Shown: positions 1-64,000 of the stretch, one piece after another
Numbering within the stretch: position 1 is the stretch's first letter
How the letters are laid out: every line of letters begins with the position of its first letter
Source of the DNA: Desulfofarcimen acetoxidans DSM 771
GTDB lineage: Bacteria > Bacillota > Desulfotomaculia > Desulfotomaculales > Desulfofarciminaceae
Direction of reading: 5' to 3'
Length of the DNA stretch: 64,000 nucleotides
Assembly: GCF_000024205.1 (NCBI RefSeq)
Contig: NC_013216.1
Location: forward strand, 2,418,001-2,482,000
Position numbers and translations under genes: made by a program
Notes under the pieces: generated by a model
The model's input: the letters and a program-made list of their open reading frames with translations, nothing else
What the model was told of the DNA's origin: nothing
The model's database searches: none

Positions 1-490
1 TAGCGGGATCACTGAATATGTACCACCGCTCTTACCTTCCATTTTCTTTTCTTCCTTAACGCTGAGAATAGAATACATCATCATAAGCGATACAATTGCG
101 TGTTCACCACCAGATAAACCGCCACGCTCGGTCACCACCCTAAGCTGTTGTTCATGGGTCTTTTTAAACCACATAACTAGCCGGCGATGGCCACTACCCT
201 CTTCTTTATTGCGATATTCAAGTTGAACAGTGTAGTTCATAGGAACGAAAACTTCATTCAGTCTTTCGGAAATTGCCCGGACGGAACTGGTAATGATACC
301 TTCAACCGTTCTATAGTCAGACTCAACGATATTTCTGAAAGAGGCAAGTTCCTCCTCAAGTCGTTGTTTGTAACGCATATTCTTCTCAAGCTCTAGTTTT
401 AGAATCCGTTTAAAGCTGGTGCCCCCTTGGAAACAGGATATTCTTTTGGAAAAATCGGATTTTACTTCAATTCTTTCAAGCTTTATTACT
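1..490 (-). pseudogene. C-terminal fragment of an SMC/SbcC-like ATPase, open at left edge
   Basis: The minus strand is open from about 490 (and in frame further up, inside the PIN gene) to base 1. It encodes a charged, coiled-coil-like stretch, then a segment ending in RGGLSGGEHAIVSLMMMYS, which carries the ABC signature LSGGE. In SMC, SbcC and RecN-type ATPases this lies in the C-terminal half, just before Walker B. No Walker A half is present upstream; that space holds the PIN gene and then rlmD. An in-frame ATG exists near 570, inside the PIN gene, but would give a protein lacking the N-terminal ATPase lobe. I read it as the 3' remnant of a larger gene cut by a rearrangement. A genuine downstream operon member is possible. 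The right family (JetC, TIGR02680, SbcC) cannot be settled here. Confidence 0.6.
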
Positions 491-1021
491 CTATCTGCTT
501 TTAAGAAAGTCTGAAAAACTAGCAGCTCCCAATTTTCTTCGCTTTGCCAACATGGAAGCCCAAATGGCATTTCCTTCATCCTCAGTTATCAATCTCTTAC
601 TATAGGCTTCAACGAGAATATTTCCTGTAGTAATATGCTTTAATTGAAACTCCTTGACATAATCACCAATATCACGCAAATTATTACTGGCAACAATACC
701 CCTATTTTCTTTTGCTAAAGCTATTGATGCAGCCTCTCCCTTACCAATTAATTTCTGTCCTTTACCCGGTTCAACCGTCAATCTGTAAAACATATTATAT
801 TCTTCTGTTCCTACTACAATTTCAACTATCTTAGCTTGACCGGCGGAAACCATTGCATCAATACGACCTTTCAAATGTATTATTCCAGGGCTTAATAATT
901 CACCATAAACTGGTCTTGGAATTACGATTCTCCCGAGATATAACTGTGCCAATAAACTCTCATTCCTAACCCATAAAAAAGCGGAAATACAATCAGTGTC
1001 GAAGAAAAGCGAATCAATCAA
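491..1021 (-). CDS. PIN-domain protein (VapC-like nuclease)
   Basis: A 176-residue protein with a PIN-like acidic pattern: FFDTDCISAFLW near the start (Asp8/Asp10), YGELLSP (Glu about 41), GKGEAASIALA (Glu in the middle) and NNLRDI (Asp after a beta strand). PIN domains are metal-dependent RNases, often toxins of toxin-antitoxin pairs. The start is a TTG overlapping the stop of the ImmA/IrrE gene (overlap 1014-1021), with GGAGGCG just upstream, so translation is coupled. It is the third gene of an XRE - ImmA/IrrE - PIN operon. Cytoplasmic, with no signal or membrane segment. Nuclease activity is inferred from fold residues only; the RNA target is unknown. Confidence 0.8.
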   Translation of the reverse strand: MIDSLFFDTDCISAFLWVRNESLLAQLYLGRIVIPRPVYGELLSPGIIHLKGRIDAMVSAGQAKIVEIVVGTEEYNMFYRLTVEPGKGQKLIGKGEAASIALAKENRGIVASNNLRDIGDYVKEFQLKHITTGNILVEAYSKRLITEDEGNAIWASMLAKRRKLGAASFSDFLKSR

Positions 1022-1769
1022 CTAATTCGCCTCCTTCACTCTCATCACCATAGACAATGTCATCACGAAAAGCATCTAATAGCCACTCTTCATATTTGCC
1101 ATTAGATATAACATCAGATTGCAAGAGATTTTCAGCTTGCTTTATATAATGACCATAAGTTCCCTTGTTTTCACTCTCTGGCGTAGGTTTATACAATGAA
1201 GTATCATAACCCAATTTTGCAGCAGTTAAGATGACATTCTTTTGCATGCCCGCTGCATCAGACTGAGACAGTTCACCTTCTTCCTGTAAGCGAAAAAGCA
1301 TTGCCTGTCTGCTAACACCAAAATACTGCTCCAATTTAATGACATCTTTAATAACTAAATTCCGTTTTGCTACGCTTTTTATCTCTTCAATTTTTTCGTA
1401 CAAAGCTGCTGGTGGCATCAGCAAATAAGATGCAAACTGATCAGCAGACTTCTCAGTTTGGTTTCCGCCCCCAATTTTACTCGGACAAATTGTTGAGATC
1501 ATATCTTCATCAAAATAAAGATGATATAACTCGTGAGCCAGCGAGAACCTCTGTCGACCAATAGACATACCTGAATTCACAGCTATTACTGTAGATGTAT
1601 TGTTTTTTAGACATGCACCACTTATTTTTTCTCCCAAAGGATACTTGACTAATGTCACATTTTCAAGCGCATACACTAAAGCAAAAATGTCAATAGGAGA
1701 AGTATTATCTTCTCCTAACTTTTTTCTGACACTGAATGCCTTATTACTTAAAGCCATCTTATCAATCAT
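1014..1769 (-). CDS. ImmA/IrrE-type zinc metallopeptidase
   Basis: 251 residues. The zinc motif HELYH (residues 79-83, within SLAHELYHLYF) is followed about 25 residues later by EKSADQFASYLLMP, the usual third-ligand helix of the ImmA/IrrE (DUF955) family. Members cleave or inactivate an XRE repressor, as ImmA does in ICEBs1 and IrrE in Deinococcus. The C-terminal part has an HTH-like YFGVSRQAMLFRL segment. Its ATG overlaps the stop of the XRE gene (1762-1769) with GGAGGG seven bases upstream. The pair with XRE resembles the two-gene RosmerTA arrangement; the added PIN gene is the difference. The most likely substrate is the upstream XRE protein. Confidence 0.88.
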   Translation of the reverse strand: MIDKMALSNKAFSVRKKLGEDNTSPIDIFALVYALENVTLVKYPLGEKISGACLKNNTSTVIAVNSGMSIGRQRFSLAHELYHLYFDEDMISTICPSKIGGGNQTEKSADQFASYLLMPPAALYEKIEEIKSVAKRNLVIKDVIKLEQYFGVSRQAMLFRLQEEGELSQSDAAGMQKNVILTAAKLGYDTSLYKPTPESENKGTYGHYIKQAENLLQSDVISNGKYEEWLLDAFRDDIVYGDESEGGELVD

Positions 1770-2112
1770 TCATTGTCCCTCCAGCGATTTTATCCATCAG
1801 CATTTGGTTCAATGCAATTCTATTAATTACAGCCAGAGCCTCCAAATCTTCACATTCAATCCCCGTAGTGCGAAAAGCAAAGCTTACAGATGATCTGCAC
1901 TTATCTGGTGATGCAATGACTGATACTGGGCAGCAAAATAAAGCTGCAATTTTATCCAGCATATCCGAACTAATGGCACGCTCTCCTGATTCAAATTTTG
2001 AAATCAGACTTTGGTCTACACCAAGATAACCAGCAATGTGCTTTTGTCCTAAACCAGCATTGTCTCTTAATTCTTTTATATTAGCTCCAATAGTTTTCAT
2101 ATCTAGTATCAT
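1762..2112 (-). CDS. XRE-family repressor
   Basis: 116 residues. A classic HTH_3 domain occupies roughly residues 8-62 (IKELRDNAGLGQKHIAGYL, then VDQSLISKFESGERAIS). The C-terminal tail of about 50 residues probably serves for dimerisation or as the site acted on by the peptidase. The ATG at 2112 is preceded by AGGGAGGAAGG at good spacing; a second in-frame ATG four codons in is possible. It is the first gene of the three-gene operon, so it probably represses the operon through the inverted repeat immediately upstream and acts as the antitoxin/sensor for the ImmA/IrrE and PIN proteins. Confidence 0.88.
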   Translation of the reverse strand: MILDMKTIGANIKELRDNAGLGQKHIAGYLGVDQSLISKFESGERAISSDMLDKIAALFCCPVSVIASPDKCRSSVSFAFRTTGIECEDLEALAVINRIALNQMLMDKIAGGTMND

Positions 2113-2166
2113 ATTAAATCCTTCCTCCCTTTCGCTTCATTTCTTATTTATAGTATATGCTATTCT

Positions 2167-2206
2167 TGTCATAAAATAAACACTTTTATATATGTTTTTT
2201 ATGACA
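2167..2206 (-). promoter_or_regulatory. Inverted-repeat operator upstream of the XRE operon
   Basis: Perfect 10-base half-sites TGTCATAAAA (2167-2176) and TTTTATGACA (2197-2206) face each other with centres 30 bp apart, about three helical turns. They lie 55-95 bp upstream of the XRE start, and AT-rich -10-like sequence (CATATACTATAAA on the minus strand) lies between them and the gene. This is what is expected of a two-dimer XRE operator. The promoter hexamers are not clear. Confidence 0.6.
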
Positions 2207-2234
2207 GCACTGATTGTACATCTCGAAACCACTT

Positions 2235-3611
2235 TTATATTTTCGACAAAAATGTACAAATTTCGATATGGCTCGTCTGCGGAAACATATCCACCGGCTG
2301 CACTTCAATTATCCCATAGCCAAGTTTATCAAGTAAACCCAAATCCCTGGCCAATGTGCCGGGATTGCAAGACACATAGATAATTTTAGGTATCCTCATT
2401 TTTGCAATTGCTTCAAGGACAACTTGCTTGCAGCCTTGACGAGGCGGGTCCAGTATAATAATGTCAACATTATTATTACGTTCTGCGAATTCAGGTAATA
2501 ATTTTTCAACCTCACCGCACAAAAACTCTACATTATTTAACCTATTTAAAGCCGCATTTTCCCTGGCATCCTTTACCGCGATGTTGAGTGATTCCAATCC
2601 TGTGACCTTCCTGGCATTAGCTGAAAAATACATGGCTATGGTTCCTATTCCACAGTAAGCATCGAGTACCGTCTCATTACCTTTTAATTCGGCATACTCC
2701 AGAGCTTTATCGTAAAGCTTAATAGTTTGTTTTGGATTTATTTGATAAAACGAGTTGGCTGAAATGTAAAAAGACAGGTCTTTTATTTTATCAACTATTA
2801 TTTCCTTTCCCCAGATTAGTTTATTTACGCTTCCCAGCAGCAAGCTATTATTTCCGTTATTTATATTTCTGATAATAGATGTTATATCAGGGCATTGATT
2901 TACTAATTCGCGAGTGAAGGTTGACTGGCCCGGTAAATTACCACTCACAGTTACCAGCACAAGCATAACCTGCCCGGTAGCCTCAGCTTTGCGCAGCATC
3001 ACACCCCGCAGGAGACCCTTTTTGCTGTGCTTGTTATATGGTTCAAGCTTATACTTGTTTATCAGATCCTCCAGAATAGCACTAATCTCATTCAATCTAC
3101 CGTCATTTATCTGGCAGCAGGCTGTACCTTCAACCAGTATGTGAGAACCCTCGGAGAAAAAACCCAGGACAGTCCTGTTATTTTTTCTGCCGGCATGCAG
3201 GTGAATTTTATTACGATAGTTCCAGGGATTTTCCATACCGATAGTTGGCAAAACCACTGCATCAGGAAGCCCGCTAATACGTTTTAAATTGTCGCGAACA
3301 AATTTTTCTTTTAGCTTTAATTGTTCGGCATAACTACTATGCTGCAGTTGGCAACCACCGCATTTCATATACTCAGAACAGGAATGAATTTGCCTGTTGT
3401 CAGAGGATTTTAAAACTTTCACAAGACTCGCTGCGGCAAAACTCTTTTTTATTTCAGTAATAGTGGCCAGTATTATTTCTCCTACACAGGTAAACGGTAC
3501 AAAAACGGCAAAGCCATGATAGCGACCAACTCCGGCTCCCTGATGATTAATATCATTGATCTGCAATTCGATTATATCATTAACTTTCACGGGTACGGGT
3601 ATATCTGCCAT
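2235..3611 (-). CDS. rlmD: 23S rRNA (uracil-C5)-methyltransferase, RlmD/RumA family
   Basis: 458 residues, the full length of the RumA/TrmA family. It has an N-terminal TRAM domain (about 5-60). The 4Fe-4S ligands are C78, C84 and C87 (CSEYMKCGGC) with a fourth in EGTACC. A SAM-binding loop (LDAYCGIGTIAMYF), DPPRQGC and the catalytic SCNPGTLARDL follow near residue 415. It transfers a methyl group to C5 of a 23S rRNA uridine. In Gram-positives the homologue RlmCD can modify two sites (U747 and U1939), so the exact target is open. Transcribed alone or with yaaR upstream. Confidence 0.93.
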   Translation of the reverse strand: MADIPVPVKVNDIIELQINDINHQGAGVGRYHGFAVFVPFTCVGEIILATITEIKKSFAAASLVKVLKSSDNRQIHSCSEYMKCGGCQLQHSSYAEQLKLKEKFVRDNLKRISGLPDAVVLPTIGMENPWNYRNKIHLHAGRKNNRTVLGFFSEGSHILVEGTACCQINDGRLNEISAILEDLINKYKLEPYNKHSKKGLLRGVMLRKAEATGQVMLVLVTVSGNLPGQSTFTRELVNQCPDITSIIRNINNGNNSLLLGSVNKLIWGKEIIVDKIKDLSFYISANSFYQINPKQTIKLYDKALEYAELKGNETVLDAYCGIGTIAMYFSANARKVTGLESLNIAVKDARENAALNRLNNVEFLCGEVEKLLPEFAERNNNVDIIILDPPRQGCKQVVLEAIAKMRIPKIIYVSCNPGTLARDLGLLDKLGYGIIEVQPVDMFPQTSHIEICTFLSKI

Positions 3612-3653
3612 TAAGTTGTATCTCCTTTATTTTTGCTTATATGATCAATTGGA

Positions 3654-4076
3654 TTATCTGTATAAATCAATTAACAGGCCCTCAATCCTATCAATTTTAC
3701 TGATCATATCAATATTGCTTTTTTGCTCCAGCAAAAGGTTTCTGGTCAATTCTTCAACTTCTTTATTAATAATATCGACACTGATAAGTATCTGGCGGTA
3801 ACGCTCAGTAAACTTTAATACATAATAATTTTCCAAAATATAAGAAAGATATTCCTTTATGTATTTTTTGTAATCGGCAATATTGCTTAAGCTTTTACTG
3901 TCCTTTAATATTTTTCCCACTTCTTTTATCTTTTCTAGAAGCTTATTAAGTTTTTGCTCGCGGTGTTCTCTCTTTTCCATATCCATGCTACTGGAAAAGC
4001 TCCCCACATTATTCTTTTTTATAACAGTGGAACTATTTACCGTCTTCATATTTCTCTTATGTGTAGAAATTCGCAA
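3654..4076 (-). CDS. yaaR: YaaR-family (DUF327) protein
   Basis: 140 residues, helical, ending in KIDRIEGLLIDLYR, the conserved C-terminal signature of the YaaR/DUF327 family. Function is unknown. In Bacillus the gene lies in a replication-gene neighbourhood. The TTG at 4076 has GAGGG seven bases upstream; an ATG at 4049 is an alternative. No signal peptide or membrane segment is visible. It stands upstream of rlmD in the same direction. Confidence 0.8.
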   Translation of the reverse strand: MRISTHKRNMKTVNSSTVIKKNNVGSFSSSMDMEKREHREQKLNKLLEKIKEVGKILKDSKSLSNIADYKKYIKEYLSYILENYYVLKFTERYRQILISVDIINKEVEELTRNLLLEQKSNIDMISKIDRIEGLLIDLYR

Positions 4077-4540
4077 TTAAGTACCCTCATTAAAGTTATT
4101 ATTTTATTTTTGAACCACGGCGTAAATATTTATTCCTGCCATTAATATTCCGGAGAATCAGTTAATCAGGCTCTTTGCATAATGGCAGAGTAAACTTCAG
4201 ATTTATCAATAATAAAAAAAATATTATCAGGTGTACCGGTACTTTGTGAATTTTATGCGGAAAGTTAATCATGGGTTAACCATCCAAATAAAAATAATTA
4301 TTCCCTAATTAAACTCATTCTCCTGCACTATCTAAGTCTCCTATATAACTTATTTTGAAAATAATCAATAGAATAGACAAATAAAAATACCGGCACACTT
4401 AAAAAGGGGGGTCTATAAGATATATTTTTTAGTTCATCAAGTGAGCTTACAGGCGTTAGCATAATTGTATAAAAATCAAATAATATTATTATATTTTAAT
4501 ATTATTTGATTATCAAAATATATTGACATGTGATTATTTT
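4077..4540. other. Non-coding AT-rich spacer with a hairpin
   Basis: About 460 bases separate the divergent yaaR and nadB with no convincing reading frame on either strand. The only strong structure is an AT-only inverted repeat: arms 4474-4488 and 4497-4511 (15 bp, perfect) with an 8-base loop. It lies upstream of the NiaR operator. Its role is unknown; it could be a structural element or an additional regulator site. Confidence 0.6.
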
Positions 4541-4570
4541 CACCTGTCTTTACAGTTGACAAGACAGTCA
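4541..4570 (+). promoter_or_regulatory. NiaR-type operator of the nad operon
   Basis: CTGTCTT (4544-4550) and AAGACAG (4561-4567) form a perfect inverted repeat around TACAGTTGAC. The half TGTCTTTACA matches the site described for NiaR/YrxA, the nicotinate-responsive repressor of NAD genes in Firmicutes. The site overlaps the likely -35 hexamer (TTGACA, 4556-4561). The niaR gene itself is the last gene of the operon, so negative autoregulation is expected. Confidence 0.8.
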
Positions 4571-4587
4571 AATAAAAATAATATAAT
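4556..4587 (+). promoter_or_regulatory. Probable nadB promoter
   Basis: TTGACA (4556-4561) and TATAAT (4582-4587) are both perfect hexamers but 20 bp apart; a -10 at TAATAT (4579-4584) would restore 17 bp. The -35 overlaps the NiaR palindrome. Transcription from here begins near 4594, which excludes upstream in-frame starts of nadB and supports the TTG start at 4622. Confidence 0.6.
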
Positions 4588-4621
4588 GTTAGGATACTTT
4601 ACCGAAAGGGATGTCAATAAA

Positions 4622-6193
4622 TTGTCGACGATTATTGTAGATTATATTGTTATAGGCACCGGTATTGCCGGCCTCAGCTGTGCTTTAGGAGCGAGCAAGC
4701 ATGGTAATGTTGCTTTATTGACAAAAGGTGATTTTTTTGCCGGCAATACACCTCTGGCCCAGGGAGGTATTGCTTGCGCTTTGGCTCCTGGTGACTCACC
4801 GGAATATCATTACCAGGATACTTTAACAGCAGGAGCCGGTGGTTGCAACCAGGATACTGTGAATATACTTGTTCATGAAGGTATCGACAGGGTTCTGGAG
4901 CTAAAAAATATGGGTGTTCCGTTTGACTGCAAGGATGACGGAAGCCTGGATTTGGCCAAGGAAGGAGCACATAGCAAATCCCGCGTGGTTTCAGCTATGG
5001 GAGATTCTACAGGCAGGGCTATTGCAGAGACACTGGTAAAAGAAGTTAAGCAGATAAGTAATATCAAAGTATACGAATATACCATGGTTACAAAACTTTT
5101 GGTCAAAAATAAGGAATGTTTTGGTGTCGCAGCTGTTAACCAGTTTAATCAACAATTTACATTTCTGGCTAAGGCAACTGTATTAGCGGCAGGCGGTTGC
5201 GGACAAGTATATTTGCACACTACAAACAGCAAAACCTGTACCGGTGACGGATTTGCTCTTGCTTATCAAGCCGGGGCTGAGCTGGTTGATATGGAGTTTG
5301 TACAGTTTCACCCCACAGGACTGGCTTTAATAGAAAACCCCAGGATACTTATTTCAGAAGCTGTTCGTGGAGAAGGTGCTCTTTTAATTAATTCAAAAGG
5401 CCGGCGTTTTATGCAGCAGCATCACCCGATGGCTGAATTAGCCCCCAGAGATGTTGTGGCCAGGGGTATTTTTGAAGAACTGGCCGCTGATGAAAAAGTT
5501 TTTCTGGATACCACCCCCATAGGCCAGCACTTTGTTAAAAGATTTCCTTACATCACAGCTGCCTGTCGTGCCAGAGGCCTGGATCCGGTGAACAATTATA
5601 TCCCGGTAACACCTGTTGCTCATTTCATGATGGGTGGGGTAAAAACCGATCATAACGGCCAAACCTGTATTAAGAGACTTTTTGCCTGTGGAGAAGTGGC
5701 TTGTACCGGAGTTCACGGCGCGAACAGGTTAGCCAGCAATTCTCTGCTGGAAGGAGTTGTATTCGGTCACAGGGTAGCCAGAAGCCTGATTAACTACGAT
5801 ACTCTTACAGCCATCAGCCTATTCAATATAGACAAATCAGACACTGATTATGCTGGCAACTCTTTTATTCCGGTTAATGAGCAAGTCAATAATCAAACAT
5901 ATAACCGTTTCAGCAAACCTCATTCCTCCGTATACCGTAATAAATTAAGAAGTGTTATGTGGCAAAAAGTTGGCCTGGTTAGGACTGAAAAGCAATTATC
6001 AGATGCACTTAAATTAATAACAAAACTGGAAAAACAGTTGCCCCATGATGATTATGAAACATACAATATGGTTCTGACAGCAAAATTAATTACGGAAGCG
6101 GCTCTTAAACGCCAGGAAAGTCGCGGAAGTCACTACCGCAAGGATTTTCCTTACGCATTGCCAGAAAAACTCTACCACCAGGTATTACTTTAA
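4622..6193 (+). CDS. nadB: L-aspartate oxidase
   Basis: 523 residues. NadB is the FAD enzyme that oxidises L-aspartate to iminoaspartate, the first step of de novo NAD synthesis. The N-terminal FAD motif YIVIGTGIAGLSCAL is at residues 8-22. Further flavoprotein motifs include LAQGGIACAL, HPTGLAL with VRGEGA, FMMGGVKTD, and ANRLASNSLLEGVVFG. The C-terminal helical domain ends near RQESRGSHYRKDFP. I chose TTG 4622 because AAAGGG lies 11 bases upstream. The frame is open further up (ATG 4586, TTG 4523), but those overlap the promoter and operator. The length then matches the family. First gene of nadBCA-niaR. Confidence 0.93.
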   Translation: MSTIIVDYIVIGTGIAGLSCALGASKHGNVALLTKGDFFAGNTPLAQGGIACALAPGDSPEYHYQDTLTAGAGGCNQDTVNILVHEGIDRVLELKNMGVPFDCKDDGSLDLAKEGAHSKSRVVSAMGDSTGRAIAETLVKEVKQISNIKVYEYTMVTKLLVKNKECFGVAAVNQFNQQFTFLAKATVLAAGGCGQVYLHTTNSKTCTGDGFALAYQAGAELVDMEFVQFHPTGLALIENPRILISEAVRGEGALLINSKGRRFMQQHHPMAELAPRDVVARGIFEELAADEKVFLDTTPIGQHFVKRFPYITAACRARGLDPVNNYIPVTPVAHFMMGGVKTDHNGQTCIKRLFACGEVACTGVHGANRLASNSLLEGVVFGHRVARSLINYDTLTAISLFNIDKSDTDYAGNSFIPVNEQVNNQTYNRFSKPHSSVYRNKLRSVMWQKVGLVRTEKQLSDALKLITKLEKQLPHDDYETYNMVLTAKLITEAALKRQESRGSHYRKDFPYALPEKLYHQVLL

Positions 6194-6210
6194 TTTTAGG
6201 AGGCTGACCT

Positions 6211-7047
6211 ATGAACCTGCTATTAGCGGATAAGATTATTAATGACGCACTACTGGAAGACATTGGCAGAGGGGATATAACAACAAAAACAATAATTGCC
6301 GCTGATATGGAGGCACAGGCTGTTTTTATTTCACGTAATGCCGGTATTGTAGCTGGCTTGGATATTGCGGGCCGGGTATTTGAGAAATTAGATCCTCACT
6401 ACAGCTTGGAAAAAATCATTTCTGACGGTGACCAGGTACAAGCAGGAGAGGCTATCGCCCGGGTTTCCGGTAAGGCGCATGCGTTGTTATCAGGTGAAAG
6501 AGTAGCTTTGAATTTTCTGCAGCACCTATCCGGTATTGCTACTGAGACAAGAAATATCGTGGAGATTGTCAAACCTTTCGGCGTTAGAATTGCTGATACT
6601 CGTAAAACCACCCCCGGCTTGAGAATGTTCGAAAAATATGCCGTCACTGTAGGTGGGGGTTATAATCACCGCATGGGACTGGATGATGCTGTTTTAATAA
6701 AAGACAACCACCTGCAAATTGCCGGCGGTGTCAAACAGGCTGTTGAACTGGTAAGAAATAAAATTGGTCATTTAGTTAAGATAGAGGTGGAAGTTGAGAC
6801 ATGGACTCAGTTGGAAGAGGCTGTTCAGGCAGGCGTGGATGTTATTATGCTGGATAATATGAACACGGAAACTATGCAAAAAGCCGTCAAGTTTGTTGGT
6901 AGAAGAGCTGTAACCGAGGCTTCCGGTCAAATCACTGCTGCTAATGCCGGGGCAGTGGCTGCAACCGGAGTAGATGTCCTTTCACTGGGTTGGATTACAC
7001 ACTCCGCCAGGCCGCTGGATATAAGCCTGGAGATTGAAATAATATAA
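6211..7047 (+). CDS. nadC: Nicotinate-nucleotide pyrophosphorylase (carboxylating)
   Basis: 278 residues, usual length. NadC converts quinolinate and PRPP to nicotinate mononucleotide with loss of CO2. Visible motifs are EDIGRGDITT near the N-terminus, LSGERVALNFLQHLSGIAT, the catalytic-site IADTRKTTPGLR, and GGGYNHRMGL followed by IKDNHL. Also present are EVEVET and MLDNM, and the terminal ASGQI/GVDVLSLGWITHS. AGGAGG sits just before the ATG and 17 bases separate it from nadB, so it is co-transcribed. Confidence 0.96.
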   Translation: MNLLLADKIINDALLEDIGRGDITTKTIIAADMEAQAVFISRNAGIVAGLDIAGRVFEKLDPHYSLEKIISDGDQVQAGEAIARVSGKAHALLSGERVALNFLQHLSGIATETRNIVEIVKPFGVRIADTRKTTPGLRMFEKYAVTVGGGYNHRMGLDDAVLIKDNHLQIAGGVKQAVELVRNKIGHLVKIEVEVETWTQLEEAVQAGVDVIMLDNMNTETMQKAVKFVGRRAVTEASGQITAANAGAVAATGVDVLSLGWITHSARPLDISLEIEII

Positions 7048-7074
7048 TTGCTCTGATTGGAGGAAAAGTTTATC

Positions 7075-8145
7075 ATGCCTGCTTCCTTAGATATTAACTT
7101 ATATAAAACACTAAATTCCGTGGAATTAGACCGGAAAATATTAAGCGCCAAGGAAAAGCTAGGCTCAGAATTATTAATTTTAGGACATCACTATATGAGT
7201 AAAGATGTGCTTAAATTTGCCGATTTTAAAGGTGACTCATTCCGGCTTTCCCAACAGGCTGCCGAGAGCAAAGCAAAATATATTGTTTTTGGCGGTGTTT
7301 TTTTTATGGCAGAAACCGCAGATATCCTTACATCGGAAGAGCAAACGGTAATACTGCCGGATTTGCAGGCAGGCTGTGCTATGGCGGATATGGCTGATGC
7401 CAACGCAATTAATGATTGTTGGTATTTTCTGCAAAACAATTTTCCGGGTGAGGTAATACCGATTGTATATATTAATTCTTCTGCGGAACTGAAAGCTTTT
7501 TGTGGAAAGAACGGGGGTACTGTTTGTACTTCTTCCAGTGCCGACAGAGCCTTGCGCTGGGCTTTTGAACAGGGGAAAAGGGTATTATTTTTCCCTGATG
7601 AACATTTAGGCAGAAATACAGGTAAGAAGCTGGGACTTTCAGAAGATAGCATGGCGGTTTGGGATCGGCAAAATAAAACCTTATCCGGTAATGCGCATGC
7701 ACGCTTGTTCTTATGGAATGGTTTTTGTCCCATTCATTTGAAGTTTACTGAAGAACATATTCAAAAAGTCAGAAATAATTACCCGGGCATCAATGTAATT
7801 GTTCACCCGGAATGCAGCAATCATCTGGTCAAGCTGGCTGACAGCAGTGGTTCGACTGAACATATAGCCAAGGTTATTGCCGAATCTCCCGCAGGTTCTC
7901 AATGGGCCGTGGGTACGGAAATTAATATGGTGCAGCATCTGGCTGAAAAACATACGGATAAGCTTATTATACCCTTATCTGAGACAGTTGAGCCATGTAT
8001 GGATATGTCTAAAATAGGCAGAGAAAACCTGCTCTGGTGTCTGGAAAACTTACTGGGAGGAAATATTGTTAACCAGGTCAAGTTAACCGCACAAACAGCC
8101 TCAGGAGCCAAATTAGCCCTTGACCGGATGCTCTCAATTAAATGA
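7075..8145 (+). CDS. nadA: Quinolinate synthase
   Basis: 356 residues from the ATG at 7075; an upstream TTG at 7057 is part of the GGAGG ribosome site and is rejected. NadA condenses iminoaspartate with dihydroxyacetone phosphate to quinolinate on a 4Fe-4S cluster. Visible are GHHYM near the start, FMAETADIL, the three Cys ligands typical of NadA (in LQAGCAMADM, in a central HPECS and in EPCMDM), FPDEHLGRNTG and GTEINMVQHLA. It sits 27 bases after nadC. The order B-C-A with niaR behind fits the NAD operon. Confidence 0.95.
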   Translation: MPASLDINLYKTLNSVELDRKILSAKEKLGSELLILGHHYMSKDVLKFADFKGDSFRLSQQAAESKAKYIVFGGVFFMAETADILTSEEQTVILPDLQAGCAMADMADANAINDCWYFLQNNFPGEVIPIVYINSSAELKAFCGKNGGTVCTSSSADRALRWAFEQGKRVLFFPDEHLGRNTGKKLGLSEDSMAVWDRQNKTLSGNAHARLFLWNGFCPIHLKFTEEHIQKVRNNYPGINVIVHPECSNHLVKLADSSGSTEHIAKVIAESPAGSQWAVGTEINMVQHLAEKHTDKLIIPLSETVEPCMDMSKIGRENLLWCLENLLGGNIVNQVKLTAQTASGAKLALDRMLSIK

Positions 8146-8156
8146 GGTGAGGCACT

Positions 8157-8666
8157 ATGGATCGGAAAGAAAATATCCTGCAGATTTTACAATCTTCCAG
8201 TAAGCCGGTTACTGGCAATGAAATGGCAAAAATATTAGGAGTTAGCCGCCAGGTAGTTGTTCAGGATGTCGCCATTCTGCGAGCTCAGGGTATACATATA
8301 ATGGCAACGCCACAAGGTTATCTTTTAATAAATCATGGTGCGGAGAATTCCAAACGAGCTGTACTGGCAGTAAAACATATGCCCGAGGAAACTGAAGAGG
8401 AACTCAATATACTGGTGGATCACAACATTAGAATTATTGATGTTATTATTGATCATCAGATTTATGGTGAATTGCGTGGATTTTTAATGCTGAATACACG
8501 CGCAGATGTTAAAAAATTCATAGAGAATATTAAAGCAGAAAAGGCCACTCTTCTTTCATCACTTACAGGCGGTGTACACCTGCATACCGTTGAATATGAA
8601 GATGATTTGAATTTACAAAAGGCCAAAGAGAAATTATCGCAATACAATTTTTTGGCCAAAAGTTAA
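8157..8666 (+). CDS. niaR: NiaR transcriptional repressor of NAD biosynthesis
   Basis: 169 residues with an N-terminal HTH_11 domain (MAKILGVSRQVVVQDVAILR, about 24-43) and a C-terminal 3H domain. The conserved His residues that bind metal/nicotinate lie in VKHMPEET, VDHNIRI, IDHQIYG and GVHLHTVEY. NiaR (YrxA) represses nad genes when nicotinate is present. It starts 11 bases after nadA with GAGGTGAGG as ribosome site. A matching palindrome is present upstream of nadB, so this is probably the regulator of its own operon. Confidence 0.93.
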   Translation: MDRKENILQILQSSSKPVTGNEMAKILGVSRQVVVQDVAILRAQGIHIMATPQGYLLINHGAENSKRAVLAVKHMPEETEEELNILVDHNIRIIDVIIDHQIYGELRGFLMLNTRADVKKFIENIKAEKATLLSSLTGGVHLHTVEYEDDLNLQKAKEKLSQYNFLAKS

Positions 8667-8686
8667 TTAAAAGCTAACTTTTGGCC
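8654..8686. terminator. Convergent stem-loop after niaR
   Basis: A 12-bp perfect stem (8654-8665 with 8675-8686, GGCCAAAAGTTA and its complement) overlaps the niaR stop. No clear U-run follows on either strand, so it may stabilise the 3' end or terminate weakly between the convergent niaR and HAD genes. Confidence 0.5.
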
Positions 8687-8693
8687 GGAAAAA

Positions 8694-9323
8694 TCAAAAA
8701 TATTCTAATATTTGGTCCCAGGTATCAAATAAAAGATCCGGTACATATTCAATAAGTTCTTCTCTTTTAGCCATTCCCCAGGTTACTCCGGCAGTCATCA
8801 CGCCTGCACGCTGGCCGGAAAGCAAATCGTACCAGCTGTCACCTATATATATGGCCTCTTCGGGGCGAGACTTAAGGAGTTCCAGAGCTCTCCATACAGG
8901 ATCGGGCTCCGGCTTAGGGTTTACAGTATCATTAACTGTTACACTAATGGTAAAAAAGTCAGACAGACCGGTAAATATTAATTCCTCATCGACAAGAACT
9001 CTGCGTTTTGAAGTTACCAATCCCAGGGTGTAGCCTCTGTTTTGCAGTTCACCCAAGGCCTCCAGAGTTCCCGGGTATATTCTGGTTAACAGTGCATGTT
9101 CCTCACGTTGATAAAGCTGGTATAGAGCAAAACAATCATCTTTTTTTTCACCGGCAAACTGCTCGCATATTTGCTTTAATGGCAGCCCGATTGTTTTTAA
9201 TACCTCGCCGTTATTCCATGGAATTTGCATCTCAGCAAATACTCTTCGAAAAGTCTTCTCAATTAGCGGCAGCGAGTTTATTAATGTACCGTCTAAATCA
9301 AATAATATATTTTTTATTGCCAA
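8694..9323 (-). CDS. HAD-family phosphatase (PpaX/Gph-like)
   Basis: 209 residues. HAD motif I FDLDGTLINS lies at residues 7-16 with the nucleophile Asp8. Motif II is TSKRR after LGLVTS, Lys of motif III is in NPKPEP, and motif IV is IGDSWYD. The cap insert is of the subfamily I alpha type. Members hydrolyse pyrophosphate (PpaX) or phosphoglycolate (Gph); which applies here cannot be told. The start is TTG at 9323, behind an AGGCAGG-like site. It is downstream of trxA in the same direction, separated by a hairpin. Confidence 0.82.
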   Translation of the reverse strand: MAIKNILFDLDGTLINSLPLIEKTFRRVFAEMQIPWNNGEVLKTIGLPLKQICEQFAGEKKDDCFALYQLYQREEHALLTRIYPGTLEALGELQNRGYTLGLVTSKRRVLVDEELIFTGLSDFFTISVTVNDTVNPKPEPDPVWRALELLKSRPEEAIYIGDSWYDLLSGQRAGVMTAGVTWGMAKREELIEYVPDLLFDTWDQILEYF

Positions 9324-9369
9324 CTTGATTACCTGCCTTGAAAAATCTTTTATTTCAGAACAATATGTG

Positions 9370-9395
9370 AACCCCCTGTATTTTGACAGGGGGTT
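9370..9395 (-). terminator. Stem-loop after trxA
   Basis: A perfect 10-bp stem AACCCCCTGT / ACAGGGGGTT with a 6-base loop lies just after the trxA stop. The minus strand shows no long U-run after the stem, so read-through into the HAD gene is possible. Confidence 0.5.
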
Positions 9396-9408
9396 GTTAA
9401 TTTGCCAA

Positions 9409-9726
9409 TTAAATTATGGCATTAATTTTCTCGGCTATCTTATTCTTAGGTGTAAACCCAACTACTGTATCAACAGCCTTGCCGTCCTTAAAGAAAATAA
9501 GTGTAGGAATACTCATTACACCAAACTGTCCTGCTAAAGCTTGATTTTCATCTACATTTAATTTGGCTATCTTGGCCTTGCCCTCAAAGTCCTTGGCCAG
9601 TTCTTCAATAACCGGGGCCATGCTGCGACAGGGACCGCACCAGGGTGCCCAAAAATCTACCACTACCGGTTCAGAAGCTTTCAATACTTCTGATTCAAAA
9701 TTAGATTGATTAACCTCTAATGCCAT
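9409..9726 (-). CDS. trxA: Thioredoxin
   Basis: 105 residues with the canonical active site FWAPWCGPCRSM (about 26-37), the cis-proline segment MSIPTLIFFKDG and the final helix. It reduces protein disulfides in the cytoplasm. The ATG at 9726 has GAGGAG upstream; the frame reaches a further start at 9741 that lacks a ribosome site. It lies downstream of small redox/metal genes. A second thioredoxin with WCLPC is found at 26992. Confidence 0.95.
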   Translation of the reverse strand: MALEVNQSNFESEVLKASEPVVVDFWAPWCGPCRSMAPVIEELAKDFEGKAKIAKLNVDENQALAGQFGVMSIPTLIFFKDGKAVDTVVGFTPKNKIAEKINAII

Positions 9727-9795
9727 AATATCACTCCTCAAATATTTATTTTATTATATTATTTTAATGAGAACAAACTGTTCTCTTTATACAGC

Positions 9796-9981
9796 TCAGC
9801 CGCCCTTTGATGAATTTGCATTGATACTACAATTGCCGGTTTTCACTGCAAAGCCTGACATTAGTTGCTTTATTTCAGGAGATTTACATTCTGTACAGAC
9901 TACTCTGTCTTTTTCAGAAAGAGCTACCAGCACAGTAAATTTATGACCGCATTTTTCACAGATGAATTCATATATGGGCAT
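9796..9981 (-). CDS. FmdB-type zinc ribbon protein
   Basis: 61 residues beginning MPIYEFICEKCGHKF, the FmdB/CxxC_CxxC_SSSS signature, with a second CTEC pair near residue 36. AAGGAGG precedes the ATG at 9981; the longer frame upstream has no ribosome site. FmdB-like proteins were first noted as putative regulators in formamidase operons; their real role is not known. The Cys pairs should bind Zn. It follows the ferredoxin gene. Confidence 0.85.
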   Translation of the reverse strand: MPIYEFICEKCGHKFTVLVALSEKDRVVCTECKSPEIKQLMSGFAVKTGNCSINANSSKGG

Positions 9982-10003
9982 AATCAAACCTCCTTCAGAA
10001 ACC

Positions 10004-10177
10004 TTATATGATAGTAATAGCCCCGTTAATACAAGAAAATACACAGTTTTCACAATCAATACATTTATCAGGGATAACTTTAGCTACTTTGACTAATATA
10101 ACTATTGCCTCCTGAGGACAAACCAATGCACATTGGCCACAACCGACACATAATTCAGGCAAAATAAAAGCAGCCAT
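10004..10177 (-). CDS. 2[4Fe-4S] ferredoxin
   Basis: 57 residues with two cluster motifs, CVGCGQCALVCP and CIDCENCVFSC. The second lacks the proline that usually follows the last Cys. It carries electrons at low potential in anaerobic metabolism. The ATG at 10177 (MAAFIL) follows GGAGG; an earlier in-frame start has none. It sits between the three-HTH regulator and the zinc ribbon gene, all on the minus strand. Confidence 0.9.
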   Translation of the reverse strand: MAAFILPELCVGCGQCALVCPQEAIVILVKVAKVIPDKCIDCENCVFSCINGAITII

Positions 10178-10295
10178 AAATACCTCCAAACCAAACATCC
10201 CTCAACCTGTATATATTTTAATATAAACTGTATATGCTTTTCAATTATAAAAGCATAATTTTTCAATTTTATTTTTCAGTAATTTTGCTGGGACT

Positions 10296-11063
10296 TTAAT
10301 TTAAATCGGACCGCTTTAACAATTGTATGAAATTTAAAACAAACTGAAGCTCTTTCTCATTTAAATTCGCTATCAATCCTAATACGGATTGGACCTTGGG
10401 ATCTAAAAGCATTTCTCTTAGTTCCGGAGTCATCATATTAATAATTTGCTCAACCGCTCCCGGCTCCATAATGAAATAGCATGCGGAAATGCCAAGAACT
10501 CCTGATAATTTTTCCAGGGTTTTTAAAGAGGGCTGCACTTTGGATTGCTCGATTTGACCGATTAAACCGGCAGTTACCCCTGCTAATTCAGCCAGTTTGG
10601 CCTGGGTATAGCCTTGTTTTTCTCGTAGAGCTTTTAATTTATTCCCCAGAGATCCTTCATAACTCATTAACACCGAAGCAGATACATCCAGGGATTCAGA
10701 AATTTTCTTCAAAGTGTTTAATGACGGGTATATTGTTCCTCGCTCGATTTCACTAAGGTAGGATAACGATATTTCTGAGGTTGTCGATAGTTCCTGCAAG
10801 GACAGCGCTTTTTCATTGCGCAGCATTCTTATTTTATTCCCCAGTGTTAGCCCGGCATCGTTTAAGTCATTTTCTACAAGTTGAGATTTGGCAACATTTA
10901 AAACAGCGGCCAGTTTTTCAATGGTTTTCAAAGAAGGTTTTTTAGAACCTCTTTCAATTTCACTCAAATATGAAAAAGATAAGTTGGCTCTGCGAGCCAA
11001 CTCTTGTAAGGTATATCCTCGCTCTTCACGCAATGCCCGGATTTGTTCTCCCCTGACAATCAT
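10296..11063 (-). CDS. Regulator with three tandem XRE-type HTH domains
   Basis: 255 residues. Three HTH_3 repeats start near residues 7, 74 and 142, each with the pattern IRxLRxxxGxTxxELA - LSxSYLSEIERG - PSLxTLxKL. The first two share almost the same recognition helix (LSYLSEIERG); the third has diverged (VTAGLIGQIEQSKVQPSL). A C-terminal helical tail of about 55 residues has the SinR/anti-repressor look. Such a chain could contact three half-sites or bridge DNA. Regulon unknown. GGGAGTG precedes the ATG. Confidence 0.88.
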   Translation of the reverse strand: MIVRGEQIRALREERGYTLQELARRANLSFSYLSEIERGSKKPSLKTIEKLAAVLNVAKSQLVENDLNDAGLTLGNKIRMLRNEKALSLQELSTTSEISLSYLSEIERGTIYPSLNTLKKISESLDVSASVLMSYEGSLGNKLKALREKQGYTQAKLAELAGVTAGLIGQIEQSKVQPSLKTLEKLSGVLGISACYFIMEPGAVEQIINMMTPELREMLLDPKVQSVLGLIANLNEKELQFVLNFIQLLKRSDLN

Positions 11064-11090
11064 AAAGACACTCCCATGCTTAAAGTTACT

Positions 11091-11122
11091 ATTATACTAC
11101 TATATTATTTTCATATAGTCAA
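11091..11122 (-). promoter_or_regulatory. Probable promoter of the three-HTH regulator
   Basis: On the minus strand TTGACT (11117-11122) and TATAAT (11091-11096) are spaced 20 bp; a TAGTAT 17 bp away is the alternative -10. The gene start lies 27 bases downstream. Confidence 0.5.
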
Positions 11123-11133
11123 TTATAGCGAAA

Positions 11134-12813
11134 TTATAATATCTTCTCCATTATTTCTTTAAAAATAGGAGCGGCTGACTCCCCGCCACTTATACTGTCT
11201 TCTACCAGAACAGTAATTGTATATCTGGGCTTGATCAGCGGAGCGTATCCAGAAAACCAGGCGTTGACCTTTCCCTGTTGGCCTGTCTCTGCAGAACCGG
11301 TTTTGCCGGCACTACCGTGAACAGGTATATTTGCTTCTTTACCGACACCGCCGGTTACCACTGATTCTAATAATACTTGAAGTTCACCGGCTACTGCATC
11401 TGATATTACCTGCTTCCTCTCTTCAGAAGCTATAGTCATAACTGTTTGATTATTTTGCCTGAGCGCCTTAACAATTTGTGGTTGTTTGTAAATTCCATCA
11501 GCAGCAATGGTATTAATCATAGCTGTTATCTGCACAGGGGTGGCCAGTATGGGTCCCTGACCTATACTGCTGTTAACAAGATTGTTTTTTTCTTTTATCA
11601 AATCAAGGTTTTGTCTTTTATCAGCAATAACCTTGTAACCGGTAATTTGCTGGTTATCCAAACCAAACAGTCGTGCATAGCGAATTATTTTCTCTGCACC
11701 TAATTCTAGCCCTATTTCCGCGAAAGATGGATTGCAGGACAAGGCAAAAGCCTGAGCAAAACTGATTTTGCCATGACCTGCTGTATTCCAACAGCTAATC
11801 AACGGATCCTTTTTTCCGGCACAAAAAAAGCTTGTTTTGTCATTTATTAGATTTTCCTCCAGAGCAGCGGCAGCTATTATTACTTTAAATACCGAACCAG
11901 GTTGAAATAGAGTCGTGGCGCGGTTTATAAATGCTTCTCCGTTACCTGATAGGTAATCTTCCACATGTGCCGGGTTAAAGTTCGGCCTAGAGGACATAGC
12001 CAGTATTTCCCCGCTGGCAACGTCCATAACGACTACAGCGCCTTGTTTCACCCGTTTATCCATAACCTGCTCGACGGTTTTTTGTATGTTTTGATCAATT
12101 GTAAGAACTAAATCTGCTCGCTTATTATATTCAGAGCTATCACAAAAAATCGGTTGTGTCCCGTTGAGCAAATTGCCGCTGGCATCTCGGAGTAATCTGA
12201 CAGATCTTTTAGCATAATTGTCCTTTAAAACACTGTCATACATCATTTCCAATCCTATTTTGCCGACTGTATCAGATATTCTGTAACTGTTACGGCTAGT
12301 GTTTAAAAAATCCAAGTATTCTCTTGAGGGTATCTTTCCCAAGTGCCCGATTAAGTGATTAGCCAGAGGATATTCACCGTACCGAAAACTCACCGGTTGT
12401 ATTAAAATACCTTGATGATGGCACTCCTTAAATTTTTGGATTTGTTCCGCATTTAGCCGGTAAGGTAATATACATGGTTTACCGGTAAAGTAATGAGATA
12501 GTTCTTGCCGGCTAGTTCCTATCATATCTGACAGGTACGTGATAACAGGCAACTTATCATTTATTAAATCAGGAAATATAATAATACGGTAAGTTTGTTT
12601 TTGACCTGTTAAGGAAACTAAATTGCGATCTAATATTTGTCCGCGAGTGATATCTTCCAGTGCCACCTTTTCCGTGTCCTGTTCTAATGCTTGAAGGTAA
12701 AGTCCTTTTCCCTTGACCATTTGGATATGATAAAGCCGCAAAGACAGTAAAATTAAAAAAACTGTAATACACAGTAAAAGGCATAATAATCTTTTATATC
12801 TTATCTGATACAA
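11134..12813 (-). CDS. Penicillin-binding protein (class B transpeptidase)
   Basis: 559 residues. One N-terminal membrane anchor (about 9-27, LLCLLLCITVFLILLSLRLY) is followed by a PBP dimerisation-type region. The transpeptidase domain has SxxK in PGSVFKVI, SCN in SCNPSFAEIG and KTG in GKTGSAETG. It cross-links peptidoglycan outside the membrane. The TTG start follows GGAAAGGG. The QQGKVNAWFSGYAP tail places it with the elongation/sporulation PBP2-like group. A second, shorter PBP is at 56306. Confidence 0.88.
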   Translation of the reverse strand: MYQIRYKRLLCLLLCITVFLILLSLRLYHIQMVKGKGLYLQALEQDTEKVALEDITRGQILDRNLVSLTGQKQTYRIIIFPDLINDKLPVITYLSDMIGTSRQELSHYFTGKPCILPYRLNAEQIQKFKECHHQGILIQPVSFRYGEYPLANHLIGHLGKIPSREYLDFLNTSRNSYRISDTVGKIGLEMMYDSVLKDNYAKRSVRLLRDASGNLLNGTQPIFCDSSEYNKRADLVLTIDQNIQKTVEQVMDKRVKQGAVVVMDVASGEILAMSSRPNFNPAHVEDYLSGNGEAFINRATTLFQPGSVFKVIIAAAALEENLINDKTSFFCAGKKDPLISCWNTAGHGKISFAQAFALSCNPSFAEIGLELGAEKIIRYARLFGLDNQQITGYKVIADKRQNLDLIKEKNNLVNSSIGQGPILATPVQITAMINTIAADGIYKQPQIVKALRQNNQTVMTIASEERKQVISDAVAGELQVLLESVVTGGVGKEANIPVHGSAGKTGSAETGQQGKVNAWFSGYAPLIKPRYTITVLVEDSISGGESAAPIFKEIMEKIL

Positions 12814-12888
12814 TGATGAGCAACCCTTTCCATGTCAGCTATGTATATTTTTGCCTAATTAAGAAAGAGTTATTCAATTAATGAACCG

Positions 12889-14103
12889 TTATACTGGTTT
12901 TCTCAACATCGTATAGGGAGGTAATTCAGCAACCGGCAGATATAAAATCTGTTGCGGGTGAGGCGCAGCGTAAACTTCGTTGCCCTCCTCATCATACATA
13001 GTAGGAACAACAAGAGTAACGGAATCTCCATGAGGAAAAAATATCTCAACTTCGTCGCCGGCAAAAAAACGGTTTCGCTGCTCTACAACTGTCATTTTTT
13101 TCTGCCTATCATAGCCCCGGACTATCCCAACAAAAGAATAGTCCCTCCTATATAACTTTTCCGTAGTATAATGAGCAGGTTGAGCGGGATGACCAAAAAG
13201 AAAACCTGTCGTAAAATCCCGGTTGCTCACCTTGCTGATATAATCCAACCATCTCGGATTTAATTTGTATTTTTCCGGTGCGGAAATAAAAGTATCAATA
13301 GCTTCACGATAAGCCTTAACCACACCGGCTACATAATGAACACTTTTCATGCGACCCTCTATTTTAAAACTAATTACACCGGCATTAATCAACTCCGGAA
13401 TATATTCAATCAAACATAGATCCTGTGAGCTTAAGATATAGGTTCCTCTGTCTTCTTCAATGATCGGAAGATACAGTCCCGGTCTCTTTTCCTCTACCAG
13501 AGTATAACGCCAGCGGCAAGCCTGCGCACAGTCACCTTTATTGGCATCCCTGCCTGTAAAATAGTTGCTCAGCAGGCAGCGTCCCGAGTAGGATATACAC
13601 ATTGCCCCGTGTACAAAACACTCGAGATCTACCTTTGCTTTAAGGTGAAATTCTTTTATTTCTTCCAGTGTCAGTTCTCGTGCCAGGACTATTCTTTCTA
13701 CACCGGCCTGGGCCCAAAACCTTGCACTTTGCCAGTTGGTAGTATTGGCTTGAGTGCTTAAATGTACCGATAGGCCCGGAACCGTGTCACGTGTTACCGC
13801 CAATACTCCCGGATCTGAGATAATTACCGCGTCAACTTGACATTTTTGCAGTGTTTTCAAATAATCCGGCAATTCCTCAAGATCTTTATTGTGAGCAAAA
13901 ATATTTACAGTTACATAGATTTTGACACCACGTGCGTGAGCATAATTAGCGCAATCTCTAATTTCTTCCGTTGTAAGATTTCCTGCTCCGGCTCTCAGGC
14001 CAAATTTTTTGCCACCAATATAGACAGCATCAGCACCGTAAGCTATTGCGACTTTTAGCTTTTCCGGATCACCCGCCGGTGCCAATAACTCCGGTTTAAC
14101 CAT
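12889..14103 (-). CDS. Peptidase U32-family protein, TrhP-like tRNA hydroxylation factor
   Basis: 404 residues with the U32 signature ECFVHGAMCISYSGRCLLSN and neighbouring Cys of a probable Fe-S cluster (GDCAQACRWRY). The C-terminal beta domain continues to the end. The N-terminus ELLAPAGDPEKLK is typical. In Bacillus and E. coli such proteins (YrrO / YegQ) are TrhP, needed with prephenate to form 5-hydroxyuridine at tRNA position 34, rather than peptidases. The mltG - U32 order matches the yrrL-yrrO region, which supports this. Confidence 0.85.
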   Translation of the reverse strand: MVKPELLAPAGDPEKLKVAIAYGADAVYIGGKKFGLRAGAGNLTTEEIRDCANYAHARGVKIYVTVNIFAHNKDLEELPDYLKTLQKCQVDAVIISDPGVLAVTRDTVPGLSVHLSTQANTTNWQSARFWAQAGVERIVLARELTLEEIKEFHLKAKVDLECFVHGAMCISYSGRCLLSNYFTGRDANKGDCAQACRWRYTLVEEKRPGLYLPIIEEDRGTYILSSQDLCLIEYIPELINAGVISFKIEGRMKSVHYVAGVVKAYREAIDTFISAPEKYKLNPRWLDYISKVSNRDFTTGFLFGHPAQPAHYTTEKLYRRDYSFVGIVRGYDRQKKMTVVEQRNRFFAGDEVEIFFPHGDSVTLVVPTMYDEEGNEVYAAPHPQQILYLPVAELPPYTMLRKPV

Positions 14104-14117
14104 GAGAATGCCTCCGT

Positions 14118-15152
14118 TTATTTTATATATATAGCTTTGTTTTTATTGTGCTCTTCCAGAGACACTGCAAAAACATGAGTCCCATCAGGCTTGGCCAAAT
14201 AATACAGGTAATTAGATTTATCAGGATTAACAACTGCCAGCAACGAGGCCTTTCCCGGCGATGCTATGGGACCAGGTGGTAAACCGTTAATACGGTATGT
14301 ATTATACGGTGAATTTATTTCCAAATCTTTATTATATAGTTTTATCCTGTTTGTACCCAGTGCATACTGTACTGTGGCATCTATTTGCAAAGGCATTCCC
14401 ATGCGCAGGCGGTTAAAAATTACACCCGCTATAACTGTTCTCTCTTTATCATATTTTGCTTCTCTCTCAATAAGGGAAGCTATTGTTACAGCCTGGTTCA
14501 GTGTCAAACCGAGTTGACGAGCCTTTTGCTCATATTGCAATTGGCCCATAACCTCATTAAACCGGCTCAGCATGATATTGATTATCTCCTTACCGTCACG
14601 GTTTTTATCAAAAAAATAAGTATCAGGAAACAAGTAACCTTCCAATCTGTTATCTCCGGTTTTAACACCTTTTAAAAAGGAATAGTCAAAATCACCTTCT
14701 TGAATTCCTTTATAAAAATTCTCTCTGTCAACCAGCTTTTTAGAAACCAATAAGTCTGTTATTTGTTTAAGATTAAAGCCCTCAGGAATAGTAACATTAT
14801 AGCCCATGGATGAACCCTTAATCATTTTATCAACAATTTGCGGTAAAGTTTGACCTGAATCAAGCCTATACTCTCCGGCTTTCAATTTACTGTCTGCTCC
14901 GGTATAGCGCACATAGAAACTAAAAACCCGCCGGCTTTTTATAAGGTCCTTTTCATAAAGTATTTTAGCAATTGTGTCCGCGTTCGCCTGATTCGGCACA
15001 TCAATAACGGCTTGCCCATTGACCAGTGTTTTGGGCGGTTCAAATAAGTAATTTACCCAGAACATAGCTAAGCAAAGAATTAACACTATGCAGGCCAAAA
15101 CCGCAACTGCTATGTGAAAAAATTTAAAACGCAGCTTCATAAATGACTTCAT
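14118..15152 (-). CDS. mltG: Endolytic murein transglycosylase
   Basis: 344 residues. One membrane span (about 12-33), a LysM-like region (VIDVPNQANADTIAKILYEKD) and a YceG domain with the catalytic Glu in ASLIEREAKYDKER. This is followed by FNRLRMGMPLQIDATVQYALG and YNTYRINGLPPGPIASPG. It cleaves nascent glycan strands at the membrane and sets strand length. It is 14 bases upstream of the U32 gene on the same strand. Confidence 0.95.
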   Translation of the reverse strand: MKSFMKLRFKFFHIAVAVLACIVLILCLAMFWVNYLFEPPKTLVNGQAVIDVPNQANADTIAKILYEKDLIKSRRVFSFYVRYTGADSKLKAGEYRLDSGQTLPQIVDKMIKGSSMGYNVTIPEGFNLKQITDLLVSKKLVDRENFYKGIQEGDFDYSFLKGVKTGDNRLEGYLFPDTYFFDKNRDGKEIINIMLSRFNEVMGQLQYEQKARQLGLTLNQAVTIASLIEREAKYDKERTVIAGVIFNRLRMGMPLQIDATVQYALGTNRIKLYNKDLEINSPYNTYRINGLPPGPIASPGKASLLAVVNPDKSNYLYYLAKPDGTHVFAVSLEEHNKNKAIYIK

Positions 15153-15231
15153 CTATTCTAATCACACCTTAAGTTCAGTAAGTATATTATAACATTTTAC
15201 GACAAGATATTTAGATAAATTTTATAAGTTT

Positions 15232-15384
15232 GCTCGAAAGTCGCTTCAAGTGACTTTCTTGCAGCCACAGCACTAATGCTTATCGTAAATTATGCAGTAC
15301 TAACATTGTTTGTGCAATATAAATTTGTACTTCATTATACAGTGACTTATCCACAGAGCCATCATAAGCATAATTTCCTAAAGT
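15232..15384 (+). repeat. Dispersed intergenic repeat, copy A (longest)
   Basis: This is the reference copy, about 153 bp. Left end: hairpin GCTCGAAAGTCGC...GTGACTTTC. Then GCAGCCACAGCACTAATGCT, AAATTATGCAGTA, and TTTGTACTTCATTATACAG. It ends with TTATCCACAGA and CATAATTTCCTAAAGT. The right end lies directly against the U-run of the VanW-gene terminator (15385 onward). No coding capacity. The same blocks recur at 28210, 43270, 44485 and, inverted, at 42084. Confidence 0.85.
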
Positions 15385-15415
15385 AAAAAACACCGGTGAA
15401 TAACCGGTGTTTTTT
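15385..15415. terminator. Bidirectional terminator of the VanW-family gene
   Basis: A perfect stem ACACCGGT / ACCGGTGT with a 5-base loop is flanked by A6 and T6, so both strands carry a U-run. It terminates the minus-strand gene that ends at 15414. Confidence 0.85.
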
Positions 15416-16781
15416 ACTTATCTTTTTTGAGAGAGCCAACTGAAATAACTTTATTTACAGGCTTATATTTGCTTTGAGGCAGAGGCTTGGTTGCTTCCAT
15501 CAGACCATTATTATAAATAACTCTAATACCTTCTGCATAATAGCCCTTGCTGCCTTCTTGTTTTACTGATTCTTGCCCCTCCAGCAGGGCAGTGTCAATT
15601 TTATATACAGTTTGAGGTTCAATAGTATCAGTAATCCAGGTTCGCAGTTCGACATCTCTTTTAGACTTGTTGCTACCGAAAATTTTGACTGTTAAACTGC
15701 TGTTCCCGGTTATTGTTTTAATATAGACATGTTTATTTGTATTATTGCGAAACTTAAAATCTACTGAGTTATAAACCACTGTGGCATCACGTCCGATGGG
15801 AACATAACTAACCGGTAGCGAATGGTTGGTTCTTTCAACGATTTCCAGGCCGGCCAGCAATACGCTGTTGTACAGGGTAGTGGATACTTGGCATACACCA
15901 CCGCCGGTCCCCTGCACCAACTCGTTGTTTACTATAACTCCGGCATCTTTATAACCTGCTTCGGTGCTGCGAGGGCCCACGATTTCATTAAAAGAGATAG
16001 TTTTGCCCGGTGGTACCAAAAGACCGTCCAAAGCAGCAGCAGCAACAGTAATATTATAGGATCTGGATAAATTATCAGATTCAAATTCAGTTTTATAGGC
16101 ACTCAAAAGAGTGTTGATACCCATTGCCCTGATCTCGTCAGTAGTGTGTTCAGGTGCCACACTCACCATTTTAAGATCGATTATTTCTTCTGAGCGGTCT
16201 GCTTCTAGTGCTCCAATCAATTTTATACAGGCCTGAGCCGGATCCGCTTTTAAGCCTGCCGCAGAAGGAATAATCTCAATCTCATTGCGCTCATTTATAT
16301 GAATGGCAGCATTACGGGGATGAATTGTAATATCAGAAGTAATTCTGGCTAAACTGGCTTCTAAAAAATGTTTGTCAATATTGATTTTAACCGGTATCTC
16401 CAAGCCATATTTTTCTATATGATATTGTTCGCTCCAACGTCTGAATAATGACCCGCTGTGCCCGGCAGATAGCGCCTGGTTCATTATAGCTTGTTTATCA
16501 AGACGCACTCCTGAGTTATCAATAGAAAGACGGTAAGTTTGGTATTCATATTTAAGAAAAATTTTGGTTTCACGTATTTTTTCTTCCAGGCTCTGTAATT
16601 TATTCAACCCTTCCTGCAAACTCAGTTCCGATAAGTCAATACCCCTGATAGTTACACCCTGTACAACCTTTTGGGAAATAAAAGCCGGATAAAATAAATC
16701 CGGAAATAAAATATAAAATAAGATTAAAAACATTATAAGAACAAAGCCAAAAATTTTAACCGATATTTTAGACAATATCAT
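15414..16781 (-). CDS. VanW-family protein
   Basis: 455 residues. An N-terminal membrane span (about 9-30) is followed by a peptidoglycan-binding-like region (about 40-200). The VanW domain has GGGVCQVSTTLYNSVLLAGL at about 290-310 and VPIGRDATVVYN. A G5-like end follows (ITDTIEPQTVYKIDTALLEG). VanW proteins are secreted or anchored wall-associated proteins of unknown activity. It has its own terminator and stands beside mltG and the wall PBP. Confidence 0.88.
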   Translation of the reverse strand: MILSKISVKIFGFVLIMFLILFYILFPDLFYPAFISQKVVQGVTIRGIDLSELSLQEGLNKLQSLEEKIRETKIFLKYEYQTYRLSIDNSGVRLDKQAIMNQALSAGHSGSLFRRWSEQYHIEKYGLEIPVKINIDKHFLEASLARITSDITIHPRNAAIHINERNEIEIIPSAAGLKADPAQACIKLIGALEADRSEEIIDLKMVSVAPEHTTDEIRAMGINTLLSAYKTEFESDNLSRSYNITVAAAALDGLLVPPGKTISFNEIVGPRSTEAGYKDAGVIVNNELVQGTGGGVCQVSTTLYNSVLLAGLEIVERTNHSLPVSYVPIGRDATVVYNSVDFKFRNNTNKHVYIKTITGNSSLTVKIFGSNKSKRDVELRTWITDTIEPQTVYKIDTALLEGQESVKQEGSKGYYAEGIRVIYNNGLMEATKPLPQSKYKPVNKVISVGSLKKDK

Positions 16782-16910
16782 CCCACCTTTTAATAGATGG
16801 CATATTATTGTAATATATATTTAAAAAACCCGTTTTTTAGACCTTCATAAATATTTTAAAACTACTGCCGGAAACATTCTGTTAACAGGCACTTGTGCCC
16901 GTTTGGAATA

Positions 16911-16953
16911 TAAAAAAACCAAAACCGGGAATTTATTAACCCAGGTTTCGGTT
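16911..16953 (-). terminator. Terminator of the DUF1292 gene
   Basis: On the minus strand a stem of about 13 bp with one bulge (AACCGAAACCTGGG against CCCGGTTTTGGTT) is followed by T7. It lies just downstream of the DUF1292 stop at 16964. Confidence 0.8.
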
Positions 16954-16963
16954 CCTCAACTTT

Positions 16964-17269
16964 TTATTCTTCCTGCTCAGCCATTTCTGACCAGGCATCG
17001 GCAACTTTTTCCCATTCCTCGTCATCTTCAATATCCATTAAAACATCATTGCCATCTTCATCTTTTCCGCATTTAAAAATAATTGCTTCATCTGAATCTT
17101 CTTCTGCAGGAAGCAATATTTTATATTCGTTACCTTCTATTTCGATATCAGCAACTTCTATAAAATCATGTTCCTTGCCTTCGTCATCCACTAAAGTTAT
17201 AACATTTCCCTCAACATATTCTTCATCATACTCTTCTTCTAACTCTTTATCCCTTTTATCTTCGGTCAA
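16964..17269 (-). CDS. DUF1292 (YrzB-like) acidic protein
   Basis: 101 residues from the TTG at 17269, which has AGAGGTG six bases upstream; an earlier in-frame TTG (17290) has no ribosome site. Very acidic. The DUF1292 core runs from NVITLVDDEGKEHDFIEV to YKILLPAEE. Function unknown. It is conserved in Firmicutes in the alaS-ireB-ruvX neighbourhood, as here. Confidence 0.85.
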   Translation of the reverse strand: MTEDKRDKELEEEYDEEYVEGNVITLVDDEGKEHDFIEVADIEIEGNEYKILLPAEEDSDEAIIFKCGKDEDGNDVLMDIEDDEEWEKVADAWSEMAEQEE

Positions 17270-17345
17270 CTTTTTCACCTCTTTTGGCAAATTAATATTA
17301 TTTTAACCTATTTATAACTTCATGTCAAGAAATGGTCTCAAAAAA

Positions 17346-17765
17346 TTATATACAGCTATGAGCATCTAAATAACCCTGCAAAATAACAGCAGCAGCCATT
17401 TTGTCAATTACTTTTTTGCGTTTTCCCCTGCTGATATCCGCCGAAAGCAGTATTCTCTCAGCAGCAACTGTCGATAATCGTTCATCCCAGGCTTCAACAA
17501 CCAAACCCAGTTTTCTTTTTAAATACTCAATGAAATCCAGTGCTTTCTCTGCCTGTGGTCCTGTCGTTCCGTTCATGTTTTTTGGCAGCCCAACCACTAC
17601 TTTCTCAACTTCGTATTGTTTTATTATTTCCCTAAGCCGGTTAAGTTCTTGTTTTGGTTGACCTTTTCTGTTGATTATTTCTAAGCCCTGTGCAGTCCAG
17701 CCGAAAGGATCACTTAATGCGATACCTATTGTCTTCTCTCCTAAATCCAGACACATGATTCGCAA
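17346..17765 (-). CDS. ruvX: Putative Holliday junction resolvase / pre-16S rRNA nuclease
   Basis: 139 residues. The YqgF/RuvX RNase H-like fold has Asp in IMCLDLGEKTIGIALSD, VVGLPKNMNGTTGPQ, DERLSTVAA and the C-terminal IDKMAAAVILQGYLD. YqgF processes the 5' end of 16S rRNA in E. coli. The start is TTG 17765, ten bases behind AAAGGAGG; an ATG at 17774 is too close to the ribosome site. The frame upstream overlaps the aldo/keto reductase end and is not used. Confidence 0.9.
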   Translation of the reverse strand: MRIMCLDLGEKTIGIALSDPFGWTAQGLEIINRKGQPKQELNRLREIIKQYEVEKVVVGLPKNMNGTTGPQAEKALDFIEYLKRKLGLVVEAWDERLSTVAAERILLSADISRGKRKKVIDKMAAAVILQGYLDAHSCI

Positions 17766-17781
17766 ATTAAGCATGCCTCCT

Positions 17782-18735
17782 TTAAATAACTTTAATGCAA
17801 AATTCCGGGCATACAGAAGCACAATAACCGCAAAGCCTGCACTTATCCTGGTTAACCTGTACCCTGTCAATACCTATTGACAGGGCGCCGGCCTGACAGC
17901 GCTGAACACACTCCCCGCAATTTTTACACCAATCTTCTATATGTAACCGGCGGGATATCTTATTTAGTTGATCAGCAATCTCCGGTGCTATCGGGCTTCC
18001 GGCAAAAAAAGATACATTATAAGAAACTTCGGCATCCGATCTCATGCCTATAGCTACAGAAGACAATTCGTCAATAGCCAAAACAAAGTTTAGTGCTTTA
18101 TCTGTTTGGCTTAACAAATTTCCCCCACCAAGGGATTTCATCCCATAAAGGCCTTTTCCTTTATTATAAGCTGTTTTAATAGCCTGCAGCATTTCAACTG
18201 CTGTCCCATCCTGGATGCCCAGACCACTTATATTTATTATAGGATGAATTACCTCTATTTCAGGCATATCTGCCGCAGCCAAAACAGCTGCTATATGGTG
18301 TGTGGATATACCGGCGGCCCTTATTAAACCTGCCTTTTTAGCATGGGTAAGATACTCTATGGCCTCTGCATGTCCTTTTAAAGTAAGTGCTGATTCCTGC
18401 TCATGCAGCATGAATATGTCTATATAATCTCTTCCCAGCTCCTGCAATGCTTCCCGAATACTCTCTTGCATCCCGTCATAGGTATAATCATAGGACTTTG
18501 ACACTAGTATTACATCGTTTTTATGATCTTTTATTGCTTCCCGAATATAAGGATAGGTGCCGTAAATTTTAGCAGTATCAATAAAGTTTATACCTGCTGA
18601 CAATGCCCTTTGAAGGACGCGTGCACCTTCTTTAATGCTCAGATTAGCCTGCAGCGGACCTATGGTTAGCGCACCGAAGCAGATCCTGGATACCTCAATC
18701 CCGGTATTTCCGAGAACACGCATTGGTAAACTCAC
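17782..18735 (-). CDS. Aldo/keto reductase with C-terminal 2[4Fe-4S] ferredoxin domain
   Basis: 317 residues. An AKR barrel (LGNTGIEVSRICFGALTIG, FIDTAKIYG with catalytic Tyr, VSKSYDYT, MLHEQE) is followed by a bacterial ferredoxin end with CKNCGECVQRCQAG and CRLCGYCASVCPE. Fused AKR-ferredoxins occur in anaerobes and may take electrons from clusters rather than NADPH. Substrate unknown. GTG start behind GGAGG. A related but distinct fused AKR is at 42257. Confidence 0.88.
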   Translation of the reverse strand: MSLPMRVLGNTGIEVSRICFGALTIGPLQANLSIKEGARVLQRALSAGINFIDTAKIYGTYPYIREAIKDHKNDVILVSKSYDYTYDGMQESIREALQELGRDYIDIFMLHEQESALTLKGHAEAIEYLTHAKKAGLIRAAGISTHHIAAVLAAADMPEIEVIHPIINISGLGIQDGTAVEMLQAIKTAYNKGKGLYGMKSLGGGNLLSQTDKALNFVLAIDELSSVAIGMRSDAEVSYNVSFFAGSPIAPEIADQLNKISRRLHIEDWCKNCGECVQRCQAGALSIGIDRVQVNQDKCRLCGYCASVCPEFCIKVI

Positions 18736-18758
18736 AATAATCCTCCACCGGCAATAAG

Positions 18759-19022
18759 TTATTTGGCTTCGAGATACTTCTCAACTAGTTCCTCTAAAAG
18801 TTCATCTCTTTCCAACTGCCGGATAATAGACCTGGCATTACCGTGACTGGTGATGTAAGCAGGATCACCAGATAGGAGATAACCCACCAGTTGATTTATA
18901 GGATTATATCCCTTTTCTTTGAGAGCCGCGTATACAGTAAGCAATATATCACGGGCGCGGTTAACCTCTTCCTCGGCTTCTACCTTAAACATCATTGTTT
19001 TATCTAAATTGTTGCCGCTCAT
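18759..19022 (-). CDS. ireB: IreB-family regulatory phosphoprotein (UPF0297)
   Basis: 87 residues, the usual length, with [40 protein letters not shown] and an acidic end. In Enterococcus IreB is phosphorylated at N-terminal Thr by the PASTA kinase IreK and affects cephalosporin resistance. A PASTA kinase (54363) and its phosphatase are in this window. GGGGAGGG precedes the ATG. The order alaS-ireB-ruvX is standard in Firmicutes. Confidence 0.93.
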
Positions 19023-19091
19023 AGTGAAAACCCTCCCCTTTTGCGTTATTATAAATTATCCGCTTTTCCAAACAATATTCATCCTAAAAGC

Positions 19092-21728
19092 TTATTTTAC
19101 AATTTGCTCTGCTACAACCGTATAAACTTTCTCAATGGCTTCAGGAATACGTGAGGCATCTTTCCCTCCGGCTTGAGCCATATCCGGCCTGCCGCCGCCT
19201 CCTCCCCCAACTACCGGAGCTACTTCTTTGATTAATTTTCCTGCGTGCAGACCAATGGATGTTAAATCTTTAGTTACGGCAGCAACCAGATTGGCTTTGC
19301 CGTTATTTGCGGCAGACAGAAAAACAATTCCTGATTGTATTTTATCCCTCAGCAAGTCAACCATGGCGCGCAGGCTGTCCATATCTGCGGCGCTGGCTTT
19401 AGCAGCCAGTACCTTAATATTCTTAATCATTTTGACCTGGCTCAGCAGATTTTCCACTTCAAATCTGGCCAGCTTGGCCTTAAGCGCTTCTGATTCATGC
19501 TCCAGTTCTTTTACTGATTTAATTATGCTTTCTACTCTGCGAACAAGTTCGTTGGGAGATGACTTTACTAAATGTGCTAACATAAGCAGTTGCTGTTCTT
19601 TTGTCTCAATATAGTGCAGAGCACCTTCTCCGGTAACAGCTTCAACCCTGCGCAAACCGGAACCGATGCTGCTTTCAGAAATTAATTTAAACAACCCGAT
19701 TTCAGCAGTAGAATGTATATGTGTACCACCGCATAATTCCAGGCTAAATTCACCCATCTTAACTACCCGTACCAGGTCACCGTACTTTTCCCCAAATAAA
19801 GCCGCTGCACCCATTTCACGTGCTTTGGATAAAGATGACTCTGATACTGTGACAGGCAGGTTGGACAGGATAGTACGATTAACGATTTTTTCTATTTTAT
19901 TGAGTTCCTCATTGCTGACAGCAGCGTAGTGCGTAAAGTCAAAACGCAAACGGTCAGGTTCAACCAGTGAACCTGCCTGGTTAACATGTTCTCCTAAAAC
20001 TTCCTTAAGAGCTTTATGCAGCAAGTGGGTTGCCGAGTGATTGCGTGCAATACTTAAGCGTCGTTCACCTGCTACTTCAATTTTAACCGTATCGTTTACT
20101 TGCAGCAATCCGCTTTCAACTTTTCCTTTATGTACTATCAAATTTTCTACAGGTTTAATAACTTGGGAGATCATAACATTCAGGTCTTGACCGGATAATA
20201 CAGCAAAATCTGTTACCTGTCCGCCTGCTTCAGCGTAGCAAGGGGTAATATCGAGAACAATTTCTATCTCATCCCCGGCTTGAGCGGACTGCACGTTTTG
20301 ACCGTCTTTAACCAGAGCCAGCACTTTTGCTTCCGCCTGCAAAGCGTTATAACCAATAAAGTTGGTTGTGCCCCGCTCATCCCGAATATTTTTATAAAGC
20401 ACACCGGTTTCCGAAATATATTCTGTTTCCTGCCTGGCGCTGCGCGCCCGACTGCGCTGGCTTTCCATAGCCTGAACAAAACTGTCTTCATCTATTAAAA
20501 GCCCTTGTTCCCCGGCAATTTCCTGAGTAAGTTCCAGAGGAAAACCATAAGTATCATAAAGTTGAAAGGCATCCAGCCCGGAAATAACAGCATTTCCTGC
20601 TCGTATGGCTTCTTCTATGAGTTTATTTAATATTTCCGTTCCGTTCGCCAGAGTTTCACTGAAACGCTTTTCTTCATTCAGGATGACTTTTTTAATATGT
20701 CCCTGATTACTTCCTAAGTCGGTATATGTACCGGACATCTGGTGAATAACTGCTCCTGCTACTTTATGTAAGAAAAGCTCATCCACGCCCAGTGAACGCC
20801 CGAAACGAACAGCCCTGCGAATCAGTCGCCGGATAACATATCCTCGGCCCTCATTAGAAGGCAATGCACCGTCTCCTATAGCAAAAGTCACGGCACGGCT
20901 GTGATCTGCAATAACTTTTAAGGCTAAATCAGTTTTATCATCTTTACCATAAATAACTTTTAATTGCTCAGCAGTATAATCCATGATTTCACGCAACAAA
21001 TCAGTATCAAAGTTGGTTCTAACATCCTGCAGCACGGAAGCAACCCGTTCCAAACCCATACCGGTATCAATACCTTTGTTTTCTAAAGGTGTATAATTGC
21101 CTTCCTCATCACGGAAAAATTGAATAAAAACAAGATTCCAGATTTCCAAATAGCGGTCACAGTCGCAACCTACTCCACAATCAGCGGAGCCGCAGCCGCG
21201 GTGCTCGCCTAAATCAATGTATATTTCTGAACAGGGCCCGCAAGGACCGACACCTATTTCCCAAAAATTTGTATCCTTGCCAAGTCTGATGATTTTATCA
21301 GCCGGTATAGCTACTTGTTTATGCCAAATTTCAAAAGCTTCATCATCATTTTCATAGATCGATATCCAAAGTTTTTCTTTGGGCAAGCCAAGGTTAACAG
21401 TTACAAATTCCCAGGCCCAATTTATAGCTTCAGTTTTAAAGTAATCTCCAAAAGAAAAATTGCCAAGCATCTCAAAGAAAGTATGATGACGGGCGGTTTT
21501 TCCTACGACATCAATATCCGGTGTGCGCAAGCATTTTTGACAGGTGGTAACTCTTGTATGCTCCGGTGTGGCTGCTCCGGTAAAGAATGGTTTAAAAGGA
21601 ACCATTCCTGCAGCTGTCCACAATATGCTCGGATCATTTGCCGGTATTAAAGATGCGCTGGGTATTATATAATGTCCACGCTTTGCAAAAAAATTTAGAA
21701 AACTGTCTCTTATTTCATTTCCGGTCAC
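19092..21728 (-). CDS. alaS: Alanyl-tRNA synthetase
   Basis: 878 residues, full length. Class II core at the N-terminus (MTGNEIRDSFLNFFAKRGH, PFFTGAATPEHTRVTTCQKC, TARHHTFFEMLGNFSFGDYF). The editing domain has HSATHLLHKAL and CGGTHIHSTAEIG. The C-Ala domain ends with GGGGGGRPDMAQAGG. The GTG start has GCAGGAGG upstream. It charges tRNA-Ala. A promoter and a hairpin-bearing leader of about 100 bases precede it; no T-box motif was seen. Confidence 0.97.
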   Translation of the reverse strand: MTGNEIRDSFLNFFAKRGHYIIPSASLIPANDPSILWTAAGMVPFKPFFTGAATPEHTRVTTCQKCLRTPDIDVVGKTARHHTFFEMLGNFSFGDYFKTEAINWAWEFVTVNLGLPKEKLWISIYENDDEAFEIWHKQVAIPADKIIRLGKDTNFWEIGVGPCGPCSEIYIDLGEHRGCGSADCGVGCDCDRYLEIWNLVFIQFFRDEEGNYTPLENKGIDTGMGLERVASVLQDVRTNFDTDLLREIMDYTAEQLKVIYGKDDKTDLALKVIADHSRAVTFAIGDGALPSNEGRGYVIRRLIRRAVRFGRSLGVDELFLHKVAGAVIHQMSGTYTDLGSNQGHIKKVILNEEKRFSETLANGTEILNKLIEEAIRAGNAVISGLDAFQLYDTYGFPLELTQEIAGEQGLLIDEDSFVQAMESQRSRARSARQETEYISETGVLYKNIRDERGTTNFIGYNALQAEAKVLALVKDGQNVQSAQAGDEIEIVLDITPCYAEAGGQVTDFAVLSGQDLNVMISQVIKPVENLIVHKGKVESGLLQVNDTVKIEVAGERRLSIARNHSATHLLHKALKEVLGEHVNQAGSLVEPDRLRFDFTHYAAVSNEELNKIEKIVNRTILSNLPVTVSESSLSKAREMGAAALFGEKYGDLVRVVKMGEFSLELCGGTHIHSTAEIGLFKLISESSIGSGLRRVEAVTGEGALHYIETKEQQLLMLAHLVKSSPNELVRRVESIIKSVKELEHESEALKAKLARFEVENLLSQVKMIKNIKVLAAKASAADMDSLRAMVDLLRDKIQSGIVFLSAANNGKANLVAAVTKDLTSIGLHAGKLIKEVAPVVGGGGGGRPDMAQAGGKDASRIPEAIEKVYTVVAEQIVK

Positions 21729-21760
21729 ATAGAAAACCTCCTGCGTGTAAAATTGTCTAT

Positions 21761-21799
21761 AAAATAAAAAACCTTCCCCCCGTTTTAGGGACGGAAAGG
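21761..21799 (-). terminator. Attenuator-like hairpin in the alaS leader
   Basis: Between the alaS promoter and start, the minus strand shows a GC-rich stem with two bulges (CCTTTCCGTCCC against GGGGGGAAGG) followed by T6, the form of an intrinsic terminator. A 12-codon mini-ORF (21785-21820, MRTKDTMPFRP) ends in the loop. This suggests transcription attenuation of alaS; the signal is not identifiable. Confidence 0.6.
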
Positions 21800-21836
21800 C
21801 ATTGTATCTTTAGTTCGCATGTTTATTTTCCGCAAT

Positions 21837-21866
21837 ATTATACAAAAATAACAGCTTAATTGTCAA
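21837..21866 (-). promoter_or_regulatory. alaS promoter
   Basis: On the minus strand TTGACA (21861-21866), an 18-bp spacer and TATAAT (21837-21842), both perfect hexamers. The predicted transcript start is near 21830, about 100 bases upstream of alaS. Confidence 0.8.
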
Positions 21867-21942
21867 GGAGGTATTGACTAATTTTGTTGATTTATGTATA
21901 TAGCTATTTGTTCTTGCCTGCCCTCTACAACTTATTAATATA

Positions 21943-21974
21943 AAGTAAAAAGTGAGGAAAATAATCCTCACTTA
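21943..21974 (-). terminator. Terminator of the small YtxH-like gene
   Basis: Minus-strand stem AAGTGAGGA / TCCTCACTT followed by TTTACTTT, just downstream of the 60-codon gene. Confidence 0.8.
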
Positions 21975-22001
21975 TCCATTTCAGGAATTTATCTTATGAA
22001 A

Positions 22002-22184
22002 TTATTTAATCAGGTCATTAACAGTCCTGGTTACACCTTTTAACATACGCCTTGTTCTGGAAGTATTCTTACGTTTACTGCCAAAGCTAAGATTTTGAAA
22101 CCGTTTATTCGACCCTGTCATCATACTGAGCAGTGCACCTAAGATACTCCCGGTAATTAATCCTCTCCAAAAGTTTGTGCGCAT
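22002..22184 (-). CDS. Small YtxH-like membrane-associated protein
   Basis: 60 residues. A short hydrophobic N-terminal segment (FWRGLITGSILGALLSMM, about 5-22) is followed by a basic tail (KRKNTSRTRRMLKG). This resembles the YtxH/gas-vesicle-type small proteins of Firmicutes. GGGGAGG lies upstream of the ATG and a clear terminator follows, so it is a real gene. No function is known. Confidence 0.65.
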   Translation of the reverse strand: MRTNFWRGLITGSILGALLSMMTGSNKRFQNLSFGSKRKNTSRTRRMLKGVTRTVNDLIK

Positions 22185-22208
22185 CTGGTTATCACCTCCC
22201 CGCTAGTT

Positions 22209-22382
22209 CTAAAGGAGGAACTGGTTATGTGGGTCAAAGGCTACAAGACTCCCGTCTTCATCCACTTCAAATACTTGAACACCTTCTTTATTGATCCGGT
22301 ATTCCACACAACAGTCCCAACAGTAAAATTGATCAGCGCCTACTTTTCCGGTAGCTTTTCCGCCACATACAGGGCAATTCAC
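22209..22382 (-). CDS. Small zinc-ribbon protein
   Basis: 57 residues from the GTG at 22382, which follows AAGGGGAG; the longer frame upstream is not supported. Two Cys pairs, CPVCGG and CWDC, form a likely zinc ribbon, followed by an acidic C-terminal half (VFEVDEDGSLVAFDP). Hypothetical protein family of clostridia; the binding partner is unknown. It is 24 bases upstream of the YtxH-like gene and may be co-transcribed. Confidence 0.7.
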   Translation of the reverse strand: MNCPVCGGKATGKVGADQFYCWDCCVEYRINKEGVQVFEVDEDGSLVAFDPHNQFLL

Positions 22383-22500
22383 TTTTTTTCTCCCCTTATG
22401 TACATAATATATAGTCAGTATAACCAATATGGAATTTTTTAATGCAGGTTAATTTGATGGTCATATTGAATTATATTTGAATTGAAAGTGAGGTGAGCCT

Positions 22501-23145
22501 ATGTCTGTATTTAATGCAAAATACATTTCTGATGATGAGATATGGTTAAAACTCAAGGCTATTATTGACGAGAGGAATAATATTCATACACTTTTATCTC
22601 AAAATGACATCAATACTGATCCGCTAAAAACCAAGGAATTAGCCATTAAATTACATGAGCTGGAACAGATCTGTGAAGTCATTAACGATCTTAAGAGTTA
22701 TGCAGGGGATCTCAGGGATTTAAATGAAATGAGCCTGTTTGAGGATTTTAAAACAGATATCGATTTTCAAAGGCTATTGAAGCAAACTGCAGACAGGTGT
22801 AATGAGAGAGCAGTGAAGCTCTATAACTGGTTGATGCAAAAAGGCATGCTGGATGAGGAGATTGAAGACGAAAAAGATATGCAAATATTAACCTTCTTAG
22901 ATTATGCAGGTGCTGAATACGCATGGCGTTTGGGCATAAATATAGGTATTGATGTGGTGGAAGCAAGAGAACGTCTGGAGAGACTCTTAGAAAAGGGGTT
23001 GCTGGAAAAAGTACAAGGCACCATGTTGGAAAATTATCACAGAGCTAAGGATTGGACAAAACACATGAATCATACCTATTACAGAATATCACGGCAAGGC
23101 AAGCATTATCTAAGACAATTACGCACAGACGGTGATTATATATAA
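22501..23145 (+). CDS. Hypothetical protein with C-terminal winged-helix (DUF2250-like)
   Basis: 214 residues, GAGGTGAGC before the ATG. The N-terminal half is helical and charged (about 1-100, coiled-coil-like). The C-terminal half has a winged-helix pattern (FLDYAGAEYAWRLGINIG, VEARERLERLLEKGLLE, HTYYRISRQGKHYLRQL), similar to DUF2250 as I remember it. It could be a DNA-binding or adaptor protein. It is the only plus-strand gene in this stretch and has a hairpin after its stop. Confidence 0.6.
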   Translation: MSVFNAKYISDDEIWLKLKAIIDERNNIHTLLSQNDINTDPLKTKELAIKLHELEQICEVINDLKSYAGDLRDLNEMSLFEDFKTDIDFQRLLKQTADRCNERAVKLYNWLMQKGMLDEEIEDEKDMQILTFLDYAGAEYAWRLGINIGIDVVEARERLERLLEKGLLEKVQGTMLENYHRAKDWTKHMNHTYYRISRQGKHYLRQLRTDGDYI

Positions 23146-23170
23146 AACCTGCCGGAAAAGAGCAGGTTTT
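23144..23170. terminator. Terminator between the wHTH gene and mnmA
   Basis: Perfect 9-bp stem AAAACCTGC / GCAGGTTTT with a 9-base loop between convergent genes. The U-tract is short on both strands. Confidence 0.6.
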
Positions 23171-23219
23171 AAGGACTATGTACTTTTTATACCCTGGGGA
23201 ATTATGCTTATATTTTATA

Positions 23220-24308
23220 TTAATTTTCCTTTTTCAAAATGGTGCCCCCGCCTATTACGGTATCACCGCTATAAAAAACAACTGCTTGTCCCGGGGTAAC
23301 CGAACGCTGTGGCTCATCAAAAACTACTTTGACCCGGTCTTCTCCTTCAGAAAAAATCACTGCCTTGTATGGCTTGGAATTATACCTTATTTTGGCTTCT
23401 ACTTCCATAGGAGCAATGAGTTTATCAATAGCTATAAAATTATTTTGCCCGGATATTAATTCCCGTGTAAAAATATCCTCTTCATAGCCCAGGGTAACAG
23501 TGTTTCTGGCCGGATCAATATCCACTACATACATGCGTTCACCGGCGGCAATACCAAGTCCTCTTCTCTGTCCATAAGTATAATAAGGTATTCCCCTGTG
23601 CTCCCCAATTACTTTTCCCTGTATATCCAGAAACAATCCCGGCTTAATCTCAGCATCTGTTTTCTTTTGGATAAAACTCCGGTAGTCATTATCAGGAACA
23701 AAACATATTTCCTGGCTTTCCGGTTTGGCGGCAACAGGCAAACAGTATTTTAACGCCATTTCCCGTACCTGTTCTTTAGTATAAACGCCCAACGGCATGA
23801 GAGTATGAGCTATTTGGTTTTGTGTCAAATTATATAACACATAGGTTTGATCCTTTTTAATATCTGCTGATTTTTTAATGATATACCGGTTATACTCCTT
23901 GGAATAGCCCAGACGAGCATAATGTCCTGTAGCTATAAAATCGGCACCTATAGATATGGCCTTCTGCAGCAGGGCTGTAAATTTTACATAACGGTTACAG
24001 GCAATACAAGGGTTTGGCGTACGCCCCTCAAGGTATTCAGCTAAAAAATAATCTATAACTGATTTTTCAAATTGCTTGCGAAAATTTAAAACATAATAGG
24101 GTATGTTTAATATATTGGCTACCCTGCGGGCATCGTCAACAGCCGAAAGAGAGCAGCAGCCCTCCTCCCCGGTGGCGTCTTTTTGCTCAGGATCCCAGAT
24201 TTGCATGGTCACTCCGGTTATTTCATAACCTTCCTCCAATAAAAGGGCGGCGGTGACAGAACTGTCTACGCCGCCGCTCATAGCAACAACAACTTTTTTT
24301 CCCTTCAC
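23220..24308 (-). CDS. mnmA: tRNA-specific 2-thiouridylase
   Basis: 362 residues. PP-loop AMSGGVDSSVTAALL at residues 9-23, the first catalytic Cys in NPCIACNRYVKF, the second in SQEICFVPDNDY, and TGHYARLG. MnmA inserts sulfur at C2 of the wobble uridine of tRNA Lys/Glu/Gln, taking it from a cysteine desulfurase. The GTG start lies 9 bases after iscU, so iscS-iscU-mnmA read as one unit. Confidence 0.96.
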   Translation of the reverse strand: MKGKKVVVAMSGGVDSSVTAALLLEEGYEITGVTMQIWDPEQKDATGEEGCCSLSAVDDARRVANILNIPYYVLNFRKQFEKSVIDYFLAEYLEGRTPNPCIACNRYVKFTALLQKAISIGADFIATGHYARLGYSKEYNRYIIKKSADIKKDQTYVLYNLTQNQIAHTLMPLGVYTKEQVREMALKYCLPVAAKPESQEICFVPDNDYRSFIQKKTDAEIKPGLFLDIQGKVIGEHRGIPYYTYGQRRGLGIAAGERMYVVDIDPARNTVTLGYEEDIFTRELISGQNNFIAIDKLIAPMEVEAKIRYNSKPYKAVIFSEGEDRVKVVFDEPQRSVTPGQAVVFYSGDTVIGGGTILKKEN

Positions 24309-24317
24309 GACATCACC

Positions 24318-24692
24318 TTACGCTGATTTATGTTTTTCCTGATAATCCTTTATAGCAGCATGCAGTGCGTCGGCTGCTAAATTGGAACAGTGCATTTTTT
24401 TCGGCGGCAGCCCGTCCAATGCTTGTGCAACTGCAGCATTTGAAAGTTCTAAAGCTTCCTCAAGTGTTTTTCCTTTAGCCAGTTCAGTAACCATGCTGCT
24501 GGTAGCTACTGCAGCACCGCAGCCAAAGGTTTTGAATTTAATGTCCTTAATTATGTTGTCTTCAACAACCAGGTAAATCTTCATAATGTCACCGCAAGAA
24601 GGGTTTCCTACCTGTCCAATCCCATTAGCATTTTCAATCTCTCCAACATTACGCGGGTTCTCAAAATGATCCATAACCTTTTCACTATACAC
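24318..24692 (-). CDS. iscU: Iron-sulfur cluster scaffold IscU/NifU N-type
   Basis: 124 residues from the GTG at 24692 (VYSEKVMDHFENPRNVG), which sits nine bases behind GGAGGGGG and overlaps the end of iscS. The three ligand Cys are in NPSCGDIM, FKTFGCGAA and KKMHCSNLA. IscU holds the nascent 2Fe-2S/4Fe-4S cluster built with sulfur from IscS. The NifU N-terminal-like form with GxGxxGNPSCGD is typical of anaerobic clostridia. Confidence 0.93.
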   Translation of the reverse strand: MYSEKVMDHFENPRNVGEIENANGIGQVGNPSCGDIMKIYLVVEDNIIKDIKFKTFGCGAAVATSSMVTELAKGKTLEEALELSNAAVAQALDGLPPKKMHCSNLAADALHAAIKDYQEKHKSA

Positions 24693-25893
24693 CGCAGCGT
24701 ACCCCCTCCATAAACTCTTCCATCTCCGGAACATCTTCAGCCAGAGGTGACATCATCCGCAGCCTCTGAACTACCGCCGGTAAAACCTCTAAGAAATAAT
24801 CTACATCTTCTTCTGTATTATCTTTGCCCAAGGAAAGTCTTAACGATCCGTGAGCTATCTCATGGGTTAATCCCAAAGCCATCAATACGTGTGAAGGTTC
24901 CAGGGAGCCAGATGTGCATGCTGAACCGCTGGAAGCAGCTATACCTTTCATATCCAGGCTGAGAAGCTGTGATTCACCCTCAATATATTCGAAACAAAAA
25001 CTGGCAAGGTTGCAAAGACGCTGTGTTGGGTGTCCGGTTAATATTACCTTATCAATGTTGTCCATCACGCCTTTGATTAATTTGTCCCTCAATTTGGTGA
25101 GGTAATCCTGCTCTTTTTGCAGATTGGCTGATACAATTTCTGCCGCCTTGGCCAGACCGATAATACCGGGAACATTCTCCGTTCCGGTACGGCGCAAGCG
25201 CTCTTGAGACCCACCGTGCATGAGTGTTTGCTTCCACCTGGTTCCTTTGCGTATATATAGAACACCAACACCCTTTGGCCCGTAAAATTTATGAGCGGAC
25301 AGAGTTAGCAGGTTTACTCCTAAATCGTCTACATTCAACGGTATTTTACCAAAACTTTGCACTGCGTCTGTATGCACATACACGCCTCTTGCTTTTGCTA
25401 TCGCAGCTATTTCCTTTACCGGTTGAATAGTGCCGATCTCGTTATTTGCATGCATTATTGTGATTAATATGGTTTTATCTGTTATAGCTGCAGCCACATC
25501 ATCAGGGTTAACCATACCATATTTATCTACCGGTAAAATGGTTATATCAAAACCCTCTTTGCCCAGCGCCTTAACAGTATTTAATACAGCATGATGCTCA
25601 ACGGCAGAAGTAATAATATGATTGCCTTTATTCTTGTTCATATAAGCTACCCCGTGGATAGCCATATTATCTGATTCAGTACCGCCACTGGTGAAAGTTA
25701 TTTCTTTCGGATCCGCACCGATAGCCAGAGCCACTTTTTCTCTGGCTGCTTCAACAGCTTTACGCACTTCCCGTCCGTATGAGTGAAAACTGGACGGGTT
25801 GCCAAAGTATTCTGTCAGGTAAGGTGTCATAGCATCTACTACGGCAGTATCAATTGGAGTTGTTGCACTGTGGTCAAAATAGACTCTGCGCAC
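24685..25893 (-). CDS. iscS: Cysteine desulfurase
   Basis: 402 residues. Class V aminotransferase fold with VYFDHSATTP, PLP-lysine in LSAHKFYGPKGVGVLY, and the short catalytic Cys loop SSGSACTSGSLEPSHVL. It supplies persulfide sulfur to IscU and MnmA, both encoded downstream. The GTG start follows AGGGGG. The Rrf2 regulator lies 35 bases upstream. Confidence 0.95.
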   Translation of the reverse strand: MRRVYFDHSATTPIDTAVVDAMTPYLTEYFGNPSSFHSYGREVRKAVEAAREKVALAIGADPKEITFTSGGTESDNMAIHGVAYMNKNKGNHIITSAVEHHAVLNTVKALGKEGFDITILPVDKYGMVNPDDVAAAITDKTILITIMHANNEIGTIQPVKEIAAIAKARGVYVHTDAVQSFGKIPLNVDDLGVNLLTLSAHKFYGPKGVGVLYIRKGTRWKQTLMHGGSQERLRRTGTENVPGIIGLAKAAEIVSANLQKEQDYLTKLRDKLIKGVMDNIDKVILTGHPTQRLCNLASFCFEYIEGESQLLSLDMKGIAASSGSACTSGSLEPSHVLMALGLTHEIAHGSLRLSLGKDNTEEDVDYFLEVLPAVVQRLRMMSPLAEDVPEMEEFMEGVRCGV

Positions 25894-25928
25894 TTTTAAG
25901 GTTCCCCCTTGTTTCTCATATAAAATAT

Positions 25929-26357
25929 TTATTCCTTACGAGCTTTTTCCGCGTCCTGGCACATATCTGCCAGGCTTATCGAATCAAGCACATCAGCAAT
26001 ACTGTCCCGCACCTTTTCCCAAACTGTCCTGGTTATGCAGAAGTCAAACTGATCACATACACTGGGCACTCCTTCACTCACACATTCCAGCGGCGCTATT
26101 GGTCCTTCCAATACCCTTATGATGTCGCCTACCTTTATCTCGGACGGATCACGGGCCAGTATATACCCACCTTGCGCTCCACGTACACTTTTTACCAAAC
26201 CTGATTTACGCAGAGTAGCTATAAGTTGTTCCAGGTAGTTTTCAGACAGACCTTGTCGCTCGGCCACGTTTTTTAAAGGTATGGGATCGGGCCCGTAATG
26301 CAGAGCAAGAAAGAACATGGCTTTAAGACCATAGTGTCCTTTTGTTGACATTCGCAT
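25929..26357 (-). CDS. Rrf2-family (IscR-like) regulator
   Basis: 142 residues from the ATG at 26357, preceded by AAGGGGTG; the frame is open 90 bases upstream, over the promoter. Winged helix (MRMSTKGHYGLKAMFFLA, ENYLEQLIATLRKSGLVKSVRG, GGYILAR). Three Cys spaced C-x7-C-x5-C (ECVSEGVPSVCDQFDFC) could ligate an Fe-S cluster, as in IscR. First gene before iscS-iscU-mnmA, so it probably senses Fe-S status. CymR, a cysteine regulator, occupies this place in Bacillus but lacks these Cys. Confidence 0.9.
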   Translation of the reverse strand: MRMSTKGHYGLKAMFFLALHYGPDPIPLKNVAERQGLSENYLEQLIATLRKSGLVKSVRGAQGGYILARDPSEIKVGDIIRVLEGPIAPLECVSEGVPSVCDQFDFCITRTVWEKVRDSIADVLDSISLADMCQDAEKARKE

Positions 26358-26382
26358 TGACCCACACCCCTTGCTAAACATT

Positions 26383-26407
26383 AATCCATAGTAAACTACT
26401 AGGGATT
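26383..26407 (-). promoter_or_regulatory. Palindromic operator of the Rrf2-isc operon
   Basis: Half-sites AATCCnTAGTA and TACTAnGGATT face each other across a 3-base centre, a 25-bp inverted repeat with one unpaired base per arm. It lies between the -10 and the gene, over the expected transcript start, as expected for repression by the Rrf2 protein. Confidence 0.7.
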
Positions 26408-26418
26408 CATATGGCATT

Positions 26419-26447
26419 ATCTTAGCATACACTGTGAAACTTGTCAA
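26419..26447 (-). promoter_or_regulatory. Promoter of the Rrf2-isc operon
   Basis: Minus-strand TTGACA (26442-26447), 17-bp spacer, TAAGAT (26419-26424). The operator palindrome begins 12 bp downstream of the -10. Confidence 0.75.
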
Positions 26448-26513
26448 TTAAAAAGCCTACTAAGGTACTCAGAATTAATAAAATAAGACTCGAATTTTAT
26501 AATTCAAAAGACA

Positions 26514-26570
26514 AAAAAGTCGCTTTAAGCAACTTCCCGAAGTATAAAACAAATTATTTACTCAGCGTTT
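26514..26570 (+). repeat. Degenerate repeat remnant, copy F
   Basis: It retains only the hairpin block (AAAGTCGCTTTAAGCAACTT, 26517-26536) and a few bases like the right end (AAATTATTTACT), with the middle missing. Like the full copies it lies just beyond the U-run of a terminator, here that of the 96-codon gene. Confidence 0.45.
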
Positions 26571-26606
26571 ATAAAAAATAAAAGGCTGGTGATTAACCCA
26601 GCCCTT
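26571..26606 (-). terminator. Terminator of the 96-codon wHTH gene
   Basis: Minus-strand stem GGCTGG / CCAGCC with an 8-base loop, followed by TTTTATTTTTTAT. Confidence 0.8.
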
Positions 26607-26883
26607 CAATATCATTATTAGCTTCAATAGTTAAAAAATCCATGCCTAATCCCGTTAGACTGCATATTTTACTTTTTCCCTCAGTATTAACATTTATTAA
26701 TCCTAGAGCATATAACTGCATAATTACATGGTCTAATACTGCTCTTTTAACCTTTGATGTCAAGGAAAGTTCCTCTTTATTCATGCCACCGTGTTCAGTT
26801 AGAGCATTTAGGACACGCCCGGCCTCTTCCGGCAAACGGTTATTCACTTGTACAAAGTATTCAGGTAAAGTTATTTGCAGCAT
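26593..26883 (-). CDS. Hypothetical small protein, possible winged helix
   Basis: 96 residues; GGAGGAAGG precedes the ATG. The pattern LPEEAGRVLNALTEHGGMNKEELSLTSKVKRAVLDHVIMQLYALGLI suggests a MarR/ArsR-like helix-turn-helix. A short Cys-containing wing follows (KSKICSLTGLG). I do not recognise the family. It has its own terminator and stands alone between the Rrf2 and thioredoxin genes. Confidence 0.6.
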   Translation of the reverse strand: MLQITLPEYFVQVNNRLPEEAGRVLNALTEHGGMNKEELSLTSKVKRAVLDHVIMQLYALGLINVNTEGKSKICSLTGLGMDFLTIEANNDIEGLG

Positions 26884-26952
26884 CTACCTTCCTCCGTATT
26901 AGTTAGTTTATTGCTGATATTATTCTCAGTTACGGCAAAAATAATAACAGTA

Positions 26953-26980
26953 AAATTAAAAAACACGTCGGCGACGTGTC
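26953..26980 (-). terminator. Terminator of the second thioredoxin gene
   Basis: Minus-strand stem ACACGTCG / CGACGTGT with almost no loop, followed by T6AATTTT, just after the stop at 26992. Confidence 0.8.
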
Positions 26981-26991
26981 TTTTCGATATA

Positions 26992-27324
26992 CTATTTAAT
27001 ATTTCGGAGAATAGCTCTTTGCAACTCGTCCCTATGTCTAGACCCGATTAAACGTTCTGTTTCTATACCGTTTTTAAGAATCATAACAGTAGGGATACTA
27101 TAAACTTTATGGTGCTTTACTATTTCCTTGCAATTATCTGAATCCAATTTTGCAATTAATATTTTTCCGGCAAATTCGTCCACAAGAGTGTCGATAACAG
27201 GAGAAATAATCTTACAGGGTAAACACCACTCAGCCCAAAAGTAAACTATGACAGGAACCTGGCTGTTATTAATTAGCTGCTCAAATTCATCATCTGTAGA
27301 AATGCTTAATGCGTTAACGGCCAA
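26992..27324 (-). CDS. Thioredoxin-like protein (WCLPC)
   Basis: 110 residues from the TTG at 27324, eight bases behind AAAGGAG; the frame upstream is not supported. Active site YFWAEWCLPCKIISP, cis-Pro YSIPTVMILKNG. The CLPC pair differs from the CGPC of the first thioredoxin and should alter redox potential. Partner unknown. Transcribed downstream of tcdA. Confidence 0.88.
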   Translation of the reverse strand: MAVNALSISTDDEFEQLINNSQVPVIVYFWAEWCLPCKIISPVIDTLVDEFAGKILIAKLDSDNCKEIVKHHKVYSIPTVMILKNGIETERLIGSRHRDELQRAILRNIK

Positions 27325-27440
27325 AAGACTCGCTCCTTTCCTTTTGCAAAAAGAAATAGGTATTCTTGCTACAGCCAATATAATTATATGACTAGACATA
27401 ATAATTGTCAATTTGTAGAAATAATCTGAAATATGTGACA

Positions 27441-28175
27441 TTATATTTTGTCGTTTAATAAATCTCCAACCACAGCTCCGGCCATTAATAGTCCCATAAC
27501 TGGTGGTACGTAAGATATACTGCCTACTACCTGACGAGTTTTAAATGTTAATTTATTATCGAAATTGTTATCAGCGGAGTTTTGTATGCTAACCGGCAGC
27601 TCGGTTGAATAGACGACCTTAATCCCTTTATTAAACCCTGCTTTTCTCAATTCCCGTCGAATAATGCGTGCTAATGGACAAACCGAAGTTTCGCTAATAT
27701 CCGCAACTTTAAATTTTGTCGCATCCAGTTTATTAGCCGCTCCCATCGCCGAGATTAGCGGGGTAGAACTATGTAAGCAACGAATAATCAAATCCAGCTT
27801 TCCTGGTATATAATCAATAGCATCAATGATGTAATCAAAAGCTTCAGTGAAAAACTTATCTCCCCGATCAGGTGAATAAAACTCTTTAGCCACAGTTACC
27901 AGGGCTTCGGGGTTTATCCTCTTAATCCTTTGCTCCATTAAAAATGTTTTAGCCTCACCAATTGTGTCGTTAAAAGCATGTATTTGACGGTTAATATTGG
28001 TAATATCAACCAGATCATGATCAACCAGAAAAAACGAACCTATACCGGCACGCGCCAGTGCTTCAACAGCAAAGGAACCAACGCCCCCAAGACCAAAAAC
28101 CGCAATACGGCTTGCAGATAATTTTTTTATTCCTTCCGGGCCAATAAGCAGCTCTGTGCGTGAAAATCTATACAA
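27441..28175 (-). CDS. tcdA: tRNA threonylcarbamoyladenosine dehydratase (TcdA/YrvM-like)
   Basis: 244 residues, ThiF/E1-like. Nucleotide site VFGLGGVGSFAVEALARAG (about 26-44), LVDHDLVDITNINRQ, and Cys in SVCPLARIIRRELRK. TcdA cyclises t6A37 to ct6A in tRNA using ATP. In Bacillus the homologue YrvM lies beside aspS, as here. TTG start behind GGGAGG. The end shows GSISYVPPVMGLLMAG. Confidence 0.9.
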   Translation of the reverse strand: MYRFSRTELLIGPEGIKKLSASRIAVFGLGGVGSFAVEALARAGIGSFFLVDHDLVDITNINRQIHAFNDTIGEAKTFLMEQRIKRINPEALVTVAKEFYSPDRGDKFFTEAFDYIIDAIDYIPGKLDLIIRCLHSSTPLISAMGAANKLDATKFKVADISETSVCPLARIIRRELRKAGFNKGIKVVYSTELPVSIQNSADNNFDNKLTFKTRQVVGSISYVPPVMGLLMAGAVVGDLLNDKI

Positions 28176-28209
28176 AAAATAAAGCCTCCCTTGGAGAAGC
28201 GCAACTGCA

Positions 28210-28341
28210 CAAGAAAGTCGCTTTAAGCGACTTTCGATCAGCCATAGGCACTCGTGCTATCCTGGAAATAAAATCAAAAGTGCAATTTATTAAACAATAA
28301 TTTATCCACAGATCCATAATAAGCATAATTTACCATAGCAT
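28210..28341 (+). repeat. Dispersed intergenic repeat, copy B
   Basis: It begins with the near-perfect hairpin GAAAGTCGCTTTAAGCGAC(TTTC), then CAGCCATAGGCACTCGTGCT, a diverged middle, TTATCCACAGATCC and AAGCATAATTTACC. The right end stops beside the U-run of the 6S RNA terminator. It lies between tcdA and the 6S gene and is non-coding. Confidence 0.8.
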
Positions 28342-28343
28342 AT

Positions 28344-28521
28344 AAAAACCCCACATATGCCGTAATCCCTAAAGTTTGAACTCCGCTCTCGCAGGTGGGT
28401 ACCCTCCTGTCTATTTTATGTTCCTCTATAAAAGAGTAATCAAGCCATAGACAGAGACCAGGTTCCCAATGTAATGGTATTGGCTCAAAACTTCAAGGAA
28501 GGTCACGCACACTGTAGGGTG
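28344..28521 (-). ncRNA. ssrS: 6S RNA
   Basis: About 178 nt on the minus strand between aspS and tcdA, the known location of bsrA-type 6S RNA in Firmicutes. A closing stem (5' CCCTACA with 3' TGTGGGG, extended by TGTGC/GCATA) ends in T5. The 5' side of the central bubble holds AGTTTTGAGCC, close to the pRNA template AGTTTTGACC of Bacillus 6S-1 RNA. A long, bulged inner stem includes TAGACAGGAGGGTACC against GGGAACCTGGTCTCTGTCTA. It should bind housekeeping RNA polymerase and dampen transcription in stationary phase. Confidence 0.85.
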
Positions 28522-28525
28522 TATA

Positions 28526-28554
28526 TTATTAAATTAGCGTTAGAATTATGTTAA
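28526..28554 (-). promoter_or_regulatory. Probable 6S RNA promoter
   Basis: Minus-strand TTAACA (28549-28554), 17 bp, TAATAA (28526-28531), with an overlapping TAATAT. The predicted start near 28519-28521 agrees with the closing stem of the RNA. Confidence 0.55.
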
Positions 28555-28587
28555 CACAATTAAGCCATTTTTGCAAGCAGCTTTAGT

Positions 28588-30414
28588 TTATGCCCTCTTT
28601 AAATCAATTTTTATGTGCAATTCTTTTAGCTGCTTATCCTCAACCTCAGACGGTGCCTGTGTCATTAAACAAGTGGCACTCTGAGTTTTGGGGAAAGCAA
28701 TCACATCTCTGATGGATTTTTTACCTGCTAAAATCATAATCAGGCGATCAAAGCCAAAAGCAAAGCCACCGTGCGGGGGTGTTCCAAACTCAAAAGCTTC
28801 CAGCATATAACCAAACTTTTCCCTGGCCACTTCTGCTGATAAGCCGATAGCCGCAAACATTTTTTCCTGAACATCTCTACGGTGAATACGAATACTGCCT
28901 CCGCCAACCTCAACTCCGTTTAATACCAGGTCATAGGCCTTTGCCCTTACCTTGCCTGGCTCAGTTTCCATTAGTGCAATGTCTTCATCCCTGGGAGCAG
29001 TAAAGGGGTGGTGCATGGCTGCATAGCGTTTTTCTTCCGGATCATAGGCCAAAAGTGGAAAATCAGTAACCCAGAGAAAATTATTCAAATTCTCAGGAAT
29101 AATATTTAGCATTTCAGCTAAATGCAAGCGAAGCGCTCCCAGCGCGCCTGCTACCGTTTCAGAGGTATCGGCCACAAATAACAATAAATCTCCCGGTTCG
29201 CCCCGCATGCGACTGACAATAGTATTCAATTCTTCTTCAGTGAAAAATTTAGCAATAACGGATTTGACACCTTCATCGCTGACAATAATGTAAGCCAATC
29301 CTTTGGCTCTGTAAATTGCTGCAAATTTTGTCAAATCATCTATTTCCTTGCGGCTAAGACTGCCGCAACCTTTAGCGTTAATACCTTTAACTTGTCCGCC
29401 GTTTTTAACCGCCGCAGAAAAAACTTTAAAACCACATCCTAAAGCTATATCGGATAAATCACAAAGTTCCAGTCCAAAGCGGGTATCAGGTTTATCTGAA
29501 CCAAAGCGGTCAATAGCCTCCTGGTAGGTAAGTCGTGGAAAAGGAGAAATCAAATCCAGACCTGCTGTCTCCAGATACAGCCGGGATACCAGTTTTTCCA
29601 TAAGCAATAAAACATCTTCTACATCGACAAAAGACATTTCCAAATCGATTTGCGTAAACTCCGGCTGACGGTCCGCTCTCAAATCCTCATCTCTGAAACA
29701 ACGCACGATCTGGAAATACCTCTCCATACCGGCAACCATAAGAATCTGTTTAAATATTTGCGGTGATTGAGGCAATGCATAGAATTTGCCGGGATTTATA
29801 CGGCTTGGCACTAAATAATCACGCGCCCCTTCCGGTGTGCTTTTTGTCAGCATAGGAGTCTCAATTTCCCAAAAACCGTTTTCGTCCAGAAAATCCCTGG
29901 CAACCTTACTGGTTTTATGTCTTAAATAAATGCTCCTTTGCATTTCCGGGCGGCGCAGGTCAAGATAACGATAACGCAATCTTAGGTTTTCATCTACATC
30001 TATACCGTCCTCCACGTAAAAGGGCGGTGTTTTGGCAGTATTTAAAATTCTCAATTCATGGCAAATAACTTCTATCTCACCGGTAACCAGGTTGTAGTTT
30101 TCCGTTCCCTCTGGCCTGGGACGGATTGTACCGGCTATAGCCAGCACATATTCATTGCGAATAGCCTCCGCTTTATGAAAAGCATCAACAGCTAAATCAG
30201 GACTGAAAACAAGCTGCACTAAACCGCTTCTGTCACGCAGATCCACGAAAATCAATCCCCCGTGATCCCTGCGTTTACTAACCCAACCCATTAGCACTAC
30301 GGCCTGGCCCACCATCTGTTTGTTCAGGTCTTCACAGTAATTAGTCCGCTTTAAGCCATTAATGTTTTCCGCTGCAACAGAACCAGGTTTTGATTCTGTT
30401 TTTTCTTCCGACAT
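28588..30414 (-). CDS. aspS: Aspartyl-tRNA synthetase
   Basis: 608 residues from the ATG at 30414 behind GGGAGG. Bacterial-type AspRS: OB-fold anticodon domain ([21 protein letters not shown]), class II motif 2 ([20 protein letters not shown]) and the GAD insertion. Motif 3 is FGFDRLIM in [11 protein letters not shown]. Bacterial enzymes may charge Asn tRNA too if no AsnRS exists; this cannot be told here. 28 bases downstream of hisS. Confidence 0.97.
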
Positions 30415-30441
30415 GATTATTTCCTCCCTCAGCAAATCTCT

Positions 30442-31701
30442 TTATAATGAATTTTTAATATACTCAGCAACTGCCTGCACAGGTACTTTTTCCTGTTTGC
30501 CTGCCAACATGTCTTTTACCAGCAACAAGCCTTCGGCTAGTTCAGACTCACCTATAATTACGGTAAAACGGGCAGCCAGCTTTCCGGCATGCTTCATCTG
30601 TGCCTTTAAACTACGGCCTAAATAATCTTTATCAGCAGACAGCCCGGTCCGGCGCAGATTGAATAACACCTTAAAAGCTGTCTCTTCAGTACCGGCTCCG
30701 GCAGCTGCAACAAAAACTTCCGGACCCAGTGCGGCGGGGAAAACTATCCCTTGTTTTTCAGCAATCAGCAAAACTCTTTCCAGCCCTACCGCATAACCAA
30801 TGCCGGGTGCGGGTGCGCCGCCGCACTCTTCGATCAGACCGTTATAGCGCCCGCCTCCGCCTATAGAACTCTGTGCGCCTATATCACGGGCCATAACCTC
30901 AAAAGCCGTATGTGTATAATAGTCCAGACCCCTTACCAGTGATGAATCAACAGTAAAAGATATATCCAATAAACTCAGGTATTTTTTTACCAGAGAAAAG
31001 TGTTTGGCACAATTTTCACATAAACAGTCTAAGGTAACCGGTGCCCCTGCTCCGAGCAGCCGGCAGCCAGTGTTTTTGCAGTCCAGAATGCGCAGGGGGT
31101 TGCGGTTGTAGCGGCCCTGGCAGTTGGCACATAGTTCATTTAGCTTTGGTTTAAAAAATGCTTGCAGTTTCTCTCTTAATACCGGCCGGCAGTCGGGGCA
31201 GCCAACACTGTTGATGCGCAGTTCCAGATCTTTTAAGCCAAGCCGGGTATAAAAATCCATGGCCATAGCAATTACTTCAGCATCCACGGCAGGTTCGTCT
31301 GAACCGAATACTTCCACCCCGAACTGATGAAACTGGCGAAAACGGCCAGCCTGGGGCCGGTCATATCGAAACATCGGTCCGGTATAATAAAGCTTAACCG
31401 GCTGTACACCGGCATACAGCTTGTTTTCCAAATAAGCCCGGACGGCTGAAGCGGTTCCCTCAGGACGCAGGGTAATACTTCTTTCCCCGCGATCAGTAAA
31501 TGTGTACATTTCTTTTTCCACTATATCAGTAGTTTCTCCAACTCCGCGAATAAAAAGATCTGTATGTTCAAAAACAGGTGTACGCAATTCTGCAAAACCG
31601 TATTCATGACATAACTGTTTAATAACACTTTCTATGTATTGCCACTTTTCCACTTCACCCGGCAAAATATCATTAGTACCCCTGGGACGTGTGGTCAGCA
31701 T
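30442..31701 (-). CDS. hisS: Histidyl-tRNA synthetase
   Basis: 419 residues from the ATG at 31701 (MLTTRPRGTNDILPGE) with AGGAGGAGG upstream; the frame continues upstream without support. Motif 2 is FRYDRPQAGRFRQFHQFG, the histidine-binding RGLDYYTHTAFE and GGGRYNGL are present, and motif 3 is GIGYAVGLERV. No T-box leader is seen in the short upstream space. hisS-aspS order is standard in Firmicutes. Confidence 0.97.
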   Translation of the reverse strand: MLTTRPRGTNDILPGEVEKWQYIESVIKQLCHEYGFAELRTPVFEHTDLFIRGVGETTDIVEKEMYTFTDRGERSITLRPEGTASAVRAYLENKLYAGVQPVKLYYTGPMFRYDRPQAGRFRQFHQFGVEVFGSDEPAVDAEVIAMAMDFYTRLGLKDLELRINSVGCPDCRPVLREKLQAFFKPKLNELCANCQGRYNRNPLRILDCKNTGCRLLGAGAPVTLDCLCENCAKHFSLVKKYLSLLDISFTVDSSLVRGLDYYTHTAFEVMARDIGAQSSIGGGGRYNGLIEECGGAPAPGIGYAVGLERVLLIAEKQGIVFPAALGPEVFVAAAGAGTEETAFKVLFNLRRTGLSADKDYLGRSLKAQMKHAGKLAARFTVIIGESELAEGLLLVKDMLAGKQEKVPVQAVAEYIKNSL

Positions 31702-31796
31702 ATAAATCCTCCTCCTGATACATAAAACCGACTCCCGTATTTTAAGAAAAAAATCCTGCCTTGTCAATATTTATTTGCAGTTTAACTTTTCTCATA

Positions 31797-32543
31797 TTAA
31801 ATAAATCTCCAGGGGCAGAATAATTTCTCCAATCTTTCTAAAATAAAATAAAGAATTAAACCCAGTATACCCATAGCTATAACGCCTGAAAACATTTCAT
31901 CATAAGCCACACGTGACCAGGCGTCCATCAGATAATAACCGATTCCCTCACTGCTGGCAATACTTTCCGAAATAAATAAAACGGCAATGGCTGTCCCCAG
32001 TCCTATGCGCAAAGAAGTTAGGATATCCGGCAAACAGGCCGGAAAAATAACGTGCAGATAAATATCAAGCTTACCTGCTCCAAGTGAAGTAACGGAATCA
32101 ATCAGGCGGTTGTCCACTGACCTGGCTGCGTCTCTGGTAGTTACCAGGATTTGAAAGAATACGACCAGTGTGATTAATAATATTTTTGACAGGTTGCCCA
32201 GACCAAAAAAAGACATAAAAATAGGCAAAAAAACGATTTTAGGAATTGGATAAACCACAAAAATTAAAGGCGATAAAAACTTATCCCAAAGGGCTTTACG
32301 CCCTAATACAAGCCCCAGCGGAACAGCAAGCAGCAACGATATTATAAGAGATAAAACTACCCGGTAAGAGCTTATCAAAAAGTGCCTGGCAAGTTCTTTG
32401 GTAATAGCCAGCGCAAATGCCTGAAATGCTAAATAAGGCGCGGGCAGATAAGGTTCTTTCAGTCCTGAAGCCGCCAACTGCCAAAATAATATTAAAACCA
32501 GCACTGCCCAGAAACAAGCAAAGCCACCCTTATATTTAATCAA
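31797..32543 (-). CDS. ABC importer permease (SsuC/TauC type)
   Basis: 248 residues with six or so hydrophobic spans and the BPD_transp_1 EAA-like loop (SVTSLGAGKLDIYLHVIFPACLPDILTSLRIG). TTG start overlapping the end of the ATPase gene by 8 bases, with GGAGGG upstream. NitT/TauT-family permeases carry sulfonates, nitrate, thiamine precursors or other small molecules. Third gene of the importer operon. Confidence 0.88.
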   Translation of the reverse strand: MIKYKGGFACFWAVLVLILFWQLAASGLKEPYLPAPYLAFQAFALAITKELARHFLISSYRVVLSLIISLLLAVPLGLVLGRKALWDKFLSPLIFVVYPIPKIVFLPIFMSFFGLGNLSKILLITLVVFFQILVTTRDAARSVDNRLIDSVTSLGAGKLDIYLHVIFPACLPDILTSLRIGLGTAIAVLFISESIASSEGIGYYLMDAWSRVAYDEMFSGVIAMGILGLILYFILERLEKLFCPWRFI

Positions 32544-33351
32544 CAGTCATACCCTCCTCCAAAAGTTTGCGGACAAGGGAGCATAGAGAATAAAAAGCCG
32601 GCTTACTGCGATAATTCGGGTCCCCGATTTGCGGGTTATCCAGACAATGCAAAATTCTCCCGGGACGGGGAGAAAATATTACAATTTTTTGCCCTAAATA
32701 CACGGCTTCCTCAATATTATGTGTTACCAGTACGGAAGTCACTTTATCCTTTCGCCAGATAGCCAACAAAGTTTCTTGCAAAGATTCCCTGGTAAGCGCG
32801 TCCAGTGAAGAAAAAGGTTCATCCATTAACAGCAAGTCGGGCTTTAAAGTCAATGCCCTGGCAATAGCCACTCGCTGCCTTTGCCCCCCGCTCAACTGCG
32901 CGGGATAATGAGAACGGTAAGTCCAAAGACCCAGATCCTGTAAAATTTGCTCAGCTATCATTTTCTGTTCAGAGACGGCAACACCCCTTAATTTAAGCCC
33001 CAATACGGTATTCTGCCAGGCTGTCTGCCATGGCAGCAAGCCGTAGTCCTGTAAAATCAAAGAGGTATTCTTTCGTTTTGGGACTGCCGGCTTTCCGTCT
33101 ATATAAGCTGCACCCTCTGTAGGCGAATAGAGTCCTGCCAAAATATAAAGCAGGGTACTTTTGCCACAGCCGGACGGACCGATAACAGCACAGCTTTCAC
33201 CATAAGCTACGGAAAGATTGATTTCTTGCAGAGCTGTAAGCCGGGTTCCTTCCGGATTAAAAACAACAGAGAGATCTCTGGTTCTAATCATACTGTCTTC
33301 CGGTATTCCGGTTTCGCTGCAGGCATTTCTTAATTTGCTTTTCATACTCAT
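32536..33351 (-). CDS. ABC importer ATPase (SsuB/TauB type)
   Basis: 271 residues. Walker A GPSGCGKSTLLY (about 58-69), Q-loop LILQDYGLLPWQTAW, signature LSGGQRQRVAIARAL, Walker B LLLMDEPFSSLD and switch His VTHNIEEAV. The ATG lies one base after the stop of the binding-protein gene, with GGAGA as ribosome site. It powers the permease encoded downstream. Confidence 0.93.
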   Translation of the reverse strand: MSMKSKLRNACSETGIPEDSMIRTRDLSVVFNPEGTRLTALQEINLSVAYGESCAVIGPSGCGKSTLLYILAGLYSPTEGAAYIDGKPAVPKRKNTSLILQDYGLLPWQTAWQNTVLGLKLRGVAVSEQKMIAEQILQDLGLWTYRSHYPAQLSGGQRQRVAIARALTLKPDLLLMDEPFSSLDALTRESLQETLLAIWRKDKVTSVLVTHNIEEAVYLGQKIVIFSPRPGRILHCLDNPQIGDPNYRSKPAFYSLCSLVRKLLEEGMTVD

Positions 33352-33352
33352 A

Positions 33353-34315
33353 CTATTTCTCCGGCAAATAATCTCCTGTAACCAGGTTTTGATAAGTGAT
33401 TTTTTCTTTTAAAAGCTTCTTCTGCAGCATCCACTGCAATACCTGCTCGACATCTTTCTTCTCCGGCAGCTGCGGTGCCGGGAAGTGCTCCATGGCATAT
33501 ACACCGAGAGCCTCTTTAGGCACTTTAGCCTTATCTACTAACATAGCACGGTAAGATTCCGGATTATTATTTATTTCTTGGGCCGCCAAAGCATAACCGG
33601 CAAGGAATTTTTTTACGGCAGCACCGTTATTCTGAAGTGTTTCCCGGTTAAAAAATATGACAGTCTGAGATAAATTAGTTTCGGTGTCATCAATAATTAG
33701 TTTAGCGCCTTTGCTCTGGGCCAATGCCGCCATCGGATCGGGCAAACAGGCAGCTTTAATCTGTCCTTCCATTAATGCCTGATAGCGTACAGGTATTTTA
33801 GGAATAATGCTCTTTTTAATCTCTTCCGGCTGAAAACCTTTTTCCAGCAGCAAACTGTCTGTCACATACTCAATAATAGAGTTTTTGGAAACTGACACCT
33901 CGACGCCTTTTAACTGGTTAACATTGCTGATCCCGCTTTTCGGCGCTGATAAAATGGCAAATCTGCCTTCTTTTCCTGTTTCACCCAGTGAAAGACTAAC
34001 CACCTGGACCGGAAACCCCCCATTATATAAAGAAGCGGCAGCCAGGAGATCCCCCAGAGAACCGTCTATGGCTTTGGCCTGCAATGCACTGTCTCTTTCC
34101 ACCGCACTGGGAAAGGAAACCAATTCCACATCAACCCCTGCTTGTTTGAAATAACCTTTTTCACCGGCAACAATTAAAGGGAGAGAGTCTACAATCGGCA
34201 GAATGCCCAGCTTAATTTTCACATGCTCTTCTTTGTCCACTTTTTGCTGCTGGCTGCAGCCAACCAAAAGCAAAGAAAATAATACAGCCATGGACAGTAA
34301 TCTAAAACATTTCAA
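33353..34315 (-). CDS. ABC importer substrate-binding lipoprotein (NitT/TauT family)
   Basis: 320 residues from the TTG at 34315, eight bases behind GGAGGTG; the frame is open for 80 more codons through a terminator and is rejected there. Lipoprotein signal MAVLFSLLLVGCSQQ with the lipidated Cys near residue 17. Binding domain begins VKIKLGILPIVDSLPLIVAG and contains LGDLLAAASLYNGG. NMT1/TauA-like fold. The substrate is not shown by the sequence. First gene of the importer operon. Confidence 0.88.
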   Translation of the reverse strand: MKCFRLLSMAVLFSLLLVGCSQQQKVDKEEHVKIKLGILPIVDSLPLIVAGEKGYFKQAGVDVELVSFPSAVERDSALQAKAIDGSLGDLLAAASLYNGGFPVQVVSLSLGETGKEGRFAILSAPKSGISNVNQLKGVEVSVSKNSIIEYVTDSLLLEKGFQPEEIKKSIIPKIPVRYQALMEGQIKAACLPDPMAALAQSKGAKLIIDDTETNLSQTVIFFNRETLQNNGAAVKKFLAGYALAAQEINNNPESYRAMLVDKAKVPKEALGVYAMEHFPAPQLPEKKDVEQVLQWMLQKKLLKEKITYQNLVTGDYLPEK

Positions 34316-34429
34316 CAAAACCACACCTCCAAAACTAAGGTACTTGTCAACATGTGCTATGTTTCCCGGCACCTTCATTCTTTTCCTATCATGTTCAACT
34401 TTTAGTCGAAAAAATCCTTTTTTATTCTC

Positions 34430-34476
34430 AAAAAAAGAAAAAAGACAAGAGGGAATGCCCATTTCCCTTTTGTCTG
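34430..34476 (-). terminator. Second leader terminator (T2) of the ABC importer
   Basis: Minus-strand stem AGACAAAAGGGAAA / ATTCCCTCTTGTCT, a 14-bp stem with two mismatches and a 5-base loop, followed by TTTTTTCTTTTTTT. It lies 115 bases upstream of the first importer gene with no gene in front of it, so it is an attenuator. Confidence 0.75.
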
Positions 34477-34496
34477 ATGAAAGGAGGAATTTATAA

Positions 34497-34572
34497 CCAC
34501 ACGATAGAATGTCTGATAATACCGTATGGCCTGTAAGGAAGTTAAAAGCTTTTGCCAAGTAAAGCTTTTAAC
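34497..34572 (-). other. Two conserved-looking hairpins in the ABC importer leader
   Basis: Hairpin Q (34541-34572) pairs GTTAAAAGCTTT with AAAGCTTTTAAC. Hairpin P (34497-34529) pairs CCATACGGTA with TATCGTGTGG, allowing G-U, around a 13-base loop. Both lie between terminators T1 and T2, the place of an aptamer in a riboswitch. I do not recognise the fold. Confidence 0.5.
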
Positions 34573-34581
34573 AATTTTAAC

Positions 34582-34635
34582 AAAATAAAAAAACCATAAA
34601 TGTCTTCCTGTTTCTACAGGAAAAACCTTCATGGT
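34582..34635 (-). terminator. First leader terminator (T1) of the ABC importer
   Basis: Minus-strand hairpin (CCATGAA.../...TTTATGG outside, TTCCTGT/ACAGGAA inside, loop AGAA) followed by T7ATTTT. It lies 63 bases downstream of the promoter and no gene precedes it on this strand. Confidence 0.75.
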
Positions 34636-34704
34636 CATATCTTCGTTATCTATTAGAAATAATTCGGAAACTATAAACAACAACTTCCAGTTGCCATTAT
34701 CTTA

Positions 34705-34733
34705 ATTATAAACCAATGACCGTTGCCGCGCAA
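34705..34733 (-). promoter_or_regulatory. Promoter of the ABC importer leader
   Basis: Minus-strand TTGCGC (34728-34733), 17-bp spacer, TATAAT (34705-34710). Predicted start near 34698 gives a leader of about 380 bases containing two terminators. Confidence 0.6.
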
Positions 34734-34865
34734 GACTTTTTTAAATTTTAGTGCATTTGTTTTACGGCTCTGAAACACAGGGCAGCGGCATAAGTTTTCA
34801 GAGCACTTCTCCCGGCTTTATTAGCAGACATGAAGGTGGTATAATATCATTGAGGTGATATGGAA

Positions 34866-35099
34866 ATGATGACAAAAGAATTAATTGAACGGATTAATGA
34901 GCTTTCCCGGAAACAAAGAAGTGTCGGGCTGGATGCTGTTGAAAAAGAAGAACAGGCTAAACTCAGGGGTATATATTTGCAGGGTATAAGAGAACAGGTA
35001 ATTGACGGTTTGGAGACTTTGAAAACAGGACAGGAAAAACATGAAAGCGGTTGTTCCTGTGGACACTGTCATGCCGCACAGAAAAAAACCCCTTCTTAA
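34866..35099 (+). CDS. DUF896 (YnzC-like) protein with Cys-rich tail
   Basis: 77 residues. MTKELIERINELSRKQRSVG, then EEQAKLRGIYLQGIREQ is the DUF896 core. The C-terminal tail has CSCGHCH, a possible metal site not typical of YnzC. The ATG at 34866 is 8 bases behind GAGGTG; the ATG at 34860 is too close. Bacillus YnzC is a small SOS-associated cytoplasmic protein. A TTTATT-17-TATAAT promoter (34817-34845) is plausible. Confidence 0.85.
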   Translation: MMTKELIERINELSRKQRSVGLDAVEKEEQAKLRGIYLQGIREQVIDGLETLKTGQEKHESGCSCGHCHAAQKKTPS

Positions 35100-35114
35100 T
35101 TACAGGAAGGGGTT
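35082..35114 (-). terminator. Terminator between DUF896 and MBL genes
   Basis: Stem AACCCCTTC / GAAGGGGTT; on the minus strand it is followed by T7, so it mainly serves the MBL hydrolase operon. It covers the stops of both convergent genes. Confidence 0.8.
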
Positions 35115-35717
35115 AGTACGCTTTTCAGTTCCAATGGAAGTCTCCGGGCCGTGTCCGGAAAATACCCTGGTATTGTCGGGGAAATTAAGCAGTTTATTCT
35201 TAATAGAAGCTATCAGCTGGCTATGACTGCCGCCGGGAAAATCCGATCGTCCTACAGAACCGGCAAACAATGTATCTCCGGTAATCAGGCAGTCACCTGT
35301 CTTAAGACATATCCCTCCAGGCGTATGCCCCGGGGTATGAATTACCTCCAATTTAAGCTTACCCACTTCTATAACATCCTTGTCTCCCAACTTAACGTCA
35401 GCCGGCTCAAATTGCATTTGCAAGCCCATAAAAGAGGATAGATTCTTGGCCGGATTGGTCAGCATATCCGCATCATCCCTATGAATCAGAACCCTAGCCC
35501 CGGTAGCTTTTTGCACCTGTTCCAGCGCTCCTATATGATCCACATGACCATGGGTTAAAACAATATACCGGCAGGTCAGGCCATGTTTTACAAGTTTGCT
35601 TAATATTTTCTTATCTTCATCTCCCGGATCTATCACGCAGGCTTCTTTGGTTTCTTCGCAGCCGATAATATAACAATTAGCGCCCATCATTCCTACAGGA
35701 AATCTCTCCAAAATCAT
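35100..35717 (-). CDS. MBL-fold metallohydrolase (glyoxalase II-like)
   Basis: 205 residues from the ATG at 35717 behind GGAGGGG. Zinc motif THGHVDHIGA, HTPGHTPGG, ITGDTLFAGSVGRSD and final SGHGPETSIGTE. Such proteins hydrolyse thioesters or act as YqgX-type hydrolases. It is 29 bases downstream of dtd in the rel-dtd operon, a frequent clostridial arrangement; the true substrate is unknown. Confidence 0.88.
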   Translation of the reverse strand: MILERFPVGMMGANCYIIGCEETKEACVIDPGDEDKKILSKLVKHGLTCRYIVLTHGHVDHIGALEQVQKATGARVLIHRDDADMLTNPAKNLSSFMGLQMQFEPADVKLGDKDVIEVGKLKLEVIHTPGHTPGGICLKTGDCLITGDTLFAGSVGRSDFPGGSHSQLIASIKNKLLNFPDNTRVFSGHGPETSIGTEKRTNPFL

Positions 35718-35745
35718 GCTACCCCTCCATATGCACATAATAAAA

Positions 35746-36195
35746 TCAAAAACCTTTTTTGCTGTCCAGCAACAGCGTTACAGGCCCATCATTAACTATT
35801 TCTACCTGCATGTGAGCCTGGAACACCCCCGTAGCTACGGCTAATCCCAGAGACTGGAGCTCTTCAAGAAACTCGCAGTAAAGCTTAACCGCATCTTCGG
35901 GCCTGGCGGCTTCTGAATAGCTTGGCCGGCGGCCTTTTCTACAATCACCGAAAAGTGTAAACTGTGAAACTACCAGCAGGCCGCCTCTAATATCCAGGAC
36001 AGATAAATTCATCTTATTCTGCTCATCCTCAAATACACGCAGCCCGCTAATCTTAGCTGCCAGATAGACCGCATCGTCTACGGTATCATTATTTCCCACA
36101 CCTAACAGAATTAATAAGCCTCTTCCTATTTCACCCACTAACTCACCCTGCACTGATACTGATGAACTGCTTACTCTCTGGACTACCGCCCTCAT
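35746..36195 (-). CDS. dtd: D-aminoacyl-tRNA deacylase
   Basis: 149 residues, full length. [13 protein letters not shown] start, [16 protein letters not shown] and the C-terminal [15 protein letters not shown]. It removes D-amino acids from mischarged tRNA. It lies 31 bases downstream of rel, the usual Firmicutes pairing. Confidence 0.96.
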
Positions 36196-36225
36196 TTTTT
36201 CACCCGCTCCGCCAGACTGTAGTTT

Positions 36226-38409
36226 TTATTTAAGACCCGTACGGCTTACCTCTGTCACATCTTTTACAGATTTTATTTTATTAATAATTGAGTCCAGTTG
36301 AACCAAATCTTTAATGGTTATCAAAAGCCCTACAGTAGCCAGCCTGTCTTTGTTGCCCCTGGCGTTAACCCAGTCAGCACTAATTTTCATATCAGTCAAG
36401 ATGGCCATAATATCACTTAATAAGCCGGCCCTGTCCAGAGCCGTAACCTCCAGCTTTACCTGAAAAGGAGCCTTGTACTTTTCATCCCAGGCCACATCTA
36501 CCAAACGCTCCTGTTCGCCTTTTCTATAAATAGTAATGTTTCGACAATCAGTCCTGTGCACTGATATTCCTCTGCCCCTTGTAATATAGCCGATTATCGG
36601 ATCACCGGGAACCGGATTGCAGCACTGGGCTAATTTTGTCAGCAAATTAGCCATCCCTTTTACCTTTATGCCATCGGTGGGTTTTTGCCACTTTCCGTAT
36701 TTCTCCCTGCCACCCACCACTGATACGCCGGAACCACCGGAATTCATCATATCCGTATAAGCGTTTTCTTTATTAATCCGGTCGATCTCACCCTTAATAC
36801 GGGCTACAATAGATCTGGCCGTAATAGTCCCGTCACCGATTGCGGCATAAACATCTTCCAAATTAATAAGTGAATATTTACGGGCTGCCTCAATAATTTT
36901 GTCGCTTTTCAGCAACTCCAACTCTAGACCCAGTTTTTTGGCTTCCCGTTCTATAGCATCTTTTCCTTTAATGACAGAGACATCTCTCTGGATTTTGCGA
37001 AAATACTGACGAATACGGTTTTTAGCCTGTGAGGTTTTGACAATCTTAAGCCAATCCCTGCTGGGACGAGCATGATTGGATGTCAAGACCTCAACAATAT
37101 CACCATTTTTAAGCTTATAGTCCAGGGGAACAATGCGACCATTGACCTTAGCCCCCATACACCGGTTGCCCACATCTGTATGAATGCGAAAAGCAAAATC
37201 AATCGGTACCGCTTCTGCCGGCAGTTCAATAATATCACCTTTGGGACTGAAGACAAAAACTGATTCAGCAAATATATCTATTTTTAAACCTTCAATAAAT
37301 TCTTTGGCATCACGCATGTCGTGCTGCCACTCTAAAAGCTGGCGCAGCCAGATTAGTTTACCGTCAAAGCCTTTCTGAGCATGCCCGCCTTCTTTATAAC
37401 ACCAGTGCGCAGCAATACCGTACTCAGCCGTCCGGTGCATTTCCCATGTGCGCATTTGAATCTCAAAAGGATCACCATGAGGACCTATCACAGTAGTGTG
37501 CAGGGACTGGTACATGTTCGATTTGGGCATGGCTATGTAATCCTTAAACCTGCCGGGTATGGGCTTCCAAAGGGTATGCACAATACCCAGGGTGCCGTAA
37601 CAATCCTTCACGGTATCTACAGTAACCCGAACAGCCATAATATCAAGAATCTGCGCAAAATCTTTCTTCTGTCTCTGCATTTTTTCGTAAATACTGTAGA
37701 GGTGTTTTGGTCTGCCCTGAATATCGGCTTTAATACCAACATCTATGAACTTCTTTTTTAGTACCTCAATAATTTCATTTATGTCTTCTTCTCGTTTATT
37801 TCGTGTTTTTGCAACCTTGTCCGCCAGTTCATAATATTTTGATGGTTGCAAAAAACGAAAAGCCAGATCCTCTATCTCCCATTTTAAATGGTAAATTCCT
37901 AAGCGATGTGCCAGAGGAGCAAATATCTCCAGGGTTTCTAAAGCAATTTCCTTTTGCTTAGCTTCGGGCTGAGCTCCAAGTGTGCGTAAATTGTGCAGGC
38001 GATCTGCGAGCTTAATTAAAATAACTCTGATATCTTTGGCCATAGCTAAAAACATTTTACGCAGGTTTTCAGCCTGGTGCTCTTCCTTCGATTTAAAATC
38101 AATCTTGCTCAATTTGGTTACTCCGTCAACAAGCAAGGCAACTTCTGAACCAAAATCCTTTTCTATATCTTGCAGAGTTATTTCGGTATCCTCCACCACA
38201 TCATGGAGCAATGCTCCAGCCAGGGCTTCTATGTCTAACTCCAGATCAGCCAATATTTTAGCTACTGCCAAGGGATGAAATATATAAGGTTCACCGGAAA
38301 TTCTCCATTGGTTGCGGTGAGCAGCTTCGGCAACATTGTAAGCTTTACGGAGAAATGCTATATCGGCTTTCGGGTTGTAATTAATTAATTTTTGAATCAG
38401 TTTATCCAA
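36226..38409 (-). CDS. rel: Bifunctional (p)ppGpp synthetase/hydrolase
   Basis: 727 residues. HD hydrolase domain (FHPLAVAKIL, LLHDVVEDTEI about 67-77), synthetase domain (GRFKDYIAMPKSNMYQSLHTT), TGS (VFVFSPKGDIIELPAEAVP), Zn-finger region with HRTDCRN and a C-terminal ACT domain. Both active-site regions look intact. It makes and degrades the alarmone during starvation. The start is a TTG, about ten bases behind a GGTGGGA-like site. apt lies 46 bases upstream. Confidence 0.96.
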   Translation of the reverse strand: MDKLIQKLINYNPKADIAFLRKAYNVAEAAHRNQWRISGEPYIFHPLAVAKILADLELDIEALAGALLHDVVEDTEITLQDIEKDFGSEVALLVDGVTKLSKIDFKSKEEHQAENLRKMFLAMAKDIRVILIKLADRLHNLRTLGAQPEAKQKEIALETLEIFAPLAHRLGIYHLKWEIEDLAFRFLQPSKYYELADKVAKTRNKREEDINEIIEVLKKKFIDVGIKADIQGRPKHLYSIYEKMQRQKKDFAQILDIMAVRVTVDTVKDCYGTLGIVHTLWKPIPGRFKDYIAMPKSNMYQSLHTTVIGPHGDPFEIQMRTWEMHRTAEYGIAAHWCYKEGGHAQKGFDGKLIWLRQLLEWQHDMRDAKEFIEGLKIDIFAESVFVFSPKGDIIELPAEAVPIDFAFRIHTDVGNRCMGAKVNGRIVPLDYKLKNGDIVEVLTSNHARPSRDWLKIVKTSQAKNRIRQYFRKIQRDVSVIKGKDAIEREAKKLGLELELLKSDKIIEAARKYSLINLEDVYAAIGDGTITARSIVARIKGEIDRINKENAYTDMMNSGGSGVSVVGGREKYGKWQKPTDGIKVKGMANLLTKLAQCCNPVPGDPIIGYITRGRGISVHRTDCRNITIYRKGEQERLVDVAWDEKYKAPFQVKLEVTALDRAGLLSDIMAILTDMKISADWVNARGNKDRLATVGLLITIKDLVQLDSIINKIKSVKDVTEVSRTGLK

Positions 38410-38455
38410 AGCTATCCCACCATAAAAAGAAGAAATATTTTAGAATATACGGATT

Positions 38456-38971
38456 TTAATAATTGTACTGAATTAGAGAAATTGTATCATAATCCTTGAG
38501 TCTAGCTCTACCACCCAGGCCGGTTATTTCAATTAAAAACGCTGTACCAACAACTATCCCACCTAACTTTTCAATAATCTTGGCTGCTGTAACCGATGTG
38601 CCGCCTGTCGCCAGGAGTTCATCCACAATTAACACTCTCTGACCGGGTGCGATAGAATCTTTAATCACTTCTCTGGTGTCACCGAATTCCAATTCCTGCT
38701 GCAGAGAAAATACTTCTCCCGGCAGGTTACCTGGCCTGCGCATAACAACCAAACCCACTCCCATCAAATAAGCTAAGGGAGCACCGATCATCAAACCCCT
38801 TGCTTTAGCACAGGCAATTATATCAGGTGCCGCGTGCTGGCACCTCCTGGATAAATCCTGAATGGCAAAGCGAAAACTCTCCGGATCGCGAATTAAAGTA
38901 CTTACATCCTTATAACTGATGCCTTCTTGCGGGTAGTCCGGAACAACCCTGATTTTCTTAATTAAATCCAT
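38456..38971 (-). CDS. apt: Adenine phosphoribosyltransferase
   Basis: 171 residues. PRPP loop VLIVDELLATGGTSVTAA (about 120-137), IRVVPDYPQEGISYKDVSTLI at the start. It salvages adenine to AMP. GGGGAGG precedes the ATG. The order recJ-apt-rel-dtd is the common Firmicutes order. Confidence 0.96.
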   Translation of the reverse strand: MDLIKKIRVVPDYPQEGISYKDVSTLIRDPESFRFAIQDLSRRCQHAAPDIIACAKARGLMIGAPLAYLMGVGLVVMRRPGNLPGEVFSLQQELEFGDTREVIKDSIAPGQRVLIVDELLATGGTSVTAAKIIEKLGGIVVGTAFLIEITGLGGRARLKDYDTISLIQYNY

Positions 38972-38988
38972 AATATAACCTCCCCATA

Positions 38989-41712
38989 TTATAATTTATA
39001 ATAGAAGTCCTCTGACGGTGTTTTTAACAGCAACTGTGAAAATAGTTTTGTTTCCTCCCAAATATTCTGCCACCTGTTATAAGTGACTGATTCCGGCAGG
39101 TTGAATTTTTCCTTTGGTGTGGGCAGCAGCTTAACTTGATAATTTGAACCTTCTCTCTGGTATTCCAGCAGACCGATTTCCTTAAAAACATTCATACCTA
39201 ATTGAATCATGAAATTGGATAAGCGCACTAATTTGTTATTATTTAAGTTATTAACAATTGCTGCCAGATTTAATTCTATGGTTGGCTTGCCGGCTTTTGT
39301 AATTACTTGCCTCAGGTATGAAAACAAGTTGGCTAAATTATTGCGAAAAGGCATGACAGAATCCAGCCTTTGTTGATTGATCCCCCGGTCATGCCGGCCA
39401 AATACTAAATCAAGTTGAACAGAAACAGCAATATTTTTTAACAAATAGCAAAGCAATCCCCATTCCTTGCGTGTAAAAGGCAAGTGAAACAGCATTATTT
39501 TATTTAGATCGCTTAGCTTTAGTCCACTGGCTGATTGCAGAGTAGTAACAAGCACGAGTATTTTCCCCGCGTACAGATCATTAATGACCATGTTAATCTC
39601 TTCTTCCCGCATGGACAGGTGCAAAAATCTTACCCGATTCTTTAAATCAGGTCTTGACTTCATTAAAAACCGGCTCAATTCAACTGTTTGATAACCACAG
39701 CCAACCATTATTAAAGTTAATTTGGCAAATTCAGTTGCAAGCAAACGGTTAATTCGTTCAGAAGAATTCCTTTTATCAGTGATTATTGTATCAGGGGATA
39801 AACTTATCTGCAAATTTGCATCAGGAAAAATTAATCGCCCGCTAAGGTCCGGTAAAAATATTTGATTACTTGTATTATATTCAATTATTTCCTGTAAGAT
39901 ATACTCAGGTTGAAACATCAAGTAAGTATTTTTAGTTGAACAATTTGCCTCTTGAGCCAGGGTAAAATTTATTGATTGACTGCCGGTACTATCTCGATAT
40001 ATGTTTGTGTCCGCCTGAATATCCTTTATACGCAAACTTATATGACGTTTGCCTTGCCACTCATTAATTTCCGGTACAAAGGCCAGATTTACTCTCTCAG
40101 CTGTTGCCAGCATTTCCGAATAAGAGGCCAGATTAAAGCCTATGCCGTCAATAAAGCCGTTTTCCTTGCGTATTTTAATTTTTAGGTGTTCCCCTTCCTT
40201 TCCCACCCCCTTAAAGTTAACTACCTGTATTTCCGGGCAGCATAGCAAGGGCCCGGGATTAGCCTGGCCAAAAGGCGCCAGCTTTTCTATTTCAGCGATA
40301 ACCTGTTCAGTTATATCGTTAAGTGAAAATATACCGTCCAGATTCATAACAGGAACCAATAAATCCTCACTTATAACTTCATCAGCATAAACATTTATTT
40401 CTCTAATAAAATTATCCAGAGACTCTCTTTTAAGAGAAAATCCGGCTGCCATGGTGTGTCCGCCATATCCTGAAAGATTCTTTCCGCAATGCTCAAGAGC
40501 CTGATATAAGTTAAAACCGGGAATGCTCCTGGCAGAACCTTTACCCTGTTCCCCGTCTAAAGCAATAGCCAATACCGGCTTGTAATAACGTTCCACCAAA
40601 CGTGATGCTACCAAACCGATAACCCCCGGGTGCCATTCCTCAGAAGCCAATACCAAAACTTTACTCTGTTTAAAACTTATTTCCCGTTCAATCATTTGTA
40701 TAGCTTCTTTAAGTGCAGCATCTTCCACACTTTTGCGCTTACGGTTCTTCTCGTCCAAAACAACTGCAATCTGATTTGCCTGAGCTTCATCTTCGGTGAG
40801 AAGAAGTTCTACTGCCATGAAAGGGTCCCCCAGACGCCCGGCGGCATTTAATCTGGGAGCTAAAACAAACCCAACCTGGCCCGAGGTAATATCGCCTCGC
40901 AATCCCGATGCCTTAATCAACGCTATTAAGCCTTTTTTGGATGTTTTGGTGAGATAGGGTAAACCGTATTTAACTAAAATCCGGTTTTCTCCCAGCAGAG
41001 GCACAACATCGGCAATTGTACCCAGACAAACTATATCCAAATATTCCTTCCATGTCTCACTACTCATATTGGCTGCTGCATATACAGCCTGCACAAGCTT
41101 TAATGCTACTCCAATTCCAGCCAGTTCTTTAAAAGGGTACTCGCAGTCCTTCCTCTTAGGATTTATTACCGCTAACGCGGCTGGCAAAACAGGCGGCGGT
41201 TCATGATGATCAGTAATAATTATATCTGTTTTAGTGTTTTGCACAGACCAATCTACCGCTTCTTTACCGCTTATACCACAATCAACCGTAATAATTAAAG
41301 AGTAACCCTGCCCAGCAGCTTTTTCCACAGCTTCCTTGTGCAGGCCGTAACCTTCCTTTATACGGTGCGGTATATAATAGTTCACATGATCGGTTAATCT
41401 CCTGAGCGCGCCAACCAATAAAGCTGTTCCTGTTATGCCGTCAACATCATAATCACCGTAGATAAGTATTTTTTCGCTCCTGTTTACTGCTTCAATAATT
41501 CTGTTTACAGCTTTCTGCATATCTTGCAAAATATATGGATTATTTAAACTGGATAAATCATACTCCATAAAGTTTTTAATTTGCTCAACAGTGCCTAAAC
41601 CACGATTAACCATTAATTGCGCTAAAATAGGTGAAACGCCTAATTCCTTGGTTATTATGGACTGGGTAGCTAAGTCGTTTTCCTTGATATGCCAAATTTT
41701 TTGTTTTTGCAT
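38989..41712 (-). CDS. recJ: Single-strand-specific exonuclease RecJ, extended form
   Basis: 907 residues. DHH domain ILIYGDYDVDGITGTALL, IITVDCGISG, IIITDHHEPPP; DHHA1 with GGHTMAAGFSL; OB region (HLKIKIRKENGFIDGIGFNL). After about residue 570 a further 340 residues contain a helicase-C-like stretch (RVRFLHLSMREEEINMVIND, then VLVTTLQSASGLKL). E. coli RecJ is about 577 residues; longer Firmicutes forms with a RecJ C-terminal domain are known. ATG 41712 is chosen behind GTGGGGG; GTG 41724 is possible. Confidence 0.93.
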   Translation of the reverse strand: MQKQKIWHIKENDLATQSIITKELGVSPILAQLMVNRGLGTVEQIKNFMEYDLSSLNNPYILQDMQKAVNRIIEAVNRSEKILIYGDYDVDGITGTALLVGALRRLTDHVNYYIPHRIKEGYGLHKEAVEKAAGQGYSLIITVDCGISGKEAVDWSVQNTKTDIIITDHHEPPPVLPAALAVINPKRKDCEYPFKELAGIGVALKLVQAVYAAANMSSETWKEYLDIVCLGTIADVVPLLGENRILVKYGLPYLTKTSKKGLIALIKASGLRGDITSGQVGFVLAPRLNAAGRLGDPFMAVELLLTEDEAQANQIAVVLDEKNRKRKSVEDAALKEAIQMIEREISFKQSKVLVLASEEWHPGVIGLVASRLVERYYKPVLAIALDGEQGKGSARSIPGFNLYQALEHCGKNLSGYGGHTMAAGFSLKRESLDNFIREINVYADEVISEDLLVPVMNLDGIFSLNDITEQVIAEIEKLAPFGQANPGPLLCCPEIQVVNFKGVGKEGEHLKIKIRKENGFIDGIGFNLASYSEMLATAERVNLAFVPEINEWQGKRHISLRIKDIQADTNIYRDSTGSQSINFTLAQEANCSTKNTYLMFQPEYILQEIIEYNTSNQIFLPDLSGRLIFPDANLQISLSPDTIITDKRNSSERINRLLATEFAKLTLIMVGCGYQTVELSRFLMKSRPDLKNRVRFLHLSMREEEINMVINDLYAGKILVLVTTLQSASGLKLSDLNKIMLFHLPFTRKEWGLLCYLLKNIAVSVQLDLVFGRHDRGINQQRLDSVMPFRNNLANLFSYLRQVITKAGKPTIELNLAAIVNNLNNNKLVRLSNFMIQLGMNVFKEIGLLEYQREGSNYQVKLLPTPKEKFNLPESVTYNRWQNIWEETKLFSQLLLKTPSEDFYYKL

Positions 41713-41885
41713 GACGTCCCCCACTAGCTGATAAACTAAATAAATTATAAATCAATAGTTCCAATAATACCAGTTATTAAAAAAGCAAACAGGTAAAATT
41801 TATAGAAAACCAATTGTTTTTAAATTATTATCGCATATGTTTATAAAAACAATGGAATATTAAATAATCGGAGGAGGTGATTAAT

Positions 41886-42035
41886 ATGCCGGATATTAAA
41901 TGCTCAGTAACGGAATGTGAGTATAACTCTAACGTCAAATGTGGTGCACCAATGATTCAGGTAGACCGCAATAAAGTTAGTAGCGCAGGTACATCAGATC
42001 AAACAAAATGCGAGACTTTCAAAACAAAACGATAG
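41886..42035 (+). CDS. DUF1540 small Cys protein
   Basis: 49 residues. CSVTECEYNSNVKCGA then TKCETF gives four Cys in the DUF1540 pattern, probably a metal site. GGAGGAGGTGATTAAT before the ATG is a very strong ribosome site. DUF1540 proteins are common in spore-forming clostridia; function unknown. Its own terminator follows, and repeat copy E begins right after that terminator. Confidence 0.85.
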   Translation: MPDIKCSVTECEYNSNVKCGAPMIQVDRNKVSSAGTSDQTKCETFKTKR

Positions 42036-42040
42036 AAACG

Positions 42041-42083
42041 ATACCGGGGACCTCTGATATTAGAGATAACCCCGGTATTTTTT
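42041..42083 (+). terminator. Terminator of the DUF1540 gene
   Basis: Stem ATACCGGGG / CCCCGGTAT with a 20-base loop (itself partly paired) followed by T6. The inverted repeat copy E begins at the end of this U-run. Confidence 0.85.
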
Positions 42084-42184
42084 ATACTCTAGGAAATTAT
42101 GTTTATGACAGATTTGCAGATAAGTCATTGTATAATGAAGTACAAGTGTATATAACCTAATCAATGTCAGCACCACATAATTTC
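42084..42184 (-). repeat. Dispersed intergenic repeat, copy E (inverted)
   Basis: Reversed relative to copy A and lacking the left hairpin. On the minus strand it reads CACATAATTT, then TTGTACTTCATTATACAATG, ACTTATCTGCAAATC and CATAATTTCCTAGAGTAT. Agreement with copy A is close over about 100 bases. Its AT-rich end abuts the DUF1540 terminator U-run. It separates DUF1540 from the aldo/keto reductase. Confidence 0.8.
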
Positions 42185-42256
42185 CCTTTATCTAAGGTAG
42201 AAATCAATGAAAAGTTATGGTACTATATGAAAAAAATATATCTAGCGGAGGTTTAT

Positions 42257-43270
42257 ATGAAATACAGAGTGTTGGGCAAAACCGGTTTAAATGTCTCTGT
42301 GATCGGTTTCGGGGGCATTCCTATACAAAGGGTAACGGAAAAAGAAGCAACATTAATTATTAACAGAGCTCTTGATCTTGGGATAAATTTCATTGATACT
42401 GCCAGAGGGTATACTGACAGCGAAGCCAAACTTGGCGTTGCTCTAAAAAACAGGAGACAACAGGTCTACATTGCCACTAAGTCAATGGACAGGACTGCTG
42501 AAGGAATAACAATAGATATTAACAAGAGTCTGCAGACACTGGGTGTTGATTATATTGATCTTTATCAGTTGCACAATGTTAAGGATAAAGCGGCGTTAGA
42601 ACAAGTATTGAGTGCTCAAGGCGCACTGGGAGCATTAAAAAAAGCCAAAGCTCAAGGACTTATTAAACACATAGGAATAACCGGACATATATTGCCAATA
42701 TTGTTAGAGGCTCTGGCAACGGAGGAAATAGAAACAGTTCAGTTTCCATTCAATGCGGTCGAGGCAAAAGAGGCAGAAGCACTTTTAAACCTGGCTGTAA
42801 AAACTAATACCGGCATTATTATCATGAAACCACTAGCAGGTGGAGCTCTCCAGAACCCTGAATTAGCTTTGCGCTTTATTTTGGAATACCCTCTATCTAC
42901 AGTTATCCCCGGTATGGATAAAGTTGAACAGGTTGATCAAAATGTTCTGGCAGCCCATAATTTTTTACCGTTGTTACCTGCTGAAAAAAGAATTCTTGAA
43001 GAAGAAGCCAAAAAGTTGGGACAGGCTTTTTGCCGTAGGTGTGAATACTGCCAGCCCTGCCGGCAGGGAATTGAAATACCAATGGTATTTTTACTTGATA
43101 CTTATTATACCAGGTATAATTTACAAGGCTGGGCCAAAGAACGTTATCGCGGCTTGAAAACTTCAGCTGCTGCCTGTATACAATGCGGTGAGTGTGAGGA
43201 AAAGTGCCCTTATAACCTGCCGATAAAAGAAATGCTGTCTGAGGCTGCCGGCAGGTTAGGTCAAATTTAG
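42257..43270 (+). CDS. Aldo/keto reductase with C-terminal Fe-S domain
   Basis: 337 residues from the ATG at 42257 behind GGAGG; the frame is open upstream into the repeat and is not used there. AKR barrel (VLGKTGLNVSVIGFGG, FIDTARGYTDSEAKLG, KSMDRTAEG, LYQLHNVK, MKPLAGGAL). Then CRRCEYCQPCRQG and CIQCGECEEKCPYNLPI, two 4Fe-4S sites. It belongs to the ferredoxin-tailed AKR group of anaerobes; substrate unknown. It differs from the 17782 paralogue in tail spacing. Confidence 0.9.
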   Translation: MKYRVLGKTGLNVSVIGFGGIPIQRVTEKEATLIINRALDLGINFIDTARGYTDSEAKLGVALKNRRQQVYIATKSMDRTAEGITIDINKSLQTLGVDYIDLYQLHNVKDKAALEQVLSAQGALGALKKAKAQGLIKHIGITGHILPILLEALATEEIETVQFPFNAVEAKEAEALLNLAVKTNTGIIIMKPLAGGALQNPELALRFILEYPLSTVIPGMDKVEQVDQNVLAAHNFLPLLPAEKRILEEEAKKLGQAFCRRCEYCQPCRQGIEIPMVFLLDTYYTRYNLQGWAKERYRGLKTSAAACIQCGECEEKCPYNLPIKEMLSEAAGRLGQI

Positions 43271-43390
43271 CTCGAAAGTCGCCTTAATCGACTTTCGAGC
43301 AGCCACAGGCACTTTTTGCTCGCTGAAAATTATGCAGTAGCAACCTAACTTATCCATAAATCCAATATAGGTATAATTTACTAAAGTATG
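43270..43390 (+). repeat. Dispersed intergenic repeat, copy C
   Basis: It starts at the stop of the aldo/keto reductase with the best preserved hairpin (GCTCGAAAGTCG / CGACTTTCGAGC, 12-bp perfect stem). Then CAGCCACAGGCACTTTTTGCTCG, AAAATTATGCAGTAG, a shortened middle, CTTATCCATAAATCC and ATAATTTACTAAAGTATG. Its right end lies beside a 22-bp perfect hairpin with terminal U/A runs. Confidence 0.85.
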
Positions 43391-43392
43391 AG

Positions 43393-43452
43393 AAAAAAGA
43401 GGAAATTAAAAACACACTGGATGTTCCGGTTGTTTTTAATTTCCTCTTTTTT
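43393..43452. terminator. Long perfect hairpin / bidirectional terminator
   Basis: Arms 43393-43414 and 43431-43452 are perfectly complementary over 22 bp, starting with A6 and ending with T6, around a 16-base loop. It probably terminates the upstream aldo/keto reductase transcript. Such a long perfect stem may also be part of the inserted DNA. Confidence 0.75.
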
Positions 43453-43675
43453 ATTTGTTCTCCGACACTGTAAAGCGTGTAAAATACTGTTGACATTAGA
43501 GCGGATATATTGTAATATCGTAATAAATAGATAATTAAATATAGCTCCTAAATAATAATGAAGTACGGGAAGTGTTACCGCCGGATACCAGAAAAGTATA
43601 AAAACCATCTCTGATCTTAAAAGCACTGCCCCACCCGATTAGATTACATATTATTACAGGCTTGCCGGCTGCGCC
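43453..43675. other. Spacer after the long hairpin
   Basis: About 220 bases with no convincing gene on either strand. A possible plus-strand promoter is TTGACA at 43491-43496 followed by AT-rich sequence. Together with 43270-43452 it makes a 400-base gap holding repeat copy C and its hairpin. Confidence 0.4.
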
Positions 43676-43813
43676 ATGCAATGTTTAAAACAATCGCAAT
43701 TTTCCCTCTACAGTCAATTAGCTATATTGAAAAGAACAGAAATTATTGAAGGAAAACGCGGGGGAAATGAAATATGTTACTCTGTTTCAGATGAAACAGC
43801 AAAAAAGCTTTAA
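43676..43813 (+). pseudogene. ArsR-family regulator remnant
   Basis: 45 codons encode the C-terminal part of an ArsR/SmtB winged helix: QSQFSLYSQLAILKRTEIIE, then GKRGGNEICYSVSDETAKKL. This matches the recognition-helix-to-wing segment of the family. The first half of the usual 90-110 residue protein is missing; upstream bases in this frame do not resemble it. It ends 24 bases before the iron-sulfur membrane protein gene. It may once have regulated that gene. Confidence 0.6.
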
Positions 43814-43837
43814 TCACTAAATAAGGAGTGAGAAACT

Positions 43838-44554
43838 ATGAGGAAATTGAACTCTGCTCAAATAAAAAGAGCAACCTACCAAAAGTATACCTTCTGGGTT
43901 TTACCGGCGGTTATTGCAGCCGGTTGGATTTATCCCGCTGCAGGTTTCCTGCTGTTTCTGTGCATGCTGGGTGCTGTAGGCTTTGCATTATATAAAGGCA
44001 GAAGCTGGTGCAATTGGATGTGTCCAAGAGGTGCTTTTTATGACCTGCTGTTAGGAAAAATTAGCCGCAATGTTCAAATTCCAGGTTTTTTCCGTAAGAA
44101 ATCAGTTCGTATCTTTATGGTGCTTTTAATCATGTCGGTAATCGGTATTCAGTTTTATCAGGTATGGGGTAATCTAAACAGTATGGGACTGGTGCTAATC
44201 AGGCTGTTGACTATCACTACAGCGGCAGGCATTATATTCGGCACGCTATTTCACCCGAGAACATGGTGCCATATTTGTCCTATGGGAACAATAGCCAACT
44301 GGCTGTCTAAGGGTAAAAAGCCTTTGTACATTTCAGATAATTGTGTTTCTTGCAAACTATGTACCAAAGTCTGTCCGATGCAATTAAAACCATATGATTA
44401 TAAAGGTTTTGCTGTCATGGGTGACAATGACTGTTTAAAATGTAGTTCTTGTGTGGAGGCCTGCCCCAAAAAGGCTTTATCTTTCTCGAAAGTCGTTCAA
44501 AGCAACTTTCAAGAAAGCCGCAAGCACTCGTACCCGCCGGAAATTATGCGATAG
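43838..44554 (+). CDS. NapH/MauN-like 4Fe-4S membrane protein, C-terminus from a repeat
   Basis: 238 residues. Several membrane spans alternate with conserved Cys motifs SWCNWMCPRGAFYDLL and TWCHICPMGTIANWL, typical of NapH/YccM. Then two ferredoxin-type sites, CVSCKLCTKVCPMQL and CLKCSSCVEACPKKAL. It likely passes electrons across or along the membrane. The last 20 codons (after ALSFS) and the stop are read from repeat copy D, so the natural end was probably replaced. AGGAGTG precedes the ATG. Confidence 0.85.
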   Translation: MRKLNSAQIKRATYQKYTFWVLPAVIAAGWIYPAAGFLLFLCMLGAVGFALYKGRSWCNWMCPRGAFYDLLLGKISRNVQIPGFFRKKSVRIFMVLLIMSVIGIQFYQVWGNLNSMGLVLIRLLTITTAAGIIFGTLFHPRTWCHICPMGTIANWLSKGKKPLYISDNCVSCKLCTKVCPMQLKPYDYKGFAVMGDNDCLKCSSCVEACPKKALSFSKVVQSNFQESRKHSYPPEIMR

Positions 44555-44597
44555 TAATAACCTTGCTTATACAATATAAATTTGTACTTTATTATAT
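44485..44597 (+). repeat. Dispersed intergenic repeat, copy D (inside a gene end)
   Basis: Hairpin CTCGAAAGTCG...CAACTTTCAAG, then GCCGCAAGCACTCGTACCCG, AAATTATGCGATAGTAA, and GCTTATACAATATAAATTTGTACTT. The right third with the TTATCCACA block is missing. Its first 70 bases are coding for the membrane protein. The right edge touches the palindromic terminator at 44598. Confidence 0.85.
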
Positions 44598-44649
44598 AAA
44601 AAGCAATAAACTCCCCCCGTTAATTAACGGGGGGAGTTTATTGCTTTTT
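44598..44649. terminator. 52-bp perfect palindrome, bidirectional terminator
   Basis: Two 26-base arms (44598-44623 and 44624-44649) are exactly complementary: A5GCAATAAACTCCCCCCG and its reverse. It ends in T5 on both strands, with no unpaired loop in the DNA palindrome. It separates the convergent membrane-protein and flavodiiron genes. Confidence 0.9.
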
Positions 44650-44666
44650 ATGTGATCAAGATATTC

Positions 44667-45860
44667 TTAGGAATTTCCTTTGACAGCTTCTCCAAAGCTA
44701 TAGCCAAATTCCTTTGCCTGTTGCAAATCAGCTTCAGAGGGGGCAAAATTAACTCTTACCCCAGGTACAGGCACCTTAAGTTGCAGGTCTTGCAAGCGAC
44801 GTTCAACAAGCTTTACAGCCTCACCGCTCCAACCGTATGAACCGAAGGCTCCGGCTGGTTTACCGTTATTGATAATGGCAGATACACCTGATAAAAGCTG
44901 CCAGACAGGCGGCACCGCATCACGGTTAATTGTAGGCGATCCGATAAGAAAAGCATCGGCATTCTCAATCTTATCTATAATTTCGTTTTGCGGGTAATTT
45001 GTAAATTCCAGAATCTCAACTTGCAACCCTGCATCAGAAAGTCCTTTACCTATTGCTTCCGCCAATTGCGTGGTATAGCCATAGGCTGAGGTATATAATA
45101 TTAAGACACTTTTAGCTGCTGCGGAATCCTTGGTTTGCTGTGACCACTGAGCGTACATTTGCACATAGCTCCATGGATCCTTGCGCAAAATAGGCCCGTG
45201 TGAGGGTGCAATAATTTGAATATCCAAATCTTTAATTTTTTCAGCAGCTTCCAACACATAGCGGCGGAAAGGTTTTACAATTACATCGAAATAATATTTA
45301 TAAGATTCGCTTATATCGCCAACTTCATCATTAAAAACAGAATCACCGCAGTAATGGCAACCAAAAGCATCGCAGGAAAATAAGATCTTATCCTCAAGCA
45401 AGTAAGTAAACATAGAATCCGGCCAGTGCAAAAACGGCGCGTTAATAAACCGCAGGGTTTTACCGCCCAGATCCAGTTTATCTCCGTCAACAGCCACTTG
45501 CTGGTTAAAATCCCTGTTTATTTGTTGCCCTAAAAAGCGAAGAGCTACTTTAGAGGCTACTACGGTAGCTTTGGGCATTTCCAGCAGCAATCTTCCCAGA
45601 GAACCGCTGTGATCCGGTTCAGTATGATTTACTACTACATAATCAATCTCACTAAGCGGCACTATTTCTTCGATTCTTTGTTTTAGCTCATCATAAAAAC
45701 GTGATTTAACTGTTTCAACTAGTGCTGTTTTTTCTTGACCTTGTATTAGATAAGCATTATAAGTGGTACCATACTTTGTTTCCATAACAATATCGAATAT
45801 TCGCAAGTCGGGATCTTTAGCACCTACCCAGCTAACACCAGGAACAACCTGCATGCTCAT
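44667..45860 (-). CDS. Flavodiiron protein (NO/O2 reductase)
   Basis: 397 residues from the ATG at 45860 behind AAGG; the frame upstream overlaps rubredoxin. N-terminal MBL diiron domain with NHTEPDHSGSL, HWPDSMFTY, SCDAFGCHY and SHGPILRKDP. C-terminal flavodoxin FMN site LYTSAYGYTTQLAEAI and SPTINRDAVPP. It reduces O2 or NO in anaerobes using rubredoxin electrons. It starts one base after the rubredoxin stop, so the two form one operon. Confidence 0.95.
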   Translation of the reverse strand: MSMQVVPGVSWVGAKDPDLRIFDIVMETKYGTTYNAYLIQGQEKTALVETVKSRFYDELKQRIEEIVPLSEIDYVVVNHTEPDHSGSLGRLLLEMPKATVVASKVALRFLGQQINRDFNQQVAVDGDKLDLGGKTLRFINAPFLHWPDSMFTYLLEDKILFSCDAFGCHYCGDSVFNDEVGDISESYKYYFDVIVKPFRRYVLEAAEKIKDLDIQIIAPSHGPILRKDPWSYVQMYAQWSQQTKDSAAAKSVLILYTSAYGYTTQLAEAIGKGLSDAGLQVEILEFTNYPQNEIIDKIENADAFLIGSPTINRDAVPPVWQLLSGVSAIINNGKPAGAFGSYGWSGEAVKLVERRLQDLQLKVPVPGVRVNFAPSEADLQQAKEFGYSFGEAVKGNS

Positions 45861-45861
45861 C

Positions 45862-46017
45862 TTAGGATACCTTGCTGAACTGGCTCTTATCCGCACCGCA
45901 CACAGGGCATACCCAGTCTTCAGGTAAATTCTCAAAAGCTGTGCCTGGTTCTACGTCATCCGCACCTTCAGCTGGATCATAAACATAGCCGCAAACGTCA
46001 CATTCCCATTTTTCCAT
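45862..46017 (-). CDS. Rubredoxin
   Basis: 51 residues, full length. [15 protein letters not shown] and [11 protein letters not shown] give the two CxxCG loops that hold one iron. The ATG at 46017 follows AAAGGGG. It is the electron donor for the flavodiiron protein encoded immediately downstream. Confidence 0.96.
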
Positions 46018-46130
46018 ACTTTTTGCCCCTTTCGAAATGTATTTTAAAACCATGTTATAATTATAACACCAAAAAAAATTAAGTAAAACAAATAAAATAT
46101 TAAAAATAATATAATTTTATAATCTTATCA

Positions 46131-47174
46131 TTATAGAATTCTTTTTAATCTGGGGGCCTGGGTCTGTCCCGGAATTCTTCCTCGTTTAGCAATTGGTATG
46201 CCATTAATTTCCTTAATATCCATAGTCATATCTATTGGCAGAGCGTTGGAGATGTAGCTGCCCACACCGAAAGCATCAGCACCGGCTTCTACTAGACCAG
46301 GCAATCGCTCTGGATTTACTCCGCCGGAAACCAGTATTTTAACCTGCGGGTAACCGGCCTGATCCAAACGTGCTCTGATTTCTCTCACCAGCCCGGGAGT
46401 TACACCACCCCTTTCACTGGGAGTATCCAGACGGACACTGTTTAAATCTTTCCCCAGTGCTTCCGCTACCCTTAAGGCTTCCTCTGCCTCATCTTTGAAG
46501 GTATCAACCAGCACTATTACCGGCGAACCTGACGGCATTACAGTTTTGTAGGCTTGAGCTACCTTAACAGTATCACCGACTATCAGGAAAACCGCGTGCG
46601 GAACTGTACCACTGGGTTCTACACCGGCTAATTTGGCCCCCAGTATGCAGCTGGCACCGTCAGCACCTCCGGTAACAGCCGCCTTCTCCATAACCGGGGC
46701 AACTGCGGGGTGAACATGGCGGGCTCCGAAACAAATTACGGGTTTATTTCCGGCCAGGCTCTTGATATAATGACTGGCTGTGGCCCAACCGCTGGAACTG
46801 GCCAGCATCCCTAAAAAGGCGGTTTCATATATGCCAAAATCATCATACTTACCCTGAATCCTCATAACAACTTCTTTTTCTTTAAAAAACTCACCCTCCG
46901 GCAATGACCAAACTTCAATATTTTTATCTTTCAATAGGTTTTTAACCTCAGCTACTCCGGCTAGCATACCCCCTGCTCTGCCGGCAAATACCTCGGCAGT
47001 TACAGATGTTTGAAGCAAGTTGAGCTCCTTTAAAATTTCTCTGGTCTTTATGAAATATATATCGGTGGTTAAACCGCGCATTATTTCATCATTATTGGCG
47101 GAAAAAAGTCTGTTTTCCGTGGAGACTTTTAGTTCCTCTACTTCTTTGAGTGATTTGATTAATGAAACATCCAC
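46131..47174 (-). CDS. pncB: Nicotinate phosphoribosyltransferase
   Basis: 347 residues of the short, archaeal/Thermotoga-like NAPRTase class. FSANNDEIMRGLTTDIYF at the start, FGARHVHPAVAP, PSGTVPHAVFLIVGD, VRLDTPSERGG and ILVSGGVNPERL. It salvages nicotinate to nicotinate mononucleotide. GTG start 11 bases behind AAGGAG, 41 bases after ribH, so it looks like the last gene of the riboflavin operon rather than part of the nad operon. Confidence 0.9.
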   Translation of the reverse strand: MDVSLIKSLKEVEELKVSTENRLFSANNDEIMRGLTTDIYFIKTREILKELNLLQTSVTAEVFAGRAGGMLAGVAEVKNLLKDKNIEVWSLPEGEFFKEKEVVMRIQGKYDDFGIYETAFLGMLASSSGWATASHYIKSLAGNKPVICFGARHVHPAVAPVMEKAAVTGGADGASCILGAKLAGVEPSGTVPHAVFLIVGDTVKVAQAYKTVMPSGSPVIVLVDTFKDEAEEALRVAEALGKDLNSVRLDTPSERGGVTPGLVREIRARLDQAGYPQVKILVSGGVNPERLPGLVEAGADAFGVGSYISNALPIDMTMDIKEINGIPIAKRGRIPGQTQAPRLKRIL

Positions 47175-47214
47175 TAACGGTTCAACTCCTTCTCAGCATA
47201 ACTGCCAACCGCTT

Positions 47215-47685
47215 TTACTCAGATAAACTTTTCATTAAATTTGCCATCTCGATTGCAGTTATTGCAGCATCCCAACCTTTATTGCCTGCTTTTGTACCGG
47301 CCCGTTCAACAGCCTGTTCTATAGTATCTACCGTAAGAACTCCAAATATTGCCGGCACACCTGTGTCCAGACCTATTTTAGCTATTCCTTTAGAAACCTC
47401 GGCTGCGACATAATCAAAATGAGGCGTCGCACCACGAATTACTGCTCCCAAACATATAACTGCATGATATTCTTTTTTTGCAATCATTGCCTTGGCTGCA
47501 AAGGGTATTTCAAATGCTCCCGGCACCCAGGCAATCTCTATATCTTCATCTGCAACTCCATGACGTTTTAAACCATCAAGGGCAGCCGACAGCAGTTTGT
47601 TGGTGATGAATTCGTTAAAGCGACCTACAACCAACCCGAATTTAAGTCCTTGTCCCAGTAAATGTCCTTCGAATGTCTTCTGCAT
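47215..47685 (-). CDS. ribH: 6,7-dimethyl-8-ribityllumazine synthase
   Basis: 156 residues. [31 protein letters not shown] and [17 protein letters not shown] are the lumazine synthase motifs. It joins ArP (pyrimidine) with 3,4-dihydroxybutanone phosphate. AGGAG precedes the ATG; 19 bases after ribBA. Confidence 0.97.
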
Positions 47686-47704
47686 GTTTAATAACTCCTC
47701 CCAA

Positions 47705-48904
47705 TCAGTTAATATTTAACATATGTCCTAGTTTTGCTTTTTTGGTGGAAAGGTAATAATTATTATACTCTCCCGGACAAATCTCTATAGGAACTCTCTT
47801 TATAACTTCCAGGCCGTGGCCTTCCAGGCCGGCTATTTTACGAGGATTATTGGTAATTAAACGAATTTTGCTCAATCCCAGATCGGCAAGAATCTGAGCA
47901 CCCAGGCCGTAATCTCTCAAATCGGCCGGAAAACCAAGCGCTTCATTAGCTTCAACTGTATCTTTGCCTTCATCCTGCAGCTTATAGGCGCGAATTTTAT
48001 TGAGCAAACCTATGCCTCTTCCTTCCTGCCGCATATATAGCAATACACCGGTTCCCTCTTTTTCAATCATGCGCATTGCCTGCGCTAATTGATCACCGCA
48101 ATCGCAGCGAGAGGAACCAAAAACATCACCGGTCAGGCATTCCGAGTGTACTCTCACCAGAGGCGCCTGGCTTTTATCCGGTTCACCTTTAACCAGAGCT
48201 ATATGCCCCTTACCGTCCAACAGGCTTTCATAAGCAACGGCTGTAAACTCCCCGAATCTAGTCGGCAGTTTCACAACTTCAACCCGACGGATTAATCTTT
48301 CTGTTCTACGGCGGTATTCAATCAAATCGGCAATAGTAATTATTTTCAACCCGTGTTCTTTAACGAAATCCATAAGTTCCGGTATTCGGGCCATAGTTCC
48401 GTCTTCTTTCATGATTTCACATATTACGGCTGAAGGATGAAGACCGGCCATTTTAGCCAGGTCTACTGACGCCTCTGTATGCCCGGCACGCCGCAGTACC
48501 CCGCCTTCTTGGGCTCGCAGGGGAAATATATGCCCCGGACGCCGCAAATCCTCCGACTTGGTTGCCGGATCAAGCACAGCTTTAATGGTAGCAGCGCGCT
48601 CGAACGCCGAGATTCCTGTAGTGGTGTCTTTATGATCGATAGAAACAGTAAAGGCTGTTCCGTTAGGGTCGGTGTTATTGTTGACCATAGCAGGGAGATC
48701 CAGTTCATCCAGTCTTTCACCCAGTATTGGCATGCAGATTAAGCCTCGTCCGTATGTTGCCATAAAGTTAACCGCTTCAGGGGTTACTTTATCTGCAGCC
48801 ATGATCAGGTCACCCTCATTTTCCCGATCCTCATCATCTACCACAACCAAGATCTTCCCTTGCGCGATGTCTTCAATAGCTTCTTCGATAGTGCTAAATT
48901 TCAT
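47705..48904 (-). CDS. ribBA: Bifunctional DHBP synthase / GTP cyclohydrolase II
   Basis: 399 residues from the ATG at 48904 ([13 protein letters not shown]) behind GGAGGG; the frame continues upstream by 82 codons without support. RibB domain has [17 protein letters not shown] and [17 protein letters not shown]. RibA domain has [22 protein letters not shown] (zinc Cys) and [14 protein letters not shown]. Supplies both riboflavin precursors. Lies 35 bases downstream of ribE. Confidence 0.97.
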
Positions 48905-48938
48905 GTTCAGACCCTCCACTTGCCAGTATTTTTTATAA

Positions 48939-49604
48939 CTATACAAATCCGTGTTCCGCCAAAAATCCCATAGATACCAAGGTTTTCTCATCACGCTTAC
49001 CTGCCGGTAAGGTTTCTCTGGCTTGCAGTAACCTTTCAATATATTTGCCGATAATATCCCCTTCCAGATTAACCGTATCTCCCGGTGTTTTAAAGCCAAG
49101 AGTGGTTTCTTTGGCTGTATGCGGTATAAGTGATACCAGGAAACTGTCATCTGTAAAATCTACTATTGTCAGGCTGGTGCCGTCTATTGCTACGGAACCT
49201 TTTTTTATGATATAACGCATAACCTCTGGCGGTGCCTTAATCGTAATTAAGATGGCAATATCCTGTATTTCTTTATTGGCAATAATTCCCACACCGTCAA
49301 TATGACCGCTTACCAGGTGACCGCCTAATCTGTCTCCCAGGCTTAGTGCCCGCTCCAAATTTACGCGATCACCGGGTTTTAAATTACCCAAATTCGTCTT
49401 AGACAGTGTTTCAGCCATAACATCAGCGGTAAAACCCTGGCCGCCAAACTTTATTGCTGTTAGACAAACCCCGTTAACAGCTATGCTGTCACCAATTTTT
49501 ATTCCCCGTGTGATCTTACCGGCAGCTATGTTTAACTGTGCCGAAGCTGCGCCGTGGCGTACTGATTGAAGTACGCCTAACTCTTCCACCAAACCGGTAA
49601 ACAT
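48939..49604 (-). CDS. ribE: Riboflavin synthase alpha chain
   Basis: 221 residues from the ATG at 49604 ([10 protein letters not shown]) behind GGGGTG. Two lumazine-binding repeats: [10 protein letters not shown] / [13 protein letters not shown], and [13 protein letters not shown] / [15 protein letters not shown]. Catalyses the final dismutation to riboflavin. 56 bases after ribD. Confidence 0.96.
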
Positions 49605-49659
49605 AATTAACACACCCCGATTAAATTCTAGCTTTAACTTACTTTACCAAAAGGCAATT

Positions 49660-50763
49660 TTATTTTCTGAGGTAACCCTCCAGGCAAATATCCTCTTCGA
49701 AACGCTGAACAGATATGCGCTCCAGCAGCAGCGCTTCACTGACTGCCGCAACTCCTCGCCCTCCCACCGGGCCGGGTGCCTCTTTACCGCCGATGATCTT
49801 AGGAGCTATAAACCACAAAAGCTTATCTGCCAGTTTTTGTTCCAAAACAGAAGCATTTACCGCAGCACCGCCTTCAATTAATATACTGGTTATATCAATA
49901 GCGGTCAGGGACTTAAATAAGTATGGCAAATCGATCTTAGGCCCGTTTCCGGCAATGATTATTTGTGCTCCCGCAGCAACAAGCTTTTGCACTCTTTCTT
50001 CGGGTGCTGCAGCTGTTATTGCAATAATAGTCGGAGCGGCAGAGATTTGAGTCAAAACTTTAGCCTCAGGAGGTGTACGGGCCAGGCTGTCAACTATTAC
50101 ACGCACAGGATCTTTTCCTTTAACTCCATCTTCCGGGCAGGAGAGTCTTGCAGTCAGAGAAGGGTTGTCTGCCATTAAAGTTCCTATGCCAATTAATATG
50201 GCATCATAGCTGTCACGCAGGTGGTGAACGTAAGCACGTGAAGCCGATCCCGTAATCCACCGGGAATGACCGGTATAAGCGGCAATTTTGCCATCCAGGC
50301 TCATAGCTGTTTTTAACAGCACAAAAGGCATTCCGGTACTTACGTATTTAATAAATACCTCGTTTAATTTAGCGGCTTCTTCTGCCAACAGTCCGGATAC
50401 TACCTCCACGCCCGCCTTTCTTAGTATGTCCAGTCCTTTTCCGGCTACCAGAGGATTGGGATCGGTCATAGCAACGACTGCCCGTTTAATGCCCGCTGAC
50501 AATATGGCCTCGGTGCAAGGACCGGTACGGCCATGGTGGCAGCAGGGCTCTAAGGTGACATAAATAGTAGCTCCTCTGGCAGCCTCGCCGGCTTCCTTCA
50601 AGGCGTGTATTTCCGCGTGAGGCGTACCGGCCTTCTTATGATAGCCTCTGCCAACTACTGCTCCGTTTTTAACTATAACAGAGCCTACCATAGGATTGGG
50701 ACTTGTCCTTCCTCTGGCCCTGGCTGCTAAATCCAGAGCCATTTTCATATACTGTTCATCCAT
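49660..50763 (-). CDS. ribD: Bifunctional riboflavin deaminase/reductase
   Basis: 367 residues from the ATG at 50763 behind CAGGTG; the longer frame overlaps the riboswitch terminator and is rejected. Deaminase zinc motif TPHAEIHALKEAG with TLEPCCHHGRTGPCTEAI. Reductase domain begins PFVLLKTAMSLDGKIA, contains GIGTLMADNPSLTAR and ends ILIEGGAAVNAS. First gene of the operon, directly below the FMN riboswitch. Confidence 0.97.
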   Translation of the reverse strand: MDEQYMKMALDLAARARGRTSPNPMVGSVIVKNGAVVGRGYHKKAGTPHAEIHALKEAGEAARGATIYVTLEPCCHHGRTGPCTEAILSAGIKRAVVAMTDPNPLVAGKGLDILRKAGVEVVSGLLAEEAAKLNEVFIKYVSTGMPFVLLKTAMSLDGKIAAYTGHSRWITGSASRAYVHHLRDSYDAILIGIGTLMADNPSLTARLSCPEDGVKGKDPVRVIVDSLARTPPEAKVLTQISAAPTIIAITAAAPEERVQKLVAAGAQIIIAGNGPKIDLPYLFKSLTAIDITSILIEGGAAVNASVLEQKLADKLLWFIAPKIIGGKEAPGPVGGRGVAAVSEALLLERISVQRFEEDICLEGYLRK

Positions 50764-50786
50764 AAAATCACCTGCACAAATTCGAT

Positions 50787-50824
50787 TAAAAAACACAAAA
50801 CCCCGGAGAAACTATCTCCAGGGT
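50787..50824 (-). terminator. FMN riboswitch terminator
   Basis: Minus-strand stem CCCTGGAGA / TCTCCGGGG with a short loop followed by TTTTGTGTTTTTT, between the aptamer and ribD. FMN binding should favour this structure and switch the rib operon off. Confidence 0.85.
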
Positions 50825-50904
50825 GAAATGCTAATAAGGACACACTAAATAATACTTTTGCCATAAGAAAAATTCAAAAAAAGACAAAAATATTACTGCC
50901 CTCT

Positions 50905-51027
50905 ACCTTCTCCCATCCAGACTCTAACTGTCGGCCCCGGCTTTTCACCGGATCAACCCTTACGGGTTCGCGGGCTCGGCTATATTTAGGCCATACCGCC
51001 GGTACGGAATTTCACCCGTCCCTGAAG
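50905..51027 (-). promoter_or_regulatory. FMN riboswitch (RFN element)
   Basis: On the minus strand all conserved blocks are present: CTTCAGGGACGGGTGAAATT, ACCGGCGGTA, AGCCCGCGAACC, GATCCGGTG, GCCGGGGCCGACAGT and GTCTGGATGGGAGAAGG. It controls ribD-ribE-ribBA-ribH-pncB in response to FMN. Confidence 0.97.
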
Positions 51028-51078
51028 ATAAAGTGTATTAATTTGTGATACTTTCTTATAATATTGATCCACCTTTTA

Positions 51079-51108
51079 ATTATATGCCCTGCAAGTCCGC
51101 AATGTCAA
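51079..51108 (-). promoter_or_regulatory. Promoter of the rib operon
   Basis: Minus-strand TTGACA (51103-51108), 18-bp spacer, TATAAT (51079-51084), both perfect. The transcript starts near 51072, about 45 bases before the aptamer. Confidence 0.8.
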
Positions 51109-51492
51109 TAATATAATCTGGAATCCATATATCAATCTTCAAAAAATCTGTGTATAGTTCAAACATAAAAAAGTGTGCTAAGGATAGTACTTCTTTATTA
51201 CCACTATTAATATCATCTACAAAACAGCTTGTCCTTTTGATTTTAACTTTTAAGATATATTTTCTAAAAAATTAATTTATAACATAACATACGTTGCATA
51301 AAATTATGCATTTAGTTTATAATGAAAATTATAAGCAATTAGTCATTTTTTAATTTATAAAGTGGAAAAAACTGATGAAGCAATTATATGCATAACTTTC
51401 TACGCATGATATATTAAAATATATAGTAATTTTGCTTATAAAACACAGTACATGATTTAATTTTAAAGATATTATGCCCGGAGGTTTAACAT
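51109..51492. other. AT-rich spacer before the PAS kinase
   Basis: Nearly 400 very AT-rich bases without a gene. A plus-strand TTGCAT (51294-51299), 18 bp, TATAAT (51318-51323) could be the kinase promoter. Small palindromes built on GCATAA/TTATGC (51296-51309, and ATATGCATA further down) may be regulator sites. Nothing else recognised. Confidence 0.4.
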
Positions 51493-52653
51493 TTGAACAG
51501 ATTATTATTTGAAAATAACTTTACATACTTTGCTGAGCCGGCCAGATTACATCCTGACGAGGTTACTAATCAAGCGGATCATTTAAAAAAATTAGAAAAA
51601 ATCAGTTGTTTATTGGATGCTTCCGGGGTTGTGATACTCCTTAATCAATACCGCCAAATAGTATATTACAACGAAGCTTTTTTAGAGTTTATTGATATGG
51701 CTGATCATGACACCAAGAAGGTTATAGGGCGCAGGCCGGGTGAAGCCCTAAAATGCATTCACTCACATAGGAATGAGGCCGGCTGTGGAACAAGTGAATA
51801 TTGCAGTACTTGCGGCGCAGCTTTAGCTATTCTTGCCGGACAAAAGGGTGAAAAAAATTCCAAGGAGTGCAGAATTACTATAAGTAATGGTAAGAAAGAT
51901 GTATCTTTGGAGTTGATGGTAACAGCCGCACCTTTTTCTCTGGATATGCAAGACTTTGTGATTATTTTTATCACCAATATCAGTGATGAAAAAAGAAGAA
52001 AGGCTTTGGAATGCATATTTTTCCACGATGTTATTAATACCGCGGGAGGGTTGCACGGTCTTATACAATTGATTGATATAAATGAGCAACCACCTCAGAC
52101 AAGGAATATTATTAAGGATATAACAGATATATCCAATACTTTATTGGAAGAGATTAAAAGTCAGAGGGATTTAGTTTATGCTGAAAATAACGAACTAGTT
52201 ATTGAATTACGTTCAGTTCAATCTATAGTTTTAATCAGAGAAACTATTAAACAGTTTTTAAACCACCAGATTGCTATGGGAAAAATATTAGAAATAGCTG
52301 TCGACAGCGACAATGTTTGCTTTAATACTGATCCGGTTATATTAAAAAGAATACTGGCTAATATGATAAAAAACGCCTTGGAATCCTCCACAAAGGGGGA
52401 TACTATAAAAATCGGAGTAAAAAAACGGGAAAAATCGGTAGAATTCTGGGTAAATAATTCTCTGGTTATGCCCAGGGTGGTGCAGTTGCAGATTTTTCAA
52501 AGATCTTTTTCTACCAAGGGTATAGGAAGAGGCTTGGGAACCTATAGCATGAAACTCCTTACCGAGCGTTACCTGAAAGGTTCCATCTCCTTTCAGGTCA
52601 GCGAATGCGAAGGCACAACCTTTGCCGTTAGTTTACCTTTAATGGAAAAATAG
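51493..52653 (+). CDS. PAS-domain sensor histidine kinase with a four-Cys motif
   Basis: 386 residues, soluble. The PAS region (about 37-165) contains Cys88, 98, 104 and 107 in LKCIHS, AGCGTSEYCSTCG, a possible metal or redox site. The H-box FFHDVINTAGGLHGL has His178; N-box NMIKNALE (290-297); G-box GIGRGLGTYSMKLL (343-356). TTG start behind GGAGG. No response regulator is nearby, so it is an orphan kinase; in spore formers such kinases often feed Spo0F/Spo0A, but nothing here proves that. Confidence 0.88.
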   Translation: MNRLLFENNFTYFAEPARLHPDEVTNQADHLKKLEKISCLLDASGVVILLNQYRQIVYYNEAFLEFIDMADHDTKKVIGRRPGEALKCIHSHRNEAGCGTSEYCSTCGAALAILAGQKGEKNSKECRITISNGKKDVSLELMVTAAPFSLDMQDFVIIFITNISDEKRRKALECIFFHDVINTAGGLHGLIQLIDINEQPPQTRNIIKDITDISNTLLEEIKSQRDLVYAENNELVIELRSVQSIVLIRETIKQFLNHQIAMGKILEIAVDSDNVCFNTDPVILKRILANMIKNALESSTKGDTIKIGVKKREKSVEFWVNNSLVMPRVVQLQIFQRSFSTKGIGRGLGTYSMKLLTERYLKGSISFQVSECEGTTFAVSLPLMEK

Positions 52654-52688
52654 TCTTTCTGAGAGTTGCCCTGAAATAAACTCAAAAG

Positions 52689-52716
52689 CACCATCTTTGC
52701 TAATGGTGCTTAATTA
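52689..52716 (+). terminator. Terminator of the PAS kinase gene
   Basis: Stem AAGCACCAT / ATGGTGCTT with a short loop, then TAATTAAAT; weak U-tract. It lies between the convergent kinase and rpe genes. Confidence 0.6.
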
Positions 52717-52749
52717 AATAACTTATTAATTATTGTGTGTTATCTGATT

Positions 52750-53445
52750 TTATCTCTTAACACCCATATGACAGACATTGCCTTTATACCTGGCTTTCGC
52801 AGCCTTCCTTATTTCTTCAACTGCCACAGCCGGATCCTGTGCACCGAATATAGCCGATCCTGCAACCAGAACAGTAGCACCTGCCCGGGCAACCAGCGGT
52901 GCTGTTTTTATGTTTATTCCCCCATCTACCTGTATTTCCGAATTTACATTCTGGTGTTCCAGCATGGTTTTAACTTTTTTAATTTTCCCTATAATCTCCG
53001 GAATAAAAGCTTGTCCGCCAAAGCCCGGATTAACAGTCATAAGCAGAACAAGATCAACCATAGATAAAACATATTCTATTGTATCCTGATGTGTTGAAGG
53101 ATTCAAAGCTACACCGGCCTTAATACCTTTTTCTTTAATTAAAGCAAGAGTACGGTGCAGGTGTGTGCAGGCCTCAGCATGCACTGTAATTAAGTCAGCT
53201 CCGGCCCGCACGAATTGATCAATAAACTGTTCCGGTTTTTCAATCATCAAGTGCACATCGAAAAAAAGCTTGCTGTGTGGCCTTAAAGCCTGCACTGCAA
53301 CCGGTCCCATAGTAATGTTGGGCACAAAATGCCCGTCCATAACATCAATATGCAGCCAATCAACTCCGGCAGCCTCTACTCTTTGCACATCCTCCTTGAG
53401 CATAGAAAAATCCGCTGAAAGAATAGAGGGGGCAATCTTTATCAT
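52750..53445 (-). CDS. rpe: Ribulose-phosphate 3-epimerase
   Basis: 231 residues. APSILSADFSMLKED, HIDVMDGHFVPNITMGP, HVDLMTVNPGF-like VLLMTVNPGFGGQAF and VDGGIN are the metal/catalytic motifs. It interconverts ribulose- and xylulose-5-phosphate. ATG overlaps the rsgA stop (ATGA), so they are translationally coupled. Confidence 0.96.
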   Translation of the reverse strand: MIKIAPSILSADFSMLKEDVQRVEAAGVDWLHIDVMDGHFVPNITMGPVAVQALRPHSKLFFDVHLMIEKPEQFIDQFVRAGADLITVHAEACTHLHRTLALIKEKGIKAGVALNPSTHQDTIEYVLSMVDLVLLMTVNPGFGGQAFIPEIIGKIKKVKTMLEHQNVNSEIQVDGGINIKTAPLVARAGATVLVAGSAIFGAQDPAVAVEEIRKAAKARYKGNVCHMGVKR

Positions 53446-54326
53446 TTATAAAATCTCCTTTCATGAAACACAATTTCCTCTAGAAACATTATATAATGCG
53501 CATATCGTTCTTTGTTGATTTCACCGGATTCTACAGCACTCTTAACAGCACAGTCAGGTTCCTGGTTATGCAGGCAGCCGTTAAATCGACAGTTTTGCCA
53601 GAAATTATTCATTTCAGGGAAAAATCCTGCCAGTTCTTCTTTAAGCATTTGAGGTAAATACAGACTGGAGAATCCGGGAGTATCTACAACATAGCCACCG
53701 TTATCAAGTTCCAGTAATTCTACATGCCTGGTTGTATGCCTGCCTCTTTGCAGTTTTTCACTTATCTCTCCCGTTTTTAACTGCAGGCCTGGCTGCACCG
53801 CGTTTAAAAGGCTGGATTTACCCACCCCTGAAGGCCCGGCAAAAACCGATATATGATCTTTTAAAACAGCTCTCAGTTCCTCTAAGCCTGCTCCTGTTTT
53901 AACGCTGGTGACTATTGTCCGGTAACCTATTTTATCATAAATATCCAGTACCGGTGTTACCTCCTCATTACTAAGTAAATCAACTTTATTAAAACAGATT
54001 ACCGGTTCCGTCTTTCCGGCTTCAGCCAGCAGTATAAATCGATCCAGTAAATTTAAGTTGGGTTCCGGGCTTTTTAATGCAAAAACTACTATTGCACAAT
54101 CGATATTAGCTACCGGAGGGCGCACTAACTCGGTTATACGGGGCAATACTTTTTCCACTACACCGTTTTTCTTATTTATAGTTTTTATTTGTACCCTGTC
54201 ACCTACTAAAATCAGCTGCTTTTCTATTTTAAAACGGCCCCTGGGCTTGCATTCCCAAACATACTTTTGATCATCTTTAACGTAGTAGAAACCACCGTAT
54301 CCCTTGATTACTGTTCCCTCTATCAC
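53442..54326 (-). CDS. rsgA: Ribosome small-subunit GTPase RsgA
   Basis: 294 residues. OB fold first, then a circularly permuted GTPase: FNKVDLL (G4), GPSGVGKSSLLNA (G1) and VDTPGFSS (G3), and a C-terminal zinc site with CRFNGCLHNQEPDC and later His. It helps 30S subunit maturation. GTG start behind GGAGG, downstream of prkC as usual in Firmicutes. Confidence 0.95.
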   Translation of the reverse strand: MIEGTVIKGYGGFYYVKDDQKYVWECKPRGRFKIEKQLILVGDRVQIKTINKKNGVVEKVLPRITELVRPPVANIDCAIVVFALKSPEPNLNLLDRFILLAEAGKTEPVICFNKVDLLSNEEVTPVLDIYDKIGYRTIVTSVKTGAGLEELRAVLKDHISVFAGPSGVGKSSLLNAVQPGLQLKTGEISEKLQRGRHTTRHVELLELDNGGYVVDTPGFSSLYLPQMLKEELAGFFPEMNNFWQNCRFNGCLHNQEPDCAVKSAVESGEINKERYAHYIMFLEEIVFHERRFYK

Positions 54327-54362
54327 ATGCCGCTACCTCCTTAAATCTCTTATTAATTAAAA

Positions 54363-56261
54363 CTAATCCATAGATTTTTCAAAAACATTGATATCATCTA
54401 TATAAACTATAATATTGGCTTTGCCGTAATAACGTACCGTTTTTGATACAGCTTCTCCAGATGCGTGTACAGCGTTATAGGGTTCTTTTGTGCCGCGAAT
54501 GTCTGTTACTTGTATCCTAACATTATGCTCCTTACCGTCGTTGGTTACCTTAAATTCCACGGTAGCATCTTTAGGTGTGGGTCCCGGGCCATTGCTAACC
54601 ACCAAAGACACGGAAGATCCTTCCTGTACACTGCTTCCTTGAGTCGGAGTCTGTGTTATTACCTGGTCTGGCAGGTATTGATCACTGGATTGGCGGGTAA
54701 TACCATCTGTCGAGTTTAATTTAAGCTGCTGCAGCTGGCTTTGTGCCTCATCCAGATTCTTTCCTATCAGATTTGGCATTTCATGCGTGATTATTTGAGG
54801 TCCCTTGCTAAAGGATACAGATATTTTACTGCCCATTGCAGCGGTTTGATTCGCTAAAGGTGATTGCACCGCTACTTTATCTTTCTCAATATCACTGCTG
54901 AATACAGGATCACTTTCCGCCATGACAAAACCTTTATTGCTGATTTCTATGGAAGCCTCTTGCCTGCTCTTACCAAGCAGATTAGGCACTGTCTTCATTT
55001 CAGGTCCTTTGCTGATATACAATAGGATCGTACGGCCTTTTTTCACGATTGTATTGGGGGCGGGATTTTGCGAAACCACTTTCCCTTTTTCTTTTAAATC
55101 ATATTTTTCTTCGGTCCTGACATCCGGAAAACCGGCTTGATTCAGGCGCGTAATGGCTTCATTGGCAGTATCGTTTGTTACATCAATAAGTGTAACGTCC
55201 GGCACAGTCAAAATATTGCGAAAAACCAGCGTCCCACCAATGGCCAGACCTATTAAAACTAATATAACAGCAACCCAAGTCAGAGGACGTTTACTTTTAT
55301 TTTGAGACGTAATGACGCTATTATGATTTTCTCCGGAATCTTTTGCACCGGTTGACCTGACTTTTGTCACAGGTATGAGTCTGGTATTAAAATCATCAAC
55401 CGGTATAATCAGTGTTGCGTCCAGGTCACCGGTTTTTGCGGGCAGAGTTGTTTCTGCTGCCTGAAGTTCCAGAGCCAACTCCCTGGCAGAAGACTGCCGG
55501 TGTTCCGGATTTTTACTGATGGCCTTTAAAACTACATCTTGAAGTTTATTTGAAATATCAGGTTTGATGTTTCTTAAAGGCACAGGCACATCTTTAATAT
55601 GTTTTAAAGCAATAGCAATAGGATTGTCACCGGTGAAGGGGAGAGTACCGGTAAGCATTTCATACAGCACTACGCCAAGCGAGTAAATGTCCGATTTGCT
55701 GCCCGCTTCTTCACCCTGCGCCTGTTCAGGCGACAGATAATGTACTGAACCAACAATCGTGTCTGTATGTGTCATAGTGGCAGCCGTGGTCTCAGCGGCA
55801 ATACCGAAATCGGTTAACTTGGCTTTACCGTTGTTTGTTATAAGTATGTTATGCGGTTTAACATCGCGGTGAACAATATTGTTCTCATGCGCGTGCTCCA
55901 AAGCGGCGCATACCTGCAAAGCAATCTGTACTGCCTGATGCGTGGACAGGGCCCCCATCTTTTTTATGAGATTTTTCAAGTTATCCCCGTCTATATACTC
56001 CATAACCAGGTATTGAATATGATCTTCCTGTCCAACATCATGAATATTCACAATGTTGGGATGAGACAGGCTGGCGATAGCCCGTGCTTCCCGGCGAAAA
56101 CTTTTTACAAATTCTTCATCCGAGGCAAACTCCGGTCTTAGTACTTTAATAGTTACCAGGCGGTGCAAGAGAGTATCCCTGCCCTTATAAACTACAGCCA
56201 TTCCCCCGCCGCCAAGTTGTTCAATGATTTCAAACCGGTCTCCCAAACGTTTACCGATCAT
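54363..56261 (-). CDS. prkC: Ser/Thr protein kinase with PASTA domains
   Basis: 632 residues from the ATG at 56261 behind AGAGGTG. Kinase domain (GGGGMAVVYKG, HRDVKPHNILI, LTDFGIA, GSVHYLSPEQAQGE), juxtamembrane linker, one membrane span (about 326-350) and three PASTA repeats. A C-terminal beta domain of about 90 residues follows them. It senses wall fragments/lipid II and phosphorylates targets such as IreB. The prpC phosphatase and a PBP lie upstream. Confidence 0.96.
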   Translation of the reverse strand: MIGKRLGDRFEIIEQLGGGGMAVVYKGRDTLLHRLVTIKVLRPEFASDEEFVKSFRREARAIASLSHPNIVNIHDVGQEDHIQYLVMEYIDGDNLKNLIKKMGALSTHQAVQIALQVCAALEHAHENNIVHRDVKPHNILITNNGKAKLTDFGIAAETTAATMTHTDTIVGSVHYLSPEQAQGEEAGSKSDIYSLGVVLYEMLTGTLPFTGDNPIAIALKHIKDVPVPLRNIKPDISNKLQDVVLKAISKNPEHRQSSARELALELQAAETTLPAKTGDLDATLIIPVDDFNTRLIPVTKVRSTGAKDSGENHNSVITSQNKSKRPLTWVAVILVLIGLAIGGTLVFRNILTVPDVTLIDVTNDTANEAITRLNQAGFPDVRTEEKYDLKEKGKVVSQNPAPNTIVKKGRTILLYISKGPEMKTVPNLLGKSRQEASIEISNKGFVMAESDPVFSSDIEKDKVAVQSPLANQTAAMGSKISVSFSKGPQIITHEMPNLIGKNLDEAQSQLQQLKLNSTDGITRQSSDQYLPDQVITQTPTQGSSVQEGSSVSLVVSNGPGPTPKDATVEFKVTNDGKEHNVRIQVTDIRGTKEPYNAVHASGEAVSKTVRYYGKANIIVYIDDINVFEKSMD

Positions 56262-56305
56262 TTTCTTCACCTCTAAAATTATAACCAACTTTTATTAATT
56301 ACTTT

Positions 56306-57682
56306 CTATAATAATGCTGAAAATATTTCTTTGGCCACCGGAGCTGACACAGCTCCTCCCGCTCCGGCGTTTTCCACAATCACTGCCACTACATAACGCG
56401 GGTGTTCTGACGGGGCAAAACCTATGAACCAGGCATGTGCCTTGCCATTGGGATTTTCCGCGGAACCGGTTTTTCCGGCAACCTGAAATCCCTGAACAGA
56501 GGCTTTTCCGGCTGTCCCGGCTACTACTGCCATTTCCATACCCTTCTTAATTTCCTCTGTTACTTGAGAGGATGCGCCATTTAACCAAACTTTCGGCTGG
56601 TGCTTATATATAATATTGCCTGCACTGTCTTTCACCTCACTAAACAAATGAGGCTGCATGATTACGCCCTGATTAGCAACTGCGGCGGCAACCAGAGCCA
56701 TTTGCAGCGGGCTTGCCAGCACATCTCCCTGACCTATAGCAGTGGTCGCCAGTTGCGTACCTGTCAATTTGTCTACAGGTGCAAGAGTTGAAGCTCTCAC
56801 AGGTATTTCTAAAGGCGGTTTTTGGCCAAAACCAAAACCCTCCGCCGCTTTAGTAAACTTTTCCGCACCCAAACTCAAACCGAGTTGAGCAAAGGTAGTA
56901 TTGCAGGAAACGGCCAGAGCTTTTGATAATTGCAATTGCCCGTGCACACTGTTATCCTTTAACCTGAAACCCTGAACATCCAAATAACCGGGACATGTAA
57001 ACACTTCATTCGCTACTTGAGGATTATTGGTCAAAGCTGCCGCTTCGGTAACCAATTTAAATACAGATCCGGGTGGATAAGCCCCCTGAGTAGCCCGGTT
57101 TAATAAAGCACTGTCAGGATCAGTGGTTAATTGTGACCAGGTTTCATCAACCTGATTCGGATCAAAGGTGGGAGTTGAGGCTAAAGCCAAAACCTCACCG
57201 TTGCCGGGGTTAAGCACAACAACGGCACCCTTGCGCTGTGCCAATAATTTCATGGCCAAAGATTGTATATTAGCGTCTATAGTTAAGGTTAAATCATAAC
57301 CGTTTGATTTCTCGCCTGACATACGACTGATAAACTTGTCAAAACGACTGTCCGGTGTAATACCGAGTAAATAGCGGTCACCGGCTGCTTCAATACCTGT
57401 TCTTCCGTATCTTTCTGATATGAAACCAAGCACCGGGGAAAGTTCCCCACCCTTGGTGTAAATTCTTTTATTAGAGTTATCCTCCGAATAGGCCAATACA
57501 TCACCATTACAATCCAAGATACGTCCTCTGTGGATTAATTTTTCATAGGCCAAAATTCTTTTATTATGTTCAGAAGCTTCCAAATCAGGTCCTTTAATGA
57601 TTTGAATGTAAGACAAATATAAAATCAGAAAACAAAAACTGCCAAGCAATAATAAACCGATTTTAATAATATTTTTTCTCAT
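56306..57682 (-). CDS. Penicillin-binding protein (PbpA-like)
   Basis: 458 residues. N-terminal anchor (about 8-27). Transpeptidase motifs: SxxK in YPPGSVFKLV, SCN in SCNTTFAQLGL, KTG in AGKTGSAENPNGKAHAWF. A short N-terminal region without a full pedestal resembles PbpA of the actinobacterial/clostridial prkC cluster. Start overlaps the end of the FtsW/RodA gene by 4 bases, so the SEDS polymerase and this PBP are a pair. Confidence 0.92.
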   Translation of the reverse strand: MRKNIIKIGLLLLGSFCFLILYLSYIQIIKGPDLEASEHNKRILAYEKLIHRGRILDCNGDVLAYSEDNSNKRIYTKGGELSPVLGFISERYGRTGIEAAGDRYLLGITPDSRFDKFISRMSGEKSNGYDLTLTIDANIQSLAMKLLAQRKGAVVVLNPGNGEVLALASTPTFDPNQVDETWSQLTTDPDSALLNRATQGAYPPGSVFKLVTEAAALTNNPQVANEVFTCPGYLDVQGFRLKDNSVHGQLQLSKALAVSCNTTFAQLGLSLGAEKFTKAAEGFGFGQKPPLEIPVRASTLAPVDKLTGTQLATTAIGQGDVLASPLQMALVAAAVANQGVIMQPHLFSEVKDSAGNIIYKHQPKVWLNGASSQVTEEIKKGMEMAVVAGTAGKASVQGFQVAGKTGSAENPNGKAHAWFIGFAPSEHPRYVVAVIVENAGAGGAVSAPVAKEIFSALL

Positions 57683-58959
57683 AATTGTTCAGCCTCGTTT
57701 GATACGTTTAGCAAAAGACCCAGCAGGACAAAGTTTGCTACCAGGGAACTGCCGCCATAACTAACAAAAGGCAGGGTGACTCCGGTTAAAGGCAAAAGTT
57801 TAGTTACCCCGGCAATGATAATAAAAGCCTGAAAACTTATTAAAACAGTTAAACCAGCTGCTAACAGCATAGAAAAGTCATCACGGGAAGATAAGGTGAT
57901 TCTCAAACCTCTGTAGACCATTAACAAGTAGATTAGTATTATGCCTGCTCCACCTAAAAACCCCATTTCTTCTCCGATAGCAGAAAAAATAAAATCAGTA
58001 TGTACCGCCGGAATAAACTTGGGAAATCCGGCATTAAAACCATTGCCTGTGATTCCGCCGGAAGCCAGGGCTACTATAGATTGAATAACTTGATACCCTG
58101 AGGTATCACTGTAAGGCCAAGGGTTTAACCAGACCAAAACTCTTGTGCGGACATGGGAAAAAAATTGATAACTGAAACCGGCACCCAGTAAAAAAAGTGC
58201 CATACCGCTGAAAATATAAGAAAGCCGGGCCGTGGCTATATAAAGCATAGCAAGAAAAGTACCAAAATAGATAAGCGCTGTACCTAAATCCTTTTGAAAT
58301 ACCAACAACAAAAGGGAAACAGCCCACATGGCTATCAAGGGTACCCAGTATTTGGCCTCAGGTATAGAAATAAACCCCAAATTCATATTTCCTACCGCTA
58401 ATACCGGCCTGTTCTCAGTCAGGTAACCTGTTAAAAATAAAACCAATAATATTTTTACAAATTCTGAAGACTGCACCTGAAAAAGACCGAAATTAAGCCA
58501 GCTCTTGGCACCGCCTTGTTCAATACCAAAGAATATTGGCAAAATAAGCAGTACGACACCTGCCAGTACGTATATATATTGGTAGTCAGACAGAAACAAG
58601 TAATTGCGGCAATAACCTGTAATTAAAACCAGGCAAACCAGGGCTATGGCCAGCCAGGCAGCCTGCCGCAGCGCGTATGCAGGATCCAGTCTCAACAAAA
58701 ATATCAAACCATTGGCGGAAAGAAAAGCAACCATGGGCAGTAAAAGCTGATCTCCCTTATAGCCGGTAAAACGCCAATAAATACTAACCGCAGCAAAAGC
58801 GAGCATTACCGGCAATATTGAAAGCAGGGGAAGATTGTCCTCAGCAGCAGGTTTATCTGTTAAAAACAGAACTAAGCCGCCTATTAGCAGGTATAAACCA
58901 ACCAAACTCAGTAAACGTCCTTCTGTTTTGCGCTCCGGCAAAAACCTGTATTGTATCAT
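57679..58959 (-). CDS. SEDS-family peptidoglycan polymerase (FtsW/RodA)
   Basis: 426 residues with about ten membrane spans. SEDS motifs: GAKSWLNFGLFQVQSSEFVKI, QKDLGTALIYFG, SGYQVIQSIVALASGGITG, DFIFSAIGEEMGFLG and PFVSYGGSSL. Polymerises glycan strands with the partner PBP encoded next. It is RodA/FtsW-like; the cluster with PrkC does not tell which. 2 bases after prpC. Confidence 0.95.
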   Translation of the reverse strand: MIQYRFLPERKTEGRLLSLVGLYLLIGGLVLFLTDKPAAEDNLPLLSILPVMLAFAAVSIYWRFTGYKGDQLLLPMVAFLSANGLIFLLRLDPAYALRQAAWLAIALVCLVLITGYCRNYLFLSDYQYIYVLAGVVLLILPIFFGIEQGGAKSWLNFGLFQVQSSEFVKILLVLFLTGYLTENRPVLAVGNMNLGFISIPEAKYWVPLIAMWAVSLLLLVFQKDLGTALIYFGTFLAMLYIATARLSYIFSGMALFLLGAGFSYQFFSHVRTRVLVWLNPWPYSDTSGYQVIQSIVALASGGITGNGFNAGFPKFIPAVHTDFIFSAIGEEMGFLGGAGIILIYLLMVYRGLRITLSSRDDFSMLLAAGLTVLISFQAFIIIAGVTKLLPLTGVTLPFVSYGGSSLVANFVLLGLLLNVSNEAEQL

Positions 58960-58961
58960 AT

Positions 58962-59678
58962 TTATTCGATCTCCACGAGTATCGCAGTAATATTGTCCTG
59001 ACCGCCCCGTTCTAAAGCTAAGGCCAGTAAGCTTTGCAAACCATGATCTAAATCAGATGCATTTATAAGCATGTCCTGAATTTCCCTGTCCAATAAATGA
59101 TTAGTTAAGCCATCCGTGCATAACAAAACTAAATCGCCTCTTTTAACCGTATAACTGTAAATATCTACTTCCAGAACAGGTTCCGTACCCAGTGCTCTGG
59201 TAATTATATTCCTTCGCGGGTGTACTCTGGCTTCTTCACTGGTAATTTCGCCTTCATTAATTAACTTTTGAACAAAAGAATGATCTTCCGTTAACTGGTT
59301 TATCATGCCGTTGCTGATTATTATACCTCTGCTGTCACCTACATGAGCTATATATAAATCTTTTCCCATTATACAGGCAGCCGTAACTGTAGTCCCCATA
59401 CCACGGTACGATAGGTTATTATGAGATAGGTTGTATACACTGGCATTTGCCTCCAGTACAGCTTTTCTTAAAATATCAACTGGATTCTCTTGCCGGTATA
59501 TTGAACTTTTGAGTTCCTTTTCCAATACTTGAAGCGCTAACTGGCTTGCTACTTCACCAGCTTTATGGCCGCCCATACCGTCGGCAACTGCAAACAGTTT
59601 CAAGTCTTCACATACTAATAAACTGTCTTCATTGTTCTGCCTTACCTTACCGGTATCAGAAATTTTACTCCACTTCAT
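58962..59678 (-). CDS. prpC: PP2C-type protein phosphatase
   Basis: 238 residues from the ATG at 59678 behind GAGAGGTG. PP2C metal motifs: NNEDSLL, ADGMGGHKAGE, HVGDSRG and the final GGQDNITAILVEI. It reverses PrkC phosphorylation. Start overlaps the FHA gene end by 14 bases. All genes from rlmN to rpe lie on this strand, in an order typical of clostridia. Confidence 0.96.
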   Translation of the reverse strand: MKWSKISDTGKVRQNNEDSLLVCEDLKLFAVADGMGGHKAGEVASQLALQVLEKELKSSIYRQENPVDILRKAVLEANASVYNLSHNNLSYRGMGTTVTAACIMGKDLYIAHVGDSRGIIISNGMINQLTEDHSFVQKLINEGEITSEEARVHPRRNIITRALGTEPVLEVDIYSYTVKRGDLVLLCTDGLTNHLLDREIQDMLINASDLDHGLQSLLALALERGGQDNITAILVEIE

Positions 59679-60114
59679 ATGTGCACCTCTCGAATTTAAA
59701 AGTAACCCCACCAACATTAATCTCATCACCTTCGCTTAATGCCGCAGGTTTTTTTAGAGGCTTGTTATTTAATTTTGTGCCGTTTAAGCTTTTTAAGTCT
59801 TCCAGCCAATAGCGATTCTTATGCAAGGTTATACGGGCATGTTTCTTGGATACAACATCTTTATTTATATGAATGTCATTACTGTTGTCACGTCCAATAC
59901 ACAAAATATCAGTAAAAACAAAGCACTCGCCCGGTTCAAAATATTGCTCTTCCGCTTGGACAACTTTTAATTGTCCTCTGCATTGCTCCTCAGGTTCAGG
60001 GAGTTCCTGTTGTTGCCTGATATCACGAAATATTATTTTAATTAAATATAATATAAAGACATAAAAGATTATTAAAAATAAGTAGCGCAGAGCTACAGAT
60101 GTAATTAAACCCAC
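59665..60114 (-). CDS. Membrane-anchored FHA-domain protein
   Basis: 149 residues. N-terminal membrane span (about 8-30) then a linker and an FHA domain (about 65-145): CIGRDNSNDIHINKDVVSKKHARIT, LKSLNGTKLN. It should bind phosphothreonine, such as autophosphorylated PrkC. Similar to FhaB/FipA in the actinobacterial cluster. 1 base after the other FHA gene. Confidence 0.9.
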   Translation of the reverse strand: MGLITSVALRYLFLIIFYVFILYLIKIIFRDIRQQQELPEPEEQCRGQLKVVQAEEQYFEPGECFVFTDILCIGRDNSNDIHINKDVVSKKHARITLHKNRYWLEDLKSLNGTKLNNKPLKKPAALSEGDEINVGGVTFKFERCTYEVE

Positions 60115-60115
60115 C

Positions 60116-60955
60116 TTAATCCATCCTAATATAGCATATTGTGGTACCCAGTTTAATTTCGTCCTCCGGCTGAATGATTTTTTCCGTAATTTTTACACCG
60201 TTGATAAAAGTTCCGTTGGTGCTGTTTAAATCACGTATTACATAGAGCTTTCCCGTTTTCTCCAAAACGGCATGGCGACGGGAAATGCTGCTGTCAGAAA
60301 GAACAATATCACAATCCTGATCTCTGCCTATGACAAACTTGTCCTGTGTCAGTTGAAAGAATTTAGTTTTGTCAGGACCCTCCTTGATTTGCAGGCAGGC
60401 CAGCTCATTTTCTGAATTAATACCTGAATTATTAAAGAAATATTTTTGGGTATTTTCCGGATGGTCTTCTGTTATCTCTGTTCTCCCGGTTTTCCGCCCG
60501 TTATTATTTCTCATAAATCCCCGAAGGTTTTTGACTTCAATAAAATCCTTTTCTTTGGCTGTATGTACCGGCTTATTTGTTTCATCATAGGAACCGCTTA
60601 CTTTAATATCGCCTATGTTGATATGCTCCCCCGATTGAAAATCAACTGAAGGGCTGCCCACCAGGGTATATTTTCTCTCCCTGGCTTTTTTCTTCACATA
60701 TTCCAACATTTCAAAAGTAAGTGAACTGATATAAGGTCGAATAGCTTCCAGGTCATCACTGTTTAAATATATTATATAATTATTTGGTACAAAGACACTG
60801 TTAACACTTATCCGCTTACCACCTCTCATTTCTCGAAAAAGCTTTTTAGCAATATCAACCGGCTGAATTTTTCCGCACTGTTTTTCTTTAAACAATCCTT
60901 CAATATATTTTTCCAAACTGGTTTCCAGGCTGTCAAAAAATTTAATTTTTTTCAC
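60116..60955 (-). CDS. DUF3662 + FHA protein (FhaA-like)
   Basis: 279 residues from the GTG at 60955, right after the rlmN stop (the frame upstream overlaps rlmN). N-terminal DUF3662 (LETSLEKYIEGLFKEK through VPNNYIIYLNSDD) and C-terminal FHA (FVIGRDQDCDIVLSDSSISR, RDLNSTNGTFINGV). FhaA of Mycobacterium binds phosphorylated wall factors. A second FHA protein follows. Confidence 0.92.
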   Translation of the reverse strand: MKKIKFFDSLETSLEKYIEGLFKEKQCGKIQPVDIAKKLFREMRGGKRISVNSVFVPNNYIIYLNSDDLEAIRPYISSLTFEMLEYVKKKARERKYTLVGSPSVDFQSGEHINIGDIKVSGSYDETNKPVHTAKEKDFIEVKNLRGFMRNNNGRKTGRTEITEDHPENTQKYFFNNSGINSENELACLQIKEGPDKTKFFQLTQDKFVIGRDQDCDIVLSDSSISRRHAVLEKTGKLYVIRDLNSTNGTFINGVKITEKIIQPEDEIKLGTTICYIRMD

Positions 60956-60956
60956 C

Positions 60957-62006
60957 TTAAAACACTTCCTTACGCCTATCCACAAAGCTATGTCTCAACT
61001 GGCCGCAGGCAGCATCAATATCTGAACCCATTTCACGGCGTACCGTTACTTTTAAGCCTTCTTTTTCTAAAATATCTTTAAATCTCTGAATATTTTGTAC
61101 AGGTGTTCTTTGCAGACCTCTTTCCGGTACCGGGTTGACAGGAATCAAATTTATGTGGCAAGAGAAATTTTTTAATAAATCCGCCAGTTCCTGAGCACAT
61201 ACGGTTGTATCATTTAAACCTTTTATTAAAGCATATTCAAAACTTACCCTGCGTCCGGTTAATTTCGTGTAGTCTTTGCATGCTTTAAGAAGTACTTGCA
61301 GTGGATACTTTCGATTTACAGGTACTATACTGTCCCTCAGTTTATTATTAGGGGCATGCAAGGATACAGCCAGTGTAAGAGGCAGTTTTTTTTCAGCTAA
61401 AGCCAGTATTTCAGGAACCAATCCACAGGTCGACAAGGTGATATGACGATAACCGATATTTAAACCATAGTCAGCATTAATATTAGTCATAAAGGCTAGG
61501 GTATGCTGAAAATTGTCCAGAGGTTCACCCGAACCCATGATTACAACGTGGCTGATTCTTGAAGACTGTTCCTTTTGCACGGACATTACCTGGGCATATA
61601 TTTCTCCGGCGGATAGATTTCTTACCAGCCCGGAAAGTGTAGAAGCGCAAAGCCTGCAGGACATCCTGCAGCCCACCTGTGAAGATACGCAAACTGATAA
61701 ACCATAAACTTGTCTCATTAAAACAGTTTCTACAGCCTGGCCGTCTTTTAACTTAAACAAGTACTTAACAGTACCTGTCTGAGCGGAAACTTGCTTTTTA
61801 ATCACCTGCAAATCTTCCAGATAGGCTGTTTGGTTAAGCTTTTTTCGTAAGTCCAGGGGTAGATTGGTCATCTGGTCAAAGGAGTCAACTCCTTTTTGAA
61901 ACATCCATTCAGCTATTTGTCTGGCTCTGAATTTAGGCATAGCCTCTTGTAAAACCCAGTTTTCTATTTGTGGTAATGTTAAATCCATCAGGCCGGTACT
62001 TTCCAA
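60957..62006 (-). CDS. rlmN: 23S rRNA/tRNA adenine-C2 methyltransferase RlmN
   Basis: 349 residues. Radical SAM Cys motif C-x3-C-x2-C in VGCRMSCRLCAST, MGSGEPLDNFQ, and a C-terminal FRREMGSDIDAACGQLR with the methyl-carrying Cys. It methylates A2503 of 23S rRNA and A37 of some tRNAs. TTG start eight bases behind AAGGGGA. Confidence 0.96.
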   Translation of the reverse strand: MESTGLMDLTLPQIENWVLQEAMPKFRARQIAEWMFQKGVDSFDQMTNLPLDLRKKLNQTAYLEDLQVIKKQVSAQTGTVKYLFKLKDGQAVETVLMRQVYGLSVCVSSQVGCRMSCRLCASTLSGLVRNLSAGEIYAQVMSVQKEQSSRISHVVIMGSGEPLDNFQHTLAFMTNINADYGLNIGYRHITLSTCGLVPEILALAEKKLPLTLAVSLHAPNNKLRDSIVPVNRKYPLQVLLKACKDYTKLTGRRVSFEYALIKGLNDTTVCAQELADLLKNFSCHINLIPVNPVPERGLQRTPVQNIQRFKDILEKEGLKVTVRREMGSDIDAACGQLRHSFVDRRKEVF

Positions 62007-62046
62007 AAGCTATTTCCCCTTGTATCTTTATTCTACACTATGTTCT

Positions 62047-63405
62047 TTAAACCCTTTTCTTGCGCATTCTTGCAATAAAAAAGCCGTCAATATTATGAGT
62101 GTACGGCAGTATTTGTATGTAACCCTTCCCAAGAGTGTTTTGCCAGTCTATTTCAGACGGCAGCAACCGGCTCATATCCTCTAAAACGAAGTCTAAATGA
62201 GTTAATAAAAAATATTTTACCTGTTCGATATTTTCTTCCTCAGTTATTGTACAAGTGCTGTACACAAGCACTCCTCCCGGTCTTACACACAGTGCCGCAC
62301 TTTCCAATATTTCGCGTTGGATTTTGACCAGAGCGGGTATTTGTTCAGCTTCTTTGCGCCACCTGGCGTCAGGCCGCCGTCGCAATACCCCTAACCCGGA
62401 ACAAGGAGCGTCAACCAGTACATAATCAGCCCAACCGGTATAACTGTTATGCAAGGTGCGTGAATCAAGATTAATTATTTTAACACATTTTATGCCCAAA
62501 CGCTGGCAATTATCCTCAATTAAATCAAGTTTATGCGGGTAGATATCCGCAGCGATGATCTCGCCTTTATTCTCCATCAGTTGAGCCAGGTGAGTAGTTT
62601 TACCTCCGGGCGCAGCACAGGCATCAATAACTCTGCAATTGACGGCAGGCTTTACAGCATGTCCGGCCAGTATGGAACTTTCATCCTGTACTTGAAAAAG
62701 ACCGTTTCTAAAGGCAGGGAAATTGCGCAGGGAAGTGAATCCCTCAACATTTAAGCCTTCAGGAGCAAAGCCGGTCTTATCGACAATCATACCCTGCTGT
62801 TTTAACAGTTCTGCCAGGTTATCGCGGTTGATCTGCAATGTGTTAGTACGTATAGAGAACCTGGCAGGTGTATTGTTAGACTGGCAAATCCGGATTGTCT
62901 TCTCCTTGCCAAATTGATTTAACCACCGCTCCACCATCCAGATTGGGTGTGAATAGCGCAATGAAATATGCGACACCGGGTCTTTTTCACAGTCAGGATA
63001 TTCTATGTTTTCGTGCTGCCTGGCAATATTCCTCAATACACCGTTAACAAATTTAACCTGCCCCTTGTGGCCATATTTATGTGATAATTTAGCAGCCTCA
63101 TTGCAGGCAGCGGAGGCCGGTACACGATGCATAAACAGGAGTTGATAAGTACCCAAGCGAAGAATATTCCGTATCCAGGCAGTTTGAGAAGACAAAGGGT
63201 GTTTCAGAAATTGGGCCAGCACCCAGTCAACTGTATTCAAGGCCCGTAAAGTTCCATAGACTAATTCAGTAGTAAAGGCCCGATCTAATTTATTAAAATC
63301 TCTTTGTTCCAGCACTTGGTTTAAAGCGATATTGGCATAGGCCCCTTCTTGATCAACGGCTTTTAAAACTATCAAGGCCATTTCACGGGCATTAACTTCA
63401 GACAA
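62047..63405 (-). CDS. rsmB: 16S rRNA (cytosine967-C5)-methyltransferase
   Basis: 452 residues. N-terminal NusB-like domain (about 1-135), then SAM domain with DACAAPGGKTTHLAQLM, VDAPCSGLGVLRRRPDARW (first catalytic Cys) and VYSTCTITEEEN (second Cys). TTG start behind GGGAGG. It lies upstream of rlmN on the same strand. Confidence 0.95.
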   Translation of the reverse strand: MSEVNAREMALIVLKAVDQEGAYANIALNQVLEQRDFNKLDRAFTTELVYGTLRALNTVDWVLAQFLKHPLSSQTAWIRNILRLGTYQLLFMHRVPASAACNEAAKLSHKYGHKGQVKFVNGVLRNIARQHENIEYPDCEKDPVSHISLRYSHPIWMVERWLNQFGKEKTIRICQSNNTPARFSIRTNTLQINRDNLAELLKQQGMIVDKTGFAPEGLNVEGFTSLRNFPAFRNGLFQVQDESSILAGHAVKPAVNCRVIDACAAPGGKTTHLAQLMENKGEIIAADIYPHKLDLIEDNCQRLGIKCVKIINLDSRTLHNSYTGWADYVLVDAPCSGLGVLRRRPDARWRKEAEQIPALVKIQREILESAALCVRPGGVLVYSTCTITEEENIEQVKYFLLTHLDFVLEDMSRLLPSEIDWQNTLGKGYIQILPYTHNIDGFFIARMRKKRV

Positions 63406-63426
63406 TGGATTACCTCCCTGCTAGTA

Positions 63427-64000
63427 TTAAACCGGGTTCATCTTGTCCGGTAAAAATACCCGGATTGCTTCTTCCACCCGCGTTATAGCTATCTTAGTAT
63501 TAAAACACGGCCCGTTGTGACGTTCATTGGTCACACCGAGCACCGGAATAGGGTTGGCGTCCTGAATCCCGCTGGTTAAATCTCTTTCACAGGCAACGGC
63601 AATTATGGCCCTGGGACGGTACTGGTGCATTATTTTACGGGCTAAGGTACCGCCGGTGACCATTGCAACAACTAATCCATACCTGTCACGCAGTTTCAAC
63701 AGGTCGCCAACCGCACATTTACCGCAGCGCCGGCAGTTATTAATATCCACGGTAATTTTATGCGGGCATTCGCTGTTTTGTAAGCAGTGTGGAAGCAGCA
63801 ACAAAAGCTGCTGTGGGCTAATAACCAGATGCTGGGCCAATACCAGCTGGTTGTTAACCTCTATAAAAGAGCTTTTAATCCGATCCCTGTCTATTTTGCA
63901 CATTCTGCCCAGAGCCAGTACTATTGGAAAAAGTAAGTTGACTGCTGTGCGCATGGGTGATTGCAGCAGTCTGACAGACCTGCACCGGTATATAGTAATT
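63427..64000 (-). CDS. DUF116 protein, N-terminus beyond right edge
   Basis: At least 190 residues in an open frame that runs to the window edge; the first Met in view (63954) is probably internal. Visible: INLLFPI-like hydrophobic start, SSFIEVNNQL, HCLQNSECPHKI, then Cys cluster CRRCGKC, VTGG and AVACERDLTSGI. DUF116 proteins carry N-terminal membrane spans and a Cys-rich domain; function unknown. Placed just upstream of rsmB. Confidence 0.85.
   Translation of the reverse strand, partial: ITIYRCRSVRLLQSPMRTAVNLLFPIVLALGRMCKIDRDRIKSSFIEVNNQLVLAQHLVISPQQLLLLLPHCLQNSECPHKITVDINNCRRCGKCAVGDLLKLRDRYGLVVAMVTGGTLARKIMHQYRPRAIIAVACERDLTSGIQDANPIPVLGVTNERHNGPCFNTKIAITRVEEAIRVFLPDKMNPV

Follow-up and report, generated by a model that had tools for sequence, protein, structure and literature searches.

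A candidate small RNA gene of Desulfofarcimen acetoxidans, with a leader terminator also found before metal importer genes and predicted antisense pairing to the CODH/ACS mRNAs

A run of strong hairpins precedes an importer gene in the chromosome of Desulfofarcimen acetoxidans DSM 771, within a window of 64,000 nt (the whole stretch of DNA analysed, to which positions refer); all of the features described here lie on its minus strand. A sigma-70-like promoter, recognised by sequence as TTGCGC and TATAAT separated by 17 nt (34705..34733), is followed by a predicted transcription start near 34698 and a putative leader terminator, T1 (34580..34636), comprising a hairpin (34636-34590) and a U-tract and identified through its folding z score, its match to covariance model R1 and its membership of a conserved family. 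The 5' arm of T1 contains an alternative mini-hairpin, GACC-AUGAA-GGUU (34624..34636), a candidate antiterminator or binding site supported by covariation in 135 copies. Next is hairpin P (34541..34572; covariation and duplex energy), with a loop, ACUUGGCA, antisense to the start codon region of acsA, encoding CO dehydrogenase (CODH), then linker 1 (UUCCUUACAG, 34531..34540), which is antisense to the acsA Shine-Dalgarno (SD) sequence and shares its final base with the bottom of the Q stem (34531). Hairpin Q (34495..34531; covariation and duplex rank) has a 13 nt loop, UCAGACAUUCU, antisense to the start codon region of acsB, encoding acetyl-CoA synthase (ACS), and is followed by linker 2 (AUAAAUUCCUCCUUUCAUC, 34476..34494), antisense to the acsB SD and bases upstream of it. 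The terminator T2 (34424..34475; hairpin 34475-34443 and U-tract) is the predicted 3' end of a small RNA. Beyond it is the gene for an NMT1/SsuA-like substrate-binding protein of a NitT/TauT-type importer (33353..34318), with an SD at 34330-34326 and a TTG start codon at 34318, accompanied by the importer's ATPase and permease genes. The promoter, T1, P, Q with its 13 nt loop and T2 had been described in the original prediction, and all are present, between 34733 and 34424. The window also harbours an FMN riboswitch (50901-51033) and a 6S RNA (28344-28523), both above the Rfam gathering score.

The RNA from 34700 to 34320 has a folding energy of -112.3 kcal/mol, against -80.7 +/- 5.4 for shuffled sequences (z -5.9; 0/100 shuffles), with z scores of -5.0 for T1 alone and -4.8 for P and Q together. 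Terminator-like sites were no more common than in shuffled sequence when sought by a simple scan (2 observed, 2.1 expected), and hence the case for the terminators rests on their conservation. Upstream of T1 in one of the sister copies (G001:C17:21k) lies the same TTGCGC-17-TATAAT arrangement, and a second copy in this genome, at 462k, is preceded by promoter-like sites; no promoter was recognised upstream of a third, at 971k. No Rfam family was matched at the gathering score, either here or in sister copies, in keeping with the proposal that P and Q lie outside known classes; there was likewise no match to the NiCo (czcD) riboswitch covariance model, and similarities to JA02, PyrR and DapZ, all far below the gathering score, are chance matches.

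Several observations assign the RNA to the minus strand. P and Q fold to -26.6 on this strand and -19.3 on the other, the minus strand is supported for these hairpins by the frequency of U-G pairs, and it is indicated as the transcribed strand at T1 by a terminator position that is G-U in 67 copies and G-C in 55. On the plus strand, an SD-like AAAGGAGGA precedes a short ORF (MSDNTVWPVRKLKAFAK) at about 34508; this reading is ruled out by the U-G pairs and U-tracts, and by the lack of conservation of the frame and length of the ORF in sister copies. The look-alike is a mirror image of the acs start regions. Covariation and variable length similarly rule out the inverted repeat of P being a DNA operator.

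Parts of the leader recur at other places in this genome and in relatives, as identified by blastn; searching with a loose 14-base pattern returned background only. An initial covariance model of P-Q-T2, R2, found 20 copies in 9/140 relatives, 15 of which are preceded by T1, and a refined model, R3, found 36 matches. These covarying copies come from 19 of the 113 class genomes searched and bear out the expectation that P and Q are conserved in relatives. In the alignment of P and Q, 91.8% of cells are paired and 17 of 21 pairs have changed on both sides, giving a covariation score of 0.697 as opposed to 0.250 in shuffles (0/500) and at most 0.209 in slid controls; fitting the alignment to the model gives the structure an advantage, but the slid controls collapse nonetheless. 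The stems of Q are almost wholly rewritten between genera, yet 96% of their cells remain paired, and a strong hairpin equivalent to T2 is present in sister copies. The sequence ATCAGACA had been noted as occurring both in the Q loop and before T2: the loop copy falls in a conserved motif, and the repetition itself is absent from those sister copies that were inspected.

The P-Q-T2 unit cannot be a leader only, as same-strand genes are missing ahead of two of this genome's copies: those at 462k, where the stop codon of a convergent peptide ABC gene lies 89 nt beyond, and at 971k. A gene follows T2 in about half of the copies, and in some of these the unit may have a role in cis. With its promoter-like sites, T2 and gene-less copies, it has the predicted form of a free-standing transcription unit. 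The five copies lacking T1 are G020:C56, G020:C66, G030:C1:303880, G086:C1:3939148 and G054:C102 (L148, L155, L147, L152 and L158); the two in G020 have a common upstream element, ATATGACAACT, and their control may differ.

The T1 of the window is scored at 59.5 bits by R1, which has about 20 matches in this genome and others in 57/100 related genomes, copy counts being somewhat high as some matches are the same hairpin on the other strand; across the phylum, it was found in 42 of 299 sampled genomes at E <= 1e-5. Among the matches listed for named genomes, the exact pattern occurs in Desulfallas, Desulfofundulus, Desulfoscipio, Desulfosporosinus, Syntrophomonas, Sporomusa, Acetobacterium, Tepidanaerobacter, Romboutsia and others; matches in Flavobacteriia and a few other groups are probably due to chance. 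Many copies, in the minus-strand sense, end 23-50 nt upstream of an SD-bearing start codon, gene starts having been called by a simple script rather than a gene finder. The genes following T1 in relatives encode NikA/CntA-like peptide-type binding proteins, FmdE, DUF3842, DUF4198, CbiM, FecCD, ZnuA-like proteins and methyltransferases. Among the matches listed for named genomes, CbiM and DUF3842 each follow 12 of 51 copies, Peripla_BP_2 seven, FmdE five, and SBP_bac_5 and ECF components four each. From these downstream genes, T1 appears to mark a metal regulon for uptake of the nickel/cobalt type. DUF3842, to which no function is assigned, is one of the most frequent genes immediately following T1 (e.g. 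L236:5967-6398 and L044:14549-14971), and its members are candidate proteins of nickel/cobalt handling. A further conserved T1-linked protein family has a start resembling LNKAEIMRKIEQEEIVIIQEEVKVDFDNRQQSP (L122:4126-5079, L125:3838-4791 and L175:2505-3497). In this genome, some T1 copies have no called gene close downstream (L112:4548-4593, L110:3469-3511 and L114:5058-5107), and these may head other small RNAs.

Nearly all T1 copies carry CCAYGRAGG in the 5' arm, which can alternatively fold as NNCC-AYGAA-GGNN, a structure mutually exclusive with the terminator. R1 was built without the mini-hairpin pairs. The pair beside CC/GG is intact in 133 of 135 distinct copies, against 125.4 in shuffles, and the next in 118, against 73.8, with A-U, G-C, U-A and G-U variants; these shuffles leave shared ancestry in place, making the evidence strong rather than formal proof. 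Since T1 is much more stable than the mini-hairpin, termination is the expected default, and a factor holding the mini-hairpin would thus be needed for expression. As a small hairpin overlapping the 5' arm of a terminator, it resembles the LicT/BglG RAT, PyrR and ANTAR sites; it is set apart from antiterminator-protein sites by having no Rfam match above the gathering score, and none of the antitermination systems already known fits. ANTAR sites consist of two small hairpins with hexaloops in which the first position is A and the fourth G. The aligned T1 copies instead display an AYGAA pentaloop on a CC/GG stem, and identification as an ANTAR site was accordingly rejected.

When reverse-complemented, the conserved loops and linkers of P-Q-T2 resemble ribosome-binding sites with start codons. 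The pattern GGAGG-N4-10-ATGCCAAGG has 2-5 matches per genome, largely at acsA starts, and its reversed control none (nine genomes); in G045 and G099 the matches include the small RNA itself. A search for GGAG-N3-12-ATGTCTGA in this genome and G001 gave 18 matches, including all four acsB starts. The targets were identified by NCBIfam models, far above cut-off, as the CODH catalytic subunit and CODH/ACS alpha/beta (TIGR01702 and NF040764), and acsB is present in 18 of the 19 genomes bearing P-Q. For instance, TTTAAGGAGGTTAAAGCTAATGCCAAGGTTTAAAG of acsA in this genome matches the reverse complement of P in the Desulfoscipio copy, TTAAGGAGGTTAAAGACCCTGCCAAGGTTAAG, and ATTGAAAGGAGGATTCAGAATGTCTGAA of acsB matches that of the 462k copy, ATTGAAAGGAGGA...AGAATGTCTGAAA. 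The Q unit tracks its acsB target across families: its reverse complement and acsB have in common GGTCGAAAGGAGG in f16, TTGAAAGGAGG in f1 and GTTTGAAA-GAGGAGACC in f5, and in the majority of f16 copies, as well as the f5 copy, Q favours acsB from its own family.

Some degree of pairing with every mRNA is expected of an anti-SD sequence. Duplexes were ranked against a control set of 439 SD-bearing start regions from the loci retrieved from several genomes. The duplex of the window's P with acsA spans about 30 nt and has an energy of -32.7 kcal/mol, ranking 0 (no control better) or 1 of 439 depending on the segment; that of Q together with linker 2 and acsB has about -32 to -32.7 kcal/mol, ranking 2 or 3. 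Across 26 copies, each compared with its own genome's targets, P-acsA is in the top 1% of start regions in 22, and is the best of all in 15, and Q-acsB is in the top 1% in 15; neither the swapped pairs, P-acsB and Q-acsA, nor the two reverse-complement controls reach this level in any copy. The targets acsA and acsB stand out among the controls, yet do not always rank first. The Q-acsB match is poor in some copies (G036, G072 and G030), which may have other targets or none. Co-folding gains were -9.7 kcal/mol with acsA and -19.3 kcal/mol with acsB. Full pairing would require the P and Q stems to open, or loop contacts. A P-like hairpin with a similar CUUGGC loop was also observed immediately downstream of the stop codon in some acsB genes, in the second acs operon of this genome, in G001 and in G060 (L336, about 4600-4800, equivalent to G000:C1:3956114-3956300; L337; and L386/L407, G060:C50:9317-9403), with a CUCCUUA linker in two of three cases. 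The acs mRNA may itself, judging from these sites, supply a 3'-UTR-derived antisense to acsA.

The locus probably encodes a small RNA under attenuation by T1, the role of which would be to repress the nickel enzymes CODH and ACS and thereby spare metal. From the computed structures, covariation, genes after T1 and complementarity to acsA and acsB, we infer expression, a metal signal, the direction of control and repression; the promoter, read-through and RNA size are predictions. RNA polymerase would start near 34698 and meet T1 first. In one state transcription would stop there; in the other, the 5' arm would be kept as the mini-hairpin, presumably held by an RNA-binding antiterminator or a ligand active at metal shortage, and transcription would continue to T2. 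Hairpin P and linker 1 could then pair with the start codon and SD of acsA, the mRNA of the CODH catalytic subunit, and Q and linker 2 with those of acsB, so that blocking of both start regions would lower production of the two nickel enzymes and spare the metal. The metal signal is deduced from the other genes downstream of T1, among them import genes of the nickel/cobalt type, and production under metal shortage is a prediction. The importer gene at this locus may be reached through read-through of T2.

The original prediction instead envisaged a possible tandem riboswitch before the importer. In a cis-acting model of this kind, T1 and T2 would be serial ligand-controlled terminators, P and Q parts of aptamers and the importer the controlled gene. 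The succession of promoter, two terminators and importer, the lack of an Rfam class, the conservation of P and Q and the genes downstream of T2 in some copies are all consistent with this arrangement. However, neither T1 nor P-Q was found at any of 29 orthologous NitT/TauT importer loci, so the leader is not the importer's own, and other genes, or none, follow T2 elsewhere; the importer apparently just happens to lie downstream of a unit that did not evolve for it. For the conserved linear portions of P and Q, antisense matches to the start regions of acsA and acsB are the better explanation, with no such match in swapped pairs or on the opposite strand, and T2 is better read as the place where a small RNA ends. 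What survives is T1 as an apparently switchable leader terminator, with a mutually exclusive alternative structure supported by covariation among T1 copies; two riboswitches in series are unsupported, and this explanation is improbable.

Two further possibilities accept the pairing with acsA and acsB. The RNA might tune carbon flow, with T1 reading a signal other than nickel or cobalt, such as a corrinoid, CO, redox state or a common cofactor: some of the genes that follow T1 (methyltransferases, DUF3842 and FmdE) have roles that are not settled, and some P-Q-T2 units have no T1. As metal importers (NikA-like, CbiM, ZnuA-like, FecCD and Peripla_BP_2) are the genes most often recognised after T1, and both CODH and ACS are nickel enzymes, such a signal seems unlikely. 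Complementarity being symmetric, acsA and acsB transcripts could alternatively pair with nascent P and Q in cis, altering termination at T2 and so the downstream gene, and some copies do have a gene shortly after T2, for example a NikA-like gene in G001:C7. Against this, other copies have no downstream gene, or very different ones, and we know of no bacterial mRNA acting as such a cis sensor partner, making this explanation very hard to credit.

The nearest known case to the proposed metal-sparing RNA is, by its logic, s-SodF of Streptomyces coelicolor, which is made at low nickel and contains a segment antisense to the ribosome-binding site and 5' end of sodN, the mRNA of a nickel enzyme (PMC3919588). 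Whereas s-SodF is processed from the sodF 3' UTR, is controlled by the repressor Nur and has one target (PMC3919588), the RNA described here is predicted to have its own promoter, a T1 attenuator and two antisense hairpins for two CODH/ACS mRNAs, and is found in Clostridia in several copies per genome. In the iron-sparing RNAs RyhB, PrrF and FsrA, metal shortage similarly leads to a small RNA and fewer metal-using proteins (PMC9294342). These are subject to promoter control by Fur, by contrast with the predicted leader-terminator control common to importers, and differ from the present RNA with its two nickel-enzyme targets and near-dedicated, long complementarity. Like the RNA proposed here, FsrA uses C-rich stretches against SD sequences. 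NikS of Helicobacter pylori is a nickel-regulated small RNA controlled by NikR, with reported targets among virulence and colonisation genes rather than nickel enzymes (PMC9294342, PMC5385501). Its likeness to the RNA proposed here is one of regulation by nickel, which for the latter is a prediction. No small RNA controlling CODH/ACS was found in the open-access literature.

At the core of the Wood-Ljungdahl pathway of acetogens and many sulfate reducers is CODH/ACS, which requires nickel. More tentatively than the function proposed for this locus, T1 might represent a new, widespread nickel/cobalt-responsive RNA switch of Clostridia, governing both importers and a two-hairpin small RNA that silences CODH and acetyl-CoA synthase, and thereby provide the pathway with an RNA-based metal-sparing circuit. 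If the function proposed for the locus is right, these bacteria would possess, for nickel, an equivalent of the iron-sparing small RNAs in which one RNA serves for two enzymes, and a leader switch common to a small RNA and metal importers across Clostridia. Direct predictions for metal-limited gas fermentation would follow, and the factor reading T1 could be sought.
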